From: Qipengyuania xiapuensis
Lineage (GTDB): Bacteria; Pseudomonadota; Alphaproteobacteria; Sphingomonadales; Sphingomonadaceae
Reading direction: 5' to 3'
DNA length: 64,000 nt
Assembly: GCF_019711395.1 (NCBI RefSeq)
Contig: NZ_JAIGNL010000001.1
Coordinates: 1,426,001 to 1,490,000, forward strand
Below, piece by piece: positions 1 through 64,000 of this stretch. The notes beneath the pieces are model-generated. The model did no database searches, was not told the DNA's origin, and worked only from the letters and a program-made list of their open reading frames with translations. How positions within the stretch are numbered: the first letter of the stretch is position 1; each line of letters starts with the position of its first letter. The translations under genes were made by a program, and so were the position numbers.

Positions 1-1278
1 CGCTTCGCGCTCGCCCTTCTGGACCATGTTCACGATGCGGCGGAACTCGGGCAGGGCCATGCCGGTGGCGCTGGCGATGTCCGAGATCTCGGTACGGATG
101 CGGTCGATCGCGTCGGCTTCCTTCTCGGCGAAGGCAGCCCACTTCTTGTCCTTCTTGACCCGGTCATCCATCCAGCCGTCGTCGAGCTCGTTGCCGATAT
201 AGGCATCGAGGAAGTCGACGCGCTTGACCTTGTGGCGTTCGGCAAGGCGCAGCATCTGGCCGCCAAGGGCGGTCAGGCGGCGGTTGAAGGCGTAGAGGTT
301 GTCGACGAGGAACTCGATCTTCGTCGCGTGGAACTGGACACTCTCGACTTCAGCGGTGAGCTGGTCGGATAGCGCTTCGTACTTCTTTTCCTTGGCGGGC
401 GGGAAATTCTCGCCCTTGGCCATGGTTTCGACGCGCTCGATCTGGAGCTTCTCGAACTTGCCGAAGAGGTCCTTGATGCGTGCGAAGCGCTCGATGGCAT
501 CGGGCTTGAGGGCCGCTTCCATCTGCGCCAGCGACATGGTGTTGTCTTCTTCTTCCTCGTCGTCCTTGGAAGAACCTTCCTCGCCGTCTTCGCCTTCGGA
601 ATCCTCGTCGGAATCCTCGTCGTCGTCACGGATCGACGGACCGGCAGTCTCTTCCGAGATCTCGCCGTCGTCATCGTCGTCCTCGGCGTCATCATTCAGC
701 TTGTCGGCCGGCGGCTCCTTGGAAAGCATGGCGTCAAGATCGAGGATCTCGCGCAGCTGCATTTCCTCGTTGTTGAGCGCTTCGGACCACTGAATGATGG
801 CGTGAAAGGTGATCGGGCTCTGGCACAGGCCCATGATCATCATGTCGCGGCCGGCCTCGATGCGCTTGGCAATTGCAATTTCGCCTTCACGGCTGAGCAG
901 TTCCACCGCGCCCATTTCGCGCAGGTACATGCGGACCGGGTCGTCGGTGCGTTCGCCGGTGCCGGTCTTCTTGGCGGCAGGCTTCTTCGCGGCATCCTTT
1001 TCCTTGGCGGAGGGAGCCGGTGCGATTTCTTCGACTTCGTCTTCCTGCTCCGCATCCTCGTCGTTCTCGACGATCTGGACGCCCATTTCGGACAGGGCGG
1101 ACTGGATGTCCTCGATCTGGTCCGAGCTCATCTCGCCCTGCGGCAGCGCGTCGTTGAGCTCGTCATAGGTGACGTAGCCCTTCTTCTTCGCCTTGGTGAG
1201 GAGCTTCTTGACCGACGCCTCGTTGAGATCGATCAGGGGTGCATCGTCCTTGTCACCCGACTTCGATTTGGTTGCCAT
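1..1278 (-). CDS. rpoD: RNA polymerase primary sigma factor RpoD, N-terminal part (cut by window edge)
   Basis: Housekeeping sigma-70 factor that directs RNA polymerase to promoters. The frame is open from the ATG at 1278 to base 1, giving 426 codons of the N-terminal half. Region 1.1 is about residues 1-80. Region 1.2 is about residues 113-143 and contains DPVRMYLREMG. The non-conserved region follows, with a strongly acidic Asp/Glu/Ser run at about residues 195-250. Regions 2-4 lie outside the window. The start is 9 nt after the dnaG stop, so the two are cotranscribed as in the classical macromolecular-synthesis operon. The long acidic insert is common in alphaproteobacterial RpoD. Confidence 0.95.
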   Translation of the reverse strand, partial: MATKSKSGDKDDAPLIDLNEASVKKLLTKAKKKGYVTYDELNDALPQGEMSSDQIEDIQSALSEMGVQIVENDEDAEQEDEVEEIAPAPSAKEKDAAKKPAAKKTGTGERTDDPVRMYLREMGAVELLSREGEIAIAKRIEAGRDMMIMGLCQSPITFHAIIQWSEALNNEEMQLREILDLDAMLSKEPPADKLNDDAEDDDDDGEISEETAGPSIRDDDEDSDEDSEGEDGEEGSSKDDEEEEDNTMSLAQMEAALKPDAIERFARIKDLFGKFEKLQIERVETMAKGENFPPAKEKKYEALSDQLTAEVESVQFHATKIEFLVDNLYAFNRRLTALGGQMLRLAERHKVKRVDFLDAYIGNELDDGWMDDRVKKDKKWAAFAEKEADAIDRIRTEISDIASATGMALPEFRRIVNMVQKGEREA

Positions 1279-1287
1279 AAACTGCAA

Positions 1288-3174
1288 TCAGTCCGTACTG
1301 TGACCGCTCTCGGGACCATCTTCCCGCGCGGTGTCTAAATCTCTTCCGGCCGGCGATGCGGCCTTGCGGCTTGCCATTTGCCCGAGTCGTGCCTCGAATT
1401 CCAGCTTCCGCTTCAACAAACGCTGTTGATCCGCGAAAGCTCCTTCGGGGTCTGTCTCGAAACGAGCAGTCGCCTCGGCGAGCGCAGCTTCGAGTGCAGG
1501 TCTTTCGACCAGCAGTGACACGGCTTCAGCCAGATCCTCGCACGCATCTACCGGGTCGGTGCCTTTGTCGAGAAAGGCGAAATGGGTGTTTGCCGGTGGG
1601 GCGGGTAGGCCTTCTGGAACGGATATGGGGGAATCGGCGCGCGAATCAAGCAATTCCGCCGCGGCGAGAAGCGAATCTATCGCCGGGCCGACATTTCGGT
1701 CACGCGCGGCGAAGCGCGAGAGGGCCGTTTCGTGCCGTGCGATCTCGCTGGGATGGCGCAGCAGTCCATGGATGACGGCGATGGCCAGGCCATCACGCGC
1801 GCCGCCCGACATGGCGTGCTTGAGCCGCGCTGCAGTCTCGGGTGCAAGGCGCGGGGGAGGGGCGTTGAAACCGCCCTTTTGCCAGCTGCCACGCGGTTTG
1901 AATTCGCGCGGGGGGAAGGCGAAGGCGGAAAACCGCTCGAGCAATTCTTTCTTGTAAAGCGCGCGAATGTCGGGGTGCTGGATCGCCTCTACATGGCCCA
2001 GTAACCGCTCCTTCAATCCCGCCTTCTCCTCGGGCGAGTTGAGCGGCATTGCGTCGCGTTCGAAAGTCCAGAGCGTGTCGAGCAGGCTCGCGGGCGAGGA
2101 GAGCAGTTCCTCCATCGCGCCGACGCCTTTCTCGCGGATGAGATCGTCCGGGTCCTTGCCCGCGGGCATGCGTACGATCGAAAGCGAATGGCCCGGACGC
2201 AGCATCGGCAGGACGCGGCCTACCGCACGCATGGCGGCGCGCTGGCCGGCATTGTCGCCATCGAAGCAAAGGATCGGGCGCTCGACCTGCCGCCACAGCA
2301 GTTCGATCTGGTTCTCGGTCAGCGCCGTGCCGAGCGGAGCCACGGCTTCGGCAATTCCCGCATTGGCGAGCGCGATCGCGTCCATATAGCCCTCGACGAC
2401 GATGATCCGCCCGCTCTGGCGTGCGGCAGGTGCCGCGCGGTGAAGATTGTAGAGCGTTCGGCCCTTGTCGAATAGCGGGGTATCGGGGCTGTTGAGATAT
2501 TTCGGCCCGTAGGCATCGCTGTCGAGGATGCGGCCACCGAAGGCGATGACCCGTCCGCGCGTATCCTGGATCGGCAGCATCAGGCGGCCACGGAACCGGT
2601 CGTAGGGGTCCTTGTCCTCGACCTCGATCCGCATGCCGGCCTCGATCAGCATGCGCTCGTCGAATTTCGACAATGCCCGTTTCAGCGCCTGCCGGTCCTC
2701 GTGTGCGAAGCCGAAGCCGAACTCTCGTACGACGTCTGCAGAGAAACCGCGGCTCTTGAGATAGGCGCGCGCTTCGGCGCCCTCTGCAGAGCCCAGCTGA
2801 TCGACGTACCACTGCTGCGCTGCGGCCGTGACGTCGTGGAGGCTGGCACGCTTTTCAGCCCGCTCTGCGGCGCGCGGATCGGGCGCGGGCACTTCCATGC
2901 CGGCCTCTGCTGCCAGTTCCTTCACCGCGTCCATGAACGGCATGCCGCGCTGGTCGGTCAGCCAGCGGATCGCATCGCCATGCGCCTCACAACCGAAGCA
3001 ATGGTAGAAGCCCTTTTCGTCGTTGACGTAAAAGCTCGGCGTCTTCTCGTTGTGGAAGGGGCAGCAGGCCTTGAACTCACGCCCCGCCTTGGTCAGGCGA
3101 ACTGTACGGCCGATCACAGCGGACAGCGTGGTCCGCATGCGCAATTCGTCCAGCCATTGGGGTGATAGGGCCAT
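1288..3174 (-). CDS. dnaG: DNA primase DnaG
   Basis: Synthesises RNA primers at the replication fork. The protein is 628 aa, the usual length. The N-terminal CHC2 zinc finger is visible around residues 37-65 (CCPFHNEKTPSF, then YHCFGC). The catalytic TOPRIM core follows, with VVEGYMDAIALA near residue 260 and the metal-binding CFDGDNAG near residue 305. A helical C-terminal part for DnaB contact completes it. It lies between the GatB/YqeY-lipoprotein pair upstream and rpoD 9 nt downstream, all leftward. Confidence 0.97.
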   Translation of the reverse strand: MALSPQWLDELRMRTTLSAVIGRTVRLTKAGREFKACCPFHNEKTPSFYVNDEKGFYHCFGCEAHGDAIRWLTDQRGMPFMDAVKELAAEAGMEVPAPDPRAAERAEKRASLHDVTAAAQQWYVDQLGSAEGAEARAYLKSRGFSADVVREFGFGFAHEDRQALKRALSKFDERMLIEAGMRIEVEDKDPYDRFRGRLMLPIQDTRGRVIAFGGRILDSDAYGPKYLNSPDTPLFDKGRTLYNLHRAAPAARQSGRIIVVEGYMDAIALANAGIAEAVAPLGTALTENQIELLWRQVERPILCFDGDNAGQRAAMRAVGRVLPMLRPGHSLSIVRMPAGKDPDDLIREKGVGAMEELLSSPASLLDTLWTFERDAMPLNSPEEKAGLKERLLGHVEAIQHPDIRALYKKELLERFSAFAFPPREFKPRGSWQKGGFNAPPPRLAPETAARLKHAMSGGARDGLAIAVIHGLLRHPSEIARHETALSRFAARDRNVGPAIDSLLAAAELLDSRADSPISVPEGLPAPPANTHFAFLDKGTDPVDACEDLAEAVSLLVERPALEAALAEATARFETDPEGAFADQQRLLKRKLEFEARLGQMASRKAASPAGRDLDTAREDGPESGHSTD

Positions 3175-3206
3175 GGCGATTACCTATCGCGGGCGGGGCG
3201 TGGCCG

Positions 3207-3899
3207 CTAGTTGGCAGGCGTTTGCTCTGCCCGCTTTTCTTCGGCGGGGAAGGGCCCGCGGGCAATCGCCTGGTTCCCGTTCACCTCGAGAAGGTACGCA
3301 TCGGCAGGCCCGGCGGGCGGTTGGGTCGATTGCCACCAGAAGGTGATGGTCGTACCCGGTGCCCAGCCGTCCCCTTCTACCACGCGCCAGATCAGGCGGC
3401 CGTCATCCGCGGTGATCGATATTGCATCCTCGTTCCCGAGCGCCTCGAGCGCCTGCGAGTTGGAGTAGCCGACTGCGAAATTGGAGCCGTGGGCGCGCTC
3501 TGTCGTGCGGAAGAGCGTTGGCGGGCTTTCGACCATCTCCGGGCCTTCGGCCATTTCCGCCGGACTGTCATCTGCCGCTTCTTCTGCCAGCGTGACTTCG
3601 TGGACGTAGGTAAAGAGGGTGCCTTCCGGAAGTTCACCCGGATTGCACTCGTCGAACTCCTCCGGGCAGGCCACGTAGCTCACCATCTTGGCGATCTCGC
3701 GATTGCCTGCGCTCAGCACGGTCTCCACCTGCGGTCCCTGCGGTCCGACGATTCTCGCCCCCAGTGTCCGAAGGTCGAAGTCCGCCGATGCAAGAGCACG
3801 GGGCTGCGCGACGGTCGGCGTGGGCGTGGGTTTCTCGCGAGGTTCGCTATCGGAACAGGCCGCCAGGGCGAGAGGAGTGAGTAGCAGCAGCTTCCTCAC
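3207..3899 (-). CDS. Putative lipoprotein, unknown function
   Basis: A 230-aa protein beginning at a GTG at 3899 that overlaps the stop of the upstream GatB/YqeY gene (GTGA). It has a short lipoprotein signal (LLLLTPLALAAC, lipobox LAAC), a Pro/Thr linker, and then a globular domain of no family I recognise. The acidic middle contains a Met/Glu/Ala-rich stretch. Translational coupling to the YqeY gene and position before dnaG place it in the same transcript. A longer reading of the frame back to 4415 would cross the YqeY gene in another frame and is not credible. Probable location is a membrane-anchored periplasmic protein. Confidence 0.75.
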   Translation of the reverse strand: MRKLLLLTPLALAACSDSEPREKPTPTPTVAQPRALASADFDLRTLGARIVGPQGPQVETVLSAGNREIAKMVSYVACPEEFDECNPGELPEGTLFTYVHEVTLAEEAADDSPAEMAEGPEMVESPPTLFRTTERAHGSNFAVGYSNSQALEALGNEDAISITADDGRLIWRVVEGDGWAPGTTITFWWQSTQPPAGPADAYLLEVNGNQAIARGPFPAEEKRAEQTPAN

Positions 3900-4348
3900 G
3901 AAAGAGCTTCCTTTACGAGACCGCTGGCCTTGCTCATGTCGAGCGTGGCGCCGTGACGTGCTTTCAGCTCGCCCATGACCTTGCCCATGTCCTTCATACC
4001 TTCGGCACCGGTATCGGCCTTGATCTGTGCGATGGCGGCGCGGGTTTCCTCCTCGCTCATCTGCTGGGGGAGGAATTCCTCGATGACCAGCAGCTCCGCC
4101 TTTTCCTTGTCGGCGAGTTCCTGCCGTCCGCCATCTTCGTACATGGCGATGGATTCCTTGCGCTGCTTGGCCATCTTCATCAGCACATCGGTGACGAGCT
4201 CGTCGTCCTCGGGCTTCTTGTCGGCAGTGCGCAGTTCGATGTCGCGGTCCTTGATCTTCGCGCCGATGAGACGGAGCGCTGCGGTACGCTCCTTGTCCTT
4301 CGCTTTCATCGCGGCAACGGTTTCGGACTGGATCTTTTCGCGGAGCAT
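3896..4348 (-). CDS. GatB/YqeY domain-containing protein
   Basis: A 150-aa protein of the YqeY family, homologous to the tail domain of the GatB subunit of the Asp/Glu-tRNA amidotransferase. It starts MLREKIQSETVAAMKAKDK and carries the conserved LPQQMSEEE near the middle. The exact role of stand-alone YqeY is unsettled; tRNA binding is presumed from the family. It is divergent from carA, with about 150 bp between them, and heads the leftward YqeY-lipoprotein-dnaG-rpoD run, an arrangement I recognise from alphaproteobacteria. Confidence 0.9.
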   Translation of the reverse strand: MLREKIQSETVAAMKAKDKERTAALRLIGAKIKDRDIELRTADKKPEDDELVTDVLMKMAKQRKESIAMYEDGGRQELADKEKAELLVIEEFLPQQMSEEETRAAIAQIKADTGAEGMKDMGKVMGELKARHGATLDMSKASGLVKEALS

Positions 4349-4424
4349 CGGGCCTCTTTTTCGCTAAGCTGTGGAAGTTTCGCGCATCATGTAGCGAACG
4401 GACGCGGAAAGCCAAGGGTTGCGC

Positions 4425-4453
4425 TTGACGGGAATCGCTACGCCTTCTAGCGG
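4425..4453 (+). promoter_or_regulatory. Possible carA promoter
   Basis: TTGACG at 4425-4430 is followed 17 nt later by TAGCGG at 4448-4453, in the 152-bp gap between the divergent YqeY gene and carA. The -35 is good and the -10 weak. I see no other clear promoter in this gap. Confidence 0.3.
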
Positions 4454-4500
4454 CTGGGACTTAGCACACATCGCTGGTAAACCCCTGACCCGGAGCGCCC

Positions 4501-5685
4501 ATGGCCCTGTCCGCATTCTCGCACGCGCAACCTAAAGACGCGACGGGAGTCCTCGTCCTTGCCGACGGTACAACTATCTGGGGCAAAGGCTTCGGCGCTT
4601 CCGGTAGCGCCGTCGGCGAAGTCTGCTTCAACACCGCAATGACGGGCTACCAGGAGGTGATGACCGATCCCTCCTACGACAGCCAGATCGTCACCTTCAC
4701 ATTCCCGCATATCGGCAACGTCGGCGCGAACGAGGAAGACGTGGAAAGCCGCGGCCTCGGCGCGGTGGGCTGCATCGTCCGTCAGGACGTGACGCGTCAT
4801 TCGAACTTCCGCGCGCGAGACGAATTCATCGAGTGGTGCGTCAGGCACGGAAAGATCGGCCTCTCGGGTGTCGACACGCGGGCACTGACCCGCCGCATTC
4901 GCGTGCAGGGCGCGCCCAATGCGGTCATCGCGCACAACCCGCGCGGTGATTTCGATCTGAAGGCGCTGAAGAAGCAGGCTGCGGAATGGAGCGGCCTCGA
5001 GGGCCTCGATCTCGTCCCCAGCGTCACTCGTGAAGCCCATGAGGAATGGAAGGGCGGCTACTGGCAGCTCGGCACGGGCTATGCCGAAGCCGACAACCAG
5101 AAGCCGCATGTCGTCGCGATCGATTATGGGGCGAAGGACAACATCTTCCGCAACCTCGTTCGCGCCGGTGCCAAGGTCACTGTCGTTCCCGCGCGTACAA
5201 GCCTCGACGATATCCTCGCTCTCCAGCCCGACGGCGTGTTCCTCTCGAACGGACCGGGCGATCCGGCGGCGACCGGCGAATATGCAGTTCCGGTAATCCA
5301 GGGCCTGCTCGAACGCGATATTCCGCTCTTCGGCATTTGCCTCGGACACCAGATGCTCGGCCTCGCGGCTGGCGCGAAGACCGCGAAGATGTTCCAGGGC
5401 CACCGCGGCGCGAACCATCCGGTCCAGCGTGTGGGCGAGGGCTGGGGCGAAAGCGCGGGCCTCGTCGAGATTACCAGCATGAACCACGGTTTCGCAGTTG
5501 ATGCCGAAACGCTGCCCGATACGGTTGAGCAGACCCATGTCTCGCTGTTCGATGGCACCAATTGCGGTATCTCGATCAAGGGCAAGAAGGCTTTCGGCGT
5601 GCAGTACCACCCCGAAGCGAGCCCGGGACCGCAAGACAGCTTCTACCTGTTCGAGAAGTTCGTAGGAGGTCTTGGAGAAAACTAA
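4501..5685 (+). CDS. carA: Carbamoyl-phosphate synthase small subunit
   Basis: Glutamine amidotransferase subunit that supplies ammonia to CarB for carbamoyl phosphate, the precursor of arginine and pyrimidines. The protein is 394 aa, full length. The N-terminal CPSase small-chain domain (TMTGYQEVMTDPSY) is followed by the class I glutaminase domain with the nucleophile-elbow Cys in LFGICLGHQ and the catalytic His/Glu in YHPEASPGP. The stop TAA shares a base with the ATG of the next small gene (TAATG at 5683-5687). Confidence 0.98.
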   Translation: MALSAFSHAQPKDATGVLVLADGTTIWGKGFGASGSAVGEVCFNTAMTGYQEVMTDPSYDSQIVTFTFPHIGNVGANEEDVESRGLGAVGCIVRQDVTRHSNFRARDEFIEWCVRHGKIGLSGVDTRALTRRIRVQGAPNAVIAHNPRGDFDLKALKKQAAEWSGLEGLDLVPSVTREAHEEWKGGYWQLGTGYAEADNQKPHVVAIDYGAKDNIFRNLVRAGAKVTVVPARTSLDDILALQPDGVFLSNGPGDPAATGEYAVPVIQGLLERDIPLFGICLGHQMLGLAAGAKTAKMFQGHRGANHPVQRVGEGWGESAGLVEITSMNHGFAVDAETLPDTVEQTHVSLFDGTNCGISIKGKKAFGVQYHPEASPGPQDSFYLFEKFVGGLGEN

Positions 5686-5908
5686 TGGCGATCATTCGGA
5701 ATTTCGAGGAACTCGAACTCAAAGCAAACGCTCGTCATTCGGAGACCTACGGAGGTTGGTCCATCCAGGGTCAAGACGGTGAAAAGTTTCTCCAAATCAA
5801 CACCATGGGTTCAGCAGACCGCGAAATCCCTGGAAAAGTCTCGCAGACACTCCGCCTAAGCAAGGAAGCTGTCGAACAGCTTGCAGAGCTGGCCAGAAAG
5901 CACCTCTA

Positions 5909-5909
<1 letters not shown>
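5685..5909 (+). CDS. Small conserved-looking protein inserted between carA and carB, unknown function
   Basis: A 74-aa protein beginning [18 protein letters not shown]. Its ATG shares one base with the carA stop and its own TAA shares one base with the carB ATG (TAATG at both junctions), so it is translationally embedded in the operon. By hand count GC is about 52% (116 of 225), clearly below its neighbours, and it uses codons rare around it (CTA, AAA, CCT GGA). Motifs are [32 protein letters not shown] and a C-terminal helix. I recall similar small proteins from accessory regions, sometimes mislabelled methionyl-tRNA formyltransferase, but there is no formyltransferase motif here. Probably acquired. 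Confidence 0.8.
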
Positions 5910-9232
<3,323 letters not shown>

Positions 9233-9345
9233 CAAGAACACACGCGTACCCCTTCCTCACATTCGACCGATCTGGCTTCCGCGATATTGCGGACCTGGGT
9301 CGAATTGTCCGGGAGAGGGGCGCAAAGCAGGAAGGACTGAAGCCC

Positions 9346-9813
9346 ATGGAAAAAGTGCCGATGCTGGCCGAGGGCTATGAGAAACTCACCGCAGACCTGA
9401 AGGCTCTGCGTGCCGAACGCCCCAAGATCGTCGACGCGATCGAGGAAGCGCGCGCGCATGGCGACCTCTCGGAAAACGCCGAGTACCACGCGGCCAAGGA
9501 ACGACAGGGCCAGGTCGAGGCGATGATCGGTGATCTGGAGGACAAGATCAGCCGAGCCCAGATCATCGATCCGACCGCGCTGTCGGGTGACAAAGTGGTA
9601 TTTGGTGCGACCGTGACCTTGCTCGACGAAGACGACAAGCCGGTGAAATACCAGATCGTCGGCCAGACCGAAGCGGATGCAGGCAAGGGTCGCATCAGCT
9701 ACACCTCGCCGATCGCACGCGCGCTTATCGGCAAGCAGGTCGAGGACGAGATCGAGGTCACCGTGCCGAGCGGCGACAAGTTCTACCTCGTCGAGAAGAT
9801 CGAATTCGTCTGA
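9346..9813 (+). CDS. greA: Transcription elongation factor GreA
   Basis: Rescues backtracked RNA polymerase by stimulating transcript cleavage. The protein is 155 aa, family length. The N-terminal coiled coil carries the conserved acidic tip ([20 protein letters not shown]) and the C-terminal FKBP-like domain includes [13 protein letters not shown] good ribosome site (AGGAAGGA) precedes the ATG. It follows carB by 113 bp and is followed directly by a strong hairpin terminator. Confidence 0.97.
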
Positions 9814-9820
9814 GAATGTG

Positions 9821-9851
9821 AAAAAGCCCCGGCCATCGCCGGGGCTTTTTT
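9821..9851. terminator. Bidirectional rho-independent terminator between greA and the GNAT gene
   Basis: AAAAAGCCCCGG (9821-9832), a 6-nt loop and CCGGGGCTTTTTT form a GC stem flanked by A and T runs, so it can serve greA (+) and the convergent acetyltransferase gene (-). Confidence 0.9.
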
Positions 9852-10355
9852 CTAGGCGGGGACTTTCGCGCCCGTGGCCGTTTCGATCGTCCGAACCATC
9901 GCCCAATTGGTGATGGTCACGCCGTCGATCTCGAATGTCCGCTTTTTCATCGCCGTATAGCCCGCGCTTTCGAACGCAGGCTTGGCTATCTCGCTCGCCT
10001 CGGTGAAGAGGTGGGTGATCCCGTGATACTTCGCATAGAGTGCCGCCGTCTCCAGCAGGCTGGAGGCGAGGCCTTCGTGCGTATGGTCGGGATGGCAGTA
10101 GAGATGGTCGAGATGACCGGTCTCCTCCAGCATCGCGTAGGCGACCGGCTCGTCATCATCGTTGGTGGCGATGAAGATCTGAGTGCCGGCATCTGCCTGC
10201 GCCTGGTAGACCTCGGGGCCCGCGAAGTTGGAGAGCCAGGCGTCTACCTGCTCTTCGCTATAGGCATCCGGTCCAATGGCCCCGATCGCTGCGCGCCCGA
10301 GCTCGGCGAGCGCTTCGGCATCGCCATCCTCGAAAGAGCGGATCGAATAGCCCAT
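9852..10355 (-). CDS. GNAT family N-acetyltransferase
   Basis: A 167-aa Gcn5-related acetyltransferase using acetyl-CoA; the substrate cannot be told. It starts MGYSIRSFEDGDAEALAEL, typical of the fold's first strand and helix. The HPDHTHEGLASSLLETA segment near residue 93 is the acetyl-CoA binding loop (a variant of Q/RxxGxG/A), and FESAGYTAMKKRTFEI closes the fold. It sits 15 nt downstream of the DUF4170 gene, so the two probably share a transcript, and it ends at the terminator shared with greA. Confidence 0.85.
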   Translation of the reverse strand: MGYSIRSFEDGDAEALAELGRAAIGAIGPDAYSEEQVDAWLSNFAGPEVYQAQADAGTQIFIATNDDDEPVAYAMLEETGHLDHLYCHPDHTHEGLASSLLETAALYAKYHGITHLFTEASEIAKPAFESAGYTAMKKRTFEIDGVTITNWAMVRTIETATGAKVPA

Positions 10356-10370
10356 CGTCTCGGCAGGTCC

Positions 10371-10601
10371 TTAAGCTTCGGGATCGAGCAGCTTGTGAAG
10401 GTGGACGATGACGTACTTCATTTCCGCATCGTCGACCGTACGCTGGGCATTGCCGCGCCACGCGCTCTCGGCATCCTCGTAGGTAGAATAGACCCCGGCA
10501 ACGTGGATGCTCTCGGGGTCGGAGAAGGTGACGCTGCGCGGATCGGTTACGCGGCCGCCCATCACCAGGTACAGCGTCTGCTTGCTCTCTTTTTCTTCCA
10601 T
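10371..10601 (-). CDS. DUF4170 domain-containing protein
   Basis: A 76-aa soluble protein matching in character the small alphaproteobacterial DUF4170 family (TLYLVMGGRVTDP, the HVAGVYSTYEDAESAWRG core, YVIVHLHKLLDP end). Function unknown. The aromatic Tyr-Ala-Trp pattern suggests a compact alpha/beta fold. It lies directly upstream of the acetyltransferase gene and downstream of a hairpin that ends the preceding operon. Confidence 0.8.
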   Translation of the reverse strand: MEEKESKQTLYLVMGGRVTDPRSVTFSDPESIHVAGVYSTYEDAESAWRGNAQRTVDDAEMKYVIVHLHKLLDPEA

Positions 10602-10652
10602 GGTCGTATCTTTCGCTAGGGGAGGAGGAAATCGGCCACGCCAATAGCGAAA

Positions 10653-10682
10653 GCGGCGCGACAGGCAAGCCTATCACGCCGC
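10653..10682 (-). terminator. Probable terminator of the YqjD/YqjE-like operon
   Basis: GCGGCG...CGCCGC outer stem with an inner GATAGG/CCTGTC stem, read on the minus strand, followed by TTTCG. It lies just after the stop of the 169-aa gene at 10708. Confidence 0.55.
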
Positions 10683-10707
10683 TAATGCAGTTTGGTTGAG
10701 ATTCGGT

Positions 10708-11217
10708 TTAGCTGGTCAGGCGGTTGCGCAGGTCGCGATATGTTCGCGACGACTTGCGGCTTGCCTTGCGGCCGCTCGAGCGGATGGTGTCGCCCATCGA
10801 GTCGAGCCTGTAGCCTGCGTCGCGCTTGATGCGGCGGGCCTGCGTGCCGGCGGCATCGCTGATGTCTTCGAACTTGTCGCCCGCGCCTTCGATCATGGCG
10901 AGGCCATAGGCGAGGGCTGCATCGGCGGCGTAGGAAGCGAGCGAGCCTCCACGGCGACCGAGGTCGCGGCCGCGCTTGGTCATCGCGCCGATCGCAAGGC
11001 CGACAACTACTGCGCCGGCGACGGTTGCGACCGGATGCTTCTTCGCAAATTCGATCGCGCTGTCGGCGACGTCCTTGGCCTGGTCGGCAAGCGAGCGTTC
11101 TTCGTTTCGCTTTTCGCCGGCTTCGATGCGGGCACGCAGCTGTTCGCGCTTCTGTTCATCGGTCAGGCTGCGGTCGGCGCTGATCGGGGTGACGTTGGTT
11201 TCTTCGGCGTTTGCCAT
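10708..11217 (-). CDS. Hypothetical protein with one membrane segment
   Basis: A 169-aa protein: charged N-terminus rich in Glu/Arg/Lys, then an amphipathic helix (DQAKDVADSAIEFAKKHP), one hydrophobic glycine-rich segment at about residues 62-80 (VATVAGAVVVGLAIGAM), and a basic C-terminal tail (SSGRKASRKSSRTYRDLR). The layout of a soluble helix followed by HP and a glycine-zipper anchor resembles the DUF883/ElaB/YqjD class. It is last in a four-gene leftward run with YqjE-like and YqjD-like members. I do not recognise an exact family. Confidence 0.7.
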   Translation of the reverse strand: MANAEETNVTPISADRSLTDEQKREQLRARIEAGEKRNEERSLADQAKDVADSAIEFAKKHPVATVAGAVVVGLAIGAMTKRGRDLGRRGGSLASYAADAALAYGLAMIEGAGDKFEDISDAAGTQARRIKRDAGYRLDSMGDTIRSSGRKASRKSSRTYRDLRNRLTS

Positions 11218-11264
11218 GATATCCTCTTGAATTTGCGTTCACCTGTTCAACGGTGTCGGCAGGG

Positions 11265-11591
11265 TCAGTGTTCCGCCGGTTCGTCGCGCCCGTCCCACTC
11301 GTCATCGTCTTCATCCGGCTCGAGGCCGAAAAGGGACATCAGCGGGTTGCGCGCGAACCATACCACGATTGCAGCGATGAGTGCGGCGAGAGCGCCCTTG
11401 TTGTCTTCGGCGACATCGATGGCTTCCTCGTAGAGGTCCATCGCACCCTCGGTGACGCGGTCCATCGCACGCTCGCCAAGGCTCTTGTGCGCGAAGTCCG
11501 CCTTGATGTGCTGGATATCGGCCTCGACCAGCGCCCGCGCAGAATCGCGCAGGTACTTGTCCTCCAGCATGCGGGCCCTGCGGTCACTCAT
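11265..11591 (-). CDS. Hypothetical single-pass membrane protein (YqjD/YqjE-like operon)
   Basis: A 108-aa protein starting MSDRRARMLEDKYLRDSAR. The start ATG at 11591 overlaps the end of the upstream holin-family gene by 8 nt. The N-terminal two thirds is a charged amphipathic helix with a DRVTEGAMDLYEEAIDVA stretch, then one transmembrane segment (ALAALIAAIVVWFA) and a very acidic tail (EPDEDDDEWDGRDEP). The frame stays open upstream to 11669 but that part overlaps the previous gene. Function unknown; the position between YqjE-like and DUF883-like proteins argues for an envelope-anchored role. Confidence 0.75.
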   Translation of the reverse strand: MSDRRARMLEDKYLRDSARALVEADIQHIKADFAHKSLGERAMDRVTEGAMDLYEEAIDVAEDNKGALAALIAAIVVWFARNPLMSLFGLEPDEDDDEWDGRDEPAEH

Positions 11592-12015
11592 CGTTATTGT
11601 CCGAAAATGCGTCGCGGATGTCGTCGATGCGGCCCTTGAGAAGCCGCAGCATGATGACACCGGCCACAATGAGGATCACGGTCACCAGCGCAGTCGCGCC
11701 CCACGGACCGAGGAGGGGCATCAGCGCGATGACCGCACCCACCGTGAAAGCGATAAGCGCAAGGTGAAAGACACCAAAGGCGCCAAGCCCGAAGGCAATG
11801 GCGCCCTTGAGGCGATTCGCGGCAAAGCCAGCGCGGCTCTTCTGGTAGGCGACTTCGGCCTCGGCATAGGTTTTGCCGTCTTCCAGCAAGGCCACGAGAT
11901 CGTCGGTCAGTGACGGTCCCGGATCGCCATGATCCTCCGCTTCGGGCTCGTAGTCGTCGGGCAGGTCGAGCGGACCTTCATAATCCGCCCGATCCTGAGT
12001 TTCGCTGTCCACCAT
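11584..12015 (-). CDS. Phage-holin-family (YqjE-like) membrane protein
   Basis: A 143-aa protein with an acidic N-terminus (about 35 residues), a soluble helix (DDLVALLEDGKTYAEAEVAYQ) and two adjacent transmembrane helices at about residues 70-125, then a short charged tail. This layout fits the family named after phage holins that also holds the chromosomal E. coli YqjE; there is no lysis gene nearby. In E. coli yqjD (DUF883) and yqjE are neighbours, and here a DUF883-like gene lies immediately upstream, so I read this as the same association. Confidence 0.75.
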   Translation of the reverse strand: MVDSETQDRADYEGPLDLPDDYEPEAEDHGDPGPSLTDDLVALLEDGKTYAEAEVAYQKSRAGFAANRLKGAIAFGLGAFGVFHLALIAFTVGAVIALMPLLGPWGATALVTVILIVAGVIMLRLLKGRIDDIRDAFSDNNDE

Positions 12016-12038
12016 CGAGCCCCCGTAGCCGCTTTCGA

Positions 12039-12668
12039 TTAGCGACGAAACAGGCGCGAGAGCAGGAAGCCTGCGACTGCGGCGATGCCGATCGCGGTAC
12101 CCGGGCTCTTGCGGACGAATTCACGGCCGTCTTCGACCAGATCGTCCACGCTCTTTTCGTCGAGCTTGGCGGCATAGTCGTTGAGAGCGGTCGATGCGCT
12201 GCGGGCATAGTCGCCGTATTTCGCGCCGAGCTTCTCGTCGACCTGGTGTGCGTTCTCGCTGATCGTACGGCTCAGCGTGCGCATGCCGTCGCTGGTCTTG
12301 ACCTTGCCTTCGGTGGCGAGTTCCTTGCCCTTGACCTTGGCGTCTGCGCCATAGGCCTTGGCTTCCGCAACCCAGTCGTCGCCCTTGCTCTTGGCCTGGC
12401 CACGATAGGCGGCGGCGCGTTCCTGGCCTTCTGCCTTGAGTGCGGCGGCACCTGCCTTCGCTTCTTCCAGAGCAGCGTTGAAACGGCTCTTGGCTTCGGA
12501 GCGATGGTCGGCGTTGGTTTCGGTGATTGCAGTATTGGTCACGGGGGTGGTCTCCTTTGCTGCGCCCTTCTTCGCCACGGTCTTGCGCGGCTTCTTGGCG
12601 GTGCTTGATTTCTTTGCGGCGCTCGTTTTGCGCTTCTTGGTTGCGCCCGATCCGGTCGTTTCTGACAT
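12039..12668 (-). CDS. DUF883/ElaB/YqjD-like membrane-anchored protein with histone-H1-like N-terminus
   Basis: A 209-aa protein from the ATG at 12668. Residues about 8-40 are Lys/Ala/Ser/Thr rich (KKRKTSAAKKSSTAKKPRK), like histone-H1-type bacterial proteins that bind nucleic acid. A long Ala/Glu/Lys amphipathic helix follows, and the C-terminus (VRKSPGTAIGIAAVAGFLLS, then RLFRR) is the classical DUF883 glycine-rich membrane anchor. E. coli YqjD and ElaB tether ribosomes to the inner membrane in stationary phase; a similar role here is inference. First gene of a four-gene leftward operon divergent from eno. A longer start at 12746 would intrude on the eno promoter region. Confidence 0.75.
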   Translation of the reverse strand: MSETTGSGATKKRKTSAAKKSSTAKKPRKTVAKKGAAKETTPVTNTAITETNADHRSEAKSRFNAALEEAKAGAAALKAEGQERAAAYRGQAKSKGDDWVAEAKAYGADAKVKGKELATEGKVKTSDGMRTLSRTISENAHQVDEKLGAKYGDYARSASTALNDYAAKLDEKSVDDLVEDGREFVRKSPGTAIGIAAVAGFLLSRLFRR

Positions 12669-12811
12669 TGCTCTTGTCCTTGCCCTCAATTCGTATTCAT
12701 TTCCCGCTGCTTGGAGGCAAACGGGGTCTTCAATGGTGCAACGCAACTTGCGCGCCGATGTTCCGGCGAATAGAGCGCTTTCCTACCCTCGATTTGGGGG
12801 TGTTCTACTAA

Positions 12812-14134
<1,323 letters not shown>

Positions 14135-14138
14135 GACG

Positions 14139-14399
14139 CTAGTCGCCCGCCCGGTTCTTCGGGTGGAACCAGTACTGGTAAACGCCCCATGCGTTGATGA
14201 GCAGCAGCAGGCCGTTCATTGCGGCCAGCGGCATCGCGTCTTCGCTCAGGCCGATATAGATCCACAGGCAGGATACGGCGCAGAAGAGGATGAAGCCCCA
14301 GGCGGTTGCCCGTCGCCCCAGATCGAACGCGATCATCGATGCAGCGATCACAGTACCGATCGAGGCGATCCACTCCAACGGACCGTTCATGATTTGCAT
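14139..14399 (-). CDS. Small three-helix membrane protein
   Basis: An 86-aa, almost wholly hydrophobic protein (start MQIMNGPLEW at 14399; the second Met at 14390 is equally possible). Three transmembrane segments are visible: IASIGTVIAASMIAFDL, WGFILFCAVSCLWIYIGL and MNGLLLLINAWGVYQYW. The last resembles the closing helix of PnuC-like small proteins, but the protein is far too short to be PnuC. It ends 4 nt from the convergent eno stop. Function unknown. Confidence 0.7.
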   Translation of the reverse strand: MQIMNGPLEWIASIGTVIAASMIAFDLGRRATAWGFILFCAVSCLWIYIGLSEDAMPLAAMNGLLLLINAWGVYQYWFHPKNRAGD

Positions 14400-14469
14400 G
14401 CTCCCATGATTGCCACGACGCTTCTCGCGGGTTAGCGTTCCGGCAATTGCTCTTTGTGGGAGAGGGGCT

Positions 14470-15516
14470 TTGCGCGATTTTCCCGTGCATCCGGATGAAG
14501 TTACGCCGCGGTTGCTGTCCGAGATTTTCGGGCGGCCGGTCACGAGCGTGAGCTGGGAACCGATCGGCACGGGGCAGGTCGGCGACAGTGCCCGTTTCCA
14601 TCTCGAGGGGGGCGATGTTCCTGCAACGCTTGCCGGCAAATTTCCCGCCGCCGACGCGACAAGCCGGGGCACGGCAGCCATGTTCGGCCTCTATCGCAAG
14701 GAAGTGGAATTTTATCGCCAGGCCGCGCCGCTGCTCGACGTGCGTGTCCCGAAAACCCATCTTGCCGAGGTGAGCGAAGACGGGGCGGAATTCACGCTGC
14801 TGTTCGAAGACATGGGGCCGGCAAGGCAAGGCGACCAGATCTCGGGATGTGGCATCGAGGATGCCCGCGCGGCGATCCGGCAGGCGGCCGCGATCCATGC
14901 GCCGAGCTGGGGCAGGGCCGACATCATCGAGGCCGACTGGATCCAGCCGCCCGAGGATCTGGGAGACAAGGTCGGTGCGATGTATCCGCAAGCGCAGGCA
15001 ATCTTCCGCGATCGCTACGCAGATTCGCTCGAGGGCGAGTACATGCAAATTTGCGAAGAACTGGCAGGCCTGTCGGCGAGCTATTTCCGTCGCGAGCCGG
15101 AGATGCAGTGCCTCGTCCATGGTGACTTCCGGCTAGACAATATGCTGTTCGACATCTGCGGCGGAAAGGAACCCGTCGCCATCCTCGACTGGCAGACGGT
15201 GACTGTCGGCAAGGCAATGATCGACGTCGGCTATTTCCTCGGCTGCGGGATCGGCAAGCTCGGCCTCGATCACGAGGGTGAGTTGCTCGATCTCTACCTC
15301 GGCGAAATGGCGAACAGGGGTGTTGAGCTGACGCGCGCCGATATTGCGCAGGATTACCGCCGCGGCATCCTCCATGGTGTTTCGACCGCTGTATTCAGCG
15401 CAGCTTTCGTCGAGCGCACCGAGCGCGGAGATGACAATTTCCTGTCCATGGCACGAGGAGCCTGCGCGCTGGCCCTGAAGCATGACAGTATCGGCGCGTT
15501 GAAGGAGGCAGCTTGA
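14470..15516 (+). CDS. Phosphotransferase, aminoglycoside-phosphotransferase/ecdysteroid-kinase-like
   Basis: A 348-aa kinase-like protein. The best start is the TTG at 14470, 2-3 nt after a purine-rich GGGAGAGGGG; the frame extends to 14410 without a site. The Brenner motif HGDFRLDNMLFD (near residue 218) supplies the catalytic Asp and Asn, and AILDWQTVTVG is the DFG-like metal-binding motif. Family members phosphorylate small molecules; the CoA-ligase-linked and steroid-linked branches are common in sphingomonads, but the substrate here is unknown. Its stop shares a base with the start of the next gene (TGATG), so the pair is coupled. Confidence 0.8.
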   Translation: MRDFPVHPDEVTPRLLSEIFGRPVTSVSWEPIGTGQVGDSARFHLEGGDVPATLAGKFPAADATSRGTAAMFGLYRKEVEFYRQAAPLLDVRVPKTHLAEVSEDGAEFTLLFEDMGPARQGDQISGCGIEDARAAIRQAAAIHAPSWGRADIIEADWIQPPEDLGDKVGAMYPQAQAIFRDRYADSLEGEYMQICEELAGLSASYFRREPEMQCLVHGDFRLDNMLFDICGGKEPVAILDWQTVTVGKAMIDVGYFLGCGIGKLGLDHEGELLDLYLGEMANRGVELTRADIAQDYRRGILHGVSTAVFSAAFVERTERGDDNFLSMARGACALALKHDSIGALKEAA

Positions 15517-16607
15517 TGGTACTTTCCCGCGGGGACGAATATCCGATCCACCAGACGCCCGAGCCGGTCGCATATTCCGGGACCGACCGGAATTTCTACG
15601 ACCGCTATTTTTTCAATGGCTATGCGCCCGACGGGAGCGGCTTCTTTGCCTGCGCCTTCGGCATCTATCCGCACCTCGATGTGGCGGACGCGCATTTCAG
15701 TTTCATCCGGGGCGGGGTGCAGTACTGCCTGCATGCAAGCGCCGAGATGGGAATGGAGCGGATGGCGATGCGCGTCGGGCCGATCTCGATCGAGATCGTG
15801 GAACCGCTGCACGCACTGAAAGTCACGATAGACGAGACCGACGGGATCGCCGGCGAGTTTACCTTCACGGGCCGCGCATTCCCGATCGAAGAGCCGCGCT
15901 TTACGCACAGGATTGGGCCGCGCGCTTTCATGGACTACACGCGAATGACGCAGAACGGGCACTACGAGGGCTGGATCTCCCTCGATGGCGAGCGTCACGA
16001 TATGGCGGAAGGCACCGCCGGTACGCGCGATCGCAGCTGGGGGATCAGGCCGGTGGGCGCGCGCGACATGCAGCCGATGCCCGATGCGCCGGTGCCTGCA
16101 TTCTTCTGGCAATGGACCCCGATCGGTTTTGCGAACGGCAGCCTTTTCTTCCATGTGAACAACGACCCGAGCGGGAAGGCATGGAATACCCGTGCTGCCT
16201 GGGCTGGCGACGGCGCGGATGCTCGCGACATTGCCGAAGGGCATGGCAGCATGCGCACGCGGCTCTTGCCGGGCACGCGATGGCCTGCCGGTGGGACCTT
16301 GTCGCTAGCGGTGAAAGGCGCGCCCGAGCAGGTCACTTTCGAACCGCTGGGTCGCTTCCAGATGCGCGGGATCGGCTACACGCATCCCGAGTGGAACCAT
16401 GGCTTGCATCACGGCAAGCTCCGCGTCGAGCGCGAGGACATCGAACTCGACGCGATCGATCCGCTCGCGCCCGAGAACCTGCACGTACAAACGCTCGTGC
16501 GTGTCAACGGAAACGACGGCAGCGAAGGGCTGGGGGTGTTCGAACAGCTCATCATGGGGCCGTTCGCACCGCTTGGTCTGACCGGGATGGTGGACGGAGC
16601 GGACTAG
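15516..16607 (+). CDS. Uncharacterised protein with CrtC/AttH-like features
   Basis: A 363-aa protein with no signal peptide, starting [18 protein letters not shown] behind a strong AAGGAGG at 15502-15508. It is rich in aromatic and Gly residues in alternating strands, with [11 protein letters not shown] and a C-terminal [11 protein letters not shown]. This resembles the two-lobed lipocalin-like CrtC/AttH fold (hydroxyneurosporene synthase, tocopherol-cyclase-like), where the DRSWG motif is typical. Function is unknown. Translational coupling to the phosphotransferase suggests a shared small-molecule substrate, possibly a hydrophobic one; that is inference. Confidence 0.65.
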
Positions 16608-17026
16608 ACCCCGAAACGGCCCTGCAGGTCGAGCAGCGCCATGGCGGCCTTGGCAGCCTCGCCACCCTTGTCCTTCTTGGTCGGATCCGCGCGTACGATA
16701 GCCTGTTCTTCGTTCTCGGTCGTGATGATGCCGTTGCCGATGGCGATACCGTCCATCGTCAGTGCCATGATCCCGCGTGCGCTTTCGCCCGCCACGATCT
16801 CGAAGTGATAGGTTTCGCCGCGGATCACCACGCCGATGGCTACGAAACCGTCATAGCGGCCACTCTCGGCGGCCATGGCGATTGCGCCCGGAACTTCGAG
16901 CGCGCCGGGGACGGTGAGGACCTCGACCGAGTGGCCTTCGGCCTCGAGTGCTGCCTTGGCACCGGCAACCAGCATGTCGTTCAAGTGGTCGTAGAAACGC
17001 GCTTCGACGATCAGGAAATTGGCCAT
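16604..17026 (-). CDS. ribH: 6,7-dimethyl-8-ribityllumazine synthase
   Basis: Condenses the ribityl-uracil intermediate with 3,4-dihydroxy-2-butanone 4-phosphate, the penultimate riboflavin step. A 140-aa protein from the ATG at 17026 ([16 protein letters not shown]), preceded by GGAG; a GTG at 17035 overlapping the ribB stop would add three residues. The active-site segments [27 protein letters not shown] and [12 protein letters not shown] are intact. It lies directly downstream of the ribB-type gene, forming a two-gene riboflavin operon, and ends tail-to-tail with the rightward pair (4-nt overlap at 16604-16607). Confidence 0.95.
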
Positions 17027-17031
17027 CTGGT

Positions 17032-18270
17032 TCACTCCGGAATGGGTTTGTGGTCGACGATATTGAGGCCGTAGCCTTCGATAGCAACGACATTGGGCTG
17101 GGAATTGCTGAGCAGGATCATGTCCTCGACACCAAGATCGGCGAGGATTTGCGAGCCGATACCGACATTACGCTGGGCCTCGTTCTCGCCATAGCCTGTC
17201 GCGGGACGTCCGGTGATAATGACGATAACGCCCGAACCATGCTCGCCCACGGCTTCCATGGCACGCTGTAGGGTGCGCTTGCGCGGGCCGGGCTTGCCGA
17301 GAACGTCGTCGAAGATAGAGATAGGATGGACGCGGGTGAGGGTGGGCTCGCCTTCCCTCACTTCGCCCTTCTGGAGGACATAGCTCTCGCTGCCGTCGAC
17401 CGTGTTGCGGTAGGTCAGCATCTGCCACGCGCCACCATAGTCGGAGGTGAAGCTGTCCTCTGCGATGCGTTCGACCAGGTGGTCATGGCGCATTCGATAT
17501 TCGATCAGGTCGCGGATCGTGCCGATCTTCATGTCGTGCTTGCGCGCGAAGGTGACGAGATCGTCGAGGCGGGCCATCGTCCCGTCGTCTTTCATGATCT
17601 CGCAGATCACGCCCGAGGGATTGAGGCCAGCGAGGCGCGAGATATCGACCGCAGCTTCCGTATGGCCAGCGCGCACGAGCACGCCGCCGTCGCGGGCAGT
17701 CAGGGGGAAGACATGGCCGGGGGTGACGATATCCTCAGGACCCTTGGTCGGATCGATTGCGACCGAGACCGTGCGCGAGCGGTCTGCTGCGCTGATGCCG
17801 GTGGTGACGCCGGTCTTCGCCTCGATCGAGGTGGTGAAGGCTGTCTGCATGCTTTCGCGATTGTCGCGGCTCATCGGTTCGAGGCCGAGAGCTTTCACAC
17901 GCTTGGTGTCGAGCGAGAGGCAGATGAGGCCACGGCCATGCGTCGCCATGAAGTTGATTGCGTTCGGCGTGGCCATCTGTGCGGGAATGACGAGGTCGCC
18001 CTCGTTCTCGCGATCCTCGTCATCGACCAGGATGAACATCCGGCCGTTGCGCGCCTCGTCGATGATTTCCTCGGCGCCGACGATGACCGGGGTCTCGTCA
18101 TTGGCTTCGAGAAAGGCTTCGAGCTTGCCCAGCGTTTCGGCGGTGGGGTTCCAGCCATCTTCGGCGCAGTCGCGCAAGGTATTGGCGTGGAGGCCGGCTG
18201 CGCGGGCGAGCCCGGCGCGGGTCATCAGACCGGTGCCGACGATGGTGCGGACTTTTTCGATCGTATCCAT
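17032..18270 (-). CDS. ribB: 3,4-dihydroxy-2-butanone-4-phosphate synthase with N-terminal HTH and degenerate RibA domain (RibBX type)
   Basis: Makes DHBP from ribulose 5-phosphate for riboflavin. A 412-aa protein from the ATG at 18270. Residues about 12-55 form a Cro/C1-like helix-turn-helix ([15 protein letters not shown], then [14 protein letters not shown]). The RibB domain follows, with the acidic loop [12 protein letters not shown] and [16 protein letters not shown]. The C-terminal GTP-cyclohydrolase-II-like domain starts at [13 protein letters not shown] but lacks all three zinc cysteines (the usual SECLTGDVFGS...RCDC), so it should be inactive for GTP. RibB fused to a Cys-less RibA-like domain is the proteobacterial RibBX variant; the HTH addition is the unusual part. 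Two palindromes precede the gene. Confidence 0.9.
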
Positions 18271-18283
18271 ACCCACAGCCGGT

Positions 18284-18333
18284 ATCACATCATAATGTGA
18301 TGCGCAAACGAACATCACATTCAATGTGCATCA
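18284..18333 (-). promoter_or_regulatory. Paired palindromic operator and candidate promoter of the HTH-RibBX gene
   Basis: Palindrome 1 is ATCACAT (18284-18290), 4 nt, ATGTGAT (18295-18301). Palindrome 2 is ATCACAT (18314-18320), 3 nt, ATGTG (18324-18328). The centres are about 30 bp apart, close to three helical turns. A TATGAT -10-like hexamer (minus strand, 18294-18289) sits inside palindrome 1, so binding would block the promoter. No FMN riboswitch signature is present in the short leader. Confidence 0.6.
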
Positions 18334-18386
18334 GACGCAAGGGTGACGCAAAGTGTGGATCGGCATCGATCGGGGAAGGGAGGAAA

Positions 18387-18462
<76 letters not shown>

Positions 18463-18572
18463 ACTCTCACGGCATTCTTTTCCGTGTCCGGCCCGGTGGT
18501 GCGGGCGGCCCCCGACTCGGGGGAGGCGCTCATATAGCGGCTGCTTCCGCGATTGAAAGAGGCAAAATTGCC

Positions 18573-19010
18573 TTAGGCGACATTTCGCTTGTTCATCGCC
18601 TCGATCCCTTCGAGGAGAAGGCAGATTGTCGCCCCGAACGGATCGCTGGGATTGTCGCGGATTTCGATGACCTTGCCGTACTCGAGCGTGCGCAGTGCAG
18701 CGAAGGATTCGTGCAGCGGCAGGCCGGTCGACTGGTGGATTTCCCACACGGTACTTTCCAGCCCCTCGCGGGCTCGGGTGCAGACTGTTTCAAGCACGAC
18801 ACTGCAGGCACCGTCGCCCGCAAGCTCGGCAAGCTTTGAGCAATCGAGTTGCTCGAATTCCAGGGTGCTCTTCGGGTGAGAGCTGATGCGACCAGACACA
18901 AGTGTTTCCTTGCGAATCGCAAGCGCTCTCTCCTTCGCTTGCTCGAAGTTTTGAGAGCCGATATATTCTTCCCGGAGAATTGGTAGTCCCCTGAGTAGGT
19001 GACCGGCCAT
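18573..19010 (-). CDS. Hypothetical protein with winged-helix-like C-terminus
   Basis: A 145-aa protein, divergent from the LuxR gene with their starts only about 15 nt apart. I do not recognise a family. The C-terminal 55 residues (STVWEIHQSTGLPLHESFAA, then LRTLEYGKVIEIRDNP) read like a winged helix: helix, TGLP turn, recognition helix, then a two-stranded wing. The N-terminal half is helical with an Arg-Ile-Ser-Ser segment. A regulatory role beside a LuxR solo is inferred. No clear ribosome site precedes the ATG, and its promoter would have to lie within the LuxR reading frame. Confidence 0.6.
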   Translation of the reverse strand: MAGHLLRGLPILREEYIGSQNFEQAKERALAIRKETLVSGRISSHPKSTLEFEQLDCSKLAELAGDGACSVVLETVCTRAREGLESTVWEIHQSTGLPLHESFAALRTLEYGKVIEIRDNPSDPFGATICLLLEGIEAMNKRNVA

Positions 19011-19024
19011 TTTTGGATCAACAA

Positions 19025-19735
19025 ATGCAGGAATTCGTAGCAGAACTCGAACGACTCGATGATTGTGAGAAAATCCTCACATACGTAATTTCGTTCGGCT
19101 CTGATCACGGTATCTTGGCATTTAGTTACCATTACTTTCCGATTTTCGGATCACCCATTGCGCGAGGAGCGTTCGTCCATGCCGAAGGTTTCCCGCGCGA
19201 GTGGGAGAAAGCCTACGTCAGCGAGGGTCTGATCAGGAAGGATCCGGTACCTCGACTGACCTTCGACAATCCACCGGTGCTCTTCTGGGACGAAGCGATC
19301 GCGCTCTCGAAAAACGACCCCGAAGCCATGCGGTACTTCGCCAGGATGCGGTCGTTCGGAATGGGCAATGGCGCGAGCTTCGCGCTTTACGGACCACGTT
19401 CGCGAAACGGCTACGCTACGATGATTTTCGACAAGCCGCCGCAAGAATTGCCGGAGGGGCTGGTCAGCCTCATGAACAGCATGGTGCAGGCCGCTCATGT
19501 CCGGATTTGCCAGATTACCTCCGAAGACGAGGCAAGTGTCGAACTGTCCCACCGCGAGCGAGAGGTCCTGGGCTGGATGGCCGGTGGCAAGAGCGCGAGC
19601 GAGATCGCGGGAATATTGAAGATCTCGCCCGATACTGTGCGCACCTACATCAGACGGCTCTACGAGAAGCTGGACGTGACGGACCGCGTTGCGGCGACGG
19701 TGAAGGGGCTCAGGCTGGGCCTCATCACGATCTGA
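19025..19735 (+). CDS. Autoinducer-binding LuxR family transcriptional regulator (solo)
   Basis: A 236-aa quorum-sensing-type regulator; a TTG at 19013 would add four residues. The N-terminal autoinducer domain keeps the residues that contact acyl-homoserine lactone in TraR/LasR: W and Y in REWEKAYVSEG, D in RKDPV, W in VLFWDEA and the G of GNGASFALYG. The C-terminal GerE domain (ELSHREREVLGWMAGGKSAS, EIAGILKISPDTVRTYIRRL) binds DNA. No luxI synthase is in the window, so it is a solo or its partner is distant. The 5' part is visibly more AT-rich than its neighbours. Confidence 0.9.
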   Translation: MQEFVAELERLDDCEKILTYVISFGSDHGILAFSYHYFPIFGSPIARGAFVHAEGFPREWEKAYVSEGLIRKDPVPRLTFDNPPVLFWDEAIALSKNDPEAMRYFARMRSFGMGNGASFALYGPRSRNGYATMIFDKPPQELPEGLVSLMNSMVQAAHVRICQITSEDEASVELSHREREVLGWMAGGKSASEIAGILKISPDTVRTYIRRLYEKLDVTDRVAATVKGLRLGLITI

Positions 19736-19739
19736 GGGC

Positions 19740-20858
19740 TCAGGTGATGAGGCCGGTGCGCGGAGCTTTCTGGTTCCAGCGATAGACCATCATTAACACC
19801 CCGATACAGATCATGTTGGTCATCATCGAACTGCCGCCGTGGCTGATGAAGGGCAGGGGGATGCCGACGACGGGGGCAAAACCCATCACCATCAGCAGGT
19901 TGATCGCAACGTAGAAGAAGATCGTCGCGGTCATGCCGGCCGCCAGCAGCTTCGAGAAACGGTCGTTCGCGTTGCGCGCGACCGACAGGCCCCAGCGCAG
20001 GATCATCGCGAAGGCGCCAAGAACGAAGAGGCCGCCGACAAAGCCCCATTCCTCGGCCATGGTGGCGAAGACGAAGTCGGTGTGCGGCTCGGGCAGGTAG
20101 CGCAAATGGCTCTGTGACCCTTCATTGAAGCCTTTTCCGAAAATACCCCCGGACCCGATCGCAATCTTCGACTGGGTGATCTGGTATCCCTCGCCGAGCG
20201 GGTCGCTTTCAGGGTCGAGGAACGTCGTCACGCGGTCCTGCTGGTAGGGCTGGAGCGCGAAGAAGAACGCAAGCGGCAGCGAGGCTACACCGGCGATCCC
20301 GGCAAAGACGAACCAGCGCAGTGGAAGCCCTGCGAGGAACATCACGACACCTCCGCCGAAAGCGATCGCCAACGACGTGCCGAGGTCAGGCTGCAGGAGG
20401 ACGAAAGCCATAGGCGCGAGAATGATACCGGCTGCCGGCATCAGCGCCCGCCAGCTTGGGATCATGCCGACGGGCAATGAGCCGTAGTAGTTCGCCAATG
20501 CGACCACCACGGCGGGCTTCATCAGTTCCGAAGGCTGGATGCGGATCGGTCCGACCTCGAGCCAACGCTGGCTACCGCCGCCAACCTGGCCGACGATCTC
20601 CACCGCCATCAGCAGCAGCAGGATGACGAGATAGGCGGGATAGGTGAAGAAGCTCACGAACTCTTTCGAGAAACGCGAGATCACCACAGCCATTACGAAG
20701 AGGATAGCAAACCGCAGCAGGTGCGAGCGTGCGTAGGCGTCGAAATCGCCTGCTGCGGCAGATGTCAGTACCAACGCCCCGAACATGATCAGCGCGAAGA
20801 GCGGGAACAGCATCTGCCATGGCTGGCGGGCTACGGGATCCGGGACGATCCCGCTCAT
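19740..20858 (-). CDS. rodA: Peptidoglycan glycosyltransferase RodA
   Basis: SEDS-family polymerase that makes glycan strands for cell elongation together with PBP2. A 372-aa protein with about ten membrane helices. The conserved QPDLGTSLAIAFGG contains the catalytic-site Asp region, and GGSQRWLEVGPIRIQPSELM and FISHGGSSMMTN are SEDS signatures. The start overlaps the mrdA stop by 4 nt (ATGA). Last gene of the leftward mreBCD-mrdA-rodA operon, converging on the LuxR gene with 4 nt between stops. Confidence 0.96.
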   Translation of the reverse strand: MSGIVPDPVARQPWQMLFPLFALIMFGALVLTSAAAGDFDAYARSHLLRFAILFVMAVVISRFSKEFVSFFTYPAYLVILLLLMAVEIVGQVGGGSQRWLEVGPIRIQPSELMKPAVVVALANYYGSLPVGMIPSWRALMPAAGIILAPMAFVLLQPDLGTSLAIAFGGGVVMFLAGLPLRWFVFAGIAGVASLPLAFFFALQPYQQDRVTTFLDPESDPLGEGYQITQSKIAIGSGGIFGKGFNEGSQSHLRYLPEPHTDFVFATMAEEWGFVGGLFVLGAFAMILRWGLSVARNANDRFSKLLAAGMTATIFFYVAINLLMVMGFAPVVGIPLPFISHGGSSMMTNMICIGVLMMVYRWNQKAPRTGLIT

Positions 20859-22981
20859 TCACCTGCCTCCGGCACATCGGTTGCGGTTGCCGCCTGCCTG
20901 TCGGGCGTCTGCGCGGAGGGTGGTGCACGGCTGATCTGGCTGGTTGCCTCGTTGTCCTCGCGTCGAGGGGTGACCGAATCCCCGAGTTGCTCGGCCTGCC
21001 TCGCGGCAAGACGAGCCTCGGCCTCGACCTTGTCGAAGATATCGTCGTCGCGGGTGGGGATAGGCGGCACCGAGGCACCGTTTGCCGCGGCATAGGCGCG
21101 GTACTTGGCATCGAGGCGCTGCTGGGCGGTTCCGCCCCATTGCGTTTCCAGGGCGCGGAGCGCTTCGAGACCCTTTGCCGGATCGAACAGATAAGTCATC
21201 ACGTCGCGCGCGATCGGGTAGGCCGAACCCGAACCGCCGCCGTGTTCGATGACCACTGCGCCTGCGTATTTCGGTTTGTCGAAGGGCGCGAAGAAAACGA
21301 ACAACCCGTGGTCGCGGTACTTCCACGGGCCTGTCTTCCCGTCCGAAATGCTGAGCGAGACCACCTGAGCCGTACCGGTCTTGCCTGCCATCTGGATGCC
21401 TTCGATCGGCAAGCGCGCACGGCCAGCGGTTCCCGGGCCGTTGACGACGTCGCTCATGGCCTTGCGGACGTAGTCGATCTCTTCGGCGCTGAAGTCGAAA
21501 TGTTCGAATTCCGGCCGGGGGTCGTCCATCCGCAGGTGCGGGACGACCTTGTATCCGGTCGCCAGTCGCGAGGCCATCACCGCCAGCTGCAGCGGGTTCA
21601 CGAGGTAATAGCCCTGGCCGATCGAGGCGTTGACCGTGTCGAAGGGCTGCCACGCCTGGTCGTACTTGCGCTGCTTCCACGAGGGTTCCGGCACGGTGCC
21701 GTAGAACTGGCTGGTGACCGGCAGATCGAATTCCTCGCCCAGACCCATCTTGTGGGCCCATTCGGCGACCTTCTCGAAGCCGACCTGCTGGGCGAAGTGA
21801 TAGAAATAGCTGTCGCAGCTCTGGTAGATGGCCTTCGCCATGTCGACAGAGCCGTGATTGCTCCAGCAATTGAAGAAGCGGTTGCCGATACGCCGTCCGC
21901 CACCGCAGATGATGGTCTCTTCCGGCTTCACCCCCGCATCGAGGAAGGCCATGCAGTGCATCGGCTTGACCGTCGATCCCGGAGGATAGAGGCCCTTGAG
22001 AACCTTGTTTCGCAGCGGCACGCGCTCGTCTTCGCGAAGCATCGCATATTCGACGCGGCCGATGCCGGCGGAAAAGCTGTTCGGATCGAAGCTGGGCATG
22101 GAGGACATGCACAGGACGTCGCCGGTCTCGCAATCCATGACGACGCAGGACCCGCTCTCGAGGCCGATGCGCCGTGCGGCATAGTCCTGAAGCGGGCCGT
22201 CAATCGTGAGGCGTACGGGCTTGCCCTGCGTGTCCTCCCGGGTTTCCAGATCGCGCACGATGCGTCCCGATGCAGTGACTTCGACCCGGCGCGCGCCCGG
22301 CTTGCCCTGCAGCTCTTCCTCGAACTGCTGTTCGAGCGAATCCTTGCCGATCTTGTAGCCTGGTGTGATCAGGATGGGGTCGGGGCGTTCCTCGTATTCT
22401 TCTGCCGACGCGGGGCCTACGTAGCCGAGCAGGTGACCGACGCTCGGCCCGGTCGGGTAGAAACGAGAGAAGCCACGTTGCGGGACTACGCCCGGCAGGT
22501 CGGGAAGCCGCACGCTGATCGCGGCGAATTCGTCATAATCGAGACCCGTCGCCACCTCGATGGGCTGGAAGCCGCGCGCTTCGTCGATCCGCTTGGAGAT
22601 GTCGGCGATCGTGGTGTCGGGCAGGTCAAGGATATCGGCAAGTGCATCGAGCGTGCGTTCCGGATTTTCCATCCTGTCCGGGATCACGTCGACGCGGAAG
22701 TCGGCGCGGTTGGAGGCGAGGGGGGCACCGTTACGGTCGAGAATCCAGCCCCTGCGCGGCGGGATCAGCGAGAGGTTTACGCGGTTACTTTCCGATTCCA
22801 GCACCCAGCGCTCGTTCTCCGCGATGGCGATGTAACCCATGCGCGCAGCCAGGATTGCGCCGATCCCGCCCATGCCGCCGCCGATCACGAAGGTGCGCCG
22901 GTTGAAGGCGTTCTCCAGCGTGGTCTGGCTGACCAGTTCCTTGGGCTTGTTACGGATGCCCCGCTTCCTGAACAGGCCCAT
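20855..22981 (-). CDS. mrdA: Penicillin-binding protein 2 (transpeptidase of the elongasome)
   Basis: Crosslinks peptidoglycan in lateral wall growth with RodA. A 708-aa inner-membrane protein with one N-terminal anchor (FVIGGGMGGIGAILAARMGY) after a short basic tail. A dimerisation/pedestal region (GWILDRNGAPLASN) precedes the transpeptidase domain with SxxK in GSTVKPMH, a SCD motif (SCDSYFYHFAQQ) and KTG in MAGKTGTAQVV. The C-terminal ~90 residues are a charged, Ala/Arg/Gln-rich tail beyond the catalytic domain. The start overlaps the mreD stop by one base. Confidence 0.96.
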   Translation of the reverse strand: MGLFRKRGIRNKPKELVSQTTLENAFNRRTFVIGGGMGGIGAILAARMGYIAIAENERWVLESESNRVNLSLIPPRRGWILDRNGAPLASNRADFRVDVIPDRMENPERTLDALADILDLPDTTIADISKRIDEARGFQPIEVATGLDYDEFAAISVRLPDLPGVVPQRGFSRFYPTGPSVGHLLGYVGPASAEEYEERPDPILITPGYKIGKDSLEQQFEEELQGKPGARRVEVTASGRIVRDLETREDTQGKPVRLTIDGPLQDYAARRIGLESGSCVVMDCETGDVLCMSSMPSFDPNSFSAGIGRVEYAMLREDERVPLRNKVLKGLYPPGSTVKPMHCMAFLDAGVKPEETIICGGGRRIGNRFFNCWSNHGSVDMAKAIYQSCDSYFYHFAQQVGFEKVAEWAHKMGLGEEFDLPVTSQFYGTVPEPSWKQRKYDQAWQPFDTVNASIGQGYYLVNPLQLAVMASRLATGYKVVPHLRMDDPRPEFEHFDFSAEEIDYVRKAMSDVVNGPGTAGRARLPIEGIQMAGKTGTAQVVSLSISDGKTGPWKYRDHGLFVFFAPFDKPKYAGAVVIEHGGGSGSAYPIARDVMTYLFDPAKGLEALRALETQWGGTAQQRLDAKYRAYAAANGASVPPIPTRDDDIFDKVEAEARLAARQAEQLGDSVTPRREDNEATSQISRAPPSAQTPDRQAATATDVPEAGE

Positions 22982-23532
22982 CAGACGCGCTTCCAGCGAC
23001 GCAGCCGCAGGTCGTCAAACCACCCGACCATGCGGGCGATGAGGGGGAAAATCAGGATGGAAAGCACGAATTGGGGCACGACACCGATCAGCGAATGCAG
23101 CGTGGGGGTGGCGCCGGAAAGCAGCCAACCCACGAGGAGATATATTGCGATCAATATACAGGCTGTGAACCAGTCCTGCCAGAAGGCGCGCCACGGCCAT
23201 CGGTTTTCGATCAGCTCGATCACGAGAAGGACCACCGACCATGTCAGGATGGCAAAGCCGAAGGGCTGGCCGCTATAGAGATCGTCGAACAGGCCAAGCG
23301 GGAAGCCGGCCCAGACGGGCAGCAGTCCTGGCCTGACGAGGCGCCATGCGATGAGCAGCATGAACCCGAGTGGCGGCACCATCGGGAGAGCGGCTGCAAC
23401 TGCGAAGATCGGTAGCAGCGAGGCAATCAGTATGCTGGCCCAGGGAATGATATTCGCCAGCAGGGGGGAGTGCGAGCGATTGATCCTGCTTCCATAGGCG
23501 TCGCTACGCGCTCGCGGATCGTTGCGCTCCAT
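22981..23532 (-). CDS. mreD: Rod shape-determining protein MreD
   Basis: Integral membrane component of the elongasome. A 183-aa protein with about five hydrophobic segments (WASILIASLLPIFAVAAALP, PPLGFMLLIAWRLVRPGLLP, FAILTWSVVLLVIELI and others) and the typical GLFDDLYSGQPFG loop. It is coupled by one-base overlaps to mreC upstream and mrdA downstream. Divergent in sequence, as MreD generally is; operon position secures the call. Confidence 0.93.
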   Translation of the reverse strand: MERNDPRARSDAYGSRINRSHSPLLANIIPWASILIASLLPIFAVAAALPMVPPLGFMLLIAWRLVRPGLLPVWAGFPLGLFDDLYSGQPFGFAILTWSVVLLVIELIENRWPWRAFWQDWFTACILIAIYLLVGWLLSGATPTLHSLIGVVPQFVLSILIFPLIARMVGWFDDLRLRRWKRV

Positions 23533-24422
23533 CAGTCGGTCAGTTCCTCTTCGATGGGCGTCTGCGCGCCGATGGCGGCATCGGGTTCGAAGATGGGCTC
23601 GACAGCGACGAAATCGGTTGCGGCGGGATCGCTGACGATGCGCGCGAGGCCGCCGTCATCGTTGAGTTCGGTCACGATCGCGACCGCGATGCCGGGCGGA
23701 TAGTAACCGCCTGCGCCGCTCGTCACGAACATGTCGCCGGGCTGCAGCGGGTTGATGCCGAGATTGATGAGCTTGATCCTGAGCAGGCTGTCGCCGCGGC
23801 CTTCCGCGAAGGCGACCACCTCGTCTCCGGCCCGGCGAACCGGCAGGACGCTCTCGCTGTCGGTCAGCAGCAGGACGCGCGAGGACGAGCCGCCCGTTTC
23901 GAGGATGCGCCCGACCACGCCGCGCGGGCTGCGCACCGGCATGCCGACTTCGACACCGTCATCCGACCCAGCTCCAAGATAGGCGAAACGCCGCGTGCTC
24001 GAAGAGGACGAGCCAACCAGTCGCGCAACCGCGACCGGCGTACGGTCCTTGTCCTGGAGGTCCAGCAGACCCTTGAGGCGCACGTTCTCCTGACGGATGG
24101 CCTCTGCCTCGGCGAGGCGGATACGCGCCAGTTCCATTTCGCGCCGCAGTTCTGCGTTCTTGGATCCGGCGCGGTAGTAGCCGCTGATCGAGTCCCACAG
24201 TCCCTTGGATTCCGTCCTCACCGTCGCAACGGTTTCGGTAGCCGGAGTTGCCGCATCCTGTGCCGCACCACGTGGGCCGCCGAAAAGGTCGGGCTGGAAG
24301 AAGGAAACGCCAAGCAGCACAGCGCCGATGAGGGCACCGAGACCGGCCACGATGTAGCCGGTGAACAGATTGTATTGCGCCCGCTTGGAATAAGTGGAGC
24401 GCCGCTGGCCGCTCGGCGCCAT
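23532..24422 (-). CDS. mreC: Rod shape-determining protein MreC
   Basis: Periplasmic bitopic scaffold linking MreB and PBP2. A 296-aa protein: basic cytosolic N-terminus, one membrane helix at about residues 20-42 (GYIVAGLGALIGAVLLGVSF), a coiled coil (LRREMELARIRLAEAEAIRQ) and a beta-rich domain with SPRGVVGRILETGGSSSRVL and VTSGAGGYYPPGIAVA. The C-terminus is a short acidic, Glu/Ala/Pro tail. It lies 19 nt after mreB and overlaps mreD by one base. Confidence 0.95.
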   Translation of the reverse strand: MAPSGQRRSTYSKRAQYNLFTGYIVAGLGALIGAVLLGVSFFQPDLFGGPRGAAQDAATPATETVATVRTESKGLWDSISGYYRAGSKNAELRREMELARIRLAEAEAIRQENVRLKGLLDLQDKDRTPVAVARLVGSSSSSTRRFAYLGAGSDDGVEVGMPVRSPRGVVGRILETGGSSSRVLLLTDSESVLPVRRAGDEVVAFAEGRGDSLLRIKLINLGINPLQPGDMFVTSGAGGYYPPGIAVAIVTELNDDGGLARIVSDPAATDFVAVEPIFEPDAAIGAQTPIEEELTD

Positions 24423-24441
24423 GGTCTGCCCCCTTCTTCGC

Positions 24442-25665
<1,224 letters not shown>

Positions 25666-25681
25666 CTATGTTGTGATGTCC

Positions 25682-27484
25682 ATGCCCGAAATACGCCGCC
25701 TGCCCGATAATCTGGTCAATCGCATCGCTGCTGGCGAGGTCGTCGAGCGCCCGTCTTCGGCGCTCAAGGAGCTGGTCGAAAACGCCATCGATGCCGGTGC
25801 GACACGGATCGCCGTGAAGCTGGTCGAAGGCGGTCTGACGAGCCTCGAAGTGACCGACGATGGCTGCGGCATGACTCCGGACGAGATGGCCCTCGCTCTG
25901 GAGCGCCACGCCACCTCGAAGCTGCCCGACGAAGCGATCGAGCAGGTCGCCACGCTCGGCTTCAGGGGCGAGGCATTGCCCAGCATCGCCAGCGTGGCGC
26001 GCTTCTCGCTCGAAAGTCGCCCCAAGGGCGCCGAGCAGGGCTGGAAGCGAGTGGTCGATCACGGCGAGCTGGTTTCGGAAGGGCCCGCAGCTCTCCCGCC
26101 AGGAACGCGCGTGCGGGTCGAGAACCTGTTCGGCAAGATCCCCGCGCGCCGCAAGTTCCTCCGTACGCCCCGCAGCGAATATGCCGCCTGCCTCGATGTC
26201 GTGAAGCGCCTCGCGATGGCGCGGCCCGATGTGGCCATCACGCTCGACCATGGCGAGCGGCGCATTCTCGGCCTGCAGGGCGGGGAAGGGCTGGCCAATC
26301 GCGTGGCACAGGTCGTGGCACGCGAGCTGAAGGAAAACGGCGTCGCTATCGATCTCGATCGCGGGACCATGCGCCTCAGCGGTATCGCCGGCCTGCCGAC
26401 CTACAATCGCGGGATTGCCGATCACCAGTACCTCTTCGTCAATGGTCGCCCGGTGAAGGACCGGCTGCTGACGGGCGCAGTGCGCGGTGCCTATGCCGAC
26501 ATGCTGGCGCGCGATCGCCATGCTGTGCTCGCGCTGTTCCTCGATCTCCCGCCAGAAGAGGTGGATGTGAACGTCCATCCCGCGAAGACCGAAGTGCGCT
26601 TCCGTGACGCACAGGCGGTGCGCGGGTTCATTGTCTCGGGCCTCCGCAACGCACTTGCGACCGGGGACAAGCGCAGCGCCCAGTCTCCCGATGCAGGCGC
26701 AATGTCGCGCTGGCAGCAGGAACCGGTTCGCGAAGAACCTGCACCGGCGCTTCGCTCGATCTTCGAAGGCCGAGACTGGTCGTCACCGCAGCAGCGCGTG
26801 TCCGAACCGTCACAGGCTTGGCGCGGGGCCGATACCGATGTGATGGCCGCTCCGCAGGGCCGCGCAGAGGAAGCCGCACCGGTCGCCGCCGAAGCGCAGG
26901 ACTACCCACTCGGCATCGCGCGTGGTCAGGTTGCGAACACCTACATCGTGGCCGAGGCGAAGGATGGGCTGGTCCTCGTCGACCAGCACGCTGCGCACGA
27001 GCGCCTCGTGCTAGAACGCCTGAAAGCGGCCGGCGCCGAAGAGGCGGTTGCACGCAGCCAGGCGCTGCTCATCCCCGAAGTGGTGGAACTGGACGAAACC
27101 AGCTGCGACCGGCTCGAGGAAGCTGCCGACACGTTGGCCAAGCACGGCCTCGCGATCGAACGCTTCGGCCCTTCGGCCATGCTCGTTCGCAGCCTTCCGC
27201 ACGCAATTGCGCGTACCGATCCGGAAAAGCTCCTGCGCGATATAGACGACGATCTCGCACTCAATGGCGAGGCGCTGCACCTTGGTGAAAAGCTCGACCT
27301 CGTGCTTGCCACCATGGCTTGTCACGGGTCTGTCAGGGCAGGGCGCACCTTGCGCGTCGACGAGATGAACGCCCTGCTGCGCGAAATGGAGCGCACGCCG
27401 CGATCGGGCCAGTGCAACCACGGGCGTCCCACATGGGTCAAACTCTCGATGGAAGACGTCGAGAAGCTGTTCGGGAGACATTGA
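25682..27484 (+). CDS. mutL: DNA mismatch repair protein MutL
   Basis: Mismatch-repair mediator with ATPase and latent nicking endonuclease. A 600-aa protein from the ATG at 25682; an ATG at 25676 would add two residues and neither has a strong ribosome site. The GHKL ATPase domain has ELVENAIDAGATRI, DDGCGM and TLGFRGEALPSIASV. A Glu/Pro/Ala-rich linker spans about residues 335-410. The C-terminal domain carries the endonuclease motif DQHAAHERLVLE and CNHGRPT, as expected in organisms without MutH. Coupled by TGATG to the following lipoprotein gene. Confidence 0.96.
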   Translation: MPEIRRLPDNLVNRIAAGEVVERPSSALKELVENAIDAGATRIAVKLVEGGLTSLEVTDDGCGMTPDEMALALERHATSKLPDEAIEQVATLGFRGEALPSIASVARFSLESRPKGAEQGWKRVVDHGELVSEGPAALPPGTRVRVENLFGKIPARRKFLRTPRSEYAACLDVVKRLAMARPDVAITLDHGERRILGLQGGEGLANRVAQVVARELKENGVAIDLDRGTMRLSGIAGLPTYNRGIADHQYLFVNGRPVKDRLLTGAVRGAYADMLARDRHAVLALFLDLPPEEVDVNVHPAKTEVRFRDAQAVRGFIVSGLRNALATGDKRSAQSPDAGAMSRWQQEPVREEPAPALRSIFEGRDWSSPQQRVSEPSQAWRGADTDVMAAPQGRAEEAAPVAAEAQDYPLGIARGQVANTYIVAEAKDGLVLVDQHAAHERLVLERLKAAGAEEAVARSQALLIPEVVELDETSCDRLEEAADTLAKHGLAIERFGPSAMLVRSLPHAIARTDPEKLLRDIDDDLALNGEALHLGEKLDLVLATMACHGSVRAGRTLRVDEMNALLREMERTPRSGQCNHGRPTWVKLSMEDVEKLFGRH

Positions 27485-27975
27485 TGCGCTGGATTGCTGT
27501 CGGTCTTGCCCTTGCCGTCGCGGCTTGCGGCCCCACTCCAGAGGAACAGGCCGCAGCAGATGCGCGCGATGTCGCCGAGGTGAAGGCCAACCAGGATGCT
27601 CCGGCTGAGCAGCTCGTGCTGGACCCCATTCGCTACCGCGAGATCGAAAAATTCGAGCTTTACGGTGCGGGCTGCAGTTTCGTGCCCGATGGTGGCGGAC
27701 TGGGCGCGGTCGCGATCGCGATGGCCGACGAAGGCTACGCCATCCGCAATGGCGAGCTGCTGCGCTTTGCCGCGGACAAGGGCAGTGCTGAACTCCCCTA
27801 TCTCGCGCGCCGCGAATACGACGGGCTCGAATACTCCTTCACACTCGACCTCGACGAGGCGAGCGGTGAAAAAACCGGTATGGAAACAAGCGATTATCGC
27901 GGGATTCTAACGGTACGCGACAGCAGCGATGCAGTCGTCTACCGGGCAGAAGGTTTGACCCAATGCGGGGCCTGA
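27484..27975 (+). CDS. Putative lipoprotein, unknown function
   Basis: A 163-aa protein with a short lipoprotein signal (MRWIAVGLALAVAACG, lipobox VAAC), followed by an acidic Ala/Glu-rich linker and a mixed beta domain containing YGAGCSFVPDGGGLGAVAIA, with a second Cys close to the end (LTQCGA), so a periplasmic disulfide is plausible. No family recognised. Its ATG shares a base with the mutL stop. It ends 2 bp from the convergent MaoC gene, leaving no room for a separate terminator. Confidence 0.8.
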   Translation: MRWIAVGLALAVAACGPTPEEQAAADARDVAEVKANQDAPAEQLVLDPIRYREIEKFELYGAGCSFVPDGGGLGAVAIAMADEGYAIRNGELLRFAADKGSAELPYLARREYDGLEYSFTLDLDEASGEKTGMETSDYRGILTVRDSSDAVVYRAEGLTQCGA

Positions 27976-27977
27976 GG

Positions 27978-28436
27978 TTAGTCTGATCCTTCCGGATCGC
28001 GGGTCCTGATGAGCCCGTTCGACACCATTTCCAGAACCACTACATCGTCCTGGTTGTACGTACGGATGCGGCTCTTGAAGATCCCCATTTCGGGACGCGA
28101 AGCGCTGCGGCGCTTTTCGATGATCTCGGTTTCGCAGCGCAGGGTGTCGCCCGGGTACACCGGCTTCTTCCAGCGGATCTGGTCGACGCCCGGAGAGCCG
28201 AGACCGGCCGACTTCTCGTCCTTCATGTTCTCGACCATCATGGCCATCGTCATCGAGCAGGTGTGCCAGCCGCTCGCGGACAAACGTCCGAAGTGCGTCT
28301 GCGCAGCCGCCTCGTCGTCGAGGTGGAAGGGCTGGGGGTCGTATTTCGAGGCGAAATCCATCACCTCTTCACGGGTCACTTCGTAGCGGCCGAAGGCGTT
28401 CTTCGTGCCGACCTCGATGTCTTCATAGAACTTCAT
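27978..28436 (-). CDS. MaoC family dehydratase
   Basis: A 152-aa hot-dog-fold protein, probably an enoyl-CoA hydratase or acyl dehydratase. It starts MKFYEDIEVGTKNAFGRYEV and carries the hydratase motif YDPQPFHLDDEAA (catalytic Asp and His) near residue 35, then FGRLSASGWHTCSMTMAM. Substrate chain is unknown. It lies 15 nt downstream of the glutaredoxin-MauE gene on the same strand but the functions look unrelated. Confidence 0.9.
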   Translation of the reverse strand: MKFYEDIEVGTKNAFGRYEVTREEVMDFASKYDPQPFHLDDEAAAQTHFGRLSASGWHTCSMTMAMMVENMKDEKSAGLGSPGVDQIRWKKPVYPGDTLRCETEIIEKRRSASRPEMGIFKSRIRTYNQDDVVVLEMVSNGLIRTRDPEGSD

Positions 28437-28451
28437 GTGCGTTGCTGTGGC

Positions 28452-29192
28452 TTACAGCGTCGGGCGAAGCAACATCCAAACTGCCATGCCGATCATCGCG
28501 AGATTCTCGGTGAGCGACACGAAGCCCAGCGGTACGCTGGCGCTGCCGCCCACACAGGCGCATTTGATGTCGCGCTTCTGGATGTAGACGGCGTAGAAGA
28601 CGCTGACCGCGCCGATGGTGCCGATAATCAGGGCAATCGGTATCGAGAGCCAGGGCAGGATGCGGCCTGCCATCAGTACCGCCGCGGTCGCCTCCAGATA
28701 AGGGTAGGCATAAGCGTAGGGCACGAAGCGGCGACCCAGCAGGTCGTAGCCGACGAACATGCTGGAGAATTGCTCCACGTCCTGCAGCTTCAGCATCGCG
28801 AGCATGGCCATCGAGAATGCGACGAACCATTCCGCGGCGCGGATCGTGAACGGTGCCTGATAGACAAAGAAGCTCAGGGAGATGGCCAGCGCGGCGCCGA
28901 CGGCAAAGACCGCGAGGACGGGCCTGTAGCTCTTCTCTCCCTCTGCCTTGGTGCGAGTTCCGAAATGTTCGCGCAGGGCATCGTAGCCCCCGATCCGTTC
29001 GCCCTCGATGAAGACCTGCGGTGTCGTCTTGACCCCGTGCTTTTCCTTGAAAGCATCGGTCTGTTCGCGGGTGGAGAGGTGATGGTCTTCGACCGTGTAG
29101 CCGTGCTTTTCAAGCAGCCACTTGGCCTTGATGCCATAGGGACAGACATGCTTGTCCATCACCATCCGGTAGAGTTGTGCGGTCTTCGTCAT
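28452..29192 (-). CDS. Glutaredoxin fused to a MauE-like membrane domain
   Basis: A 246-aa fusion. Residues 1-80 are a glutaredoxin with a CPYG active site (one thiol, HVCPYGIKAKWLLEKHGY) and the cis-Pro TTPQVFIEGERIGGYDAL. Residues about 92-245 are a four-helix MauE-type membrane domain with a conserved Cys pair in KRDIKCACVGG. MauE and related DoxX-like proteins act in membrane thiol-disulfide exchange; here the glutaredoxin would feed electrons to it directly (inference). A near-perfect CsoR-type palindrome sits 12 nt upstream of the start, suggesting induction by copper or reactive sulfur. Confidence 0.85.
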   Translation of the reverse strand: MTKTAQLYRMVMDKHVCPYGIKAKWLLEKHGYTVEDHHLSTREQTDAFKEKHGVKTTPQVFIEGERIGGYDALREHFGTRTKAEGEKSYRPVLAVFAVGAALAISLSFFVYQAPFTIRAAEWFVAFSMAMLAMLKLQDVEQFSSMFVGYDLLGRRFVPYAYAYPYLEATAAVLMAGRILPWLSIPIALIIGTIGAVSVFYAVYIQKRDIKCACVGGSASVPLGFVSLTENLAMIGMAVWMLLRPTL

Positions 29193-29203
29193 GTCCGTGA
29201 AAT

Positions 29204-29220
29204 ATACCCCTAGGGGGTAT
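29204..29220 (-). promoter_or_regulatory. CsoR-family-type operator upstream of the glutaredoxin-MauE gene
   Basis: ATACCCC TA GGGGGTAT, a palindrome with one extra G, lies 12-28 nt before the ATG at 29192. ATACCC...GGGTAT centres are typical of CsoR/CstR-like metal or persulfide repressors. The DUF1206 gene stop is only 9 nt beyond it, so the site has to serve this gene. No csoR gene is in the window. Confidence 0.6.
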
Positions 29221-29228
29221 GTTTCAAG

Positions 29229-30029
29229 TCACGCCCTGAATTGCGGAACTCCGGCATCGCTATCGAGCTCAGGAATGATCCGGTAGCGCGCCTGGATGAC
29301 GCTGTAGATGCCGAACAGGAGCAATCCGACGGCGGTCAGCGTGAAGATGAAGCCTTCGCCAGCGAGGCTGGCTACGGCATCGCCGAGTGTCTTCACTTCG
29401 CTTGCGCCGCTCGACATAAAGCCTGCCTTGAACAGCGACCAGCCGATCACCGTGTAGACGACGGCGCGGGCGAGGTAGCCTGCCAGGCCCAGCCAACGCA
29501 CCGAACTGGGTGCCTGTCCACTGATGCGCTGCATGAATTCGCCGGTGATACCCTTCTTTGCCTGGAAGGCCGCGGCGATGAACAGGGCAATGCCGAGCAG
29601 GCCAAGCAACACGCCTCCGAATTCCATCGAGAGGACCCCTGAAGCGGCTTCCTGCGCGCCTCCGCCGGAGGAGCCGCCGCTGTTGTTGGCGAACTGGTAG
29701 GCCGAATAGGCAAGCGCAAGGTGGCCCACACCGCTACCGGCATGGCCGAGCCGCTTGCCCCATCCCTTTGCATCCGAGCCGTTGTTCTCGATATCGAAGA
29801 GCGGCGAACAAAACCGGAATAGGGCATAGGCGAACAGTCCGATCACCATGATCCAGAGGATGGCAGTGCCCGCCGGATAAGCCTTGATGGCCTCGAAAAT
29901 TCCATTGGTGCCTTCGGCGATCTGGTTCGCGCTCGTCAGGGCGACAAGGCCGAGAACGAAATAAAGGATCGCGCGGCTCAGATAGCCAACGCGCACCAGC
30001 CAATTGAACTTCTCGGACTTGTCTACCAC
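29229..30029 (-). CDS. DUF1206 domain-containing membrane protein
   Basis: A 266-aa protein with six membrane helices in three repeated two-helix units, as in DUF1206: RVGYLSRAILYFVLGLVAL, then HAGSGVGHLALAYSAYQF, then LGLAGYLARAVVYTVIGW. A Gly/Ser-rich loop (NNSGGSSGGG) sits after the second unit. Function is unknown. It lies between the phosphodiesterase gene upstream and the glutaredoxin-MauE gene downstream, all leftward. Confidence 0.88.
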   Translation of the reverse strand: MVDKSEKFNWLVRVGYLSRAILYFVLGLVALTSANQIAEGTNGIFEAIKAYPAGTAILWIMVIGLFAYALFRFCSPLFDIENNGSDAKGWGKRLGHAGSGVGHLALAYSAYQFANNSGGSSGGGAQEAASGVLSMEFGGVLLGLLGIALFIAAAFQAKKGITGEFMQRISGQAPSSVRWLGLAGYLARAVVYTVIGWSLFKAGFMSSGASEVKTLGDAVASLAGEGFIFTLTAVGLLLFGIYSVIQARYRIIPELDSDAGVPQFRA

Positions 30030-30091
30030 CGGAATACTCCCCTTGTTTGAATGCCTAACGGGAGGCGGGGCGGGGTGTTCCTAGTGTTCAG

Positions 30092-31354
30092 TCAGTCCGT
30101 TACGAGAGCGGGCCTGAGACTGTCGAGCGAACCGTCTGCGCGTCCCGCCTGCGGCAGACCGACCAGATGGCGCAGCAGAGGCGCAACATCGGTGTTGTCG
30201 AAAATCGGCACTGTCGTCGCTGCGCGGAATGCCGGGCCGTTGGCGATGAAGAGCGCCTTCATCTCGGGAGAGAACGGATCATAGCCGTGGTTCCCGCCGC
30301 TCCAGTTGGCGGAGGAACGCGAGCGGGAAATGGTCCAGCCTGTTTCCGGCAGGCAGAAGTAGGGAGGGATACGGTCATGCGTGCCGTAGTTATAGCGCGC
30401 CGGAATGTCCTCTTTCGCCCAACACGTCATGTTGTCGTGATCGGCGAGGATGGCCTCGCGGAACTCGCGCGATTTGCCCTCGGCCGGTTCGAAAGTGGCG
30501 TAGGCGCCGGCTTCGACGAGGCGGTAGAGTGAGCTGTCGAAGAGTTCGTCGAGGGCGATTACACGCTCGGAGCTGGTCGGTGCCATGCCGTGGTCGGAGA
30601 CGATCACCAGGTTCGCCGGCTGCTGCATCGCGCGCAGCTGTTCGACCAACATTGCGATGTGCGCGTCTACATCGCGGAGCGCGGCGTCGATCTCTTCGCC
30701 TTCGGGGCCGTCGTCATGCCCAGCAGTGTCCACGGTGTCGAAATAGAGCGTGACGAATTCCGGGCGGATGTCCGCGGGACGGCGGAGCCAGTCGAGCACG
30801 GAATTCACGCGCTGCGTGTTCGAAACCTGCATCGAGAATTGCTGCCAGTCGCTCGGCAGGATGCCGTCCATAACCGGCCCGAAACGTACAGCGGTGCCGC
30901 CCCATGGCACTGCCGAGCCCGGCCAGAACATGGCGGCGCTGCGGATACCGGCTTCTTCCGCCTCGACCCAGACAGGCTTGGCGTCGTTCCACCAGTAAGG
31001 ATCGACCGTCGCCATGGTGAAGGTCTCTTCGGGCCTGCCCTGGTCTTCCATACGGTTGGCGGTGATGCCGTGATGGTCCGGGACGAGGCCCGTCACCAGC
31101 GTCCAATGGTTGGGGAAGGTCTTCGTCGGGAATGAGGGCCGCATCTCGGCGTTCACGCCGCCTTCGGCGAGCGCGGACAGACCCGGCGTGATGCCGCGAT
31201 CGAGATAGTCCGGATGGAAGCCGTCGATCGACACGAGGATCGTGACCGGCTCGCGGACTTCCACGGTTGCCGCCGAAACGCTCTCGACCTGCGGTGCGCA
31301 GGCGGGGAGCGCCGTGATGGCGGCAAGGGCGAGGGCGGCAGCGAGCTTTTTCAT
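30092..31354 (-). CDS. NPP-type phosphodiesterase / alkaline phosphatase superfamily lipoprotein
   Basis: A 420-aa exported enzyme of the nucleotide pyrophosphatase/phosphodiesterase group. Lipoprotein-like signal (MKKLAAALALAAITALPAC). All catalytic residues are visible: Asp in VSIDGFHPDYL, the Thr nucleophile in FPTKTFPNHWTLVTG, Asp/His in YFDTVDTAGHDDGPEG, the Asp-His pair of VSDHGMAPTS and the late His of GGNHGYDPFSPEM. Substrate likely a nucleotide or lipid phosphodiester in the periplasm; the exact one is unknown. It lies 22 bp downstream of ychF. Confidence 0.9.
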   Translation of the reverse strand: MKKLAAALALAAITALPACAPQVESVSAATVEVREPVTILVSIDGFHPDYLDRGITPGLSALAEGGVNAEMRPSFPTKTFPNHWTLVTGLVPDHHGITANRMEDQGRPEETFTMATVDPYWWNDAKPVWVEAEEAGIRSAAMFWPGSAVPWGGTAVRFGPVMDGILPSDWQQFSMQVSNTQRVNSVLDWLRRPADIRPEFVTLYFDTVDTAGHDDGPEGEEIDAALRDVDAHIAMLVEQLRAMQQPANLVIVSDHGMAPTSSERVIALDELFDSSLYRLVEAGAYATFEPAEGKSREFREAILADHDNMTCWAKEDIPARYNYGTHDRIPPYFCLPETGWTISRSRSSANWSGGNHGYDPFSPEMKALFIANGPAFRAATTVPIFDNTDVAPLLRHLVGLPQAGRADGSLDSLRPALVTD

Positions 31355-31376
31355 CTTGGCGACATTCCGGAGTGGA

Positions 31377-32477
31377 TCAGACGTTGAACTTGAAGAGCAT
31401 TACGTCGCCATCCTGGACGAGGTACTCCTTGCCCTCCTGGCGCAGCTTGCCTGCTTCGCGTGCACCGCTTTCACCATTGAGGGCAACGAAGTCCTCGTAA
31501 GCGATGGTCTCGGCGCGGATGAAGCCCTTTTCGAAATCGGTGTGGATTTCGCCTGCGGCCTGCGGTGCCTTGGCACCTTCGGGGAAGGTCCATGCACGCG
31601 CTTCCTTGGGGCCGGCGGTGAAGAAGGTGTTGAGGCCGAGCAGCTTGTAGCCTGCCTTGATCACGCGGCTGAGGCCGCTTTCTTCGAGGCCAAGCTCGGC
31701 AAGGTATTCGGCGCGGTCTTCCGCATCCATTGCGACCAGTTCGCTCTCGATGGCGGCTGAGACGACGACGGCCTGCGCGCCTTCTGCCTTGGCTTTCTCG
31801 AATACGAGATCGGAGAAGGCATTGCCATTGGCCGCATCTTCCTCGCCCACGTTGCAGACGTAGAGGACGGGCTTGGCAGTCAGCAGTTGCGCCTGTCGCA
31901 GGACACGTGCCTCTTCCTCGTCATTCGGTTCGGTGAGGCGGGCAGGCTTGCCGTCACGCAGCAACTGCAGGGCCTGACCAAGAACGCTCGCGCTGATCTT
32001 GGCTTCCTTGTCACCTGCGGTGGCGCGCTTCTCGGCGGCCGGGACACGCTTTTCGAGGCTTTCGAGATCCGAAAGCATCAGCTCGGTTTCGACGACTTCG
32101 GCGTCGGTGATCGGATCGACCTTGTTGGCGACATGCTGGATGTCGTCGTCCTCGAAACAGCGCAGAACGTGAACGATCGCATCCACCTCGCGGATGTTGC
32201 CGAGGAACTGGTTGCCGAGGCCTTCGCCCTGGCTCGCGCCCTTAACGAGGCCCGCGATGTCGACGAAGGCGAGCTGGGTCGGGATGATCTTGGCCGAACC
32301 CGCAATCGCGGCGATCTTGTCGAGACGTTCGTCAGGTACGGAAACCTGGCCCACGTTCGGTTCGATCGTGCAGAACGGATAGTTCGCAGCCTGCGCGGCC
32401 TGCGTCTCGGTCAGTGCATTGAAAAGGGTGGACTTGCCGACATTCGGCAGGCCGACGATCCCGCAACGGAAACCCAT
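31377..32477 (-). CDS. ychF: Redox-regulated ATPase YchF
   Basis: OBG-family P-loop protein that prefers ATP, associated with ribosomes and the oxidative stress response. A 366-aa protein: P-loop GLPNVGKSTLFNAL, switch region with YPFCTIEPN, DIAGLVKGASQGEGLGNQFL, the altered base-recognition motif CNVGEED in place of NKxD, a coiled-coil insert and the C-terminal TGS domain ending DVMLFKFNV. Full length. Confidence 0.96.
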   Translation of the reverse strand: MGFRCGIVGLPNVGKSTLFNALTETQAAQAANYPFCTIEPNVGQVSVPDERLDKIAAIAGSAKIIPTQLAFVDIAGLVKGASQGEGLGNQFLGNIREVDAIVHVLRCFEDDDIQHVANKVDPITDAEVVETELMLSDLESLEKRVPAAEKRATAGDKEAKISASVLGQALQLLRDGKPARLTEPNDEEEARVLRQAQLLTAKPVLYVCNVGEEDAANGNAFSDLVFEKAKAEGAQAVVVSAAIESELVAMDAEDRAEYLAELGLEESGLSRVIKAGYKLLGLNTFFTAGPKEARAWTFPEGAKAPQAAGEIHTDFEKGFIRAETIAYEDFVALNGESGAREAGKLRQEGKEYLVQDGDVMLFKFNV

Positions 32478-32542
32478 CGATTACTCCGGAAAAAATGTGT
32501 TGGCCGCGCCCTTAGCGCCGGTGCGCGCCGAATGCCAGAGGA

Positions 32543-33544
32543 TCAGACGTTGTGGACCGCGCGAACGAGCGGGCCGAGCGTTTCCGAGCGGCCAAGCCAT
32601 TCGACCTGGGTCTTCGCGCTGACTTCGTTGATCGCTGCCTGCGGGATGCCGCCGCCGCTGACCGGCAGGCGAACGGGGCGTGTTCCGGCGGGCATGGCGA
32701 GGACCCGGGCCATGGCGTGCGGTATGTCCATCGGGTCCGCGCTTCGGCCCGAACCGTCTTCCTGCCCCATGCGCGCGACCACTTGCGGATAGCCGTCGAG
32801 ATGCAGGTCCAGCGCGCGTGCCTTGAGCTCGGAGGAATAGCGGTTGCGATTGACCCAGACCTTGGTGGGGTATCCGCCGGGTTCGATCACGGTCACGCCG
32901 ATGCCGTGCGGCACCAGCTCGTAGGCCAGCTGTTCGCCCATAGCCTCTACCGCGAATTTGGTGGCCGAGTAATGTCCCGCAAAGGGTACAATCACGCGGC
33001 CGAGCTGGCTCGAGATATTGAAGATATGTCCCTGTTTGCGCGCACGCATGTTGGGGAGTACCGCCCGCACGAGCCGGTGATAGCCAAAGACATTGGTGTC
33101 GAAGGCGAGCTGGGTGGCTTCCATGTCCTGCACTTCGACCGGCCCAGTGATGCCGATGCCCGCATTGTTCACAAGGACATCGAAACCGCGCCCGATCTCG
33201 CGCTCTGCCTCGCCGACAGCCGCCGCAACCTCGTCATCGAGAAGCACATCGAGACGCTTCACCCGGATATCCAGCTTCTCGTCGCTGGCAAGCTGGCGGA
33301 GTTCTTCCGCTTCCGGGCGCGGCGTGTTGCGCATGGTGGCGAAGACCGTCGCGCCGAGCCGCGCGAAATGCTCTGCTGACAATCGGCCGAAGCCAGACGA
33401 GCAGCCCGTGATGAGGATCGCCTTGCCGGACAGGTCGGGGGCAGGGGCCTCTACCTGGTCATCCTGTGCGCGGGTGGCGGTGGCGGCGATCGCGCCGGTA
33501 GCAGCGACACCTGCAAGAAGGGTACGGCGATTGATCTGGGGCAT
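32543..33544 (-). CDS. Short-chain dehydrogenase/reductase with Tat signal
   Basis: A 333-aa SDR oxidoreductase. The N-terminus (MPQINRRTLLAGVAATGAIA, then ATATRAQ) is a twin-arginine export signal with an AxA-type cleavage region, so the enzyme should be periplasmic. Nucleotide-binding ITGCSSGFG, structural VNNAGIGITG and catalytic YSATK are all intact, with the Ser in NISSQLG. Substrate unknown. An exported NAD(P)-dependent SDR is odd, because free nicotinamide cofactors are not expected in the periplasm unless they are carried in with the folded enzyme. Confidence 0.87.
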   Translation of the reverse strand: MPQINRRTLLAGVAATGAIAATATRAQDDQVEAPAPDLSGKAILITGCSSGFGRLSAEHFARLGATVFATMRNTPRPEAEELRQLASDEKLDIRVKRLDVLLDDEVAAAVGEAEREIGRGFDVLVNNAGIGITGPVEVQDMEATQLAFDTNVFGYHRLVRAVLPNMRARKQGHIFNISSQLGRVIVPFAGHYSATKFAVEAMGEQLAYELVPHGIGVTVIEPGGYPTKVWVNRNRYSSELKARALDLHLDGYPQVVARMGQEDGSGRSADPMDIPHAMARVLAMPAGTRPVRLPVSGGGIPQAAINEVSAKTQVEWLGRSETLGPLVRAVHNV

Positions 33545-33630
33545 GTGCAGCTCTCCTCACTTTGATAGCAAGGCTACACAGGTTTGCGCCAAGTCGGCAA
33601 TTCGAATGTCGGCCACGCGCAGCCTGTCAC

Positions 33631-33924
33631 TCACTCGGGCGGCGTGTCGTAATCCTGAGCGGTCTTTCCGCGACGCCGCATGGCGCGCTCGAACGCTGCG
33701 TCCACATCGAACTCTTCGCCACGGTCCTCATCGGCCATCGCCTCTCCAACCGCACGGATGAGGGTCCGTTTGTAGATGTTGCCGAGAATCGTAGTCGCGG
33801 CTGCTATCGATATTAGCACAAGGATGAATATCCGTTCACCTGTGCTCATCTCCAACGCGAAGAAAACGACTGCCTGAAAGGCAATTATGAGCAGGGCCAG
33901 AAAGGTGGTAATTTTGTTCGACAT
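33631..33924 (-). CDS. Small two-helix membrane protein
   Basis: A 97-aa protein starting MSNKITTFLALLIIAFQAVV. Two hydrophobic helices occupy about residues 6-50, separated by a short STGERIF turn, followed by an acidic/basic cytosolic tail (DEDRGEEFDVDAAFERAMRR). The first half is visibly AT-richer than the neighbourhood. Function unknown. It stands alone between pth and the Tat-SDR gene, all leftward. Confidence 0.75.
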   Translation of the reverse strand: MSNKITTFLALLIIAFQAVVFFALEMSTGERIFILVLISIAAATTILGNIYKRTLIRAVGEAMADEDRGEEFDVDAAFERAMRRRGKTAQDYDTPPE

Positions 33925-33989
33925 GATGGTGGTAATCGCTGTGTCAGAGTACCACCAAATATTTGGTTAAACACAGGAAGACAAAGCAC

Positions 33990-34559
33990 TTATTCCTGCA
34001 TGCGCAGCGCCACATCGTTCATGAAGCGCGCATCGTCTCCCTTGGCCAGCCATTCGGCTTCCGCACCGATCGCCCCGAGCATATCGGCGAGGTCGTCCAT
34101 CTCGCTCTTGGCGTAGTTGCCGAGCACGTGGCCGGTGACACGGTCCTTGCTGCCCGGATGGCCGATGCCGATCCGCACGCGGCGGAAGTCTGGGCCGAGA
34201 TGCTGGTTGATCGAGCGCAGGCCGTTGTGCCCTGCCAGCCCGCCTCCGCGGCGTACCTTGACCTTGAAGGGCGCGAGATCGAGCTCATCGTGGAAGACGG
34301 TAAGATCCTCGATATCGAGCTTATAGAAGCGCATCGCCTCGCCGACGGCGCGGCCGCTTTCATTCATGTACGTCGCAGGCTTGAGAAGGACGATCTTCTC
34401 GTTGCCGATGCGGCCTTCCTGCACCCAGCCGGAGAATTTCTTCTGCACCGGGCCGAATCCGTGCATCTCGGCAATCGTGTCGCACACGATGAAACCGATA
34501 TTGTGCCGGTGCATCGCATATTGCGGTCCGGGATTTCCGAGGCCTGTCCAGATCTGCAT
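33990..34559 (-). CDS. pth: Peptidyl-tRNA hydrolase
   Basis: Releases tRNA from prematurely dropped peptidyl-tRNA. A 189-aa protein. Catalytic His and the tRNA-binding Asn are in GLGNPGPQYAMHRHNIGF; other signatures are KPATYMNESGRAVGE, VFHDELDLAPFKVKVRRGGG and GHNGLRSI. Downstream of rplY (about 280 bp away), the usual alphaproteobacterial rplY-pth order. Confidence 0.96.
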   Translation of the reverse strand: MQIWTGLGNPGPQYAMHRHNIGFIVCDTIAEMHGFGPVQKKFSGWVQEGRIGNEKIVLLKPATYMNESGRAVGEAMRFYKLDIEDLTVFHDELDLAPFKVKVRRGGGLAGHNGLRSINQHLGPDFRRVRIGIGHPGSKDRVTGHVLGNYAKSEMDDLADMLGAIGAEAEWLAKGDDARFMNDVALRMQE

Positions 34560-34599
34560 ATTTTGCCTTTAGCACGCTGCGCGTGCCCCTCAAGCGCCG

Positions 34600-34770
34600 G
34601 GCGCCGCACCTCCGTGCGGCTTGGCTGCGCGCCATTTGGCGCGACGGCCGGTCGGCCTTTGACTGCCGTGACCAAGACCGGGCCGATGGGCCCGGCAAGC
34701 GCGACCGCGCGCCCGCAGCGGGTGCGGTTTGCCGCACATCTAGCGAGGATGAACCCGCGGAGGCGGGTTC
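34600..34770. repeat. Cluster of perfect short inverted repeats between rplY and pth
   Basis: Successive hairpins: GCCGCAC/GTGCGGC (34603-34620), CGCGCCA/TGGCGCG (34628-34643), GGCCG/CGGCC followed by TTT (34646-34660), CGGGCC/GGCCCG (34679-34694) and GAACCCGC/GCGGGTTC (34751-34770). No reading frame makes sense here. It could be an intergenic structured RNA, a processing region in the rplY-pth transcript or stacked repeats. Confidence 0.5.
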
Positions 34771-34781
34771 ACAAACAAGAA

Positions 34782-34805
34782 CGCCGGCCTCTTGCGAGAC
34801 CGGCG
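34782..34805 (-). terminator. Probable terminator after rplY
   Basis: On the minus strand CGCCGG, then TCTCGCAAGAG, then GCCGGCG forms a stem followed by TTCTTGTTTGT. It lies about 30 nt past the rplY stop. It may be leaky so that pth is still read. Confidence 0.6.
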
Positions 34806-34835
34806 CCTTGGTGATTTCCGAGTGGAAAGTGCGAA

Positions 34836-35531
34836 TTAGTCTTCGCTCTTCTCTTCCTGCTCTTCCGCAGCATCGGCGTCTTCGCCCTGCTCGGTTGCGG
34901 GAACGGCATCGGCATCCACTTCTTCTTCGCCTTCGGCGGTCGTGTCGCCTTCGCTCTTCTTGAGCGCCGACGGAGCGACGAGGGTCGCGATGGTGAAGTC
35001 ACGGTCGGTGATGGCGCTTTCGGCACCTTCCGGCAGCGTGAGTTCGCTGATGTGGATCGAATCGCCGACTTCCTTGCCGGTGACGTCGATTTCGATTTCG
35101 CCCGGGATCTTGTCGTTTTCGCAGATCAGGTCGAGCTCGTGACGGACAACGTTCAGCACGCCGCCCTTCTTGAGGCCCGGCGAGGCTTCTTCGTTGATGA
35201 AGACCACCGGAACGTGGACTTCGATCTTGCCGCCCTTTGCGAGGCGGAAGAAGTCGACGTGCTCGGGGCGGTCGGAGACGGGGTGAAGCGACACGTCCTT
35301 GGGGAGAGTCTTGATCTTCTTGCCACCCAGCTCGATCGTGACAATCGAGTTCATGAAGTGGCCGGTGCCGAGCTGGCGAACCAGTTCCTTGGCTTCCACG
35401 TGGATCGTGATGGGTTCTTCCTTGCCGCCATAGATCACGGCGGGGACACGGCCTTCGCGACGCAGTGCACGGGAGGCTCCCTTGCCAGCCCGTTCGCGCG
35501 TCTCGGCCGGAAGTGTCAGAGCATCGCTCAT
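34836..35531 (-). CDS. rplY: 50S ribosomal protein L25/general stress protein Ctc
   Basis: Binds 5S rRNA in the large subunit. A 231-aa long-form L25: an N-terminal L25 domain ([20 protein letters not shown]) and a C-terminal TL5/CTC beta domain ([20 protein letters not shown]). The last ~35 residues are an almost wholly acidic Glu/Asp/Ala tail beyond the folded domain. First of the rplY-pth pair. Confidence 0.95.
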
Positions 35532-35648
35532 GTCGCTTACCTTTCGAAATGCATTGATTTACAAGTTCGGTCCGCCACGCCTCCAGGGATGACCATGACG
35601 CCGAAGCGCGCGCCTATAGCGTGACACGCGCGAAATGCAAGCGTGAAG

Positions 35649-36593
35649 CTACTGGACGCGCGTCACGCTGATACCCCGCTGTGCGAGGTAATCCTGCACG
35701 CTGTTCTCTCCGGCGAGGTGGCCCGCACCGACCGCCATGAACGCGGTACCCGGCGTATCCAGACGCTCGTCGATCCAGACCGCCCAGTTGGCGTTGCGCT
35801 CATAGAACAGGCGCGAGGTGATGAGCTGGTCCTGCGCATTGGCTTCCTGCAGCATGGCGCCAAGCGTTTCGGCATCGCCCTCGGCCCACTCTGCAATGAT
35901 CTTGTCTAGCATGGCGACGCCCGCCTGAGGGTCCTCGACCGCCTGCAGCAGGAACTGGAGCTGGTTCTCGATCGGCAACTCGTCGAAGATCGAGATCTGG
36001 AAGTCCACGGTCTCGAGTGCGACACGGGCGGTGCCTTCCTTGACCGTTTCCTCGAGCACCTTCTCGACGCCGTTTTCGCCATTGTAGCCCGCAGATTGCA
36101 GCAGCACCTGCGTGATGTTGATCGCCGCGAACCACGGTTCGAGACTGTCCAGCGCTTCGGGCGGGATGCCCATCTGGGCAAGGCCCGCCTCGTAAGTGGC
36201 GAGCTGTTCTGCATTCATCAGCCCGCGAAGCGTCTGCCCCTCGGGCAGCATGCCCTTGGCAGCGATCGTCTGGCCCATGGCGGCGATCACTTCGGGATTC
36301 ATGTCGATCTCGGTGACGAGCGAACCGCTGCTGTCGAGCGCGGTCTTCACAGGGCCACTGTACCAGTCGACATCCGCGGGCAGGGCATGGACCGTTCCGA
36401 AGAGGTAGATCGTGGTGTCCTCGTCAGCCACTTTCCACATGGCTGGGCCGCTCTCGGCGGCGAGTTCTGCCGCCGCTTCTTCCGCTACCGCGGCAACCGC
36501 GGCTTCGTCTGGCAGGGTGGAACAGGCCTGGAGGGCCACGAGGGCGAGGCCGGCTACGGTGCTCTTGAACAGGTTCGATTTCGTCACGGCCAA
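35649..36593 (-). CDS. TraB/GumN family lipoprotein (first of two)
   Basis: A 314-aa protein with a lipoprotein signal (TVAGLALVALQAC) and an Ala/Glu linker. The TraB/GumN domain begins MWKVADEDTTIYLFGTVHAL with the characteristic GTVH, and ends with an ERNANWAVWIDERLDTPG / FMAVGAGHLAGENSV motif. The fold belongs to the erythromycin-esterase/Tiki group of metal-dependent hydrolases; activity in bacteria is little known. It has a paralog at 39066-40112, so two copies lie within 4.5 kb. Downstream of the membrane-protein/XRE block on the same strand. Confidence 0.9.
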   Translation of the reverse strand: MAVTKSNLFKSTVAGLALVALQACSTLPDEAAVAAVAEEAAAELAAESGPAMWKVADEDTTIYLFGTVHALPADVDWYSGPVKTALDSSGSLVTEIDMNPEVIAAMGQTIAAKGMLPEGQTLRGLMNAEQLATYEAGLAQMGIPPEALDSLEPWFAAINITQVLLQSAGYNGENGVEKVLEETVKEGTARVALETVDFQISIFDELPIENQLQFLLQAVEDPQAGVAMLDKIIAEWAEGDAETLGAMLQEANAQDQLITSRLFYERNANWAVWIDERLDTPGTAFMAVGAGHLAGENSVQDYLAQRGISVTRVQ

Positions 36594-36660
36594 ATGTTCC
36601 TTCTCTATACTTGACGACTACTAGACTGAATATTCGGGCAGCAGTCCACAGTCATTGCGG

Positions 36661-37305
36661 TCAGCCTACATGGCGCTTCCACAAATTTCCGAAGTTGATG
36701 ACTACGAAGCTGGCGATGAAGATGATCATGACGTCCGGCTGCGGCAGCAATCCGCCGCGCCAGCCGATCCACCAGAGCGGGGCCGTAAAGTAGAAGAGGT
36801 AGCCGCCCAGCATGAACCCGAAGTCGTTCGCTGCCAGCGTGTAGTCGTCCGAGTTGCGCCGCGCGATGTAGGCGATGATCGGGATCGCGATCGCCCACAG
36901 TGCCATCATCGGCCAGACGGCATCGGTGGGCAAAGGGCTGTTCGAGAACAGGTGCAGCCGTTCGCCATCCGGTCCATCGCGGTTGATCAGCGGAAAGCTG
37001 ATTGCCACCCCGATTACAATGACGGCGCCCAGTATCCAGCGGATCCGGTTGCCGCGAGGGGTCTTGGGTTCACCCATGGTGAGATCGGGCATGTACCTCC
37101 AGAGCGCCCAGCAGACCGGAGGGATCATCAGGATACCGATTGCGGTGAAGATCCAGTCCGACTGCGTTGCCTCGCCAGTGACGATGTCCTTGCTGCCCGC
37201 CCACACGAAGATCAGGCCGACCAGCAGGAAGCTCAGAAGGATGCTCCAGCCAATGACATGAGCGAAATAGCGACCCATGTGGAAGGGCTTCTCGTCCTCG
37301 AACAT
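36661..37305 (-). CDS. Multi-pass membrane protein, third of a paralogous trio
   Basis: A 214-aa protein from the ATG at 37305, which has AAGGA 5 nt upstream and begins 2 nt after the XRE gene stop. Six or so membrane helices are visible. The second half contains IARRNSDDYTLAANDFGFML, matching NADEYTAAIWRAG in the 141-aa gene and MRDEYAELLWRRTG in the 159-aa gene of the same operon. I do not recognise a named family; the motif recalls DUF2178-like proteins that also sit beside tiny XRE regulators. An ATG at 37323 is a less likely start. Confidence 0.75.
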   Translation of the reverse strand: MFEDEKPFHMGRYFAHVIGWSILLSFLLVGLIFVWAGSKDIVTGEATQSDWIFTAIGILMIPPVCWALWRYMPDLTMGEPKTPRGNRIRWILGAVIVIGVAISFPLINRDGPDGERLHLFSNSPLPTDAVWPMMALWAIAIPIIAYIARRNSDDYTLAANDFGFMLGGYLFYFTAPLWWIGWRGGLLPQPDVMIIFIASFVVINFGNLWKRHVG

Positions 37306-37306
37306 T

Positions 37307-37504
37307 TCATCCTTCCGTGTCATCGAAAATTTCCTCGATTGGCATTTCAAACAGGCGCGCGATGCGGAACGCGAGCGGCAGGGACGGGTCGTGCTTGCCC
37401 GTTTCGATGGCGTTGACCGCCTGGCGCGACACGTCGAGACGGCCGGCCAGTTCGGCCTGGCTCCACTCGCGCTCGGCTCGGAGGACGCGGAGGCGGTTCT
37501 TCAA
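37307..37504 (-). CDS. Small XRE-family transcriptional regulator
   Basis: A 65-aa protein that is only a Cro/C1 helix-turn-helix: KNRLRVLRAEREWSQAELAG, then RLDVSRQAVNAIETGKHDPS. Its TTG start overlaps the stop of the upstream membrane gene (TTGA, 4 nt) and the next membrane gene starts 2 nt after its stop, so it is locked inside the operon. Such minimal regulators often repress their own operon and are controlled through the membrane partners; that is inference here. Confidence 0.85.
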   Translation of the reverse strand: MKNRLRVLRAEREWSQAELAGRLDVSRQAVNAIETGKHDPSLPLAFRIARLFEMPIEEIFDDTEG

Positions 37505-37980
37505 CGGCTGTCCTTCCAGCGCAGGAACTGGAAAACGCACACGAATACGATCATCACGTAGATGCTGACATACGCCATCACGGTATGGAGATGCGTCTCG
37601 GGCACGGTGATGTTGTAGGGGAAGGGGGCCTTCTCCGAACGCAGGATCCAATAGGTGATCCAGTTGGAGATCATGTAGACGTATGGTGTGAAGGCGAGCA
37701 GGTAGATCACGATGACGCCGGTTCGCCGCCAGAGCAGCTCGGCATATTCGTCGCGCATGAACTTGGCCACGATCAGGAAGCCCGGGATCAGCGAAACGCC
37801 GATTATCGAGGGGATTGCGATAACTGCTGCCCAGGGTTTGTCCGCAGGCAAGGTGTCGATCCCGAAGCCGTGGTCGAGGACCACATTGCTGATGATCACG
37901 AGGGCGGAGAGGAACGAGAAGTCCATCAGCCAGAAATAGAGGCGGTATTTGAAATCGCGCTTTGCTGTCGTCTCGGTCAC
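37501..37980 (-). CDS. Multi-pass membrane protein, second of a paralogous trio
   Basis: A 159-aa protein with about four membrane helices (LMDFSFLSALVIISNVVL, VIAIPSIIGVSLIPGFLIVA, GVIVIYLLAFTPYVYMISNW, TVMAYVSIYVMIVFVCVF). KFMRDEYAELLWRRTGVIVI at the end of helix 2 is the motif shared with its two neighbours. Function unknown. 13 nt after the 141-aa gene and overlapping the XRE gene by 4 nt. Confidence 0.78.
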   Translation of the reverse strand: MTETTAKRDFKYRLYFWLMDFSFLSALVIISNVVLDHGFGIDTLPADKPWAAVIAIPSIIGVSLIPGFLIVAKFMRDEYAELLWRRTGVIVIYLLAFTPYVYMISNWITYWILRSEKAPFPYNITVPETHLHTVMAYVSIYVMIVFVCVFQFLRWKDSR

Positions 37981-37993
37981 GAGCGTTCCCCTG

Positions 37994-38419
37994 TCAGAAT
38001 GTCCCGCGGATGCGGGTCCAGGCGTTGGCGATGAAGAAGGAGGCGAGGGCGACGAGGGGGAGGAGTTCGCCCGTGTCGAGATCGCGTTCGGTCGGCTGCT
38101 CGGTGAATCCTTCGAACAGCCCGTCGAGGAAGCCCTCGATAAACGGTGCGAAGAACATGAAGCCTACCGTCACCACGAATGCGAGGCTGGTGCCGGCCCG
38201 CCAGATTGCTGCCGTGTACTCATCCGCATTGCGGGTGGTGAACATCACGAGGAGCGCGGCCAGGAAGAGCATGGAGGTGAACCCCCGCACCGCTCCGAAT
38301 TCAGCTTCAAATGCCGTGAACGCGGTGATCCAGACAGCGAAGGACAAGAAAGCGACAAGCGTCGAGACATTGTGCCTGCGGACGCGCTTCTCGCGGGGGG
38401 TAAGAGCCTTGCCGTTCAT
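37994..38419 (-). CDS. Multi-pass membrane protein, first of a paralogous trio
   Basis: A 141-aa protein with four membrane helices: LVAFLSFAVWITAFTAFEAE, GFTSMLFLAALLVMFTT, GTSLAFVVTVGFMFFAPFI and LVALASFFIANAW. RNADEYTAAIWRAGTSLAF lies between helices 2 and 3 and is the shared motif. The N-terminus is basic (LTPREKRVRRHN). It opens the four-gene membrane/XRE operon. Function unknown. Confidence 0.77.
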   Translation of the reverse strand: MNGKALTPREKRVRRHNVSTLVAFLSFAVWITAFTAFEAEFGAVRGFTSMLFLAALLVMFTTRNADEYTAAIWRAGTSLAFVVTVGFMFFAPFIEGFLDGLFEGFTEQPTERDLDTGELLPLVALASFFIANAWTRIRGTF

Positions 38420-38458
38420 CGGTTCGCGATCCTGTCTGGTTTGGGGAAGGAAGGGGCC

Positions 38459-38493
38459 GCCGGAGCGCGGGTTGTCGCCAGCGCGCTCCGGCG
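38459..38493 (-). terminator. Hairpin after urcA, probable terminator
   Basis: GCCGGAGCGCG, 12-nt loop, CGCGCTCCGGC forms a perfect 11-bp stem within 40 nt of the urcA stop. It lacks a clear T run on the minus strand, so termination strength is uncertain. Confidence 0.45.
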
Positions 38494-38499
38494 AAAGGC

Positions 38500-38820
38500 T
38501 CAGCCCTGCACGTCGAGTTCGATGGCTGCGAAGCGCTCTTCACGGGCGCCGGCGATGGCCAGTTCGATCTGCGGGGCGGCGTTTGCTTCTGCTGCGAGGC
38601 GGCAGCTGCGTTCGAGCTTGCGGGCCTGCAGGTCGAAGCCTTCGACACGGCACATGCGGCGCACGGCGTTGTCGATGCGGTTGTCGAGCTTGTCCTGGTC
38701 GGCCTGCTTGGTCAGGTCGAGATCGCCGATGGCGACGGAGGTGTCGGGAGCATCCTTGGCCATGGCGGGAGTTGCGATGGCAGCGAGGGCAGCAGCGGCG
38801 AGAACGAAGGTCTTTTTCAT
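38500..38820 (-). CDS. UrcA family protein
   Basis: A 106-aa exported protein with a Sec signal (MKKTFVLAAAALAAIATPAMA) and two Cys (RRMCRVEG, LERSCRLAAEA) typical of the UrcA family, found mainly in alphaproteobacteria and Xanthomonadales. DLDLTKQADQDKLDNRI matches the family's 'L.t..G...l..RI..A...vC' pattern. Function unknown. It is transcribed alone from a strong promoter flanked by repeated 9-mers. Confidence 0.88.
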   Translation of the reverse strand: MKKTFVLAAAALAAIATPAMAKDAPDTSVAIGDLDLTKQADQDKLDNRIDNAVRRMCRVEGFDLQARKLERSCRLAAEANAAPQIELAIAGAREERFAAIELDVQG

Positions 38821-38932
38821 GTCAGGTCTCCAGCTTGGATATTGGGTCCAGTGGTTAGGTCAACCTTCCGAAATGTCAGGTTGCCCTTACTTTATGTCGC
38901 GTCTTGTTTCCGTTGTCAACAAGACCTGACAT
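38819..38932 (-). promoter_or_regulatory. urcA promoter with three copies of a 9-bp element
   Basis: Minus-strand promoter: -35 TTGACA (38919-38914), 17-nt spacer, -10 CATAAA (38896-38891). ATGTCAGGT occurs at 38819-38827, at 38873-38881 and inverted at 38924-38932. One copy is upstream of the -35, one just past the transcription start and one runs into the urcA ATG; spacing is 54 and 51 bp. The layout fits a repressor or activator operator set. Confidence 0.6.
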
Positions 38933-38986
38933 CCTGTCGGGATAACCTGTCACAGCCGCAGAATTCTGCGGATCTCGACGCCAGAA

Positions 38987-39024
38987 GGCCGGGAGCAATG
39001 CGTTGAAAAGCATCGCTCCCGGCC
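38987..39024 (-). terminator. Terminator after the second TraB gene
   Basis: GGCCGGGAGC...GCTCCCGGCC with an inner ATGC/GCAT pairing, followed on the minus strand by TTCT. A second perfect hairpin, AGCGAATCG/CGATTCGCT (39036-39059), lies between it and the gene stop. Confidence 0.6.
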
Positions 39025-39065
39025 CCTGATCTGCAGCGAATCGATTCGGCGATTCGCTCTGAAAG

Positions 39066-40112
39066 TTACTGGATTCGCTTCACTTCGAATCCGCGTTCGG
39101 AAAGCATCGACTGCACTGAGACATCCCCGGCCAGGTGTGCAGCCCCGACAGCGAGCAGGATGCTTCCGGGCTCGTCCATCCGCTGCTCCAGCCAGACGCT
39201 CCAGTCGCGGTTGCGGTCTTCAAGGAGGACGCGCTCGAGTTCGATCTCGAAGGGGGAATCCTCGAAACCCAAGTCTTCGAGACCTTCAGTCTTGCCCTGC
39301 GCCCAGTTGTGCTCGCCCTGGAAAGGGTCGGCGAGGGCGCCCTCATCATTGAGGACCGCGTCATCCACCATGAGCGTCTCGATCGAGGAGCCGTCCCATT
39401 CGGCGAGGTCCTTCTCGAGGAGATCGAGGAGCAATTGCTCATCGATCGCGAGAAGCGCCGTCATTACTTCGAGCGAATCCTCGATCGAGCCGATGGGCTT
39501 TCCGGCCGCCGCGAACTCCGCCTCGAGAACCGATTCCACGCCGTACTCATGCTGGGACCCTTGACCTTCGAGCATCGAGATGCCCGCGCCGAACATTGCG
39601 AACAGCGGGGGCAGGCCATCGAAATAGTCCACAGGCAAGTCTGTGAGTTCGGCGATCTTGAGCCACTTCTCGCCAGCCTCGGGCGACAGGCGCTGCGAAG
39701 TGGGTGTCCGCGTCAGCGTGTCGGCGATCATCTTGGCGGTAAAGGCTGCCATCGCGCCTTCGCCGTCGGCATCGCTTGTCTCTACGACCAGCTCGTCGAC
39801 CTCGCTGACGACGTTATCGAAGGTCTCGTTCCGCCAGCGGAAGCCTTCGGGCAGCACGTGGATCGTGCCGAACATGTAGATCTTCGTGTCCTCGTCTTCG
39901 AGCAGCCAGATCGCCGGTGCGGGCTCGTAATCCTGCTCCACGACGATGGGGTCCGGCGTCCGCTGGGTGACGGAGTTTCCGGCGCCGATATTGCGCGTCG
40001 ATTTGGCGCTGCCCGGCCTTTCGTCAGTATTGATGCCCTGCGCCCAAGTGGCGGCGGGAAGCGGGGCCAGCAAGAGACTTGCGAGCACTGCTACGAGAGG
40101 CGATTTCTTCAT
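39066..40112 (-). CDS. TraB/GumN family protein (second of two)
   Basis: A 348-aa exported protein with a Sec-type signal (MKKSPLVAVLASLLLAPLPA, then ATWAQ). The domain starts IWLLEDEDTKIYMFGTIHVL, with GTIH as in its paralog at 35649, and ends WSVWLEQRMDEPGSILLAVG, then AAHLAGDVSVQSML. Overall similarity between the two is clear at both ends but the middle differs. Function unknown; presumed periplasmic metal-dependent hydrolase fold. Divergent from glyQ. Confidence 0.9.
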   Translation of the reverse strand: MKKSPLVAVLASLLLAPLPAATWAQGINTDERPGSAKSTRNIGAGNSVTQRTPDPIVVEQDYEPAPAIWLLEDEDTKIYMFGTIHVLPEGFRWRNETFDNVVSEVDELVVETSDADGEGAMAAFTAKMIADTLTRTPTSQRLSPEAGEKWLKIAELTDLPVDYFDGLPPLFAMFGAGISMLEGQGSQHEYGVESVLEAEFAAAGKPIGSIEDSLEVMTALLAIDEQLLLDLLEKDLAEWDGSSIETLMVDDAVLNDEGALADPFQGEHNWAQGKTEGLEDLGFEDSPFEIELERVLLEDRNRDWSVWLEQRMDEPGSILLAVGAAHLAGDVSVQSMLSERGFEVKRIQ

Positions 40113-40221
40113 GTGACCCTTTCAGAATACTTCGGCGAGCATAGGGTCGCGGTGTGCGATGCGCAATCGCGCCGCAATGCGGCATTGACCGCTTTTCGCG
40201 CATCCGCCATTGCGCCGCTCC

Positions 40222-41121
40222 ATGGACCGTAATCCGCGTAAATCCTTCCAGGACATGATCCTCGCGCTCCACGATTTCTGGAGTGCCAACGGGTGCCTCA
40301 TCCTGCAGCCCTACGACATGCGTATGGGCGCGGGCACCTTCCACACCGCCACGACGCTGCGCGCGCTGGGGCCCGAGCCGTGGAACGCGGCCTTCGTGCA
40401 ACCTTGCCGCCGCCCGACCGACGGCCGCTATGGCGAGAACCCGAACCGCCTGCAGCACTATTACCAGTACCAGGTGATCCTGAAGCCGAGCCCGGCGAAC
40501 ATCCAGGACCTCTACCTCGAAAGCCTGCGTGTGATCGGCATCGATCCCTTGAAGCACGACATCCGCTTCGTGGAAGACGACTGGGAAAGCCCGACGCTGG
40601 GCGCTTGGGGTCTTGGCTGGGAAGTCTGGTGTGACGGGATGGAAGTCACCCAGTTCACCTATTTCCAGCAGATGGGCGGCTTCGACTGCAAGCCTGTCGC
40701 GGGCGAGCTGACCTACGGGCTCGAACGTCTCGCCATGTATATCCAGGGCGTCGACAACGTCTATGATCTCGACTTCAACGGGCGGGGCGTCACCTATGGC
40801 GACGTCTTCCTCGAAAACGAGAAGCAGATGTCGAAGTGGAACTTCGAAGTCGCCGATACCGATGCGCTCTTCGACCTGTTCAACAAGGCCGAGGCCGAGT
40901 GCAGGAATGCGCTCGCCAACGAAGTGCCCATTGCCGCCTATGAGCAGGCGATCGAGGCCAGCCACATCTTCAACCTGCTGCAGGCACGCGGCGTAATCAG
41001 CGTGCAGGAACGCGCCAGCTACATGGGCCGCGTCCGCGATCTCGCCCGCGGCAGCTGCGAAGCCTACATGGAAAAGGAAGCGCCCGTGTGGGCCGAGAAA
41101 TATCCGGAGTGGTCGAAATGA
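40222..41121 (+). CDS. glyQ: Glycine--tRNA ligase alpha subunit
   Basis: Catalytic subunit of bacterial-type (alpha2 beta2) glycyl-tRNA synthetase. A 299-aa protein starting [20 protein letters not shown], with [18 protein letters not shown] and [15 protein letters not shown] typical of the class II core. Stop overlaps the glyS start (ATGA). Confidence 0.97.
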
Positions 41122-43277
41122 GCGACTTCCTCCTCGAACTGCGCAGCGAAGAAATCCCCGCCCGCATGCAGGCCGGTGCGCGCGCCGAACTCGAAAAGCT
41201 GTTCCGCCGCGAGATGGACGCTGCCGGTGTCACGACGGGCGAGATCACCGTCTGGTCGACCCCGCGCCGTCTTGCGCTGATCGCACGCGGGCTGCCCGAG
41301 GCTACCGAGGCCGTCAGCGAAGAATTGAAAGGCCCTCCGGTCGGAGCGCCCGACCAGGCCATCGACGGTTTCTGCCGCAAGGCCGGTGTCGACAAGGCAT
41401 CGCTCGAAACGCGCGATGTGAAGGGCAGGGCGACCTACTTCGCGGTGAAGAACGTGCCCGGCCGTGCGACCAAGAACCTGCTCGCGGAAGCGATCCCCGC
41501 GATCATCCGCGATTTCAGCTGGCCCAAGTCGATGCGCTGGGGCGCGGCCTCGATCAGCACCGAGTCCTTGCGCTGGGTGCGCCCGCTGTCGGGCATCGTC
41601 GCGCTGCTGGGCGACGATGTGGTCGAATGCGAGGTGCATGGCGTCACTTCTGGCTCGGTCACGCTGGGCCACCGCTTCCATCATTCGGGCGATATCACAA
41701 TCGGCAATGCCGACGACTACGCGATGAAGCTGCGCGCCGGTCACGTAATCGTCGACCACGAAGAGCGTCAGGACCTTATCCGCTCGGGCGCATCCAGAGT
41801 CGCCTCCGACGCCGGTCTCAAGCTGGTCGAAGACGAAGGTCTCGTCATCGAGAACGCCGGCCTTACCGAATGGCCCGTTCCGCTGCTCGGCCGTTTCGAA
41901 GAGGACTTCCTCGAGGTCCCGCCCGAGACGATCCAGCTCACCGCGCGCGTGAACCAGAAGTATTTCGTCTGCGAAGACGACAAGGGCGAACTCGCCAACG
42001 CCTTCATCTGCACCGCCAATATCGAGGCGGAAGACGGCGGCGCGCGCGTGGTCGACGGCAACCGCAAGGTTCTCGCCGCACGCCTTTCCGACGCGCGCTT
42101 CTTCTGGGACGTCGACCGCAAGAAGACCCTGGCGCAACACGCCAAGGGGCTGGAGCGCATCACTTTCCACGAGAAGCTGGGCACGGTCGCCGACAAGGTG
42201 GACCGCGTGGCGAAGCTGGCCGACTGGCTGGTTTTCGACGCCAAGGCTCCGAACGGCGATCACAAACTTGCGCGTCAGGCTGCCGAGTTGAGCAAGGCCG
42301 ATCTCGTCACCGAAATGGTGGGCGAGTTTCCCGAGCTTCAGGGCCTGATGGGCGGATACTACGCCAAGGCCGAGGGCCTGCCGGCCGAAGTATCGGAAGC
42401 GATCCGCGACCATTACAAGCCGGTCGGCGCGAATGACGAAGTGCCAACCGCGCCGACCACGGTTGCCGTCAGCCTCGCAGACAAGCTCGACAATCTTTTG
42501 AGCTTCTTCAAGATCGACATCCTGCCGACCGGTTCGAAGGACCCCTTCGCGCTCCGCCGCGCAGCTCTCGGTTACCTGCGTCTCGTTCAGGCGAACAATC
42601 TCAAGCTTTCGCTCGATACGGTAATCCACGCATGGGATGGCCGCCCGAATACCGATCTCGCCGAAAAACTTGCCGACTTCCTCCTCGACCGCCTCGCCGT
42701 GCAATTGCGCGACGAAGGCGTTCGCCATGATTACATCCAGGCATCACGAAACTGGCAGGGTCGCCCCGACATGCGCGTCGACCGCGTGGAGGCACGTGCG
42801 AGGGCTCTGGCAGACTTCCTCGGGACCGAAGACGGAGCAAACCTGCTTGCCGGCTACAAGCGCGCGGCCAACATCCTGAAGAAGGAAGACTGGCACGGCG
42901 CGGAGGGTGAAATTGCCCGCACCGGCGAGGAAGACCCGCTCGCGCTGGTCGATGATCCGGACATGAAGGCCGTTGTCGAAGCCAAGATGGCCGAGCGCCA
43001 CGCCAAAGAGCTTTCCTACGACTTCGAGCCTGCCGAAAAGGCACTCATGGATGCACTCGGGAAAGCGGAACCGGCGGCGGCCAAAGCCATTGAATCGGAA
43101 GACTTCTCTGGCGCAATGGCAGCTCTGGCAAGCCTGCGCGCACCGATCGACCGCTTCTTCGATGAAGTGACGGTAAATGCTGATGAAGAAAACAAGCGGG
43201 CACATCGTCTCGACCTGCTTGCGGACTTCCGTGCTGCAGTGCACAAAGTCGCCGATTTCAGCCGGATCGAAGGCTGA
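41118..43277 (+). CDS. glyS: Glycine--tRNA ligase beta subunit
   Basis: tRNA-binding subunit of glycyl-tRNA synthetase. A 719-aa protein from the ATG at 41118 ([17 protein letters not shown]), which overlaps the glyQ stop by 4 nt. FMN-like signatures of the family are present: [14 protein letters not shown]-type [10 protein letters not shown], and the C-terminal DALR-type anticodon domain ([20 protein letters not shown]). Full length. Confidence 0.97.
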
Positions 43278-43334
43278 CGAGATTACATCGCCTGGACCCT
43301 GTTCCAAGCGTTCCAAGCTGTAGGAATTGCGTTG

Positions 43335-45997
<2,663 letters not shown>

Positions 45998-46001
<4 letters not shown>

Positions 46002-46756
46002 TCTTTCCAGCCGGTTAGAGTCAGAACCTCGAAGGTTTCGAGGACGCGGCCCTGCTGGTTCGCGGCCTGCAGGAAGGCCTCGCGGGCGCGTTCAAGCGAA
46101 TTCTTGCCGAGCGCCGGGGCGCGCGAGGCGAGGCTCGAACCCAGGCCCTGGTCACGCAGGTCAGAGACAAGCTTGTCGAGCGATCCGAACGAGACCTCGA
46201 GCGCATGGCTGTCCACTACCTGCCGCTTGAACAGCGCGCGTTGCATCAACGCCGAGGCGGCAGCATTGTCGACCAGCGGGTGCATCCGCGCAGCGGGCCT
46301 GTCCGGTTCTGCAGCGATCATCGCACGACGCAGGTTTGCGAGACTTCCCGCACCCACGATGCTGGCGATCATGATGCCGTCCTTGGTCAGAGCATTACGG
46401 ATGTGGAGCAAGGCGCCGGGCAGATCGTTCACGCGGTCGAGTGAGGCGAGGCTCACTATCAAGTCATAGGGCGCACCCTCGATCGGTAGCTCCTCGTCCA
46501 TCGTCCGGACATTCGCCTCATCGACCTTGGCTCCGCGGCCACGCAATGAGAGCGCAAGCGTGTCGGTCCAGTCACCGATGACAAGCACGCGCGCCGGTTC
46601 GAAGCGCATGAATTCGAGCCGGTCGAGAACATCCTCGACCATGTCCTGCAGGACGTAGCGTGCAGCGTCGCGCTGCGACTGGCGGACAAGCGCACGGCGC
46701 AGTCCGGCGCGACGGCGGTCGCGGCTGAAAATTCGGGGAGGGCTTTGCGAATCCAT
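45998..46756 (-). CDS. SAM-dependent methyltransferase (BioC/NDUFAF5-like)
   Basis: A 252-aa class I methyltransferase from the ATG at 46756 (MDSQSPPRIFSRDRRRAGLR). The SAM-binding part (ARVLVIGDWTDTLALSLRGR) lacks the usual GxGxG, having GDWTDT instead, and post-I/II motifs are YDLIVSLASLDRVNDLPGAL and IRNALTKDGIMIASI. Alphaproteobacterial homologues resemble NDUFAF5, which acts on complex I assembly, and typically lie beside comF, as here. Whether SAM binds is uncertain given the altered motif I. Divergent from comF with overlapping start regions. Confidence 0.82.
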
Positions 46757-46810
46757 CGCGATGCACCTGCCGTGCTTGCATCGGCCGCGCAAGCCGTGCA
46801 GCAAGACCTT

Positions 46811-47578
46811 GTGGGGAGAGTAACCAAACTGCGTCAAACGCTTGGCGAGGGTTTAGCACCGATCGTCGACCTCGTTTATCCGCCTCGTTGCCCGTCTTGC
46901 GGCGAGGGTATCGGAGAGCATGGCGGGCTGTGCGCGGACTGCTGGATCGGCCTTGCCATCCCGACCGAACCGAGCTGCGCGCTCTGCCAGAGACCATTCG
47001 GTGATAGGGGACCGGGAGAGGGAGCAGCCTGTGCACCCTGTATGGCTGCGCCCCCGGTACATGACGGGATCGCTGCGGGAACGCTCTATACAGACACTGC
47101 GCGAAAACTTGTGCTGGCGCTCAAGCACGGACGCCGTATCGCCCTCGCACCGATGCTGGCACGACTAATTGCGGCCCGGTTGCCTGAAGCCGAGAGTGGG
47201 GGCAGGCTGATCGTGCCCGTTCCATTGCACCGTTGGCGCCTGTGGCAACGCGGCTTCAATCAGGCGGCCCTGCTGGCACGCGAGCTCGGACGGTCCGGGC
47301 AGGGTGAACTCTTCGTCGACGGGCTCAAACGTGTGAAGCGTACACCCAGCCTCGGAGGAATGGGGGCGAAAGCGCGGGCGAGGGTGCTTTCCGGCGCGAT
47401 CTCGGTGCCACAGCCCGAGCGGATTAAGGGACGCCATATCCTGCTGGTGGACGACGTGCTCACTTCGGGCGCAACCAGCACGGCCTGCGTCAAGGCGCTC
47501 AAGCGTGCCGGGGCAAAATCGGTCGTGATAGCCTGCTTCGCGCGGGTGCTGGACGAGGCGCTGGAACACGCCGCATAA
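46811..47578 (+). CDS. ComF family phosphoribosyltransferase-like protein
   Basis: About 255 aa from the GTG at 46811; a TTG at 46745 would add 22 residues but runs into the start of the divergent methyltransferase gene. Four-Cys zinc ribbon halves are PRCPSCGEGIGEHGGLCADC and CALCQRPFGD...ACAPC. The PRTase domain has the PRPP loop ILLVDDVLTSGATS near residue 205 and PVPLHRWRLWQRGFNQA. ComF proteins act in natural transformation in some species; DNA uptake here is not shown. The start is the uncertain part. Confidence 0.87.
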   Translation: MGRVTKLRQTLGEGLAPIVDLVYPPRCPSCGEGIGEHGGLCADCWIGLAIPTEPSCALCQRPFGDRGPGEGAACAPCMAAPPVHDGIAAGTLYTDTARKLVLALKHGRRIALAPMLARLIAARLPEAESGGRLIVPVPLHRWRLWQRGFNQAALLARELGRSGQGELFVDGLKRVKRTPSLGGMGAKARARVLSGAISVPQPERIKGRHILLVDDVLTSGATSTACVKALKRAGAKSVVIACFARVLDEALEHAA

Positions 47579-47610
47579 ACGAAACGCCCGGGATCTCTCG
47601 ATCCCGGGCG
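47576..47610 (-). terminator. Rho-independent terminator of the candidate ncRNA
   Basis: CGCCCGGGATC (47585-47595), loop TCTC, GATCCCGGGCG (47600-47610): perfect 11-bp stem. The T-rich tail (TTTCGTTTA) occurs only on the minus strand; the plus side continues CCACGTG, so it is not a normal comF terminator. Confidence 0.75.
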
Positions 47611-47789
47611 CCACGTGACGAAATACACCGGATCATGTTGGTGCTGCCCCCCAGCATGCACCAGATCCTATCCCTCATCGTTACCGGGTGCGCCGCATAA
47701 AACCCCCATGCGGCCGCGGACCCGGGACCCCCTGAACCTGGCGCTCTCGCGGCACCGTCGTTCCGGTGGACAGGCCACACATGACCTGT
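47577..47789 (-). ncRNA. Candidate structured noncoding RNA between comF and hisI
   Basis: Intergenic stretch (47579-47914) without a coding frame but with an ordered minus-strand transcription unit. Promoter: TTGAGG (47824-47819), 17 nt, ATTAAC (47801-47796). Hairpins include ACAGG/CCTGT (47770-47789), CACCG/CGGTG (47753-47768), a composite CCGGGT + ATGCGGC stem (47684-47725) and GGATC/TGGTGC...GCACCA/GATCC (47630-47668). It ends in an 11-bp, tetraloop terminator with TTTCGTTT. GCGCCAG/CTGGTGC can also close a bubble around the composite stem, recalling 6S RNA, but I cannot identify it. No SRP, tmRNA or RNase P signature is seen. Confidence 0.6.
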
Positions 47790-47795
47790 GAGAAC

Positions 47796-47824
47796 GTTAA
47801 TCTCCGAAAATGCCCGTTCCTCAA
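47796..47824 (-). promoter_or_regulatory. Candidate promoter of the ncRNA
   Basis: Minus-strand -35 TTGAGG (47824-47819) and -10 ATTAAC (47801-47796) separated by 17 nt. Predicted start is near 47789, just at the first hairpin. Confidence 0.45.
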
Positions 47825-47914
47825 ACAGGCTTGTTCCCCTATGTACGATTTTGGGATCAGCTTGTGGTTATCCTGCAACAAGATGTCGCAAACATACAAA
47901 TAGCGGAGACAAGA

Positions 47915-48289
47915 TTGTCCGACGCCAAGACCATGCGCGAGAGCGGTAGTGAATTCATGCCCAAGTTCGATGACAAGGGCCTGCTGACTGCGGTGGTTCT
48001 CGATGCCGATTCTTCGCAGGTTCTCATGGTAGCTTTCATGGACGAAGAAGCGCTTGAGGCTACCTTGGAAAGCGGTGAGGCGCATTTCCATTCGCGTTCG
48101 CGCGGCAAGCTTTGGAAGAAGGGCGAGACCTCCGGTAATGTCCTGAGCGTCGACGAGGTCCTGGTGGACTGTGATCAGGATGCCCTGGTGCTCAGATGTC
48201 GTCCGAAGGGGCCGACGTGCCACACCGGCGCCCGGAGCTGCTTCTATCGAAGGCTGGACGAGGGCATTCTCCAACCCGTCAATTCTTGA
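47915..48289 (+). CDS. hisI: Phosphoribosyl-AMP cyclohydrolase
   Basis: Third step of histidine biosynthesis, opening the adenine ring of PR-AMP. A 124-aa protein from the TTG at 47915, which has GGAG 7 nt upstream; an ATG at 47933 lacks a site. Zn/Mg ligand motifs are [34 protein letters not shown] and SCFYRRL. It is the monofunctional HisI form without HisE. Earlier in-frame codons (back to 47810) overlap the ncRNA promoter and are not needed. Confidence 0.93.
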
Positions 48290-48320
48290 CGCTTACGTAA
48301 ACGTTGGGTAGGAAAGCGAC

Positions 48321-48764
48321 ATGACCCAGTCGCTTCCAATCCCAGAGAATGACCGTCGCCATGCAGGGGCGCATCTAGAGCGGCCCGACAAGCTCGAGCG
48401 TGAGCAGTATTCGATCTCCGATCTCACCAGCGAGTTCGGTTGTACGGCCCGCGCACTTCGTTTCTACGAGGACGAAGGGCTGATCGCTCCTTCGCGCGTC
48501 GGTCTGACCCGCATCTATTCAAAGCGCGATCGCGCTCGCCTTGCGTGGATCATGCGCGCCAAGAACGTCGGCTTCTCGCTGACCGAAATCCGCGAGATGA
48601 TCGACCTGTACGATCTCGACGATGGCCGTGCCGAACAGCGGCGCGTCACGCTCGAGAAGTGCAGGAAGCACGTTGCCAAGCTGAAGGCGCAGCGTGCCGA
48701 TATCGACAGTTCGATCAAGGAACTGACCGAGTTCATCGGGCTTGTCGAAGAACAGCTCGACTAA
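48321..48764 (+). CDS. MerR family transcriptional regulator
   Basis: A 147-aa regulator with a 27-residue N-terminal extension before the MerR winged HTH (YSISDLTSEFGCTARALRFY, then EDEGLIAPSRVGLTRIYSKR), followed by a coiled coil. No metal-binding cysteine cluster, so not a metal sensor; it resembles LiuR/PsrA-type acyl-CoA-catabolism regulators of the MerR class. It is immediately upstream (54 bp) of and codirectional with the acyl-CoA dehydrogenase gene, which is the likely target. Confidence 0.9.
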   Translation: MTQSLPIPENDRRHAGAHLERPDKLEREQYSISDLTSEFGCTARALRFYEDEGLIAPSRVGLTRIYSKRDRARLAWIMRAKNVGFSLTEIREMIDLYDLDDGRAEQRRVTLEKCRKHVAKLKAQRADIDSSIKELTEFIGLVEEQLD

Positions 48765-48818
48765 TCTTTTCCTCCCCGGCGAGACGCCAGAAAAACAACC
48801 TCTCTCCAAGGACAAACA

Positions 48819-50624
48819 ATGCCCACCTATACCGCTCCCACCCGCGACACGCGCTTCATCATCAACGAAGTCCTCGAGCTCGCGAATTACAGCAACCTTC
48901 CCGGTTTCGAGATGGCGACCGACGATGTGACCGATGCGGTCATCAATGAAGGCGGCAAGTTCTGCGCCGAGGTTCTCGCGCCGCTCAACCGCGTTGGCGA
49001 CGAAGTGGGCTGCGTACGCAATGAAGACGGTTCGGTGACCACGCCTCCGGGTTTCAAGGAAGCCTTCGACCAGTTCCGCGAGGCAGGGTGGGGCACGCTC
49101 GCTCACTCGGAAGAATTCGGTGGGCAGGGCATGCCGCATGTCCTCGGCTTCGTGATGGAAGAGTTCATCTCCAGCGCGAACCAGGCTTTCGGAATGTATC
49201 CGGGCCTCACCAACGGCGCCATCAGTGCGCTGGTCGCAAAGGGTTCGGAAGAGCAGAAGGCAATGTACCTGCCGAAGATGGTCTCGGGCGAATGGACCGG
49301 CACCATGAACCTGACCGAGCCGCATTGCGGTACCGACCTCGGTATGATCCGCACAAAGGCGGAACCGCAGGCTGACGGCAGTTACGCGATCACCGGCACC
49401 AAGATCTTCATTTCGGCCGGCGAACACGACATGAGCGAGAACATCATCCATCTGGTGCTCGCCAAGACGCCGGGCGCGCCTGACAGCACCAAGGGTATTT
49501 CGCTGTTCGTGGTGCCGAAGTTCATCGTCAACGACGATGGTTCGGTTGGCGAACGCAATGGCGTGATGTGCGGTTCGATCGAGCACAAGATGGGCATCCA
49601 CGGCAACTCGACCTGCGTGCTCAACTACGATGGCGCGAAGGGATGGCTTGTCGGTGAAGAGAACAAAGGCCTCGCTGCCATGTTCATCATGATGAACGCT
49701 GCGCGCCTCGGCGTCGGCATTCAGGGCCTGAGCCAGGCCGAAGTCGCTTATCAGAACGCCGTCGCCTACGCGCTCGACCGTCGTCAGGGCCGCGCCCTGA
49801 CCGGTCCGGCAGAACCAGAAGCGCAGGCCGATCCGATCTTCGTGCACCCCGACGTTCGCCGGATGCTGATGGACGCCAAGTCCTTCACCGAGGGCATGCG
49901 CGCTCTTGCACTTTGGGGCGGCCTGCTGGTCGACCTGACGCACAAGGCACAGACCGAGGAAGAGCGCGAGGAAGCAGATCTCCTGCTCGGCCTGATGACC
50001 CCAGTCATCAAGGGCTACGGCACCGACAAGGGCTATGAAGTCGCCACCAACATGCAGCAGGTCTTCGGTGGCCACGGCTACATCGAGGAATGGGGCATGA
50101 GCCAGTTCGTGCGCGATGCCCGTATCGCCCAGATCTACGAAGGAACCAACGGTGTTCAGGCCATGGACCTTTGCGGACGCAAGCTCGCCCAGAAGGGCGG
50201 CGCAGCGGTGCAGGCGTTCTTCAAGCATGTCGGCGAGGAAATCGCTGCTGCGAAGGAAGTCGACGAGCTGAAGGAAATGGCAGAGCAGCTCGAAAAGGCA
50301 CTCGGCCAGCAGCAGGCTGCGACCATGTGGTTCATGAACAATGCGATGCAGAACCCGAACCACCTCGGCGCGGGCGCACACCACTACATGCACATCATGG
50401 GCATCGTGACGCTCGGCCTGATGTGGCTCAAGATGGCCAAGGTCGCCGCTGCCAAGGTCGGCAGTGCCGGCGACGAGAAGGCCTTCTACGAGCAGAAGCT
50501 TGCCACCGCGCGCTATTACATGGACCGCTACCTGCCCGACGCAGGCGCACTGCGCCGCAAGCTCGAAGCCGGTAGCGACAGCTTGATGGCGCTTGGCGAG
50601 GATGCATTCGCAACCGCCGCCTAA
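48819..50624 (+). CDS. Acyl-CoA dehydrogenase with C-terminal extension (DmdC-like)
   Basis: A 601-aa flavoenzyme oxidising an acyl-CoA to enoyl-CoA. ACAD domain: [20 protein letters not shown] (FAD/substrate), [36 protein letters not shown] and the catalytic Glu in [13 protein letters not shown]. The additional ~120-residue C-terminal helical domain is that of the phenylacyl/3-methylmercaptopropionyl-CoA (DmdC-like) branch. The exact substrate is unknown. Preceded by a MerR regulator and followed by a strong terminator. Confidence 0.93.
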
Positions 50625-50645
50625 CACCCTAGGTCACGACACAAG

Positions 50646-50679
50646 AAAAGGGCGCCTCCCTCGCGGGTGGCGCCCTTTT
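50646..50679. terminator. Bidirectional terminator after the acyl-CoA dehydrogenase gene
   Basis: AAAAGGGCGCC (50646-50656), 12-nt loop, GGCGCCCTTTT (50669-50679). Serves the dehydrogenase (+) and the convergent S9 peptidase gene (-). Confidence 0.9.
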
Positions 50680-50699
50680 CGTTTGGTTGCTCAGCTGGC

Positions 50700-53105
50700 T
50701 CAGTCGCCGGCCAGTTCTACCTCTTCAGGCTTCACATAGGTGTCGAACCAGTCGATCATTTCAGCGAGCGTGTGGAGCACGCTCTCGCTGCCGCGATAGC
50801 CGTGGCTCTCGTGCGGGAGCATGACCAGTCTGGCAGTACCGCCCGTGCCCTTGATCGCTGCGAACATGCGTTCGGACTGCTGCGGGAAGGTACCCGAGTT
50901 GTTGTCCTTCTCGCCGTGGATCAGCAGCATCGGCTCGTTGATCTTGTTCGCCGCCATGAAGGGCGAAAGCTTGTAGTAGGTTTCCGGCGTGTCCCAGAAG
51001 ATCCGGCGTTCGGACTGGAAACCGAAGGGCGTGAGCGTGCGGTTGTACGCGCCCGAACGCGCGATCCCGGCGCGGAAGATGTCGCTCTGCGCCAAGAGGT
51101 GCGCGGTCATGAATGCGCCGTAGCTGTGGCCGCCCACGCCGACACGTTCGCCGTCACCGAAGCCGCGTCGGACGCTCTCGTCCACTGCGGCCTGCGCCGA
51201 GGCGACGATCTGCTCGATGAAGGTGTCGTTCACCGTCTCGGGATCGTCACCGATGACCGGCATCGCGGCGCGGTCCATCACGGCATAGCCCTGCATCAGG
51301 AAGAAGAGGTGCGAATAGCCACCCACGCGGGTGAAGCGGTAGTTGGAATCGCGCACCTGGCCTGCCGTTGCCGCGTCGTTGAACTCGCGCGGATAGGCCC
51401 AGACGACCACGGGCAGCTTGTCGCCCTCCTTGTAGCTCGGCGGGAGATAGAGCGTCGCGGTGAGGTCTACCCCGTCGGAGCGCTTGTAGGTGATGAGCTC
51501 GCGCTCGATCCCGCTGAGTTCGGGGTGGGGGTCCTTGAAGTCGGTGACGAAACGGGCATCGCCTGCCTCATGAAGGCGGAAGTTGCCGGGGTTCGTCGGG
51601 CTCTCGTAATAGGTGAGGAAGCTCGAGGCATCGTCGTTGGTCAGACCGACGACATATTCGAAGTTCTCGCCCGAGTTGCGCCAGATCTCGCTTGTCTCGG
51701 TCGTGACCAGATCGAAGCGGCGCAGGAACGGGCGATAGCCCTCGGGCGTCGCGCCCATGCCGCTCATGGTCAGTTGGCCGTCGTCCACCTTGGCGACGTA
51801 GTATCCGGCATCGTTCGGCACCGTGATCGGATTGCCCGGATCGGCATAGACATCCTGGTAGTTGCGGATGTTGAGCATGCGGGCCGGATCGCTGCCGGTC
51901 ACATCGACCAGTGTCTGGCGCACTTCGCGGGTGTCGCGGTCATAGTCGACAACGATCAGGTCGTCGCTGTCCTCCAGACCGATCCATCCAGAATACCGGT
52001 CTTCCAGCTTGGCAATTTCGCGAGGGGCACCATCGAAGGGCGCCGCAAGCGTATAGACCGCATCGCGGACATCGGTTTCGACGCGCGGATCACCACCGTC
52101 CTGAGCCTCTGCCCAGACGAGAAGCGCATCTTCGTTGGGGTGCCATCCCACGGAGCGCCGTCCGGTCGGAACGCCCTGCACGGGCAGGTTGTCGGCCAGA
52201 GGCTGCTCGGCAATCGTCTGCACGAGCTTGCCGTCAGTCGTGTAAACGGCCGTCGTTGTCGGGAAACGATAGTAGGGAACCTGGTAGGAGAACGGTTTCT
52301 CCAGCCAGCTCGCAAGCAGGTATTTGCCGTCGGGCGAGGGTGCGATGCCGGTGTAGATGCGCGGCGGCAGGATCGTCGTGCCTTTGCCGTTGCGGAGATC
52401 GAACAGGCGGGGTTCGCTGGTTACGAGCCATTCGAAGAGGCGTTCGTCATAGGCATCCTTCAGCAGGTCCTGATAGGTCCGCGTCTGGGCCTCTTCACCG
52501 CCGGTTGCGTCCTGGATGGCGGGGCCGACGGGGGTCAGGCTCTCTACAGGCTTGGCGCCTCGGCCCTCGGGGATGGCGAGCGCCAGCAGCTTGCCGTCGG
52601 GCATCCAGCGAGGTTCGGCAAAGATCGCGTTGATCCCATCGCGCATCAGCGTGGTGACTTCGCCGGTCTCCACGTCGAGGACCATGAGCGCCATGCCGTC
52701 GGCCAGCGTGTTGGTGAAGGCGATCTTGCTTCCGTCGGGCGCCCAGTTGATGTCCGAGATGTCTGCATTGGCAGGAAGCGCAACTCGGCGGGTTTCACCG
52801 CTCGCGACGTCTTGCAGCATGAGGCCCACGACATTGCGCGGGTTGTGGCGATCGTTGGTCGCTGCATCGAGGCGCAGGCCGGCGAGCCGTTCCATCGGCT
52901 TCGCGAGCTCCGAAACCGGAGGCAGCGCTTCGCTCTCCATCAGCAGCATGGTGGACCCGTCTGGTGAGAGCGAAACCCCAGGGGAGGGCGCGCGCGTCAC
53001 AATGTCGGCAATAGCGGCCGGCGGCGTGTCATAGGTCGATTGTGCGGCGAGCGGTGCGGCAATGGTCGCCGCGGCAAGCGCTGCGATGCTGGCGAAAGTC
53101 TTCAT
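50700..53105 (-). CDS. Prolyl oligopeptidase family serine peptidase (S9)
   Basis: An 801-aa exported peptidase. Sec signal MKTFASIAALAAATIAAPLA(AQS). N-terminal beta-propeller with repeated 'SPDG'-type blades (SPGVSLSPDGSTMLL, NWAPDGSKIAF). C-terminal alpha/beta hydrolase with the nucleophile in GVGGHSYGAFMTAHLLA, Asp in LLIHGEKDNNSGTFP and His in LPHESHGYRG. Likely periplasmic or outer-membrane peptide hydrolysis, dipeptidyl-peptidase IV-like. Alone, with its own start region next to cysK. Confidence 0.94.
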   Translation of the reverse strand: MKTFASIAALAAATIAAPLAAQSTYDTPPAAIADIVTRAPSPGVSLSPDGSTMLLMESEALPPVSELAKPMERLAGLRLDAATNDRHNPRNVVGLMLQDVASGETRRVALPANADISDINWAPDGSKIAFTNTLADGMALMVLDVETGEVTTLMRDGINAIFAEPRWMPDGKLLALAIPEGRGAKPVESLTPVGPAIQDATGGEEAQTRTYQDLLKDAYDERLFEWLVTSEPRLFDLRNGKGTTILPPRIYTGIAPSPDGKYLLASWLEKPFSYQVPYYRFPTTTAVYTTDGKLVQTIAEQPLADNLPVQGVPTGRRSVGWHPNEDALLVWAEAQDGGDPRVETDVRDAVYTLAAPFDGAPREIAKLEDRYSGWIGLEDSDDLIVVDYDRDTREVRQTLVDVTGSDPARMLNIRNYQDVYADPGNPITVPNDAGYYVAKVDDGQLTMSGMGATPEGYRPFLRRFDLVTTETSEIWRNSGENFEYVVGLTNDDASSFLTYYESPTNPGNFRLHEAGDARFVTDFKDPHPELSGIERELITYKRSDGVDLTATLYLPPSYKEGDKLPVVVWAYPREFNDAATAGQVRDSNYRFTRVGGYSHLFFLMQGYAVMDRAAMPVIGDDPETVNDTFIEQIVASAQAAVDESVRRGFGDGERVGVGGHSYGAFMTAHLLAQSDIFRAGIARSGAYNRTLTPFGFQSERRIFWDTPETYYKLSPFMAANKINEPMLLIHGEKDNNSGTFPQQSERMFAAIKGTGGTARLVMLPHESHGYRGSESVLHTLAEMIDWFDTYVKPEEVELAGD

Positions 53106-53210
53106 AAAAGGCAGTCCCTCCCTGTTCGCGTATTCCCAATGGGTTAGCGCGAGGTGGGGGGAACTGCCAATGCCTTCGTGGTGAGGGGTAAGCCCTTCGT
53201 GGAAAAGCGC

Positions 53211-54131
53211 TTATTCAGTGGGCAGGAAGTCCGGCACCGAGAGATAGCGCTCGCCCGTGTCGTAATTGAACCCGAGCACGCGGCTGCCTGCATCGAGCTC
53301 GGGCAGTTTCTTCGCGATGGCCGCGAGGGTCGCACCGCTGGAGATGCCGACCAGCAGGCCTTCCTTGGCAGCGCAGCGACGTGCCCATTCCTTGGCATCT
53401 TCGGGCTCGACCTGGATCGCGCCGTCAATGGCCTGAGTGTGGAGGTTTTCCGGTACGAAGCCTGCGCCGATGCCCTGGATCGGGTGAGGGCCGGGCTGCC
53501 CGCCGCTGATGACGGGTGAAAGTGTGGGCTCGACGGCATAGGCCTTCATGCCGGACCACGTTTCCTTCAGGACCTCTGCGCAGCCTGTAAGGTGGCCGCC
53601 GGTGCCAACGCCGGTGATCATCACGTCGATCGGGCTGTCGGCGAAATCGGCGAGGATTTCCTTGGCCGTGGTACGCTTGTGGACTTCGAAGTTCGACGGG
53701 TTGTCGAACTGGCTTGGCATCCATGCGCCATCTATCTGGTCGACGAGCTCTTCGGCCCGCTGGATCGCGCCCTTCATGCCGCCTTCCTTGGGCGTCAGGT
53801 CGAAGGTCGCACCATAGGCAAGCATCAGGCGGCGACGTTCGAGGCTCATGCTTTCCGGCATCACGAGGATGAGCTTGTAGCCCTTAACCGCTGCCGCCAT
53901 TGCGAGGCCGATACCGGTGTTGCCGCTGGTCGGCTCCACGATGGTCCCACCGGGCTTCAGCTTGCCGGCTTTCTCGGCATCCTCGACCATGGCGAGGCCG
54001 ATGCGGTCCTTGATCGAACCGCCCGGATTGGCGCGCTCGCTCTTCACCCAGACCTCGTGGTCGGGAAACAGGCGCGAGAGGCGGATGTGGGGTGTGCCGC
54101 CGATGGTTTCGAGGACGGACTGGGCTTTCAT
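53211..54131 (-). CDS. cysK: Cysteine synthase A
   Basis: O-acetylserine sulfhydrylase (PLP). A 306-aa protein. PLP Lys in [18 protein letters not shown], phosphate cup and loop [15 protein letters not shown] and [18 protein letters not shown], and late [10 protein letters not shown]. Start overlaps the MFS gene stop by 4 nt, so the pair is cotranscribed. Confidence 0.95.
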
Positions 54132-55438
54132 GGCATCTGCTCCTGCAGCTTTTCTTCCGGGGTTGGTTCTAGCAATTCATCAGGCGGGTCGAAGGTCCGC
54201 GTAGTGCGCAGGACCGGGAACAACCGGCTCCACAAGGCAACCGTCGCGATCGCCCCGGCACCGCCGCTGACCACGGCTGCTACGGGACCTATCGCATAGG
54301 CGAGGCTGCCGGAAAAGAAGTCGCCGAATTCATTCGAGGCGCTGATAGTCAGCAAGCTGACGGAAGAAACGCGTCCACGCTTCTCGTCCGGGGTATGCAG
54401 CTGGATCAGCGACTGGCGGATATAGACGCTGAACATGTCCGCCGCGCCCACGATGAACAGCATTGCGAGGCTGAGCGGCATCGAAGTCGAGAAACCGAAG
54501 ACGATCGTGGCGAGCCCGAAAAGTGCAACCGCCCAGAGCATCTTGGGACCGACATTGGTCTTCAGCGGCCTGAAGCTGAACCATAGCGCGGTCAGCGCGG
54601 CTCCGACAGCCGGTGCCATGGCCAATTGCGCGAGGCCCGTTTCTCCGACTTCCAGGATGTCGCGGGCGTAGACCGGAAAGAGCGCGGTGGCCCCGGCGAG
54701 GAATACGGCAAAGAGGTCGAGTGTGATGGCTCCGAGCACCATCTTGTTGCGCACCACGTAGCGCAGGCCCTCCACCATGGCATGGATCGGCCGCTGGTTC
54801 TGCGGGCGCGGTGGCTGGGGAACCTTGCCGATGAAGGAGAGCGCGGTGGCGGAAAAGAGGAACAGTCCGACCGCTGCGGCATAGGGCAGGGCGGGCACCA
54901 CTGCGTAGAGGTAGCCGCCGAGCGCGGGCCCGACGATCATGCCGACCTGCCACGAGATGCTTGAGAGCGCGATCGCGTTGGGCAGGATCGTTTTGGGCAC
55001 GAGGTTCGGCGCAAGGGCCGAGAATGCCGGCCCTGCAAAGGCGCGCGAGATACCCAGCAGAATGGCTACGCCGAAAATCCAGGTGAGCGAGATCGTCTCG
55101 CTCCAGGTCAGCCACGCGAGAATGCCTGCGCAAAGCAGCTGCAGCAGGACCATCAGGCGGCCGAGGTTGCGACGGTCGAAATGATCGGCGGCCCAGCCGG
55201 AGAACGGCGTCAGAATGAATAGCGGGACGAATTGGAGCAGGCCGATAAGTGCAAGCTGGCCCGAAGCCTCGCCCACGCTCATGCCGCCGTCGCGGGCGAT
55301 GTTGTAGGTCTGCCAGCCGATGATGAGCATCATCGCATATTGCGCGAGCGTCATCGTCAGGCGCGAAAGCCAGTAGGCGCGGAAATTCGGTATCCGCAGC
55401 GGCGATGTTTCGGCAGGTGTGTCGGCGGCGGAAGTCAC
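54128..55438 (-). CDS. MFS transporter, EntS/MFS_3-like exporter
   Basis: A 436-aa major facilitator with about twelve helices, starting in a short cytosolic N-terminus. The first half carries [20 protein letters not shown] (loop 2-3 motif A), and the second half [13 protein letters not shown]. Enterobactin-exporter type, but with no siderophore genes nearby the substrate is unknown. It is 4-nt coupled to cysK; why a cysteine-synthesis gene follows it is unclear, possibly a cysteine/metabolite exporter (speculative). Confidence 0.88.
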
Positions 55439-55512
55439 GCCAGACGCATGGCAGGCGCCCCTTCGCTTGTGAAGAGACGCCTGCTTTTGAATTCAGAACT
55501 GAATGTTGGCGA

Positions 55513-55851
55513 TCAGCGCATCTTGCGCAGGCGCGGATTGGGCTGGATCGTGTCGATCAGCGCCAGGAAGTCGTCCACGCGGATGATCCGTTCGAACTGG
55601 AAGCCCGCGCGATTGTCGCGGCACCAGATGCAGTAGGCCTCGATACGGCCAATGACCGGGAGGCGAACGACGATGCGCTCGCCGCGGTTCACGCCGTCGG
55701 CGTCATCGATCATGAAACCGTTGGCCGAAATGTTCGCGATATGCATGCGCATGTCGCCCTTGCCGAAGTGCTCGGCAATGACGGGATGGTCGACCGGATG
55801 GCGCGCCATGCGGCGCTGGTCGGTAACGCTGAGTTGTGCTCCGGCACTCAT
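55513..55851 (-). CDS. PilZ domain-containing protein
   Basis: A 112-aa protein, essentially one PilZ domain: the RxxxR-type start is QRRMARHPVDHPVIAEHF (RRMARH) and the second element is HIANISANGFMIDDADG (D/NxSxxG form, NISANG). These are the c-di-GMP binding motifs, so binding is plausible. Free-standing, with no motility gene nearby. Confidence 0.88.
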   Translation of the reverse strand: MSAGAQLSVTDQRRMARHPVDHPVIAEHFGKGDMRMHIANISANGFMIDDADGVNRGERIVVRLPVIGRIEAYCIWCRDNRAGFQFERIIRVDDFLALIDTIQPNPRLRKMR

Positions 55852-55935
55852 GCGACGTGAACCCTCTTGTTATTTCTCTATGACCCGCTCCCTAATCGCC
55901 CAGAAAGGCTGATAAATGGTAAACCGGCGGGTCAC

Positions 55936-55968
55936 TTTTCCCGCGGGGAGGGTCTCCCGCGAGGAAAA
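55936..55968 (-). terminator. Terminator directly after tyrS
   Basis: TTTTCC/GGAAAA with inner GCGGG/CCCGC, starting at the base after the tyrS stop. Confidence 0.6.
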
Positions 55969-57198
55969 TCAGCGGCGCAGGATGCCGTGCTTCTTCTTGC
56001 CGAGAGAGAGCTTCACCTCGCCACCTTCTTCGATTTCGACGAGGTGACCAGGGTCCGAAACCGCTTCGCCGTCAAGCTTCACAGCGCCCTCGGCAAGCTT
56101 GCGCTTTGCCTCGCCGTTGGAGGCCGTGAAACCGATCGCGGTGAGCGCCGCGCCGATGCGCATGCCTTCCGCGCCGACCGAGAGTGTTGGCAGGTCTTCA
56201 CCGGCACCCCCGCCGGCAAAGGTTTCCGCTGCGGTCTTGGCCGCAGTCTCGGCGGCCTCGCGGCCACGCACGAGCGCGGTGACTTCGTTGGCGAGCACGG
56301 TCTTGGCATCATTGATCTGGGCGCCCTCGAGCGATTCGAGGCGTTCGATCTCTTCGAGCGGCAAGTCGGTGAAGAGGCGCAGGAAGCGGCCCACGTCGCG
56401 GTCGTCTACATTGCGCCAGTACTGCCAGAAATCGTAGCTCGGCAGCTGTGCTTCGTTGAGCCAGACCGCACCTGCAGCGGTCTTGCCCATCTTCGAACCG
56501 TCTGCCGTGGTAAGCAGCGGCGTGGTCAGGCCGAACAGCTCGCGTCCGTCCATGCGGCGGGCAAGCTCCATGCCGTTGACGATATTGCCCCACTGGTCGC
56601 TTCCACCCATCTGCAGGCGGCAGTCGTAACGCTGCGCCAGCTCGCGGAAATCGTAGGCCTGCAGGATCATGTAATTGAATTCGAGGAAGGTCAGCGGCTG
56701 TTCGCGGTCGAGGCGCAGCTTCACCGAATCGAAGGTCAGCATGCGGTTTACCGTGAAGTGCGGGCCGACATCGCGCAGCAGTTCGATGTAGCCGAGTTGG
56801 CTCAGCCATTCGTCATTGTTGACCATGACTGCATCGGTCGGGCCGTCGCCGAAGGTGAGGAGGCGTTCGAACACCTCGCGAATACCCGCGATGTTCGCAT
56901 CGATATCCGCATCCGTGAGCATCTTGCGGCTTTCGTCCTTGCCGGACGGATCGCCCACCTTGGTCGTCCCGCCGCCCATGACCACGATCGGCTTGTGGCC
57001 GGCTTGCTGGAGGCGGCGCAGCATCATGATCTGGACCAGGCTTCCGACGTGAAGACTCGGCGCGGTCGCATCGAAACCGATATAGCCCGGCACGACCTGC
57101 CGCGCGGCAAGGGCGTCCAGTCCTTCCGCATCGGTAATCTGGTGGATATAGCCGCGCTCTTCGAGCAGACGCAGGAGTTCGGATTTGTAGGTGCTCAT
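55969..57198 (-). CDS. tyrS: Tyrosine--tRNA ligase
   Basis: Charges tRNA-Tyr. A 409-aa protein from the ATG at 57198 ([20 protein letters not shown]). HIGH-type LHVGSLVQI, tyrosine pocket [16 protein letters not shown]-type [11 protein letters not shown] (KMGKT) and a C-terminal S4 RNA-binding domain ([20 protein letters not shown]). The longer frame to 57255 would cross the start of the divergent DOMON-like gene. Confidence 0.97.
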
Positions 57199-57230
57199 GA
57201 CGGAGCGCCCGCTAGCATGGGTATTTGTAA

Positions 57231-57773
57231 TTGGAAACGCATGAACTGAGCGCACACCGCGCCTATCCGCCGTTGATGGTCTCGGCGGTCCGCGCGAGCA
57301 TCATATCGCGCGACGAGAACTGGCTGCGCCTGCGCTGGCGGATCGAAGGCTCGGGCAAGCTCGTCGTGCCGCCGTTTGCAGGGCGGGGCAGGGCCGACGA
57401 ATTGTGGCGTACGACCTGTTTCGAGCTCTTCCTCAAGCCCGACGGGGGCGAGGCGTACAGCGAGTTCAACCTGTCACCTTCCGAGCGCTGGGCAGCTTAC
57501 GATTTCTCCTCGCGCCGTGACGGGATGGAGAATCGGCCCGCTCCGCGCGAGCCCGATTGCACGATGCGCCAGGGCAGCAGCTTTGCCATCTTCGATGCAG
57601 CCATCCCCGCCGCGGCGCTTCCCCGGAGCGATTGCGATGCAGGTCTGACCTGCGTTCTGGAGGAAGAAGGCGGCATCAAGAGCTTCTGGGCGCTATATCA
57701 CCCGCAAGACGAGCCCGATTTTCACGATCCCGCTTGCTTCACCGCGCGGCTTCCGGCACGCACAACCTCATGA
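57231..57773 (+). CDS. DOMON-like domain-containing protein
   Basis: A 180-aa protein starting at a TTG ([17 protein letters not shown]). Beta-sandwich features of the small DOMON-like group are visible: [16 protein letters not shown], then [34 protein letters not shown] and [19 protein letters not shown]. Members bind haem or sugar in related domains; here no ligand residue can be assigned. Its stop overlaps the DUF1343 gene start (ATGA), so the two are a coupled pair. Confidence 0.82.
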
Positions 57774-58972
57774 AATTCGGCATAGACCGCCTCCTCACCG
57801 AAGACGATCTGCGCGCACCGCTGGAAGGCCAGCGAGTATCGCTCATCGCTCATCCTGCTTCTGTCACCGCACAGCTCGATCACTCGCTCGACGCCCTCAT
57901 CGAAAAGGGCGTGAACGTGACCTCGGCCTTCGGACCGCAGCACGGCCTCAAGGGCGACAAGCAGGACAATATGGTCGAGACCGAGGACGAGACCGATCCC
58001 CGGTACAACATTCCGGTGTTCAGCCTGTATGGTGAAGTGCGCCGCCCGACCGGCCAGATGATGTCGAGCGCGGACGTGTTCATCTATGACCTTCAAGACC
58101 TCGGCTGCCGGATCTACACCTTCGTCACGACGCTGCTCTACCTGCTGCAGGAAGCCGAGAAATCGGGGAAATCCGTATGGGTACTGGACCGGCCCAATCC
58201 GGCAGGCGGCCCGGTCGAGGGAACCTTGCTGCTGCCAGGTCAGGAAAGCTTCGTGGGCGCCGCTCCGATGGTGATGCGTCACGGCATGACCATGGGCGAG
58301 ATGGGGCACTGGTTCGTCAAGCACTTCAATCTCGATGTCGATTACCGCGTGATCGAGATGGAGGGTTGGAAGCCCGGCAAGGCGCCGGGATACGGGTGGC
58401 CGCAAGACCGGGTCTGGATCAATCCAAGTCCGAATGCCGCGAGCCTCAACATGGCGCGGGCCTATGCCGGCACGGTCATGCTCGAAGGAACGACGCTGAG
58501 CGAGGGCAGGGGGACGACCCGCCCGCTCGAAGTCCTGTTCGGCGCCCCCGACATCGATGCGGGGGCCGTGCTGGCGGAGATGAAATCACTTGCTCCGGCA
58601 TGGCTACGCGGCTGCCATTTGCGCGAATGCTGGTTCGAACCGACTTTCCACAAGCACGCAGGAACGCTCTGTAACGGGCTGATGATCCACGCAGAAGGTC
58701 CGTTCTACGATCATCACGAATTCCAACCATGGCGCCTGCAAGCGCTCGCTTTCAAGGCAATTCGCAATCTTTATCCCGACTACGAGATCTGGCGCGATTT
58801 CCCCTACGAGTACGAGTTCGACCGGCTCGCGATCGACGTGATCAACGGCGGTCCGGCGCTACGCGAATGGGTGGACGACAGCGACGCAGAGGCCGGCGAT
58901 CTCGATGCCATTGCGAATGCTGACGAGCAGGCCTGGCGCGAGACCATCGCGCCGCATCTCATCTACGGTTGA
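57770..58972 (+). CDS. DUF1343 (NamZ-like) protein
   Basis: A 400-aa protein of the DUF1343 family, whose founding members are exo-beta-N-acetylmuramidases that clip MurNAc ends of peptidoglycan. Family landmarks: VSLIAHPASVT near the start, TSAFGPQHGLKGDKQDN at residues 51-67, IPVFSLYGE, FIYDLQDLGCRIYTF and VWVLDRPNPAGG. The usual acidic residue before His in the first motif (PEHG) is Gln here (PQHG, residue 57), so the activity may differ from classical NamZ. No signal peptide, so probably cytosolic; that points to muropeptide recycling. Confidence 0.86.
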   Translation: MKFGIDRLLTEDDLRAPLEGQRVSLIAHPASVTAQLDHSLDALIEKGVNVTSAFGPQHGLKGDKQDNMVETEDETDPRYNIPVFSLYGEVRRPTGQMMSSADVFIYDLQDLGCRIYTFVTTLLYLLQEAEKSGKSVWVLDRPNPAGGPVEGTLLLPGQESFVGAAPMVMRHGMTMGEMGHWFVKHFNLDVDYRVIEMEGWKPGKAPGYGWPQDRVWINPSPNAASLNMARAYAGTVMLEGTTLSEGRGTTRPLEVLFGAPDIDAGAVLAEMKSLAPAWLRGCHLRECWFEPTFHKHAGTLCNGLMIHAEGPFYDHHEFQPWRLQALAFKAIRNLYPDYEIWRDFPYEYEFDRLAIDVINGGPALREWVDDSDAEAGDLDAIANADEQAWRETIAPHLIYG

Positions 58973-58981
58973 GCGGAAGGC

Positions 58982-59365
58982 TTATTCGGCCGGAACGAGT
59001 TTCGGCTCGCCGGCGGGCTTTGGAAGCGGGCGGACATCGTCCGTATTCCCGCGCATCACTAGCACGCTGCACCCGTCGATCCGGTGGTCGACCGCGGCAA
59101 TCACCATGGGCTCCTCGGGCTTGCCGGTGTCATCCTCGAGTTCGGGCTGGCCGGTTTCCTCGCGCACCTCGCGGATACGGTCGCGGCAGTTCTCGTCCTC
59201 CGCGGTCGCCTCTTCGATGGTCTCCCAGCGGGAAGCGGGTTCTTCATAGGCGGGCATATCGAGCTTGCTGTGCGGCTCGGGCGGCGGAGCGTCCTGAGCG
59301 CTGGCGATACCAGATGCCAAACCGCCGCTAAGCACCGCGAAAGCGAAAAGTGACAGGTTTTTCAT
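58982..59365 (-). CDS. Secreted hypothetical protein
   Basis: A 127-aa exported protein with a Sec signal (MKNLSLFAFAVLSGGLASGI, ending near ASAQD). The mature part is acidic and Pro/Glu rich, with two Cys (DENCRDRIREV and DGCSVLVMRG) that could form a disulfide. No family recognised. It converges on the DUF1343 gene with 9 nt between stops. Confidence 0.7.
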   Translation of the reverse strand: MKNLSLFAFAVLSGGLASGIASAQDAPPPEPHSKLDMPAYEEPASRWETIEEATAEDENCRDRIREVREETGQPELEDDTGKPEEPMVIAAVDHRIDGCSVLVMRGNTDDVRPLPKPAGEPKLVPAE

Positions 59366-59430
59366 GGCATTCTCCCCAATACTTCGCCGAGACTAGGCCG
59401 GAGAGACTATACCGAGGATGAATGCCCGGC

Positions 59431-60612
59431 TCAGCCCTGCTTGCGGCTCAGCTCGCGCATGGCATCATCCAGCCCTTCGAGCGAGAGTGGATACATCCGG
59501 TCATTGACCAGCTGCTTCATCACCTTGGTCGATTGCGAATAGCCCCACTGCTTCTCGGGAACGGGGTTCAGCCAGACCGTGGCAGGATAGGTATTCACCA
59601 CCCGCTGCATCCAGGTTGCGCCGGCTTCCTCGTTCATATGCTCGACGCTGCCGCCGGGGTGGGTGATCTCGTAAGGGCTCATCGCCGCGTCACCGACGAA
59701 GACGACCTTGTAGTCGTGGCCGTATTTGTGGAGCACGTCCCAGGTCTTGGTGCGTTCCTGCCAGCGGCGGCGGTTGTCCTTCCAGACACCTTCGTAGAGG
59801 CAGTTGTGGAAGTAGAAGAATTCGAGGTTCTTGAACTCGCTGGTGGCCGCGCTGAACAGTTCCTCGGTGATCTTGATGAAGGGATCCATCGATCCGCCGA
59901 CATCGAGGAAGAGCAAGAGCTTGACCGCATTGTGCCGTTCGGGGCGCATGTGGATGTCGAGCCAGCCCTGCTTGGCGGTACCGTCGATCGTCGCGTCGAG
60001 ATCGAGCTCGTCCGCCGCACCTTCACGGGCGAAGCGGCGCAGGCGGCGCAGCGCCATCTTGATGTTGCGCGTGCCCAGTTCCTTGGTGTTGTCGAGGTTC
60101 TTGAACTCGCGTTTGTCCCAGACCTTGAGCGCGCGCTTGTGCTTGCTCTCGCCGCCGATCCGCACGCCTTCGGGATTGTAGCCCGAGTTGCCGAAGGGCG
60201 AGGTGCCACCGGTACCGATCCACTTGTTGCCGCCCTGATGGCGCTTTTCCTGCTCCTCGAGGCGCTTCTTCAGCGTCTCCATGATCTCGTCCCAGTCGCC
60301 CAGGCTCTTGATCGCCTCCATCTCCTCTTCGGAGAGGAATTTCTCGGCGACTGCCTTCAGCCAGTCCTCGGGAATGTCGACGGGGTTCTGCCCGTAATCG
60401 GTCAGGATGCCTTTGAAAACTTTCGAGAAGACCTGGTCGAAGCGGTCGATCAGGCCCTCGTCCTTCACGAAGGTCGCTCGGCTCAGGTAATAGAAGCTTT
60501 CCGGCGTCTGCTCGATAACCTCGCGATCGAGGGCTTCGAGCAGGGTGAGGTGCTCCTTGAAACTGGCGGGAATGCCCGCGGCGCGCAGCTCGTCTACGAA
60601 ATTGAAGAACAT
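59431..60612 (-). CDS. VWA domain-containing CoxE-like protein
   Basis: A 393-aa protein with the CoxE-like von Willebrand A domain: metal site in LFLDVGGSMDPFIK (DVGGS in place of DxSxS, typical for this branch) near residue 230, then FVGDAAMSPYEITHPGGS. The N-terminal half is helical (FFNFVDELRAAGIPASF). CoxE proteins act together with MoxR AAA ATPases in metal or cofactor insertion; here the MoxR gene lies about 1.6 kb upstream on the same strand with a chemotaxis-type gene on the other strand between them. Confidence 0.88.
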   Translation of the reverse strand: MFFNFVDELRAAGIPASFKEHLTLLEALDREVIEQTPESFYYLSRATFVKDEGLIDRFDQVFSKVFKGILTDYGQNPVDIPEDWLKAVAEKFLSEEEMEAIKSLGDWDEIMETLKKRLEEQEKRHQGGNKWIGTGGTSPFGNSGYNPEGVRIGGESKHKRALKVWDKREFKNLDNTKELGTRNIKMALRRLRRFAREGAADELDLDATIDGTAKQGWLDIHMRPERHNAVKLLLFLDVGGSMDPFIKITEELFSAATSEFKNLEFFYFHNCLYEGVWKDNRRRWQERTKTWDVLHKYGHDYKVVFVGDAAMSPYEITHPGGSVEHMNEEAGATWMQRVVNTYPATVWLNPVPEKQWGYSQSTKVMKQLVNDRMYPLSLEGLDDAMRELSRKQG

Positions 60613-60767
60613 GATCTCTGCCTAGGGAAAAGCGATGCCGTAGGCCAGTGGCAAAACGCAACTGGAGGCGAGGTTCGCATTTTGTAGATTTTCGCCAGTC
60701 TTAATTCGCTGATAACCATTTTCTCCTAGTGACCGGCGTGCAAAAGACCAAAAAGGGGTCAGCACAT

Positions 60768-62168
60768 ATGGAACTGAATGCCATCGATGCACGGGGAGCA
60801 TCGGCGCTGGATAAAATTCCCGAGGCCTGCGGCAAGGTAACCGTTGGATGTTCGGATGTCGCCGGGATCGTCCAGGCAGTGATCGACAGTTCGGGCGTCT
60901 TGCGCGCCGAGCACATCGAACTGCAGGGTACCGTCAAGGAACTGGAAGCGGATCAGCGCAAGGTCGCAGAAGCTAGCGACGAAGCGCGCCTTCTCTCTGC
61001 TCGCGCCATCGAACGTCTGGGACTCGGCACCAGCCAGATCCAGTCCTCGCTGCAGCAGATCACCGACCTGCTCGACCTCGTCGAAACGCTGGCAACCCAT
61101 GTCACGGGCTTTGCTGCCGCGATGGACCAGGTGAAGCGCTGTTCGCAGGACATCGAACAGATCGCGGAAACCACCAACATCCTCGCTCTCAACGCTACCA
61201 TCGAAGCGATGCGTGCAGGCGAGGCCGGTCGCACCTTTGCCGTGGTCGCCAACGAGGTGAAGACCCTCGCGGGCGAAACCCGCAAGGCTACAGACGAGAT
61301 CAGCGACGTGATCGAAACTCTCGGCAGCGAGGCTTCGACCGTGATCGAGCGTATCGAGGCAGGCGCGAAGGCGTCGAACGAGGCCAAGTCCTCGGTCGCC
61401 AGCATCGATGCTACCATCGCAGGTGTCAGCCAGTTGGTGGAAGAAGTCGACCAGCAGAACGACCAGATCACCCGCGCAACCGGCATGATGACCGAACACG
61501 TCGACCGCGTTTCGTCGGTGCTCGACAGCTACGACCGCGCTGCGAACGAGAACGAGGAACGCCTCGCCACCGCACACGACCGCATCGAGGACCTCGAGCT
61601 TACGGCGAGCGAGATGTTCGATCGCATCGTCAAGGCGGGCCTGTCACCTCAGGACAGCCAGCTCGTCGAGCGTGCGCTCGAGCATGCGAGGAACCTGTCG
61701 AGAATCGCCGAGGAAGCGATTGCTCGCGGCGATATCACGATGGAGGAGCTGTTCGACACGAATTACGTGCCGGTGCAGGGGACCAACCCGCAGCTCTATC
61801 GCAGCAAGGCCAGCGACTGGGCGGACAACAACTGGCGCCCGGTTATCGACGAGGTCGTCTCGGAAGGGGGCGCGATCAAGATGTGCTCGCCTGCCGATAT
61901 GAACGGCTTCCTGCCGACCCACGTCTCCGAGCGTTCGCGCAAGCCGACCGGCGATGTGGTTCACGACACCACCTATTGCCGCAACGGCCGCATCCTGCTC
62001 GACACGATCGACAAGAAGGCCAAGAAGAACACGGACGATTACATGATGGCCGTCTACCGCCAGGAAGGCGATGGCACGAACTACCTCGTGGTTCGCAACG
62101 TCTACGTCCCGCTGTACATCAACGGACGTCGCTGGGGCGATTCCGAGCTCGCCTACAGCTTCGGCTGA
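60768..62168 (+). CDS. Soluble methyl-accepting chemotaxis-type receptor
   Basis: A 466-aa protein with no membrane segment. The start ATG at 60768 has AAAAGGGG upstream; an earlier GTG at 60729 is less likely. The MCP signalling hairpin is at about residues 90-250, with its tip [18 protein letters not shown]. The C-terminal ~140 residues ([45 protein letters not shown]) form a Cache-like ligand domain placed after the signalling domain, opposite to membrane receptors. CheA/CheW are not in the window. It sits on the opposite strand between MoxR and CoxE genes. Confidence 0.87.
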
Positions 62169-62186
62169 TCACCAGATCCCCAAGGA

Positions 62187-62223
62187 AAAGGGCCGGGAAG
62201 CACAATCAGCTTCCCGGCCCTTT
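62187..62223. terminator. Bidirectional terminator between the receptor and MoxR genes
   Basis: AAAGGGCCGGGAAGC (62187-62201), 7-nt loop, GCTTCCCGGCCCTTT (62209-62223). Confidence 0.9.
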
Positions 62224-62244
62224 CTGTTTGCCTGAAGCGCGCGA

Positions 62245-63099
62245 TCAGGTCTGGCGGCGTGCCATGAACGCGAGGCGTTCGAACATCATCACGTCCTGCT
62301 CGTTCTTGAGCAGCGCGCCATGCAACGGCGGGATGGCGCTGTTGGGGTTGCTGTCCTGCAGCACTTCGAGCGGCATGTCCTCGTTCAGCAGCAGCTTGAG
62401 CCAGTCGAGCAATTCGCTGGTGCTGGGCTTCTTCTTGAGGCCGGGCACATCGCGCAGTTCGTAGAAGATCTCCATCGCCTTGGTGACGAGGTTCTTCTGG
62501 ATGTCGGGGAAGTGCACCTCGATGATGTCGCGCATCGTGTCGCGGTCGGGAAACTTGATGTAGTGGAAGAAGCAGCGGCGCAGGAAAGCGTCGGGCAGTT
62601 CCTTCTCGTTGTTCGAGGTGATGACGACGATGGGGCGTTCCTTCGCCTCGATCCGCTCATGTGTCTCGTAAACGTCGAAGCTCATGCGATCGAGTTCCTG
62701 GAGGAGATCGTTCGGAAACTCGATGTCGGCCTTGTCGATCTCGTCGATCAGCAGGACCGGGAGCTGTTCGGAAGTGAAGGCTTCCCACAGCTTGCCCTTC
62801 TTGATGTAGTTCGAGATGTCGTGGACGCGCTCGTCGCCGAGCTGGCCGTCGCGCAGGCGCGCGACCGCGTCATACTCGTAGAGACCCTGCTGCGCCTTGG
62901 TGGTCGACTTGACGTTCCACTCGATCAGCGGTGCGTCGATGGCCTTGGCGATTTCGTGCGCCAGCACCGTCTTGCCGGTCCCGGGTTCGCCCTTCACGAG
63001 CAGCGGGCGGCGCAGCGTGACTGCGGCGTTGACAGCGACCTTGAGATCGTCGGTCGCGATGTAGGAGCTGGTACCTTCAAAGCGGGTCGGTTCGGACAT
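62245..63099 (-). CDS. MoxR family AAA ATPase
   Basis: A 284-aa AAA+ ATPase of the MoxR group. Walker A GEPGTGKTVLAHEIA, Walker B VLLIDEIDKAD, sensor 1 VITSNNEKELPDAFLRR and arginine-finger region present. MoxR proteins act as chaperones that assemble complexes with VWA partners; the CoxE-like gene at 59431 is the probable partner. The two are codirectional but separated by a 1.4-kb gene on the opposite strand with its own terminator, so cotranscription looks unlikely. Confidence 0.92.
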   Translation of the reverse strand: MSEPTRFEGTSSYIATDDLKVAVNAAVTLRRPLLVKGEPGTGKTVLAHEIAKAIDAPLIEWNVKSTTKAQQGLYEYDAVARLRDGQLGDERVHDISNYIKKGKLWEAFTSEQLPVLLIDEIDKADIEFPNDLLQELDRMSFDVYETHERIEAKERPIVVITSNNEKELPDAFLRRCFFHYIKFPDRDTMRDIIEVHFPDIQKNLVTKAMEIFYELRDVPGLKKKPSTSELLDWLKLLLNEDMPLEVLQDSNPNSAIPPLHGALLKNEQDVMMFERLAFMARRQT

Positions 63100-63140
63100 C
63101 GGTTTTCCCTTGCAACTTTACGTTTGCGTTAGGGGCAAGC

Positions 63141-63166
63141 GCCGGAGCACGCAAGGGCGCTCCGGC
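63141..63166. terminator. Hairpin after the 190-aa membrane gene
   Basis: GCCGGAGC/GCTCCGGC stem within 12 nt of that gene's stop; no T run, so weak. Confidence 0.35.
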
Positions 63167-63176
63167 ACTCGATGTC

Positions 63177-63749
63177 TCAGGCGCGGTCGAGCGCACCGAT
63201 TTCGCGGTCGATCTTCTTCGCGGCATAGAGGTTCAGCCAGCCCACGAAAACGAAGAACGCAGCGGTACCGGTGACCTTCAGCCAGACCCCGTCGATCGCT
63301 ACGGTCCAGCCCTGGACCTCTGCAACCTTCGCGGTGACCACGAGGTAGAAGCCGAGCAGCCCGGGGACGAAGGGGGCGAGATACCACTTGGGCACACTGC
63401 GAAGCAGGTCGCGTTGACGGACGAGTTGTGCGCGCAGGTGTTCGCGGCAGCTCTGTTCGGGAACGCGTGGCTGTGCGCTGCCATCGCGATGAAGCTTCGC
63501 AATCACGAAGATCGCAGCGATCCCGATCGCGAGGCCCGCCGCGGCGAACAGCCATTCGCCGACAGAGGCGGCCATGACGGCCATCGCTCCGAACAGGACG
63601 ATGACGAGACCGCCCGCAGCAAATTCGATCACGTTGCGGCGCCGGATTTTCTTCTCGAAGGCCGTGGCGCGTGCCTGACAGGCGCCCGGTTCGCTGAAGG
63701 AAGCGGCGGTGTTCTGCGAGGTCCAAAAGGAAAAGGGCTTGTCGGTCAT
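63177..63749 (-). CDS. Membrane protein coupled to the sigma factor, possible anti-sigma factor
   Basis: A 190-aa protein with about four helices (AAGGLVIVLFGAMAVMAASV, FAAAGLAIGIAAIFVIAKL, YLAPFVPGLLGFYLVVTAKV, TAAFFVFVGWLNLYAAKKI) and a Cys/Arg-containing cytosolic loop (PEQSCREHLRAQLVRQRDLL). Its ATG overlaps the sigma factor stop (ATGA). That arrangement is typical of an ECF sigma factor and a membrane-bound regulator, but I see no zinc-binding anti-sigma HxxxCxxC motif, so the role is inferred from position. Confidence 0.72.
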   Translation of the reverse strand: MTDKPFSFWTSQNTAASFSEPGACQARATAFEKKIRRRNVIEFAAGGLVIVLFGAMAVMAASVGEWLFAAAGLAIGIAAIFVIAKLHRDGSAQPRVPEQSCREHLRAQLVRQRDLLRSVPKWYLAPFVPGLLGFYLVVTAKVAEVQGWTVAIDGVWLKVTGTAAFFVFVGWLNLYAAKKIDREIGALDRA

Positions 63750-64000
63750 CGGGCGGTCTCCTGATTGGGGGCGGGGGAGGGAGAGGTCTCGGCCTCGAAC
63801 TCCGAAGCGAGGGCGGACTTGAGGCGGTGTATGCGGGTCGTGACGCTGCCGGAGGAAAGGCCGGTGACGTCGGCTATGTCCTTCCCGCTCTCGCCCTCGA
63901 GCCAGAGCAGCATGACCTGCGCGTCGAGCGTGGGTAGGCGGCGGATCATGCGCTGGGCGCGGGCAACGGCGTGGTTTTCAGCCGCAGACCGCTCGGCGTC
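63746..64000 (-). CDS. Sigma-70 family RNA polymerase sigma factor, C-terminal part (cut by window edge)
   Basis: The frame is open from 64000 to the stop at 63746 (84 codons); the N-terminal sigma-2 domain is outside the window. Sigma region 4 HTH is visible: LPTLDAQVMLLWLEGESGKD, then IADVTGLSSGSVTTRIHRLK. It ends in an acidic, Pro/Ser-rich tail. ECF-type is inferred from the short distance and the coupled membrane protein. Confidence 0.85.
   Translation of the reverse strand, partial: DAERSAAENHAVARAQRMIRRLPTLDAQVMLLWLEGESGKDIADVTGLSSGSVTTRIHRLKSALASEFEAETSPSPAPNQETAR

Follow-up and report, generated by a model that had tools for sequence, protein, structure and literature searches.

An enzyme that may repress its own gene: a phage Cro-like DNA-binding domain and its candidate operator at ribBX in Sphingomonadaceae

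FMN riboswitches (RF00050) are a common form of feedback control over bacterial rib genes, and a search of the window, by which we mean the whole 64-kb stretch of DNA analysed here, found none, in line with the initial annotation, which had noted the absence of such an element at ribBX. The product of this gene carries an N-terminal helix-turn-helix (HTH) ahead of its enzyme domains, and the question taken up here is how ribBX is controlled. Our analysis makes it highly likely that RibBX would serve as an enzyme-repressor whose HTH binds a palindrome at its own promoter and represses ribBX-ribH, the module itself most likely being phage-derived.

The open reading frame and the Pfam matches agreed with the domain order read previously, namely an HTH, a DHBP synthase and a RibA-like domain lacking its cysteines (Table 1). 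The synthase domain was intact, with the RENEGD, PGH and TE motifs, which have a catalytic role in DHBP synthase, invariant across 33 proteins. The Pfam GTP_cyclohydro2 match in the window RibBX was split into two pieces, and the RibX domain kept the GTP cyclohydrolase fold without the zinc motif. When aligned with the RibA of the same genome, RibX lacked the SEC...CxC zinc motif in all 141 family loci whose RibBX has the HTH, and the motif was also missing from 37 of the 38 HTH-less family loci. The window genome encodes a separate RibA (PF00925, 201.7 bits at C1:389030) that contains the Cys motif and looks functional from its sequence features; its ORF (G000:C1:388439-389611; L311:4440-5612) has a long N-terminal extension ahead of the GTP cyclohydrolase II domain. 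Downstream, ribH is presumed to share one transcript with ribBX. Beyond the tRNA gene on the other side, a plus-strand ORF at 19013-19735 resembles, by reading only, a LuxR-type regulator with an autoinducer-binding-like N-terminus and a GerE-like C-terminus.

Table 1. Features of the ribBX locus, in window coordinates.
Feature	Position	Strand	Remarks
ribH (lumazine synthase)	16604..17026	-	ORF overlaps ribBX end; start ATG 17026 chosen by reading
HTH-ribBX coding sequence	17032..18270	-	Start ATG 18270, 412 aa, stop included in span
RibX domain, GTP cyclohydrolase II-like, residues 268-412	17035..17469	-	Zinc Cys motif missing, ~24 residues deleted
DHBP synthase domain, residues 67-258	17497..18072	-	PF00926, E 5.6e-84
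Cro/C1-type HTH domain, about residues 3-63	18082..18264	-	HTH profile A1, E 6.6e-31 at G000:C1:1444082-1444264, not an independent value because the profile includes the window sequence itself
Presumed recognition helix LHANTLRDC, residues 27-35	18166..18192	-	Placed by analogy with HTH_3
Putative operator O1, ATCACAT-N4-ATGTGAT	18284..18301		Perfect 7-4-7 inverted repeat, 13 nt upstream of ATG
Putative -35-like hexamer TTGCGC	18302..18307	-	Directly before O1; weak family preference
Probable second, imperfect operator O2, ATCACAT-TCA-ATGTGC	18314..18329		3-nt gap; CACAT-to-CACAT 30 bp from O1
tRNA gene upstream of ribBX	18390..18462	-	Rfam RF00005, 72.1 bits

Two palindromes about 30 bp apart had been described upstream of the gene, and both were confirmed, O1 as a perfect and O2 as an imperfect repeat; O1 would sit over RibBX's own promoter. 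In the 2.71-Mb genome O1 was the sole exact match, and the two next-best sites differed at 2 positions each. Since the one match found within the 64-kb window at up to 3 mismatches equals the chance expectation, the significance of O1 comes from its exactness and from its relatives rather than from the window-level count. The TATGAT hexamer within O1, to which the initial annotation had also drawn attention, was not conserved in relatives; the central bases of the aligned sites vary, and we rejected TATGAT as a conserved -10 element.

Pfam matched the window HTH weakly and under the cut-off (HTH_31, E 0.079; HTH_3, E 0.11), while 14 of 21 aligned family HTHs matched HTH_31 and 14 matched HTH_3, with a best E of about 1e-4. 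The predicted fold was lambda-repressor-like (AF2 mean pLDDT 86.6 for the domain alone), and searching PDB sequences with the profile of the HTH returned no meaningful match. Six residues, G26, L27, H28, N30, L32 and R33 in window numbering (G24, L25, H26, N28, L30 and R31 in the alignment), were invariant among the 21 aligned HTHs.

Co-occurrence of the palindrome with the HTH had been put forward by the initial annotation as a test of its model, and the family sample passed it. Among 199 genomes, 193 had a ribB match, from 176 of which we took 179 ribB loci, leaving 17 of the 193 genomes out of the locus set. The HTH was present in 141 loci and absent from 38, with nothing intermediate. CACAT-N4-ATGTG, allowing up to 2 mismatches within 250 nt upstream, was found in 141/141 HTH loci (91 exact, 41 with one mismatch and 9 with two) versus 0/38 HTH-less loci, compared with about 11/141 and about 2.5/38, respectively, in shuffled upstreams. 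The 4-nt gap was specific, as exact matches with this gap occurred in the 91 loci versus at most 3 loci for any other gap of 0-11 nt. Fisher's test of HTH against palindrome gave 9e-40 with kinship ignored. On the RibB tree, from which L256 (203 residues) was left out, 8 changes are required to account for the HTH, of which 3 fall on supported branches; palindrome and HTH went together in 3/3 independent pairs on supported branches (sign test p 0.25), and the independent evolutionary contrasts behind the association are few.

Genomic neighbourhood was compared where ribE lies directly upstream: the palindrome was present in 30/30 HTH loci of this kind versus 0/20 HTH-less ones, the latter count following from the 0/38 overall. 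One genome, G114, carries both kinds of ribB, the HTH copy having an exact site and the HTH-less copy none better than 4 mismatches. An exact site was likewise found in 11/11 HTH loci of a named-genome set, which is not independent of the 179-locus set because the two overlap (L034/G105 and L043/G073). Its 68 HTH-less ribB genes included 5 with a 2-mismatch match, about the shuffle rate, and none with a better one; one short upstream, L086, was left out.

The best sites of the 141 HTH loci gave the consensus aTCACATTnYRATGTGATA, in which the half-site cores ACA and TGT were invariant and the outer C and G reached 96%. Flanking positions were near background, save for a weak signal resembling TTGnCA that immediately precedes the site, with a slight -35-like preference at -6 to -4 (T46 T62 G38). 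The distance from site to start codon was 10-13 nt in 92/141 loci; for paired sites whose upstream member gave the best score, it was mostly 36-44 nt. In 24/141 loci, versus 0-4 in 13 control blocks, another strong site lay 29-33 nt upstream; the second palindrome reported earlier stands at the window locus and is shared by only some of the HTH loci. Because Shine-Dalgarno-like strings (AGGA, GGAG or GAGG) were found in only 20/141 HTH loci, ribBX transcription may be leaderless; the open-access papers searched yielded nothing on leaderless sphingomonad promoters.

Scanning whole genomes, we found 43 near-perfect ATCACAY-N4-RTGTGAT sites in 38 HTH genomes, 30 at ribBX and 13 elsewhere, and the 17 perfect sites, compared by hand, were all at ribBX. 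No site reached the near-perfect threshold in 6 of the 38 genomes, and in G103 and G039 the near-perfect site lay only away from ribBX. The G039 site (G039:C22:11954-11971) lies past the end of ribH, ahead of a convergent gene, and the G103 site (G103:C1:2869928-2869945) is about 1.5 kb downstream of ribBX. These two of the 13 other sites were examined without finding a clear target, and a wider regulon was rejected given that 30/43 sites are at ribBX. None of the sites found in 24 HTH-less genomes falls at ribB.

By these searches, most of Sphingomonadaceae appears to have the HTH-operator system. Searching 385 genomes of the class with the HTH profile revealed no RibBX-sized ORF with the HTH outside the family, and 4/5 family members in the same sample matched. 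Under strict filters an FMN riboswitch was present in 1/199 family genomes, G164, and not in the window genome (G000); it precedes an operon of a different kind, ribD-ribE-ribBA-ribH, whose RibA domain looks intact (L308:6051-9564; G164:C1:1158050-1161563). The two other sampled members of that genus, G008 and G102, have HTH-RibBX. Control of ribBX by an FMN riboswitch or another known RNA element was rejected for the window, and the strictly filtered search did not find the riboswitch in 198/199 family genomes. For HTH-less members such as Sphingomonas jeddahensis, S. lenta and S. leidyi, the search found neither operator nor riboswitch.

A relationship to phage Cro proteins, absent from the initial annotation, was added by the present analysis: its sequence places the RibBX HTH in one family with small Cro-like proteins of phages. 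Genome G017, in which both ribB copies are HTH-less, encodes a stand-alone Cro-like HTH up to 57% identical to RibBX HTHs. This gene lies within a prophage (L307:5245-15121; G017:C1:213244-223120; also an IMG/VR contig) together with a divergently oriented CI-like repressor that has an S24 peptidase domain, a YqaJ exonuclease and a primase. The interval between CI and the Cro-like gene contains a pair of ATCACAT operators spaced by 31 bp, of which the closer one ends 12 nt ahead of the Cro-like ATG, and a second ATCACAT pair with the same 31-bp spacing is found 2.8 kb away. The prophage operator ATCACATTAGGATGTGAT is identical in its letters to the RibBX operator.

A scan of viral_contigs for nothing but the paired operator returned 4 contigs, and 3 encode a Cro from the RibBX-HTH family. 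The independent yield is small, because one of the 3 is again the G017 prophage, and L377 and L378 are closely related to each other; in L377 and L378, Cro begins 12 nt after the operator. The fourth contig, L379 (2724-2801), has three ATCACAT/TTCACAT-type palindromes 30 bp apart and no HTH relative in the stretch examined. Among 52 viral contigs with a single perfect site, an HTH relative was found in L417 only, where the ATG of the relative follows the site by 10 nt and TTGACC directly precedes the site. Starting from the proteins instead, profile searches of viral_contigs turned up further small relatives of the HTH. A 7-4-7 palindrome with at most 1 mismatch lay within 50 nt upstream of 7/20 stand-alone phage relatives, versus 0.96 expected from shuffles, and the other 13/20 had no near-perfect palindrome upstream. 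AGCATAT-type sites were common to five of these relatives, L347, L351, L353, L369 and L370, at -42 or near, the place at which RibBX carries ATCACAT, and the L353 site matches with 2 mismatches.

Half-site and helix did not follow a simple recognition code, which L417 and L377/L378 ruled out: the ATCACAT half-site occurs with the helix GLSVNALR in L417 and KLHPNSLY in L377/L378. In L370, GLHRNTLY goes with GGCATAT/ATATGCT half-sites. INPHARED phages gave no match with the window HTH and one weak match when a phage relative was the query, and a plasmid search for the HTH returned two Novosphingobium replicons, one with an annotated ribB. In an HTH tree of 58 columns, phage rows interleaved among RibBX rows with 2 label changes, 19 of 79 inner branches being well supported.

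In the mechanism we propose, the N-terminal Cro-type HTH, dimerised via the RibB domain (RibB is a dimer), would bind the 18-bp ATCACAY-N4-RTGTGAT palindrome in its own promoter, so that abundant RibBX would hide the promoter and block ribBX-ribH transcription. The core of this model, repression of ribB-ribH by the enzyme bound at the palindromes, had been suggested by the initial annotation. The second site, 31-32 bp upstream in part of the family, would probably be occupied by another dimer. The HTH, the very short leader, the operator and the promoter would constitute one module in common with temperate-phage cro genes; in the likeliest history, an ancestor of most Sphingomonadaceae acquired it from a phage and it became fused to RibBX. 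We infer binding, repression as opposed to activation, dimerisation and the phage-to-host direction; a flavin or nucleotide signal via RibX, also part of the model in the initial annotation, is possible.

Another, stand-alone regulator could instead bind the palindrome while the RibBX HTH is unrelated or binds elsewhere, as the HTH is tied to the site by co-occurrence, with its few contrasts, and by phage analogy, and 13 of the 43 near-perfect sites in HTH genomes are away from ribBX. We consider this very unlikely, since the palindrome is absent from every HTH-less family locus, including the 20 with a ribE neighbour, the operator recurs, equally spaced from the start codon, in front of phage genes for related HTHs, and perfect sites in the 38 genomes occur solely at ribBX. 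It is harder still to credit that the HTH is a structural or dimerisation relic beside a palindrome kept for another reason, such as promoter shape: such a reading can point to an HTH-operator link drawn from sequence, but recognition-helix residues are invariant in 21 diverse HTHs, and an 18-bp palindrome with an invariant half-site core persists in 141 loci between flanks near background.

Simple repression would also be replaced if RibBX activated or fine-tuned its promoter in response to a flavin, nucleotide or sugar-phosphate ligand instead of acting by simple concentration, which we regard as possible if somewhat unlikely. The retained cyclohydrolase fold of the zinc-less RibX favours such tuning, as does the Shewanella X domain, which according to parts of PMC10012899 affects RibB activity by an unknown mechanism. 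RibX, however, is degenerate in HTH-less relatives too and therefore need not serve the HTH, and an operator beside a -35-like signal suits a repressor. As for origin, phages could have taken the HTH and operator from ribBX, a direction that the interleaved HTH tree would allow; it appears rather unlikely, because both sequence and operator vary more among the phage members and no RibBX-sized HTH ORF was detected outside the family in the 385 class genomes.

Autorepression by RibBX would have counterparts among metabolic enzymes acting as repressors of their own pathway genes, such as BirA, PutA and NadR, whose folds and pathways are unrelated. The archaeal HTH-enzyme that the initial annotation had cited as precedent under the misnomer RibR-type is RbkR, a riboflavin kinase with an HTH as described in passages of PMC8305020, whereas RibR, according to parts of PMC12542839, is a Bacillus subtilis flavokinase acting on rib leader RNA. 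Like RbkR, RibBX would be a riboflavin-pathway enzyme doubling as a gene regulator through an N-terminal HTH, but it is another enzyme in another domain of life. We know of no phage Cro module for RbkR. With the small phage Cro/C1-type repressors beside CI-S24 genes, RibBX shares the HTH family, paired palindromic operators and a similar operator-to-start spacing (10-12 nt in phages), although its HTH is fused to a 350-residue housekeeping enzyme and stands over a vitamin gene. Other Proteobacteria, among them A. baumannii, Shewanella, Aeromonas and Bradyrhizobium, also have RibBX. The A. baumannii protein (6mnz) has no N-terminal HTH, the alignment starting at residue 64, and the HTH-less relatives that were tested in this analysis had no operator. 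We found no description of an HTH-fused RibB in the open-access literature searched, subscription journals being mostly outside that search.

If correct, the model would answer how vitamin B2 synthesis is controlled in most of a large family almost without FMN riboswitches, the enzyme itself being the repressor, and would explain simply why sphingomonad RibB proteins are extended at the N-terminus. A housekeeping enzyme would have taken up a cro module of temperate phages together with its operator, and riboflavin-producing Novosphingobium would gain a target for the relief of feedback. The model predicts one operator per genome, autorepression and possible cross-talk with phages. Because the operator letters are identical to those of some temperate phages, RibBX could repress the early promoters of incoming phages and so confer superinfection immunity on its host; in the opposite direction, host riboflavin synthesis could be switched off by the Cro or CI of a prophage. 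We hold this idea to be a long shot. Among ATCACAT-type prophages, the host was searched for one, that of G017, an HTH-less host, and the Cro-like genes L369 (G021:C1:305350-305505) and L370 (G036:C1:2969131-2969274), with their AGCATAT-type operators, are in hosts that carry HTH-RibBX. In these three cases, which are the only ones, the pairing of operator and host fits immunity.
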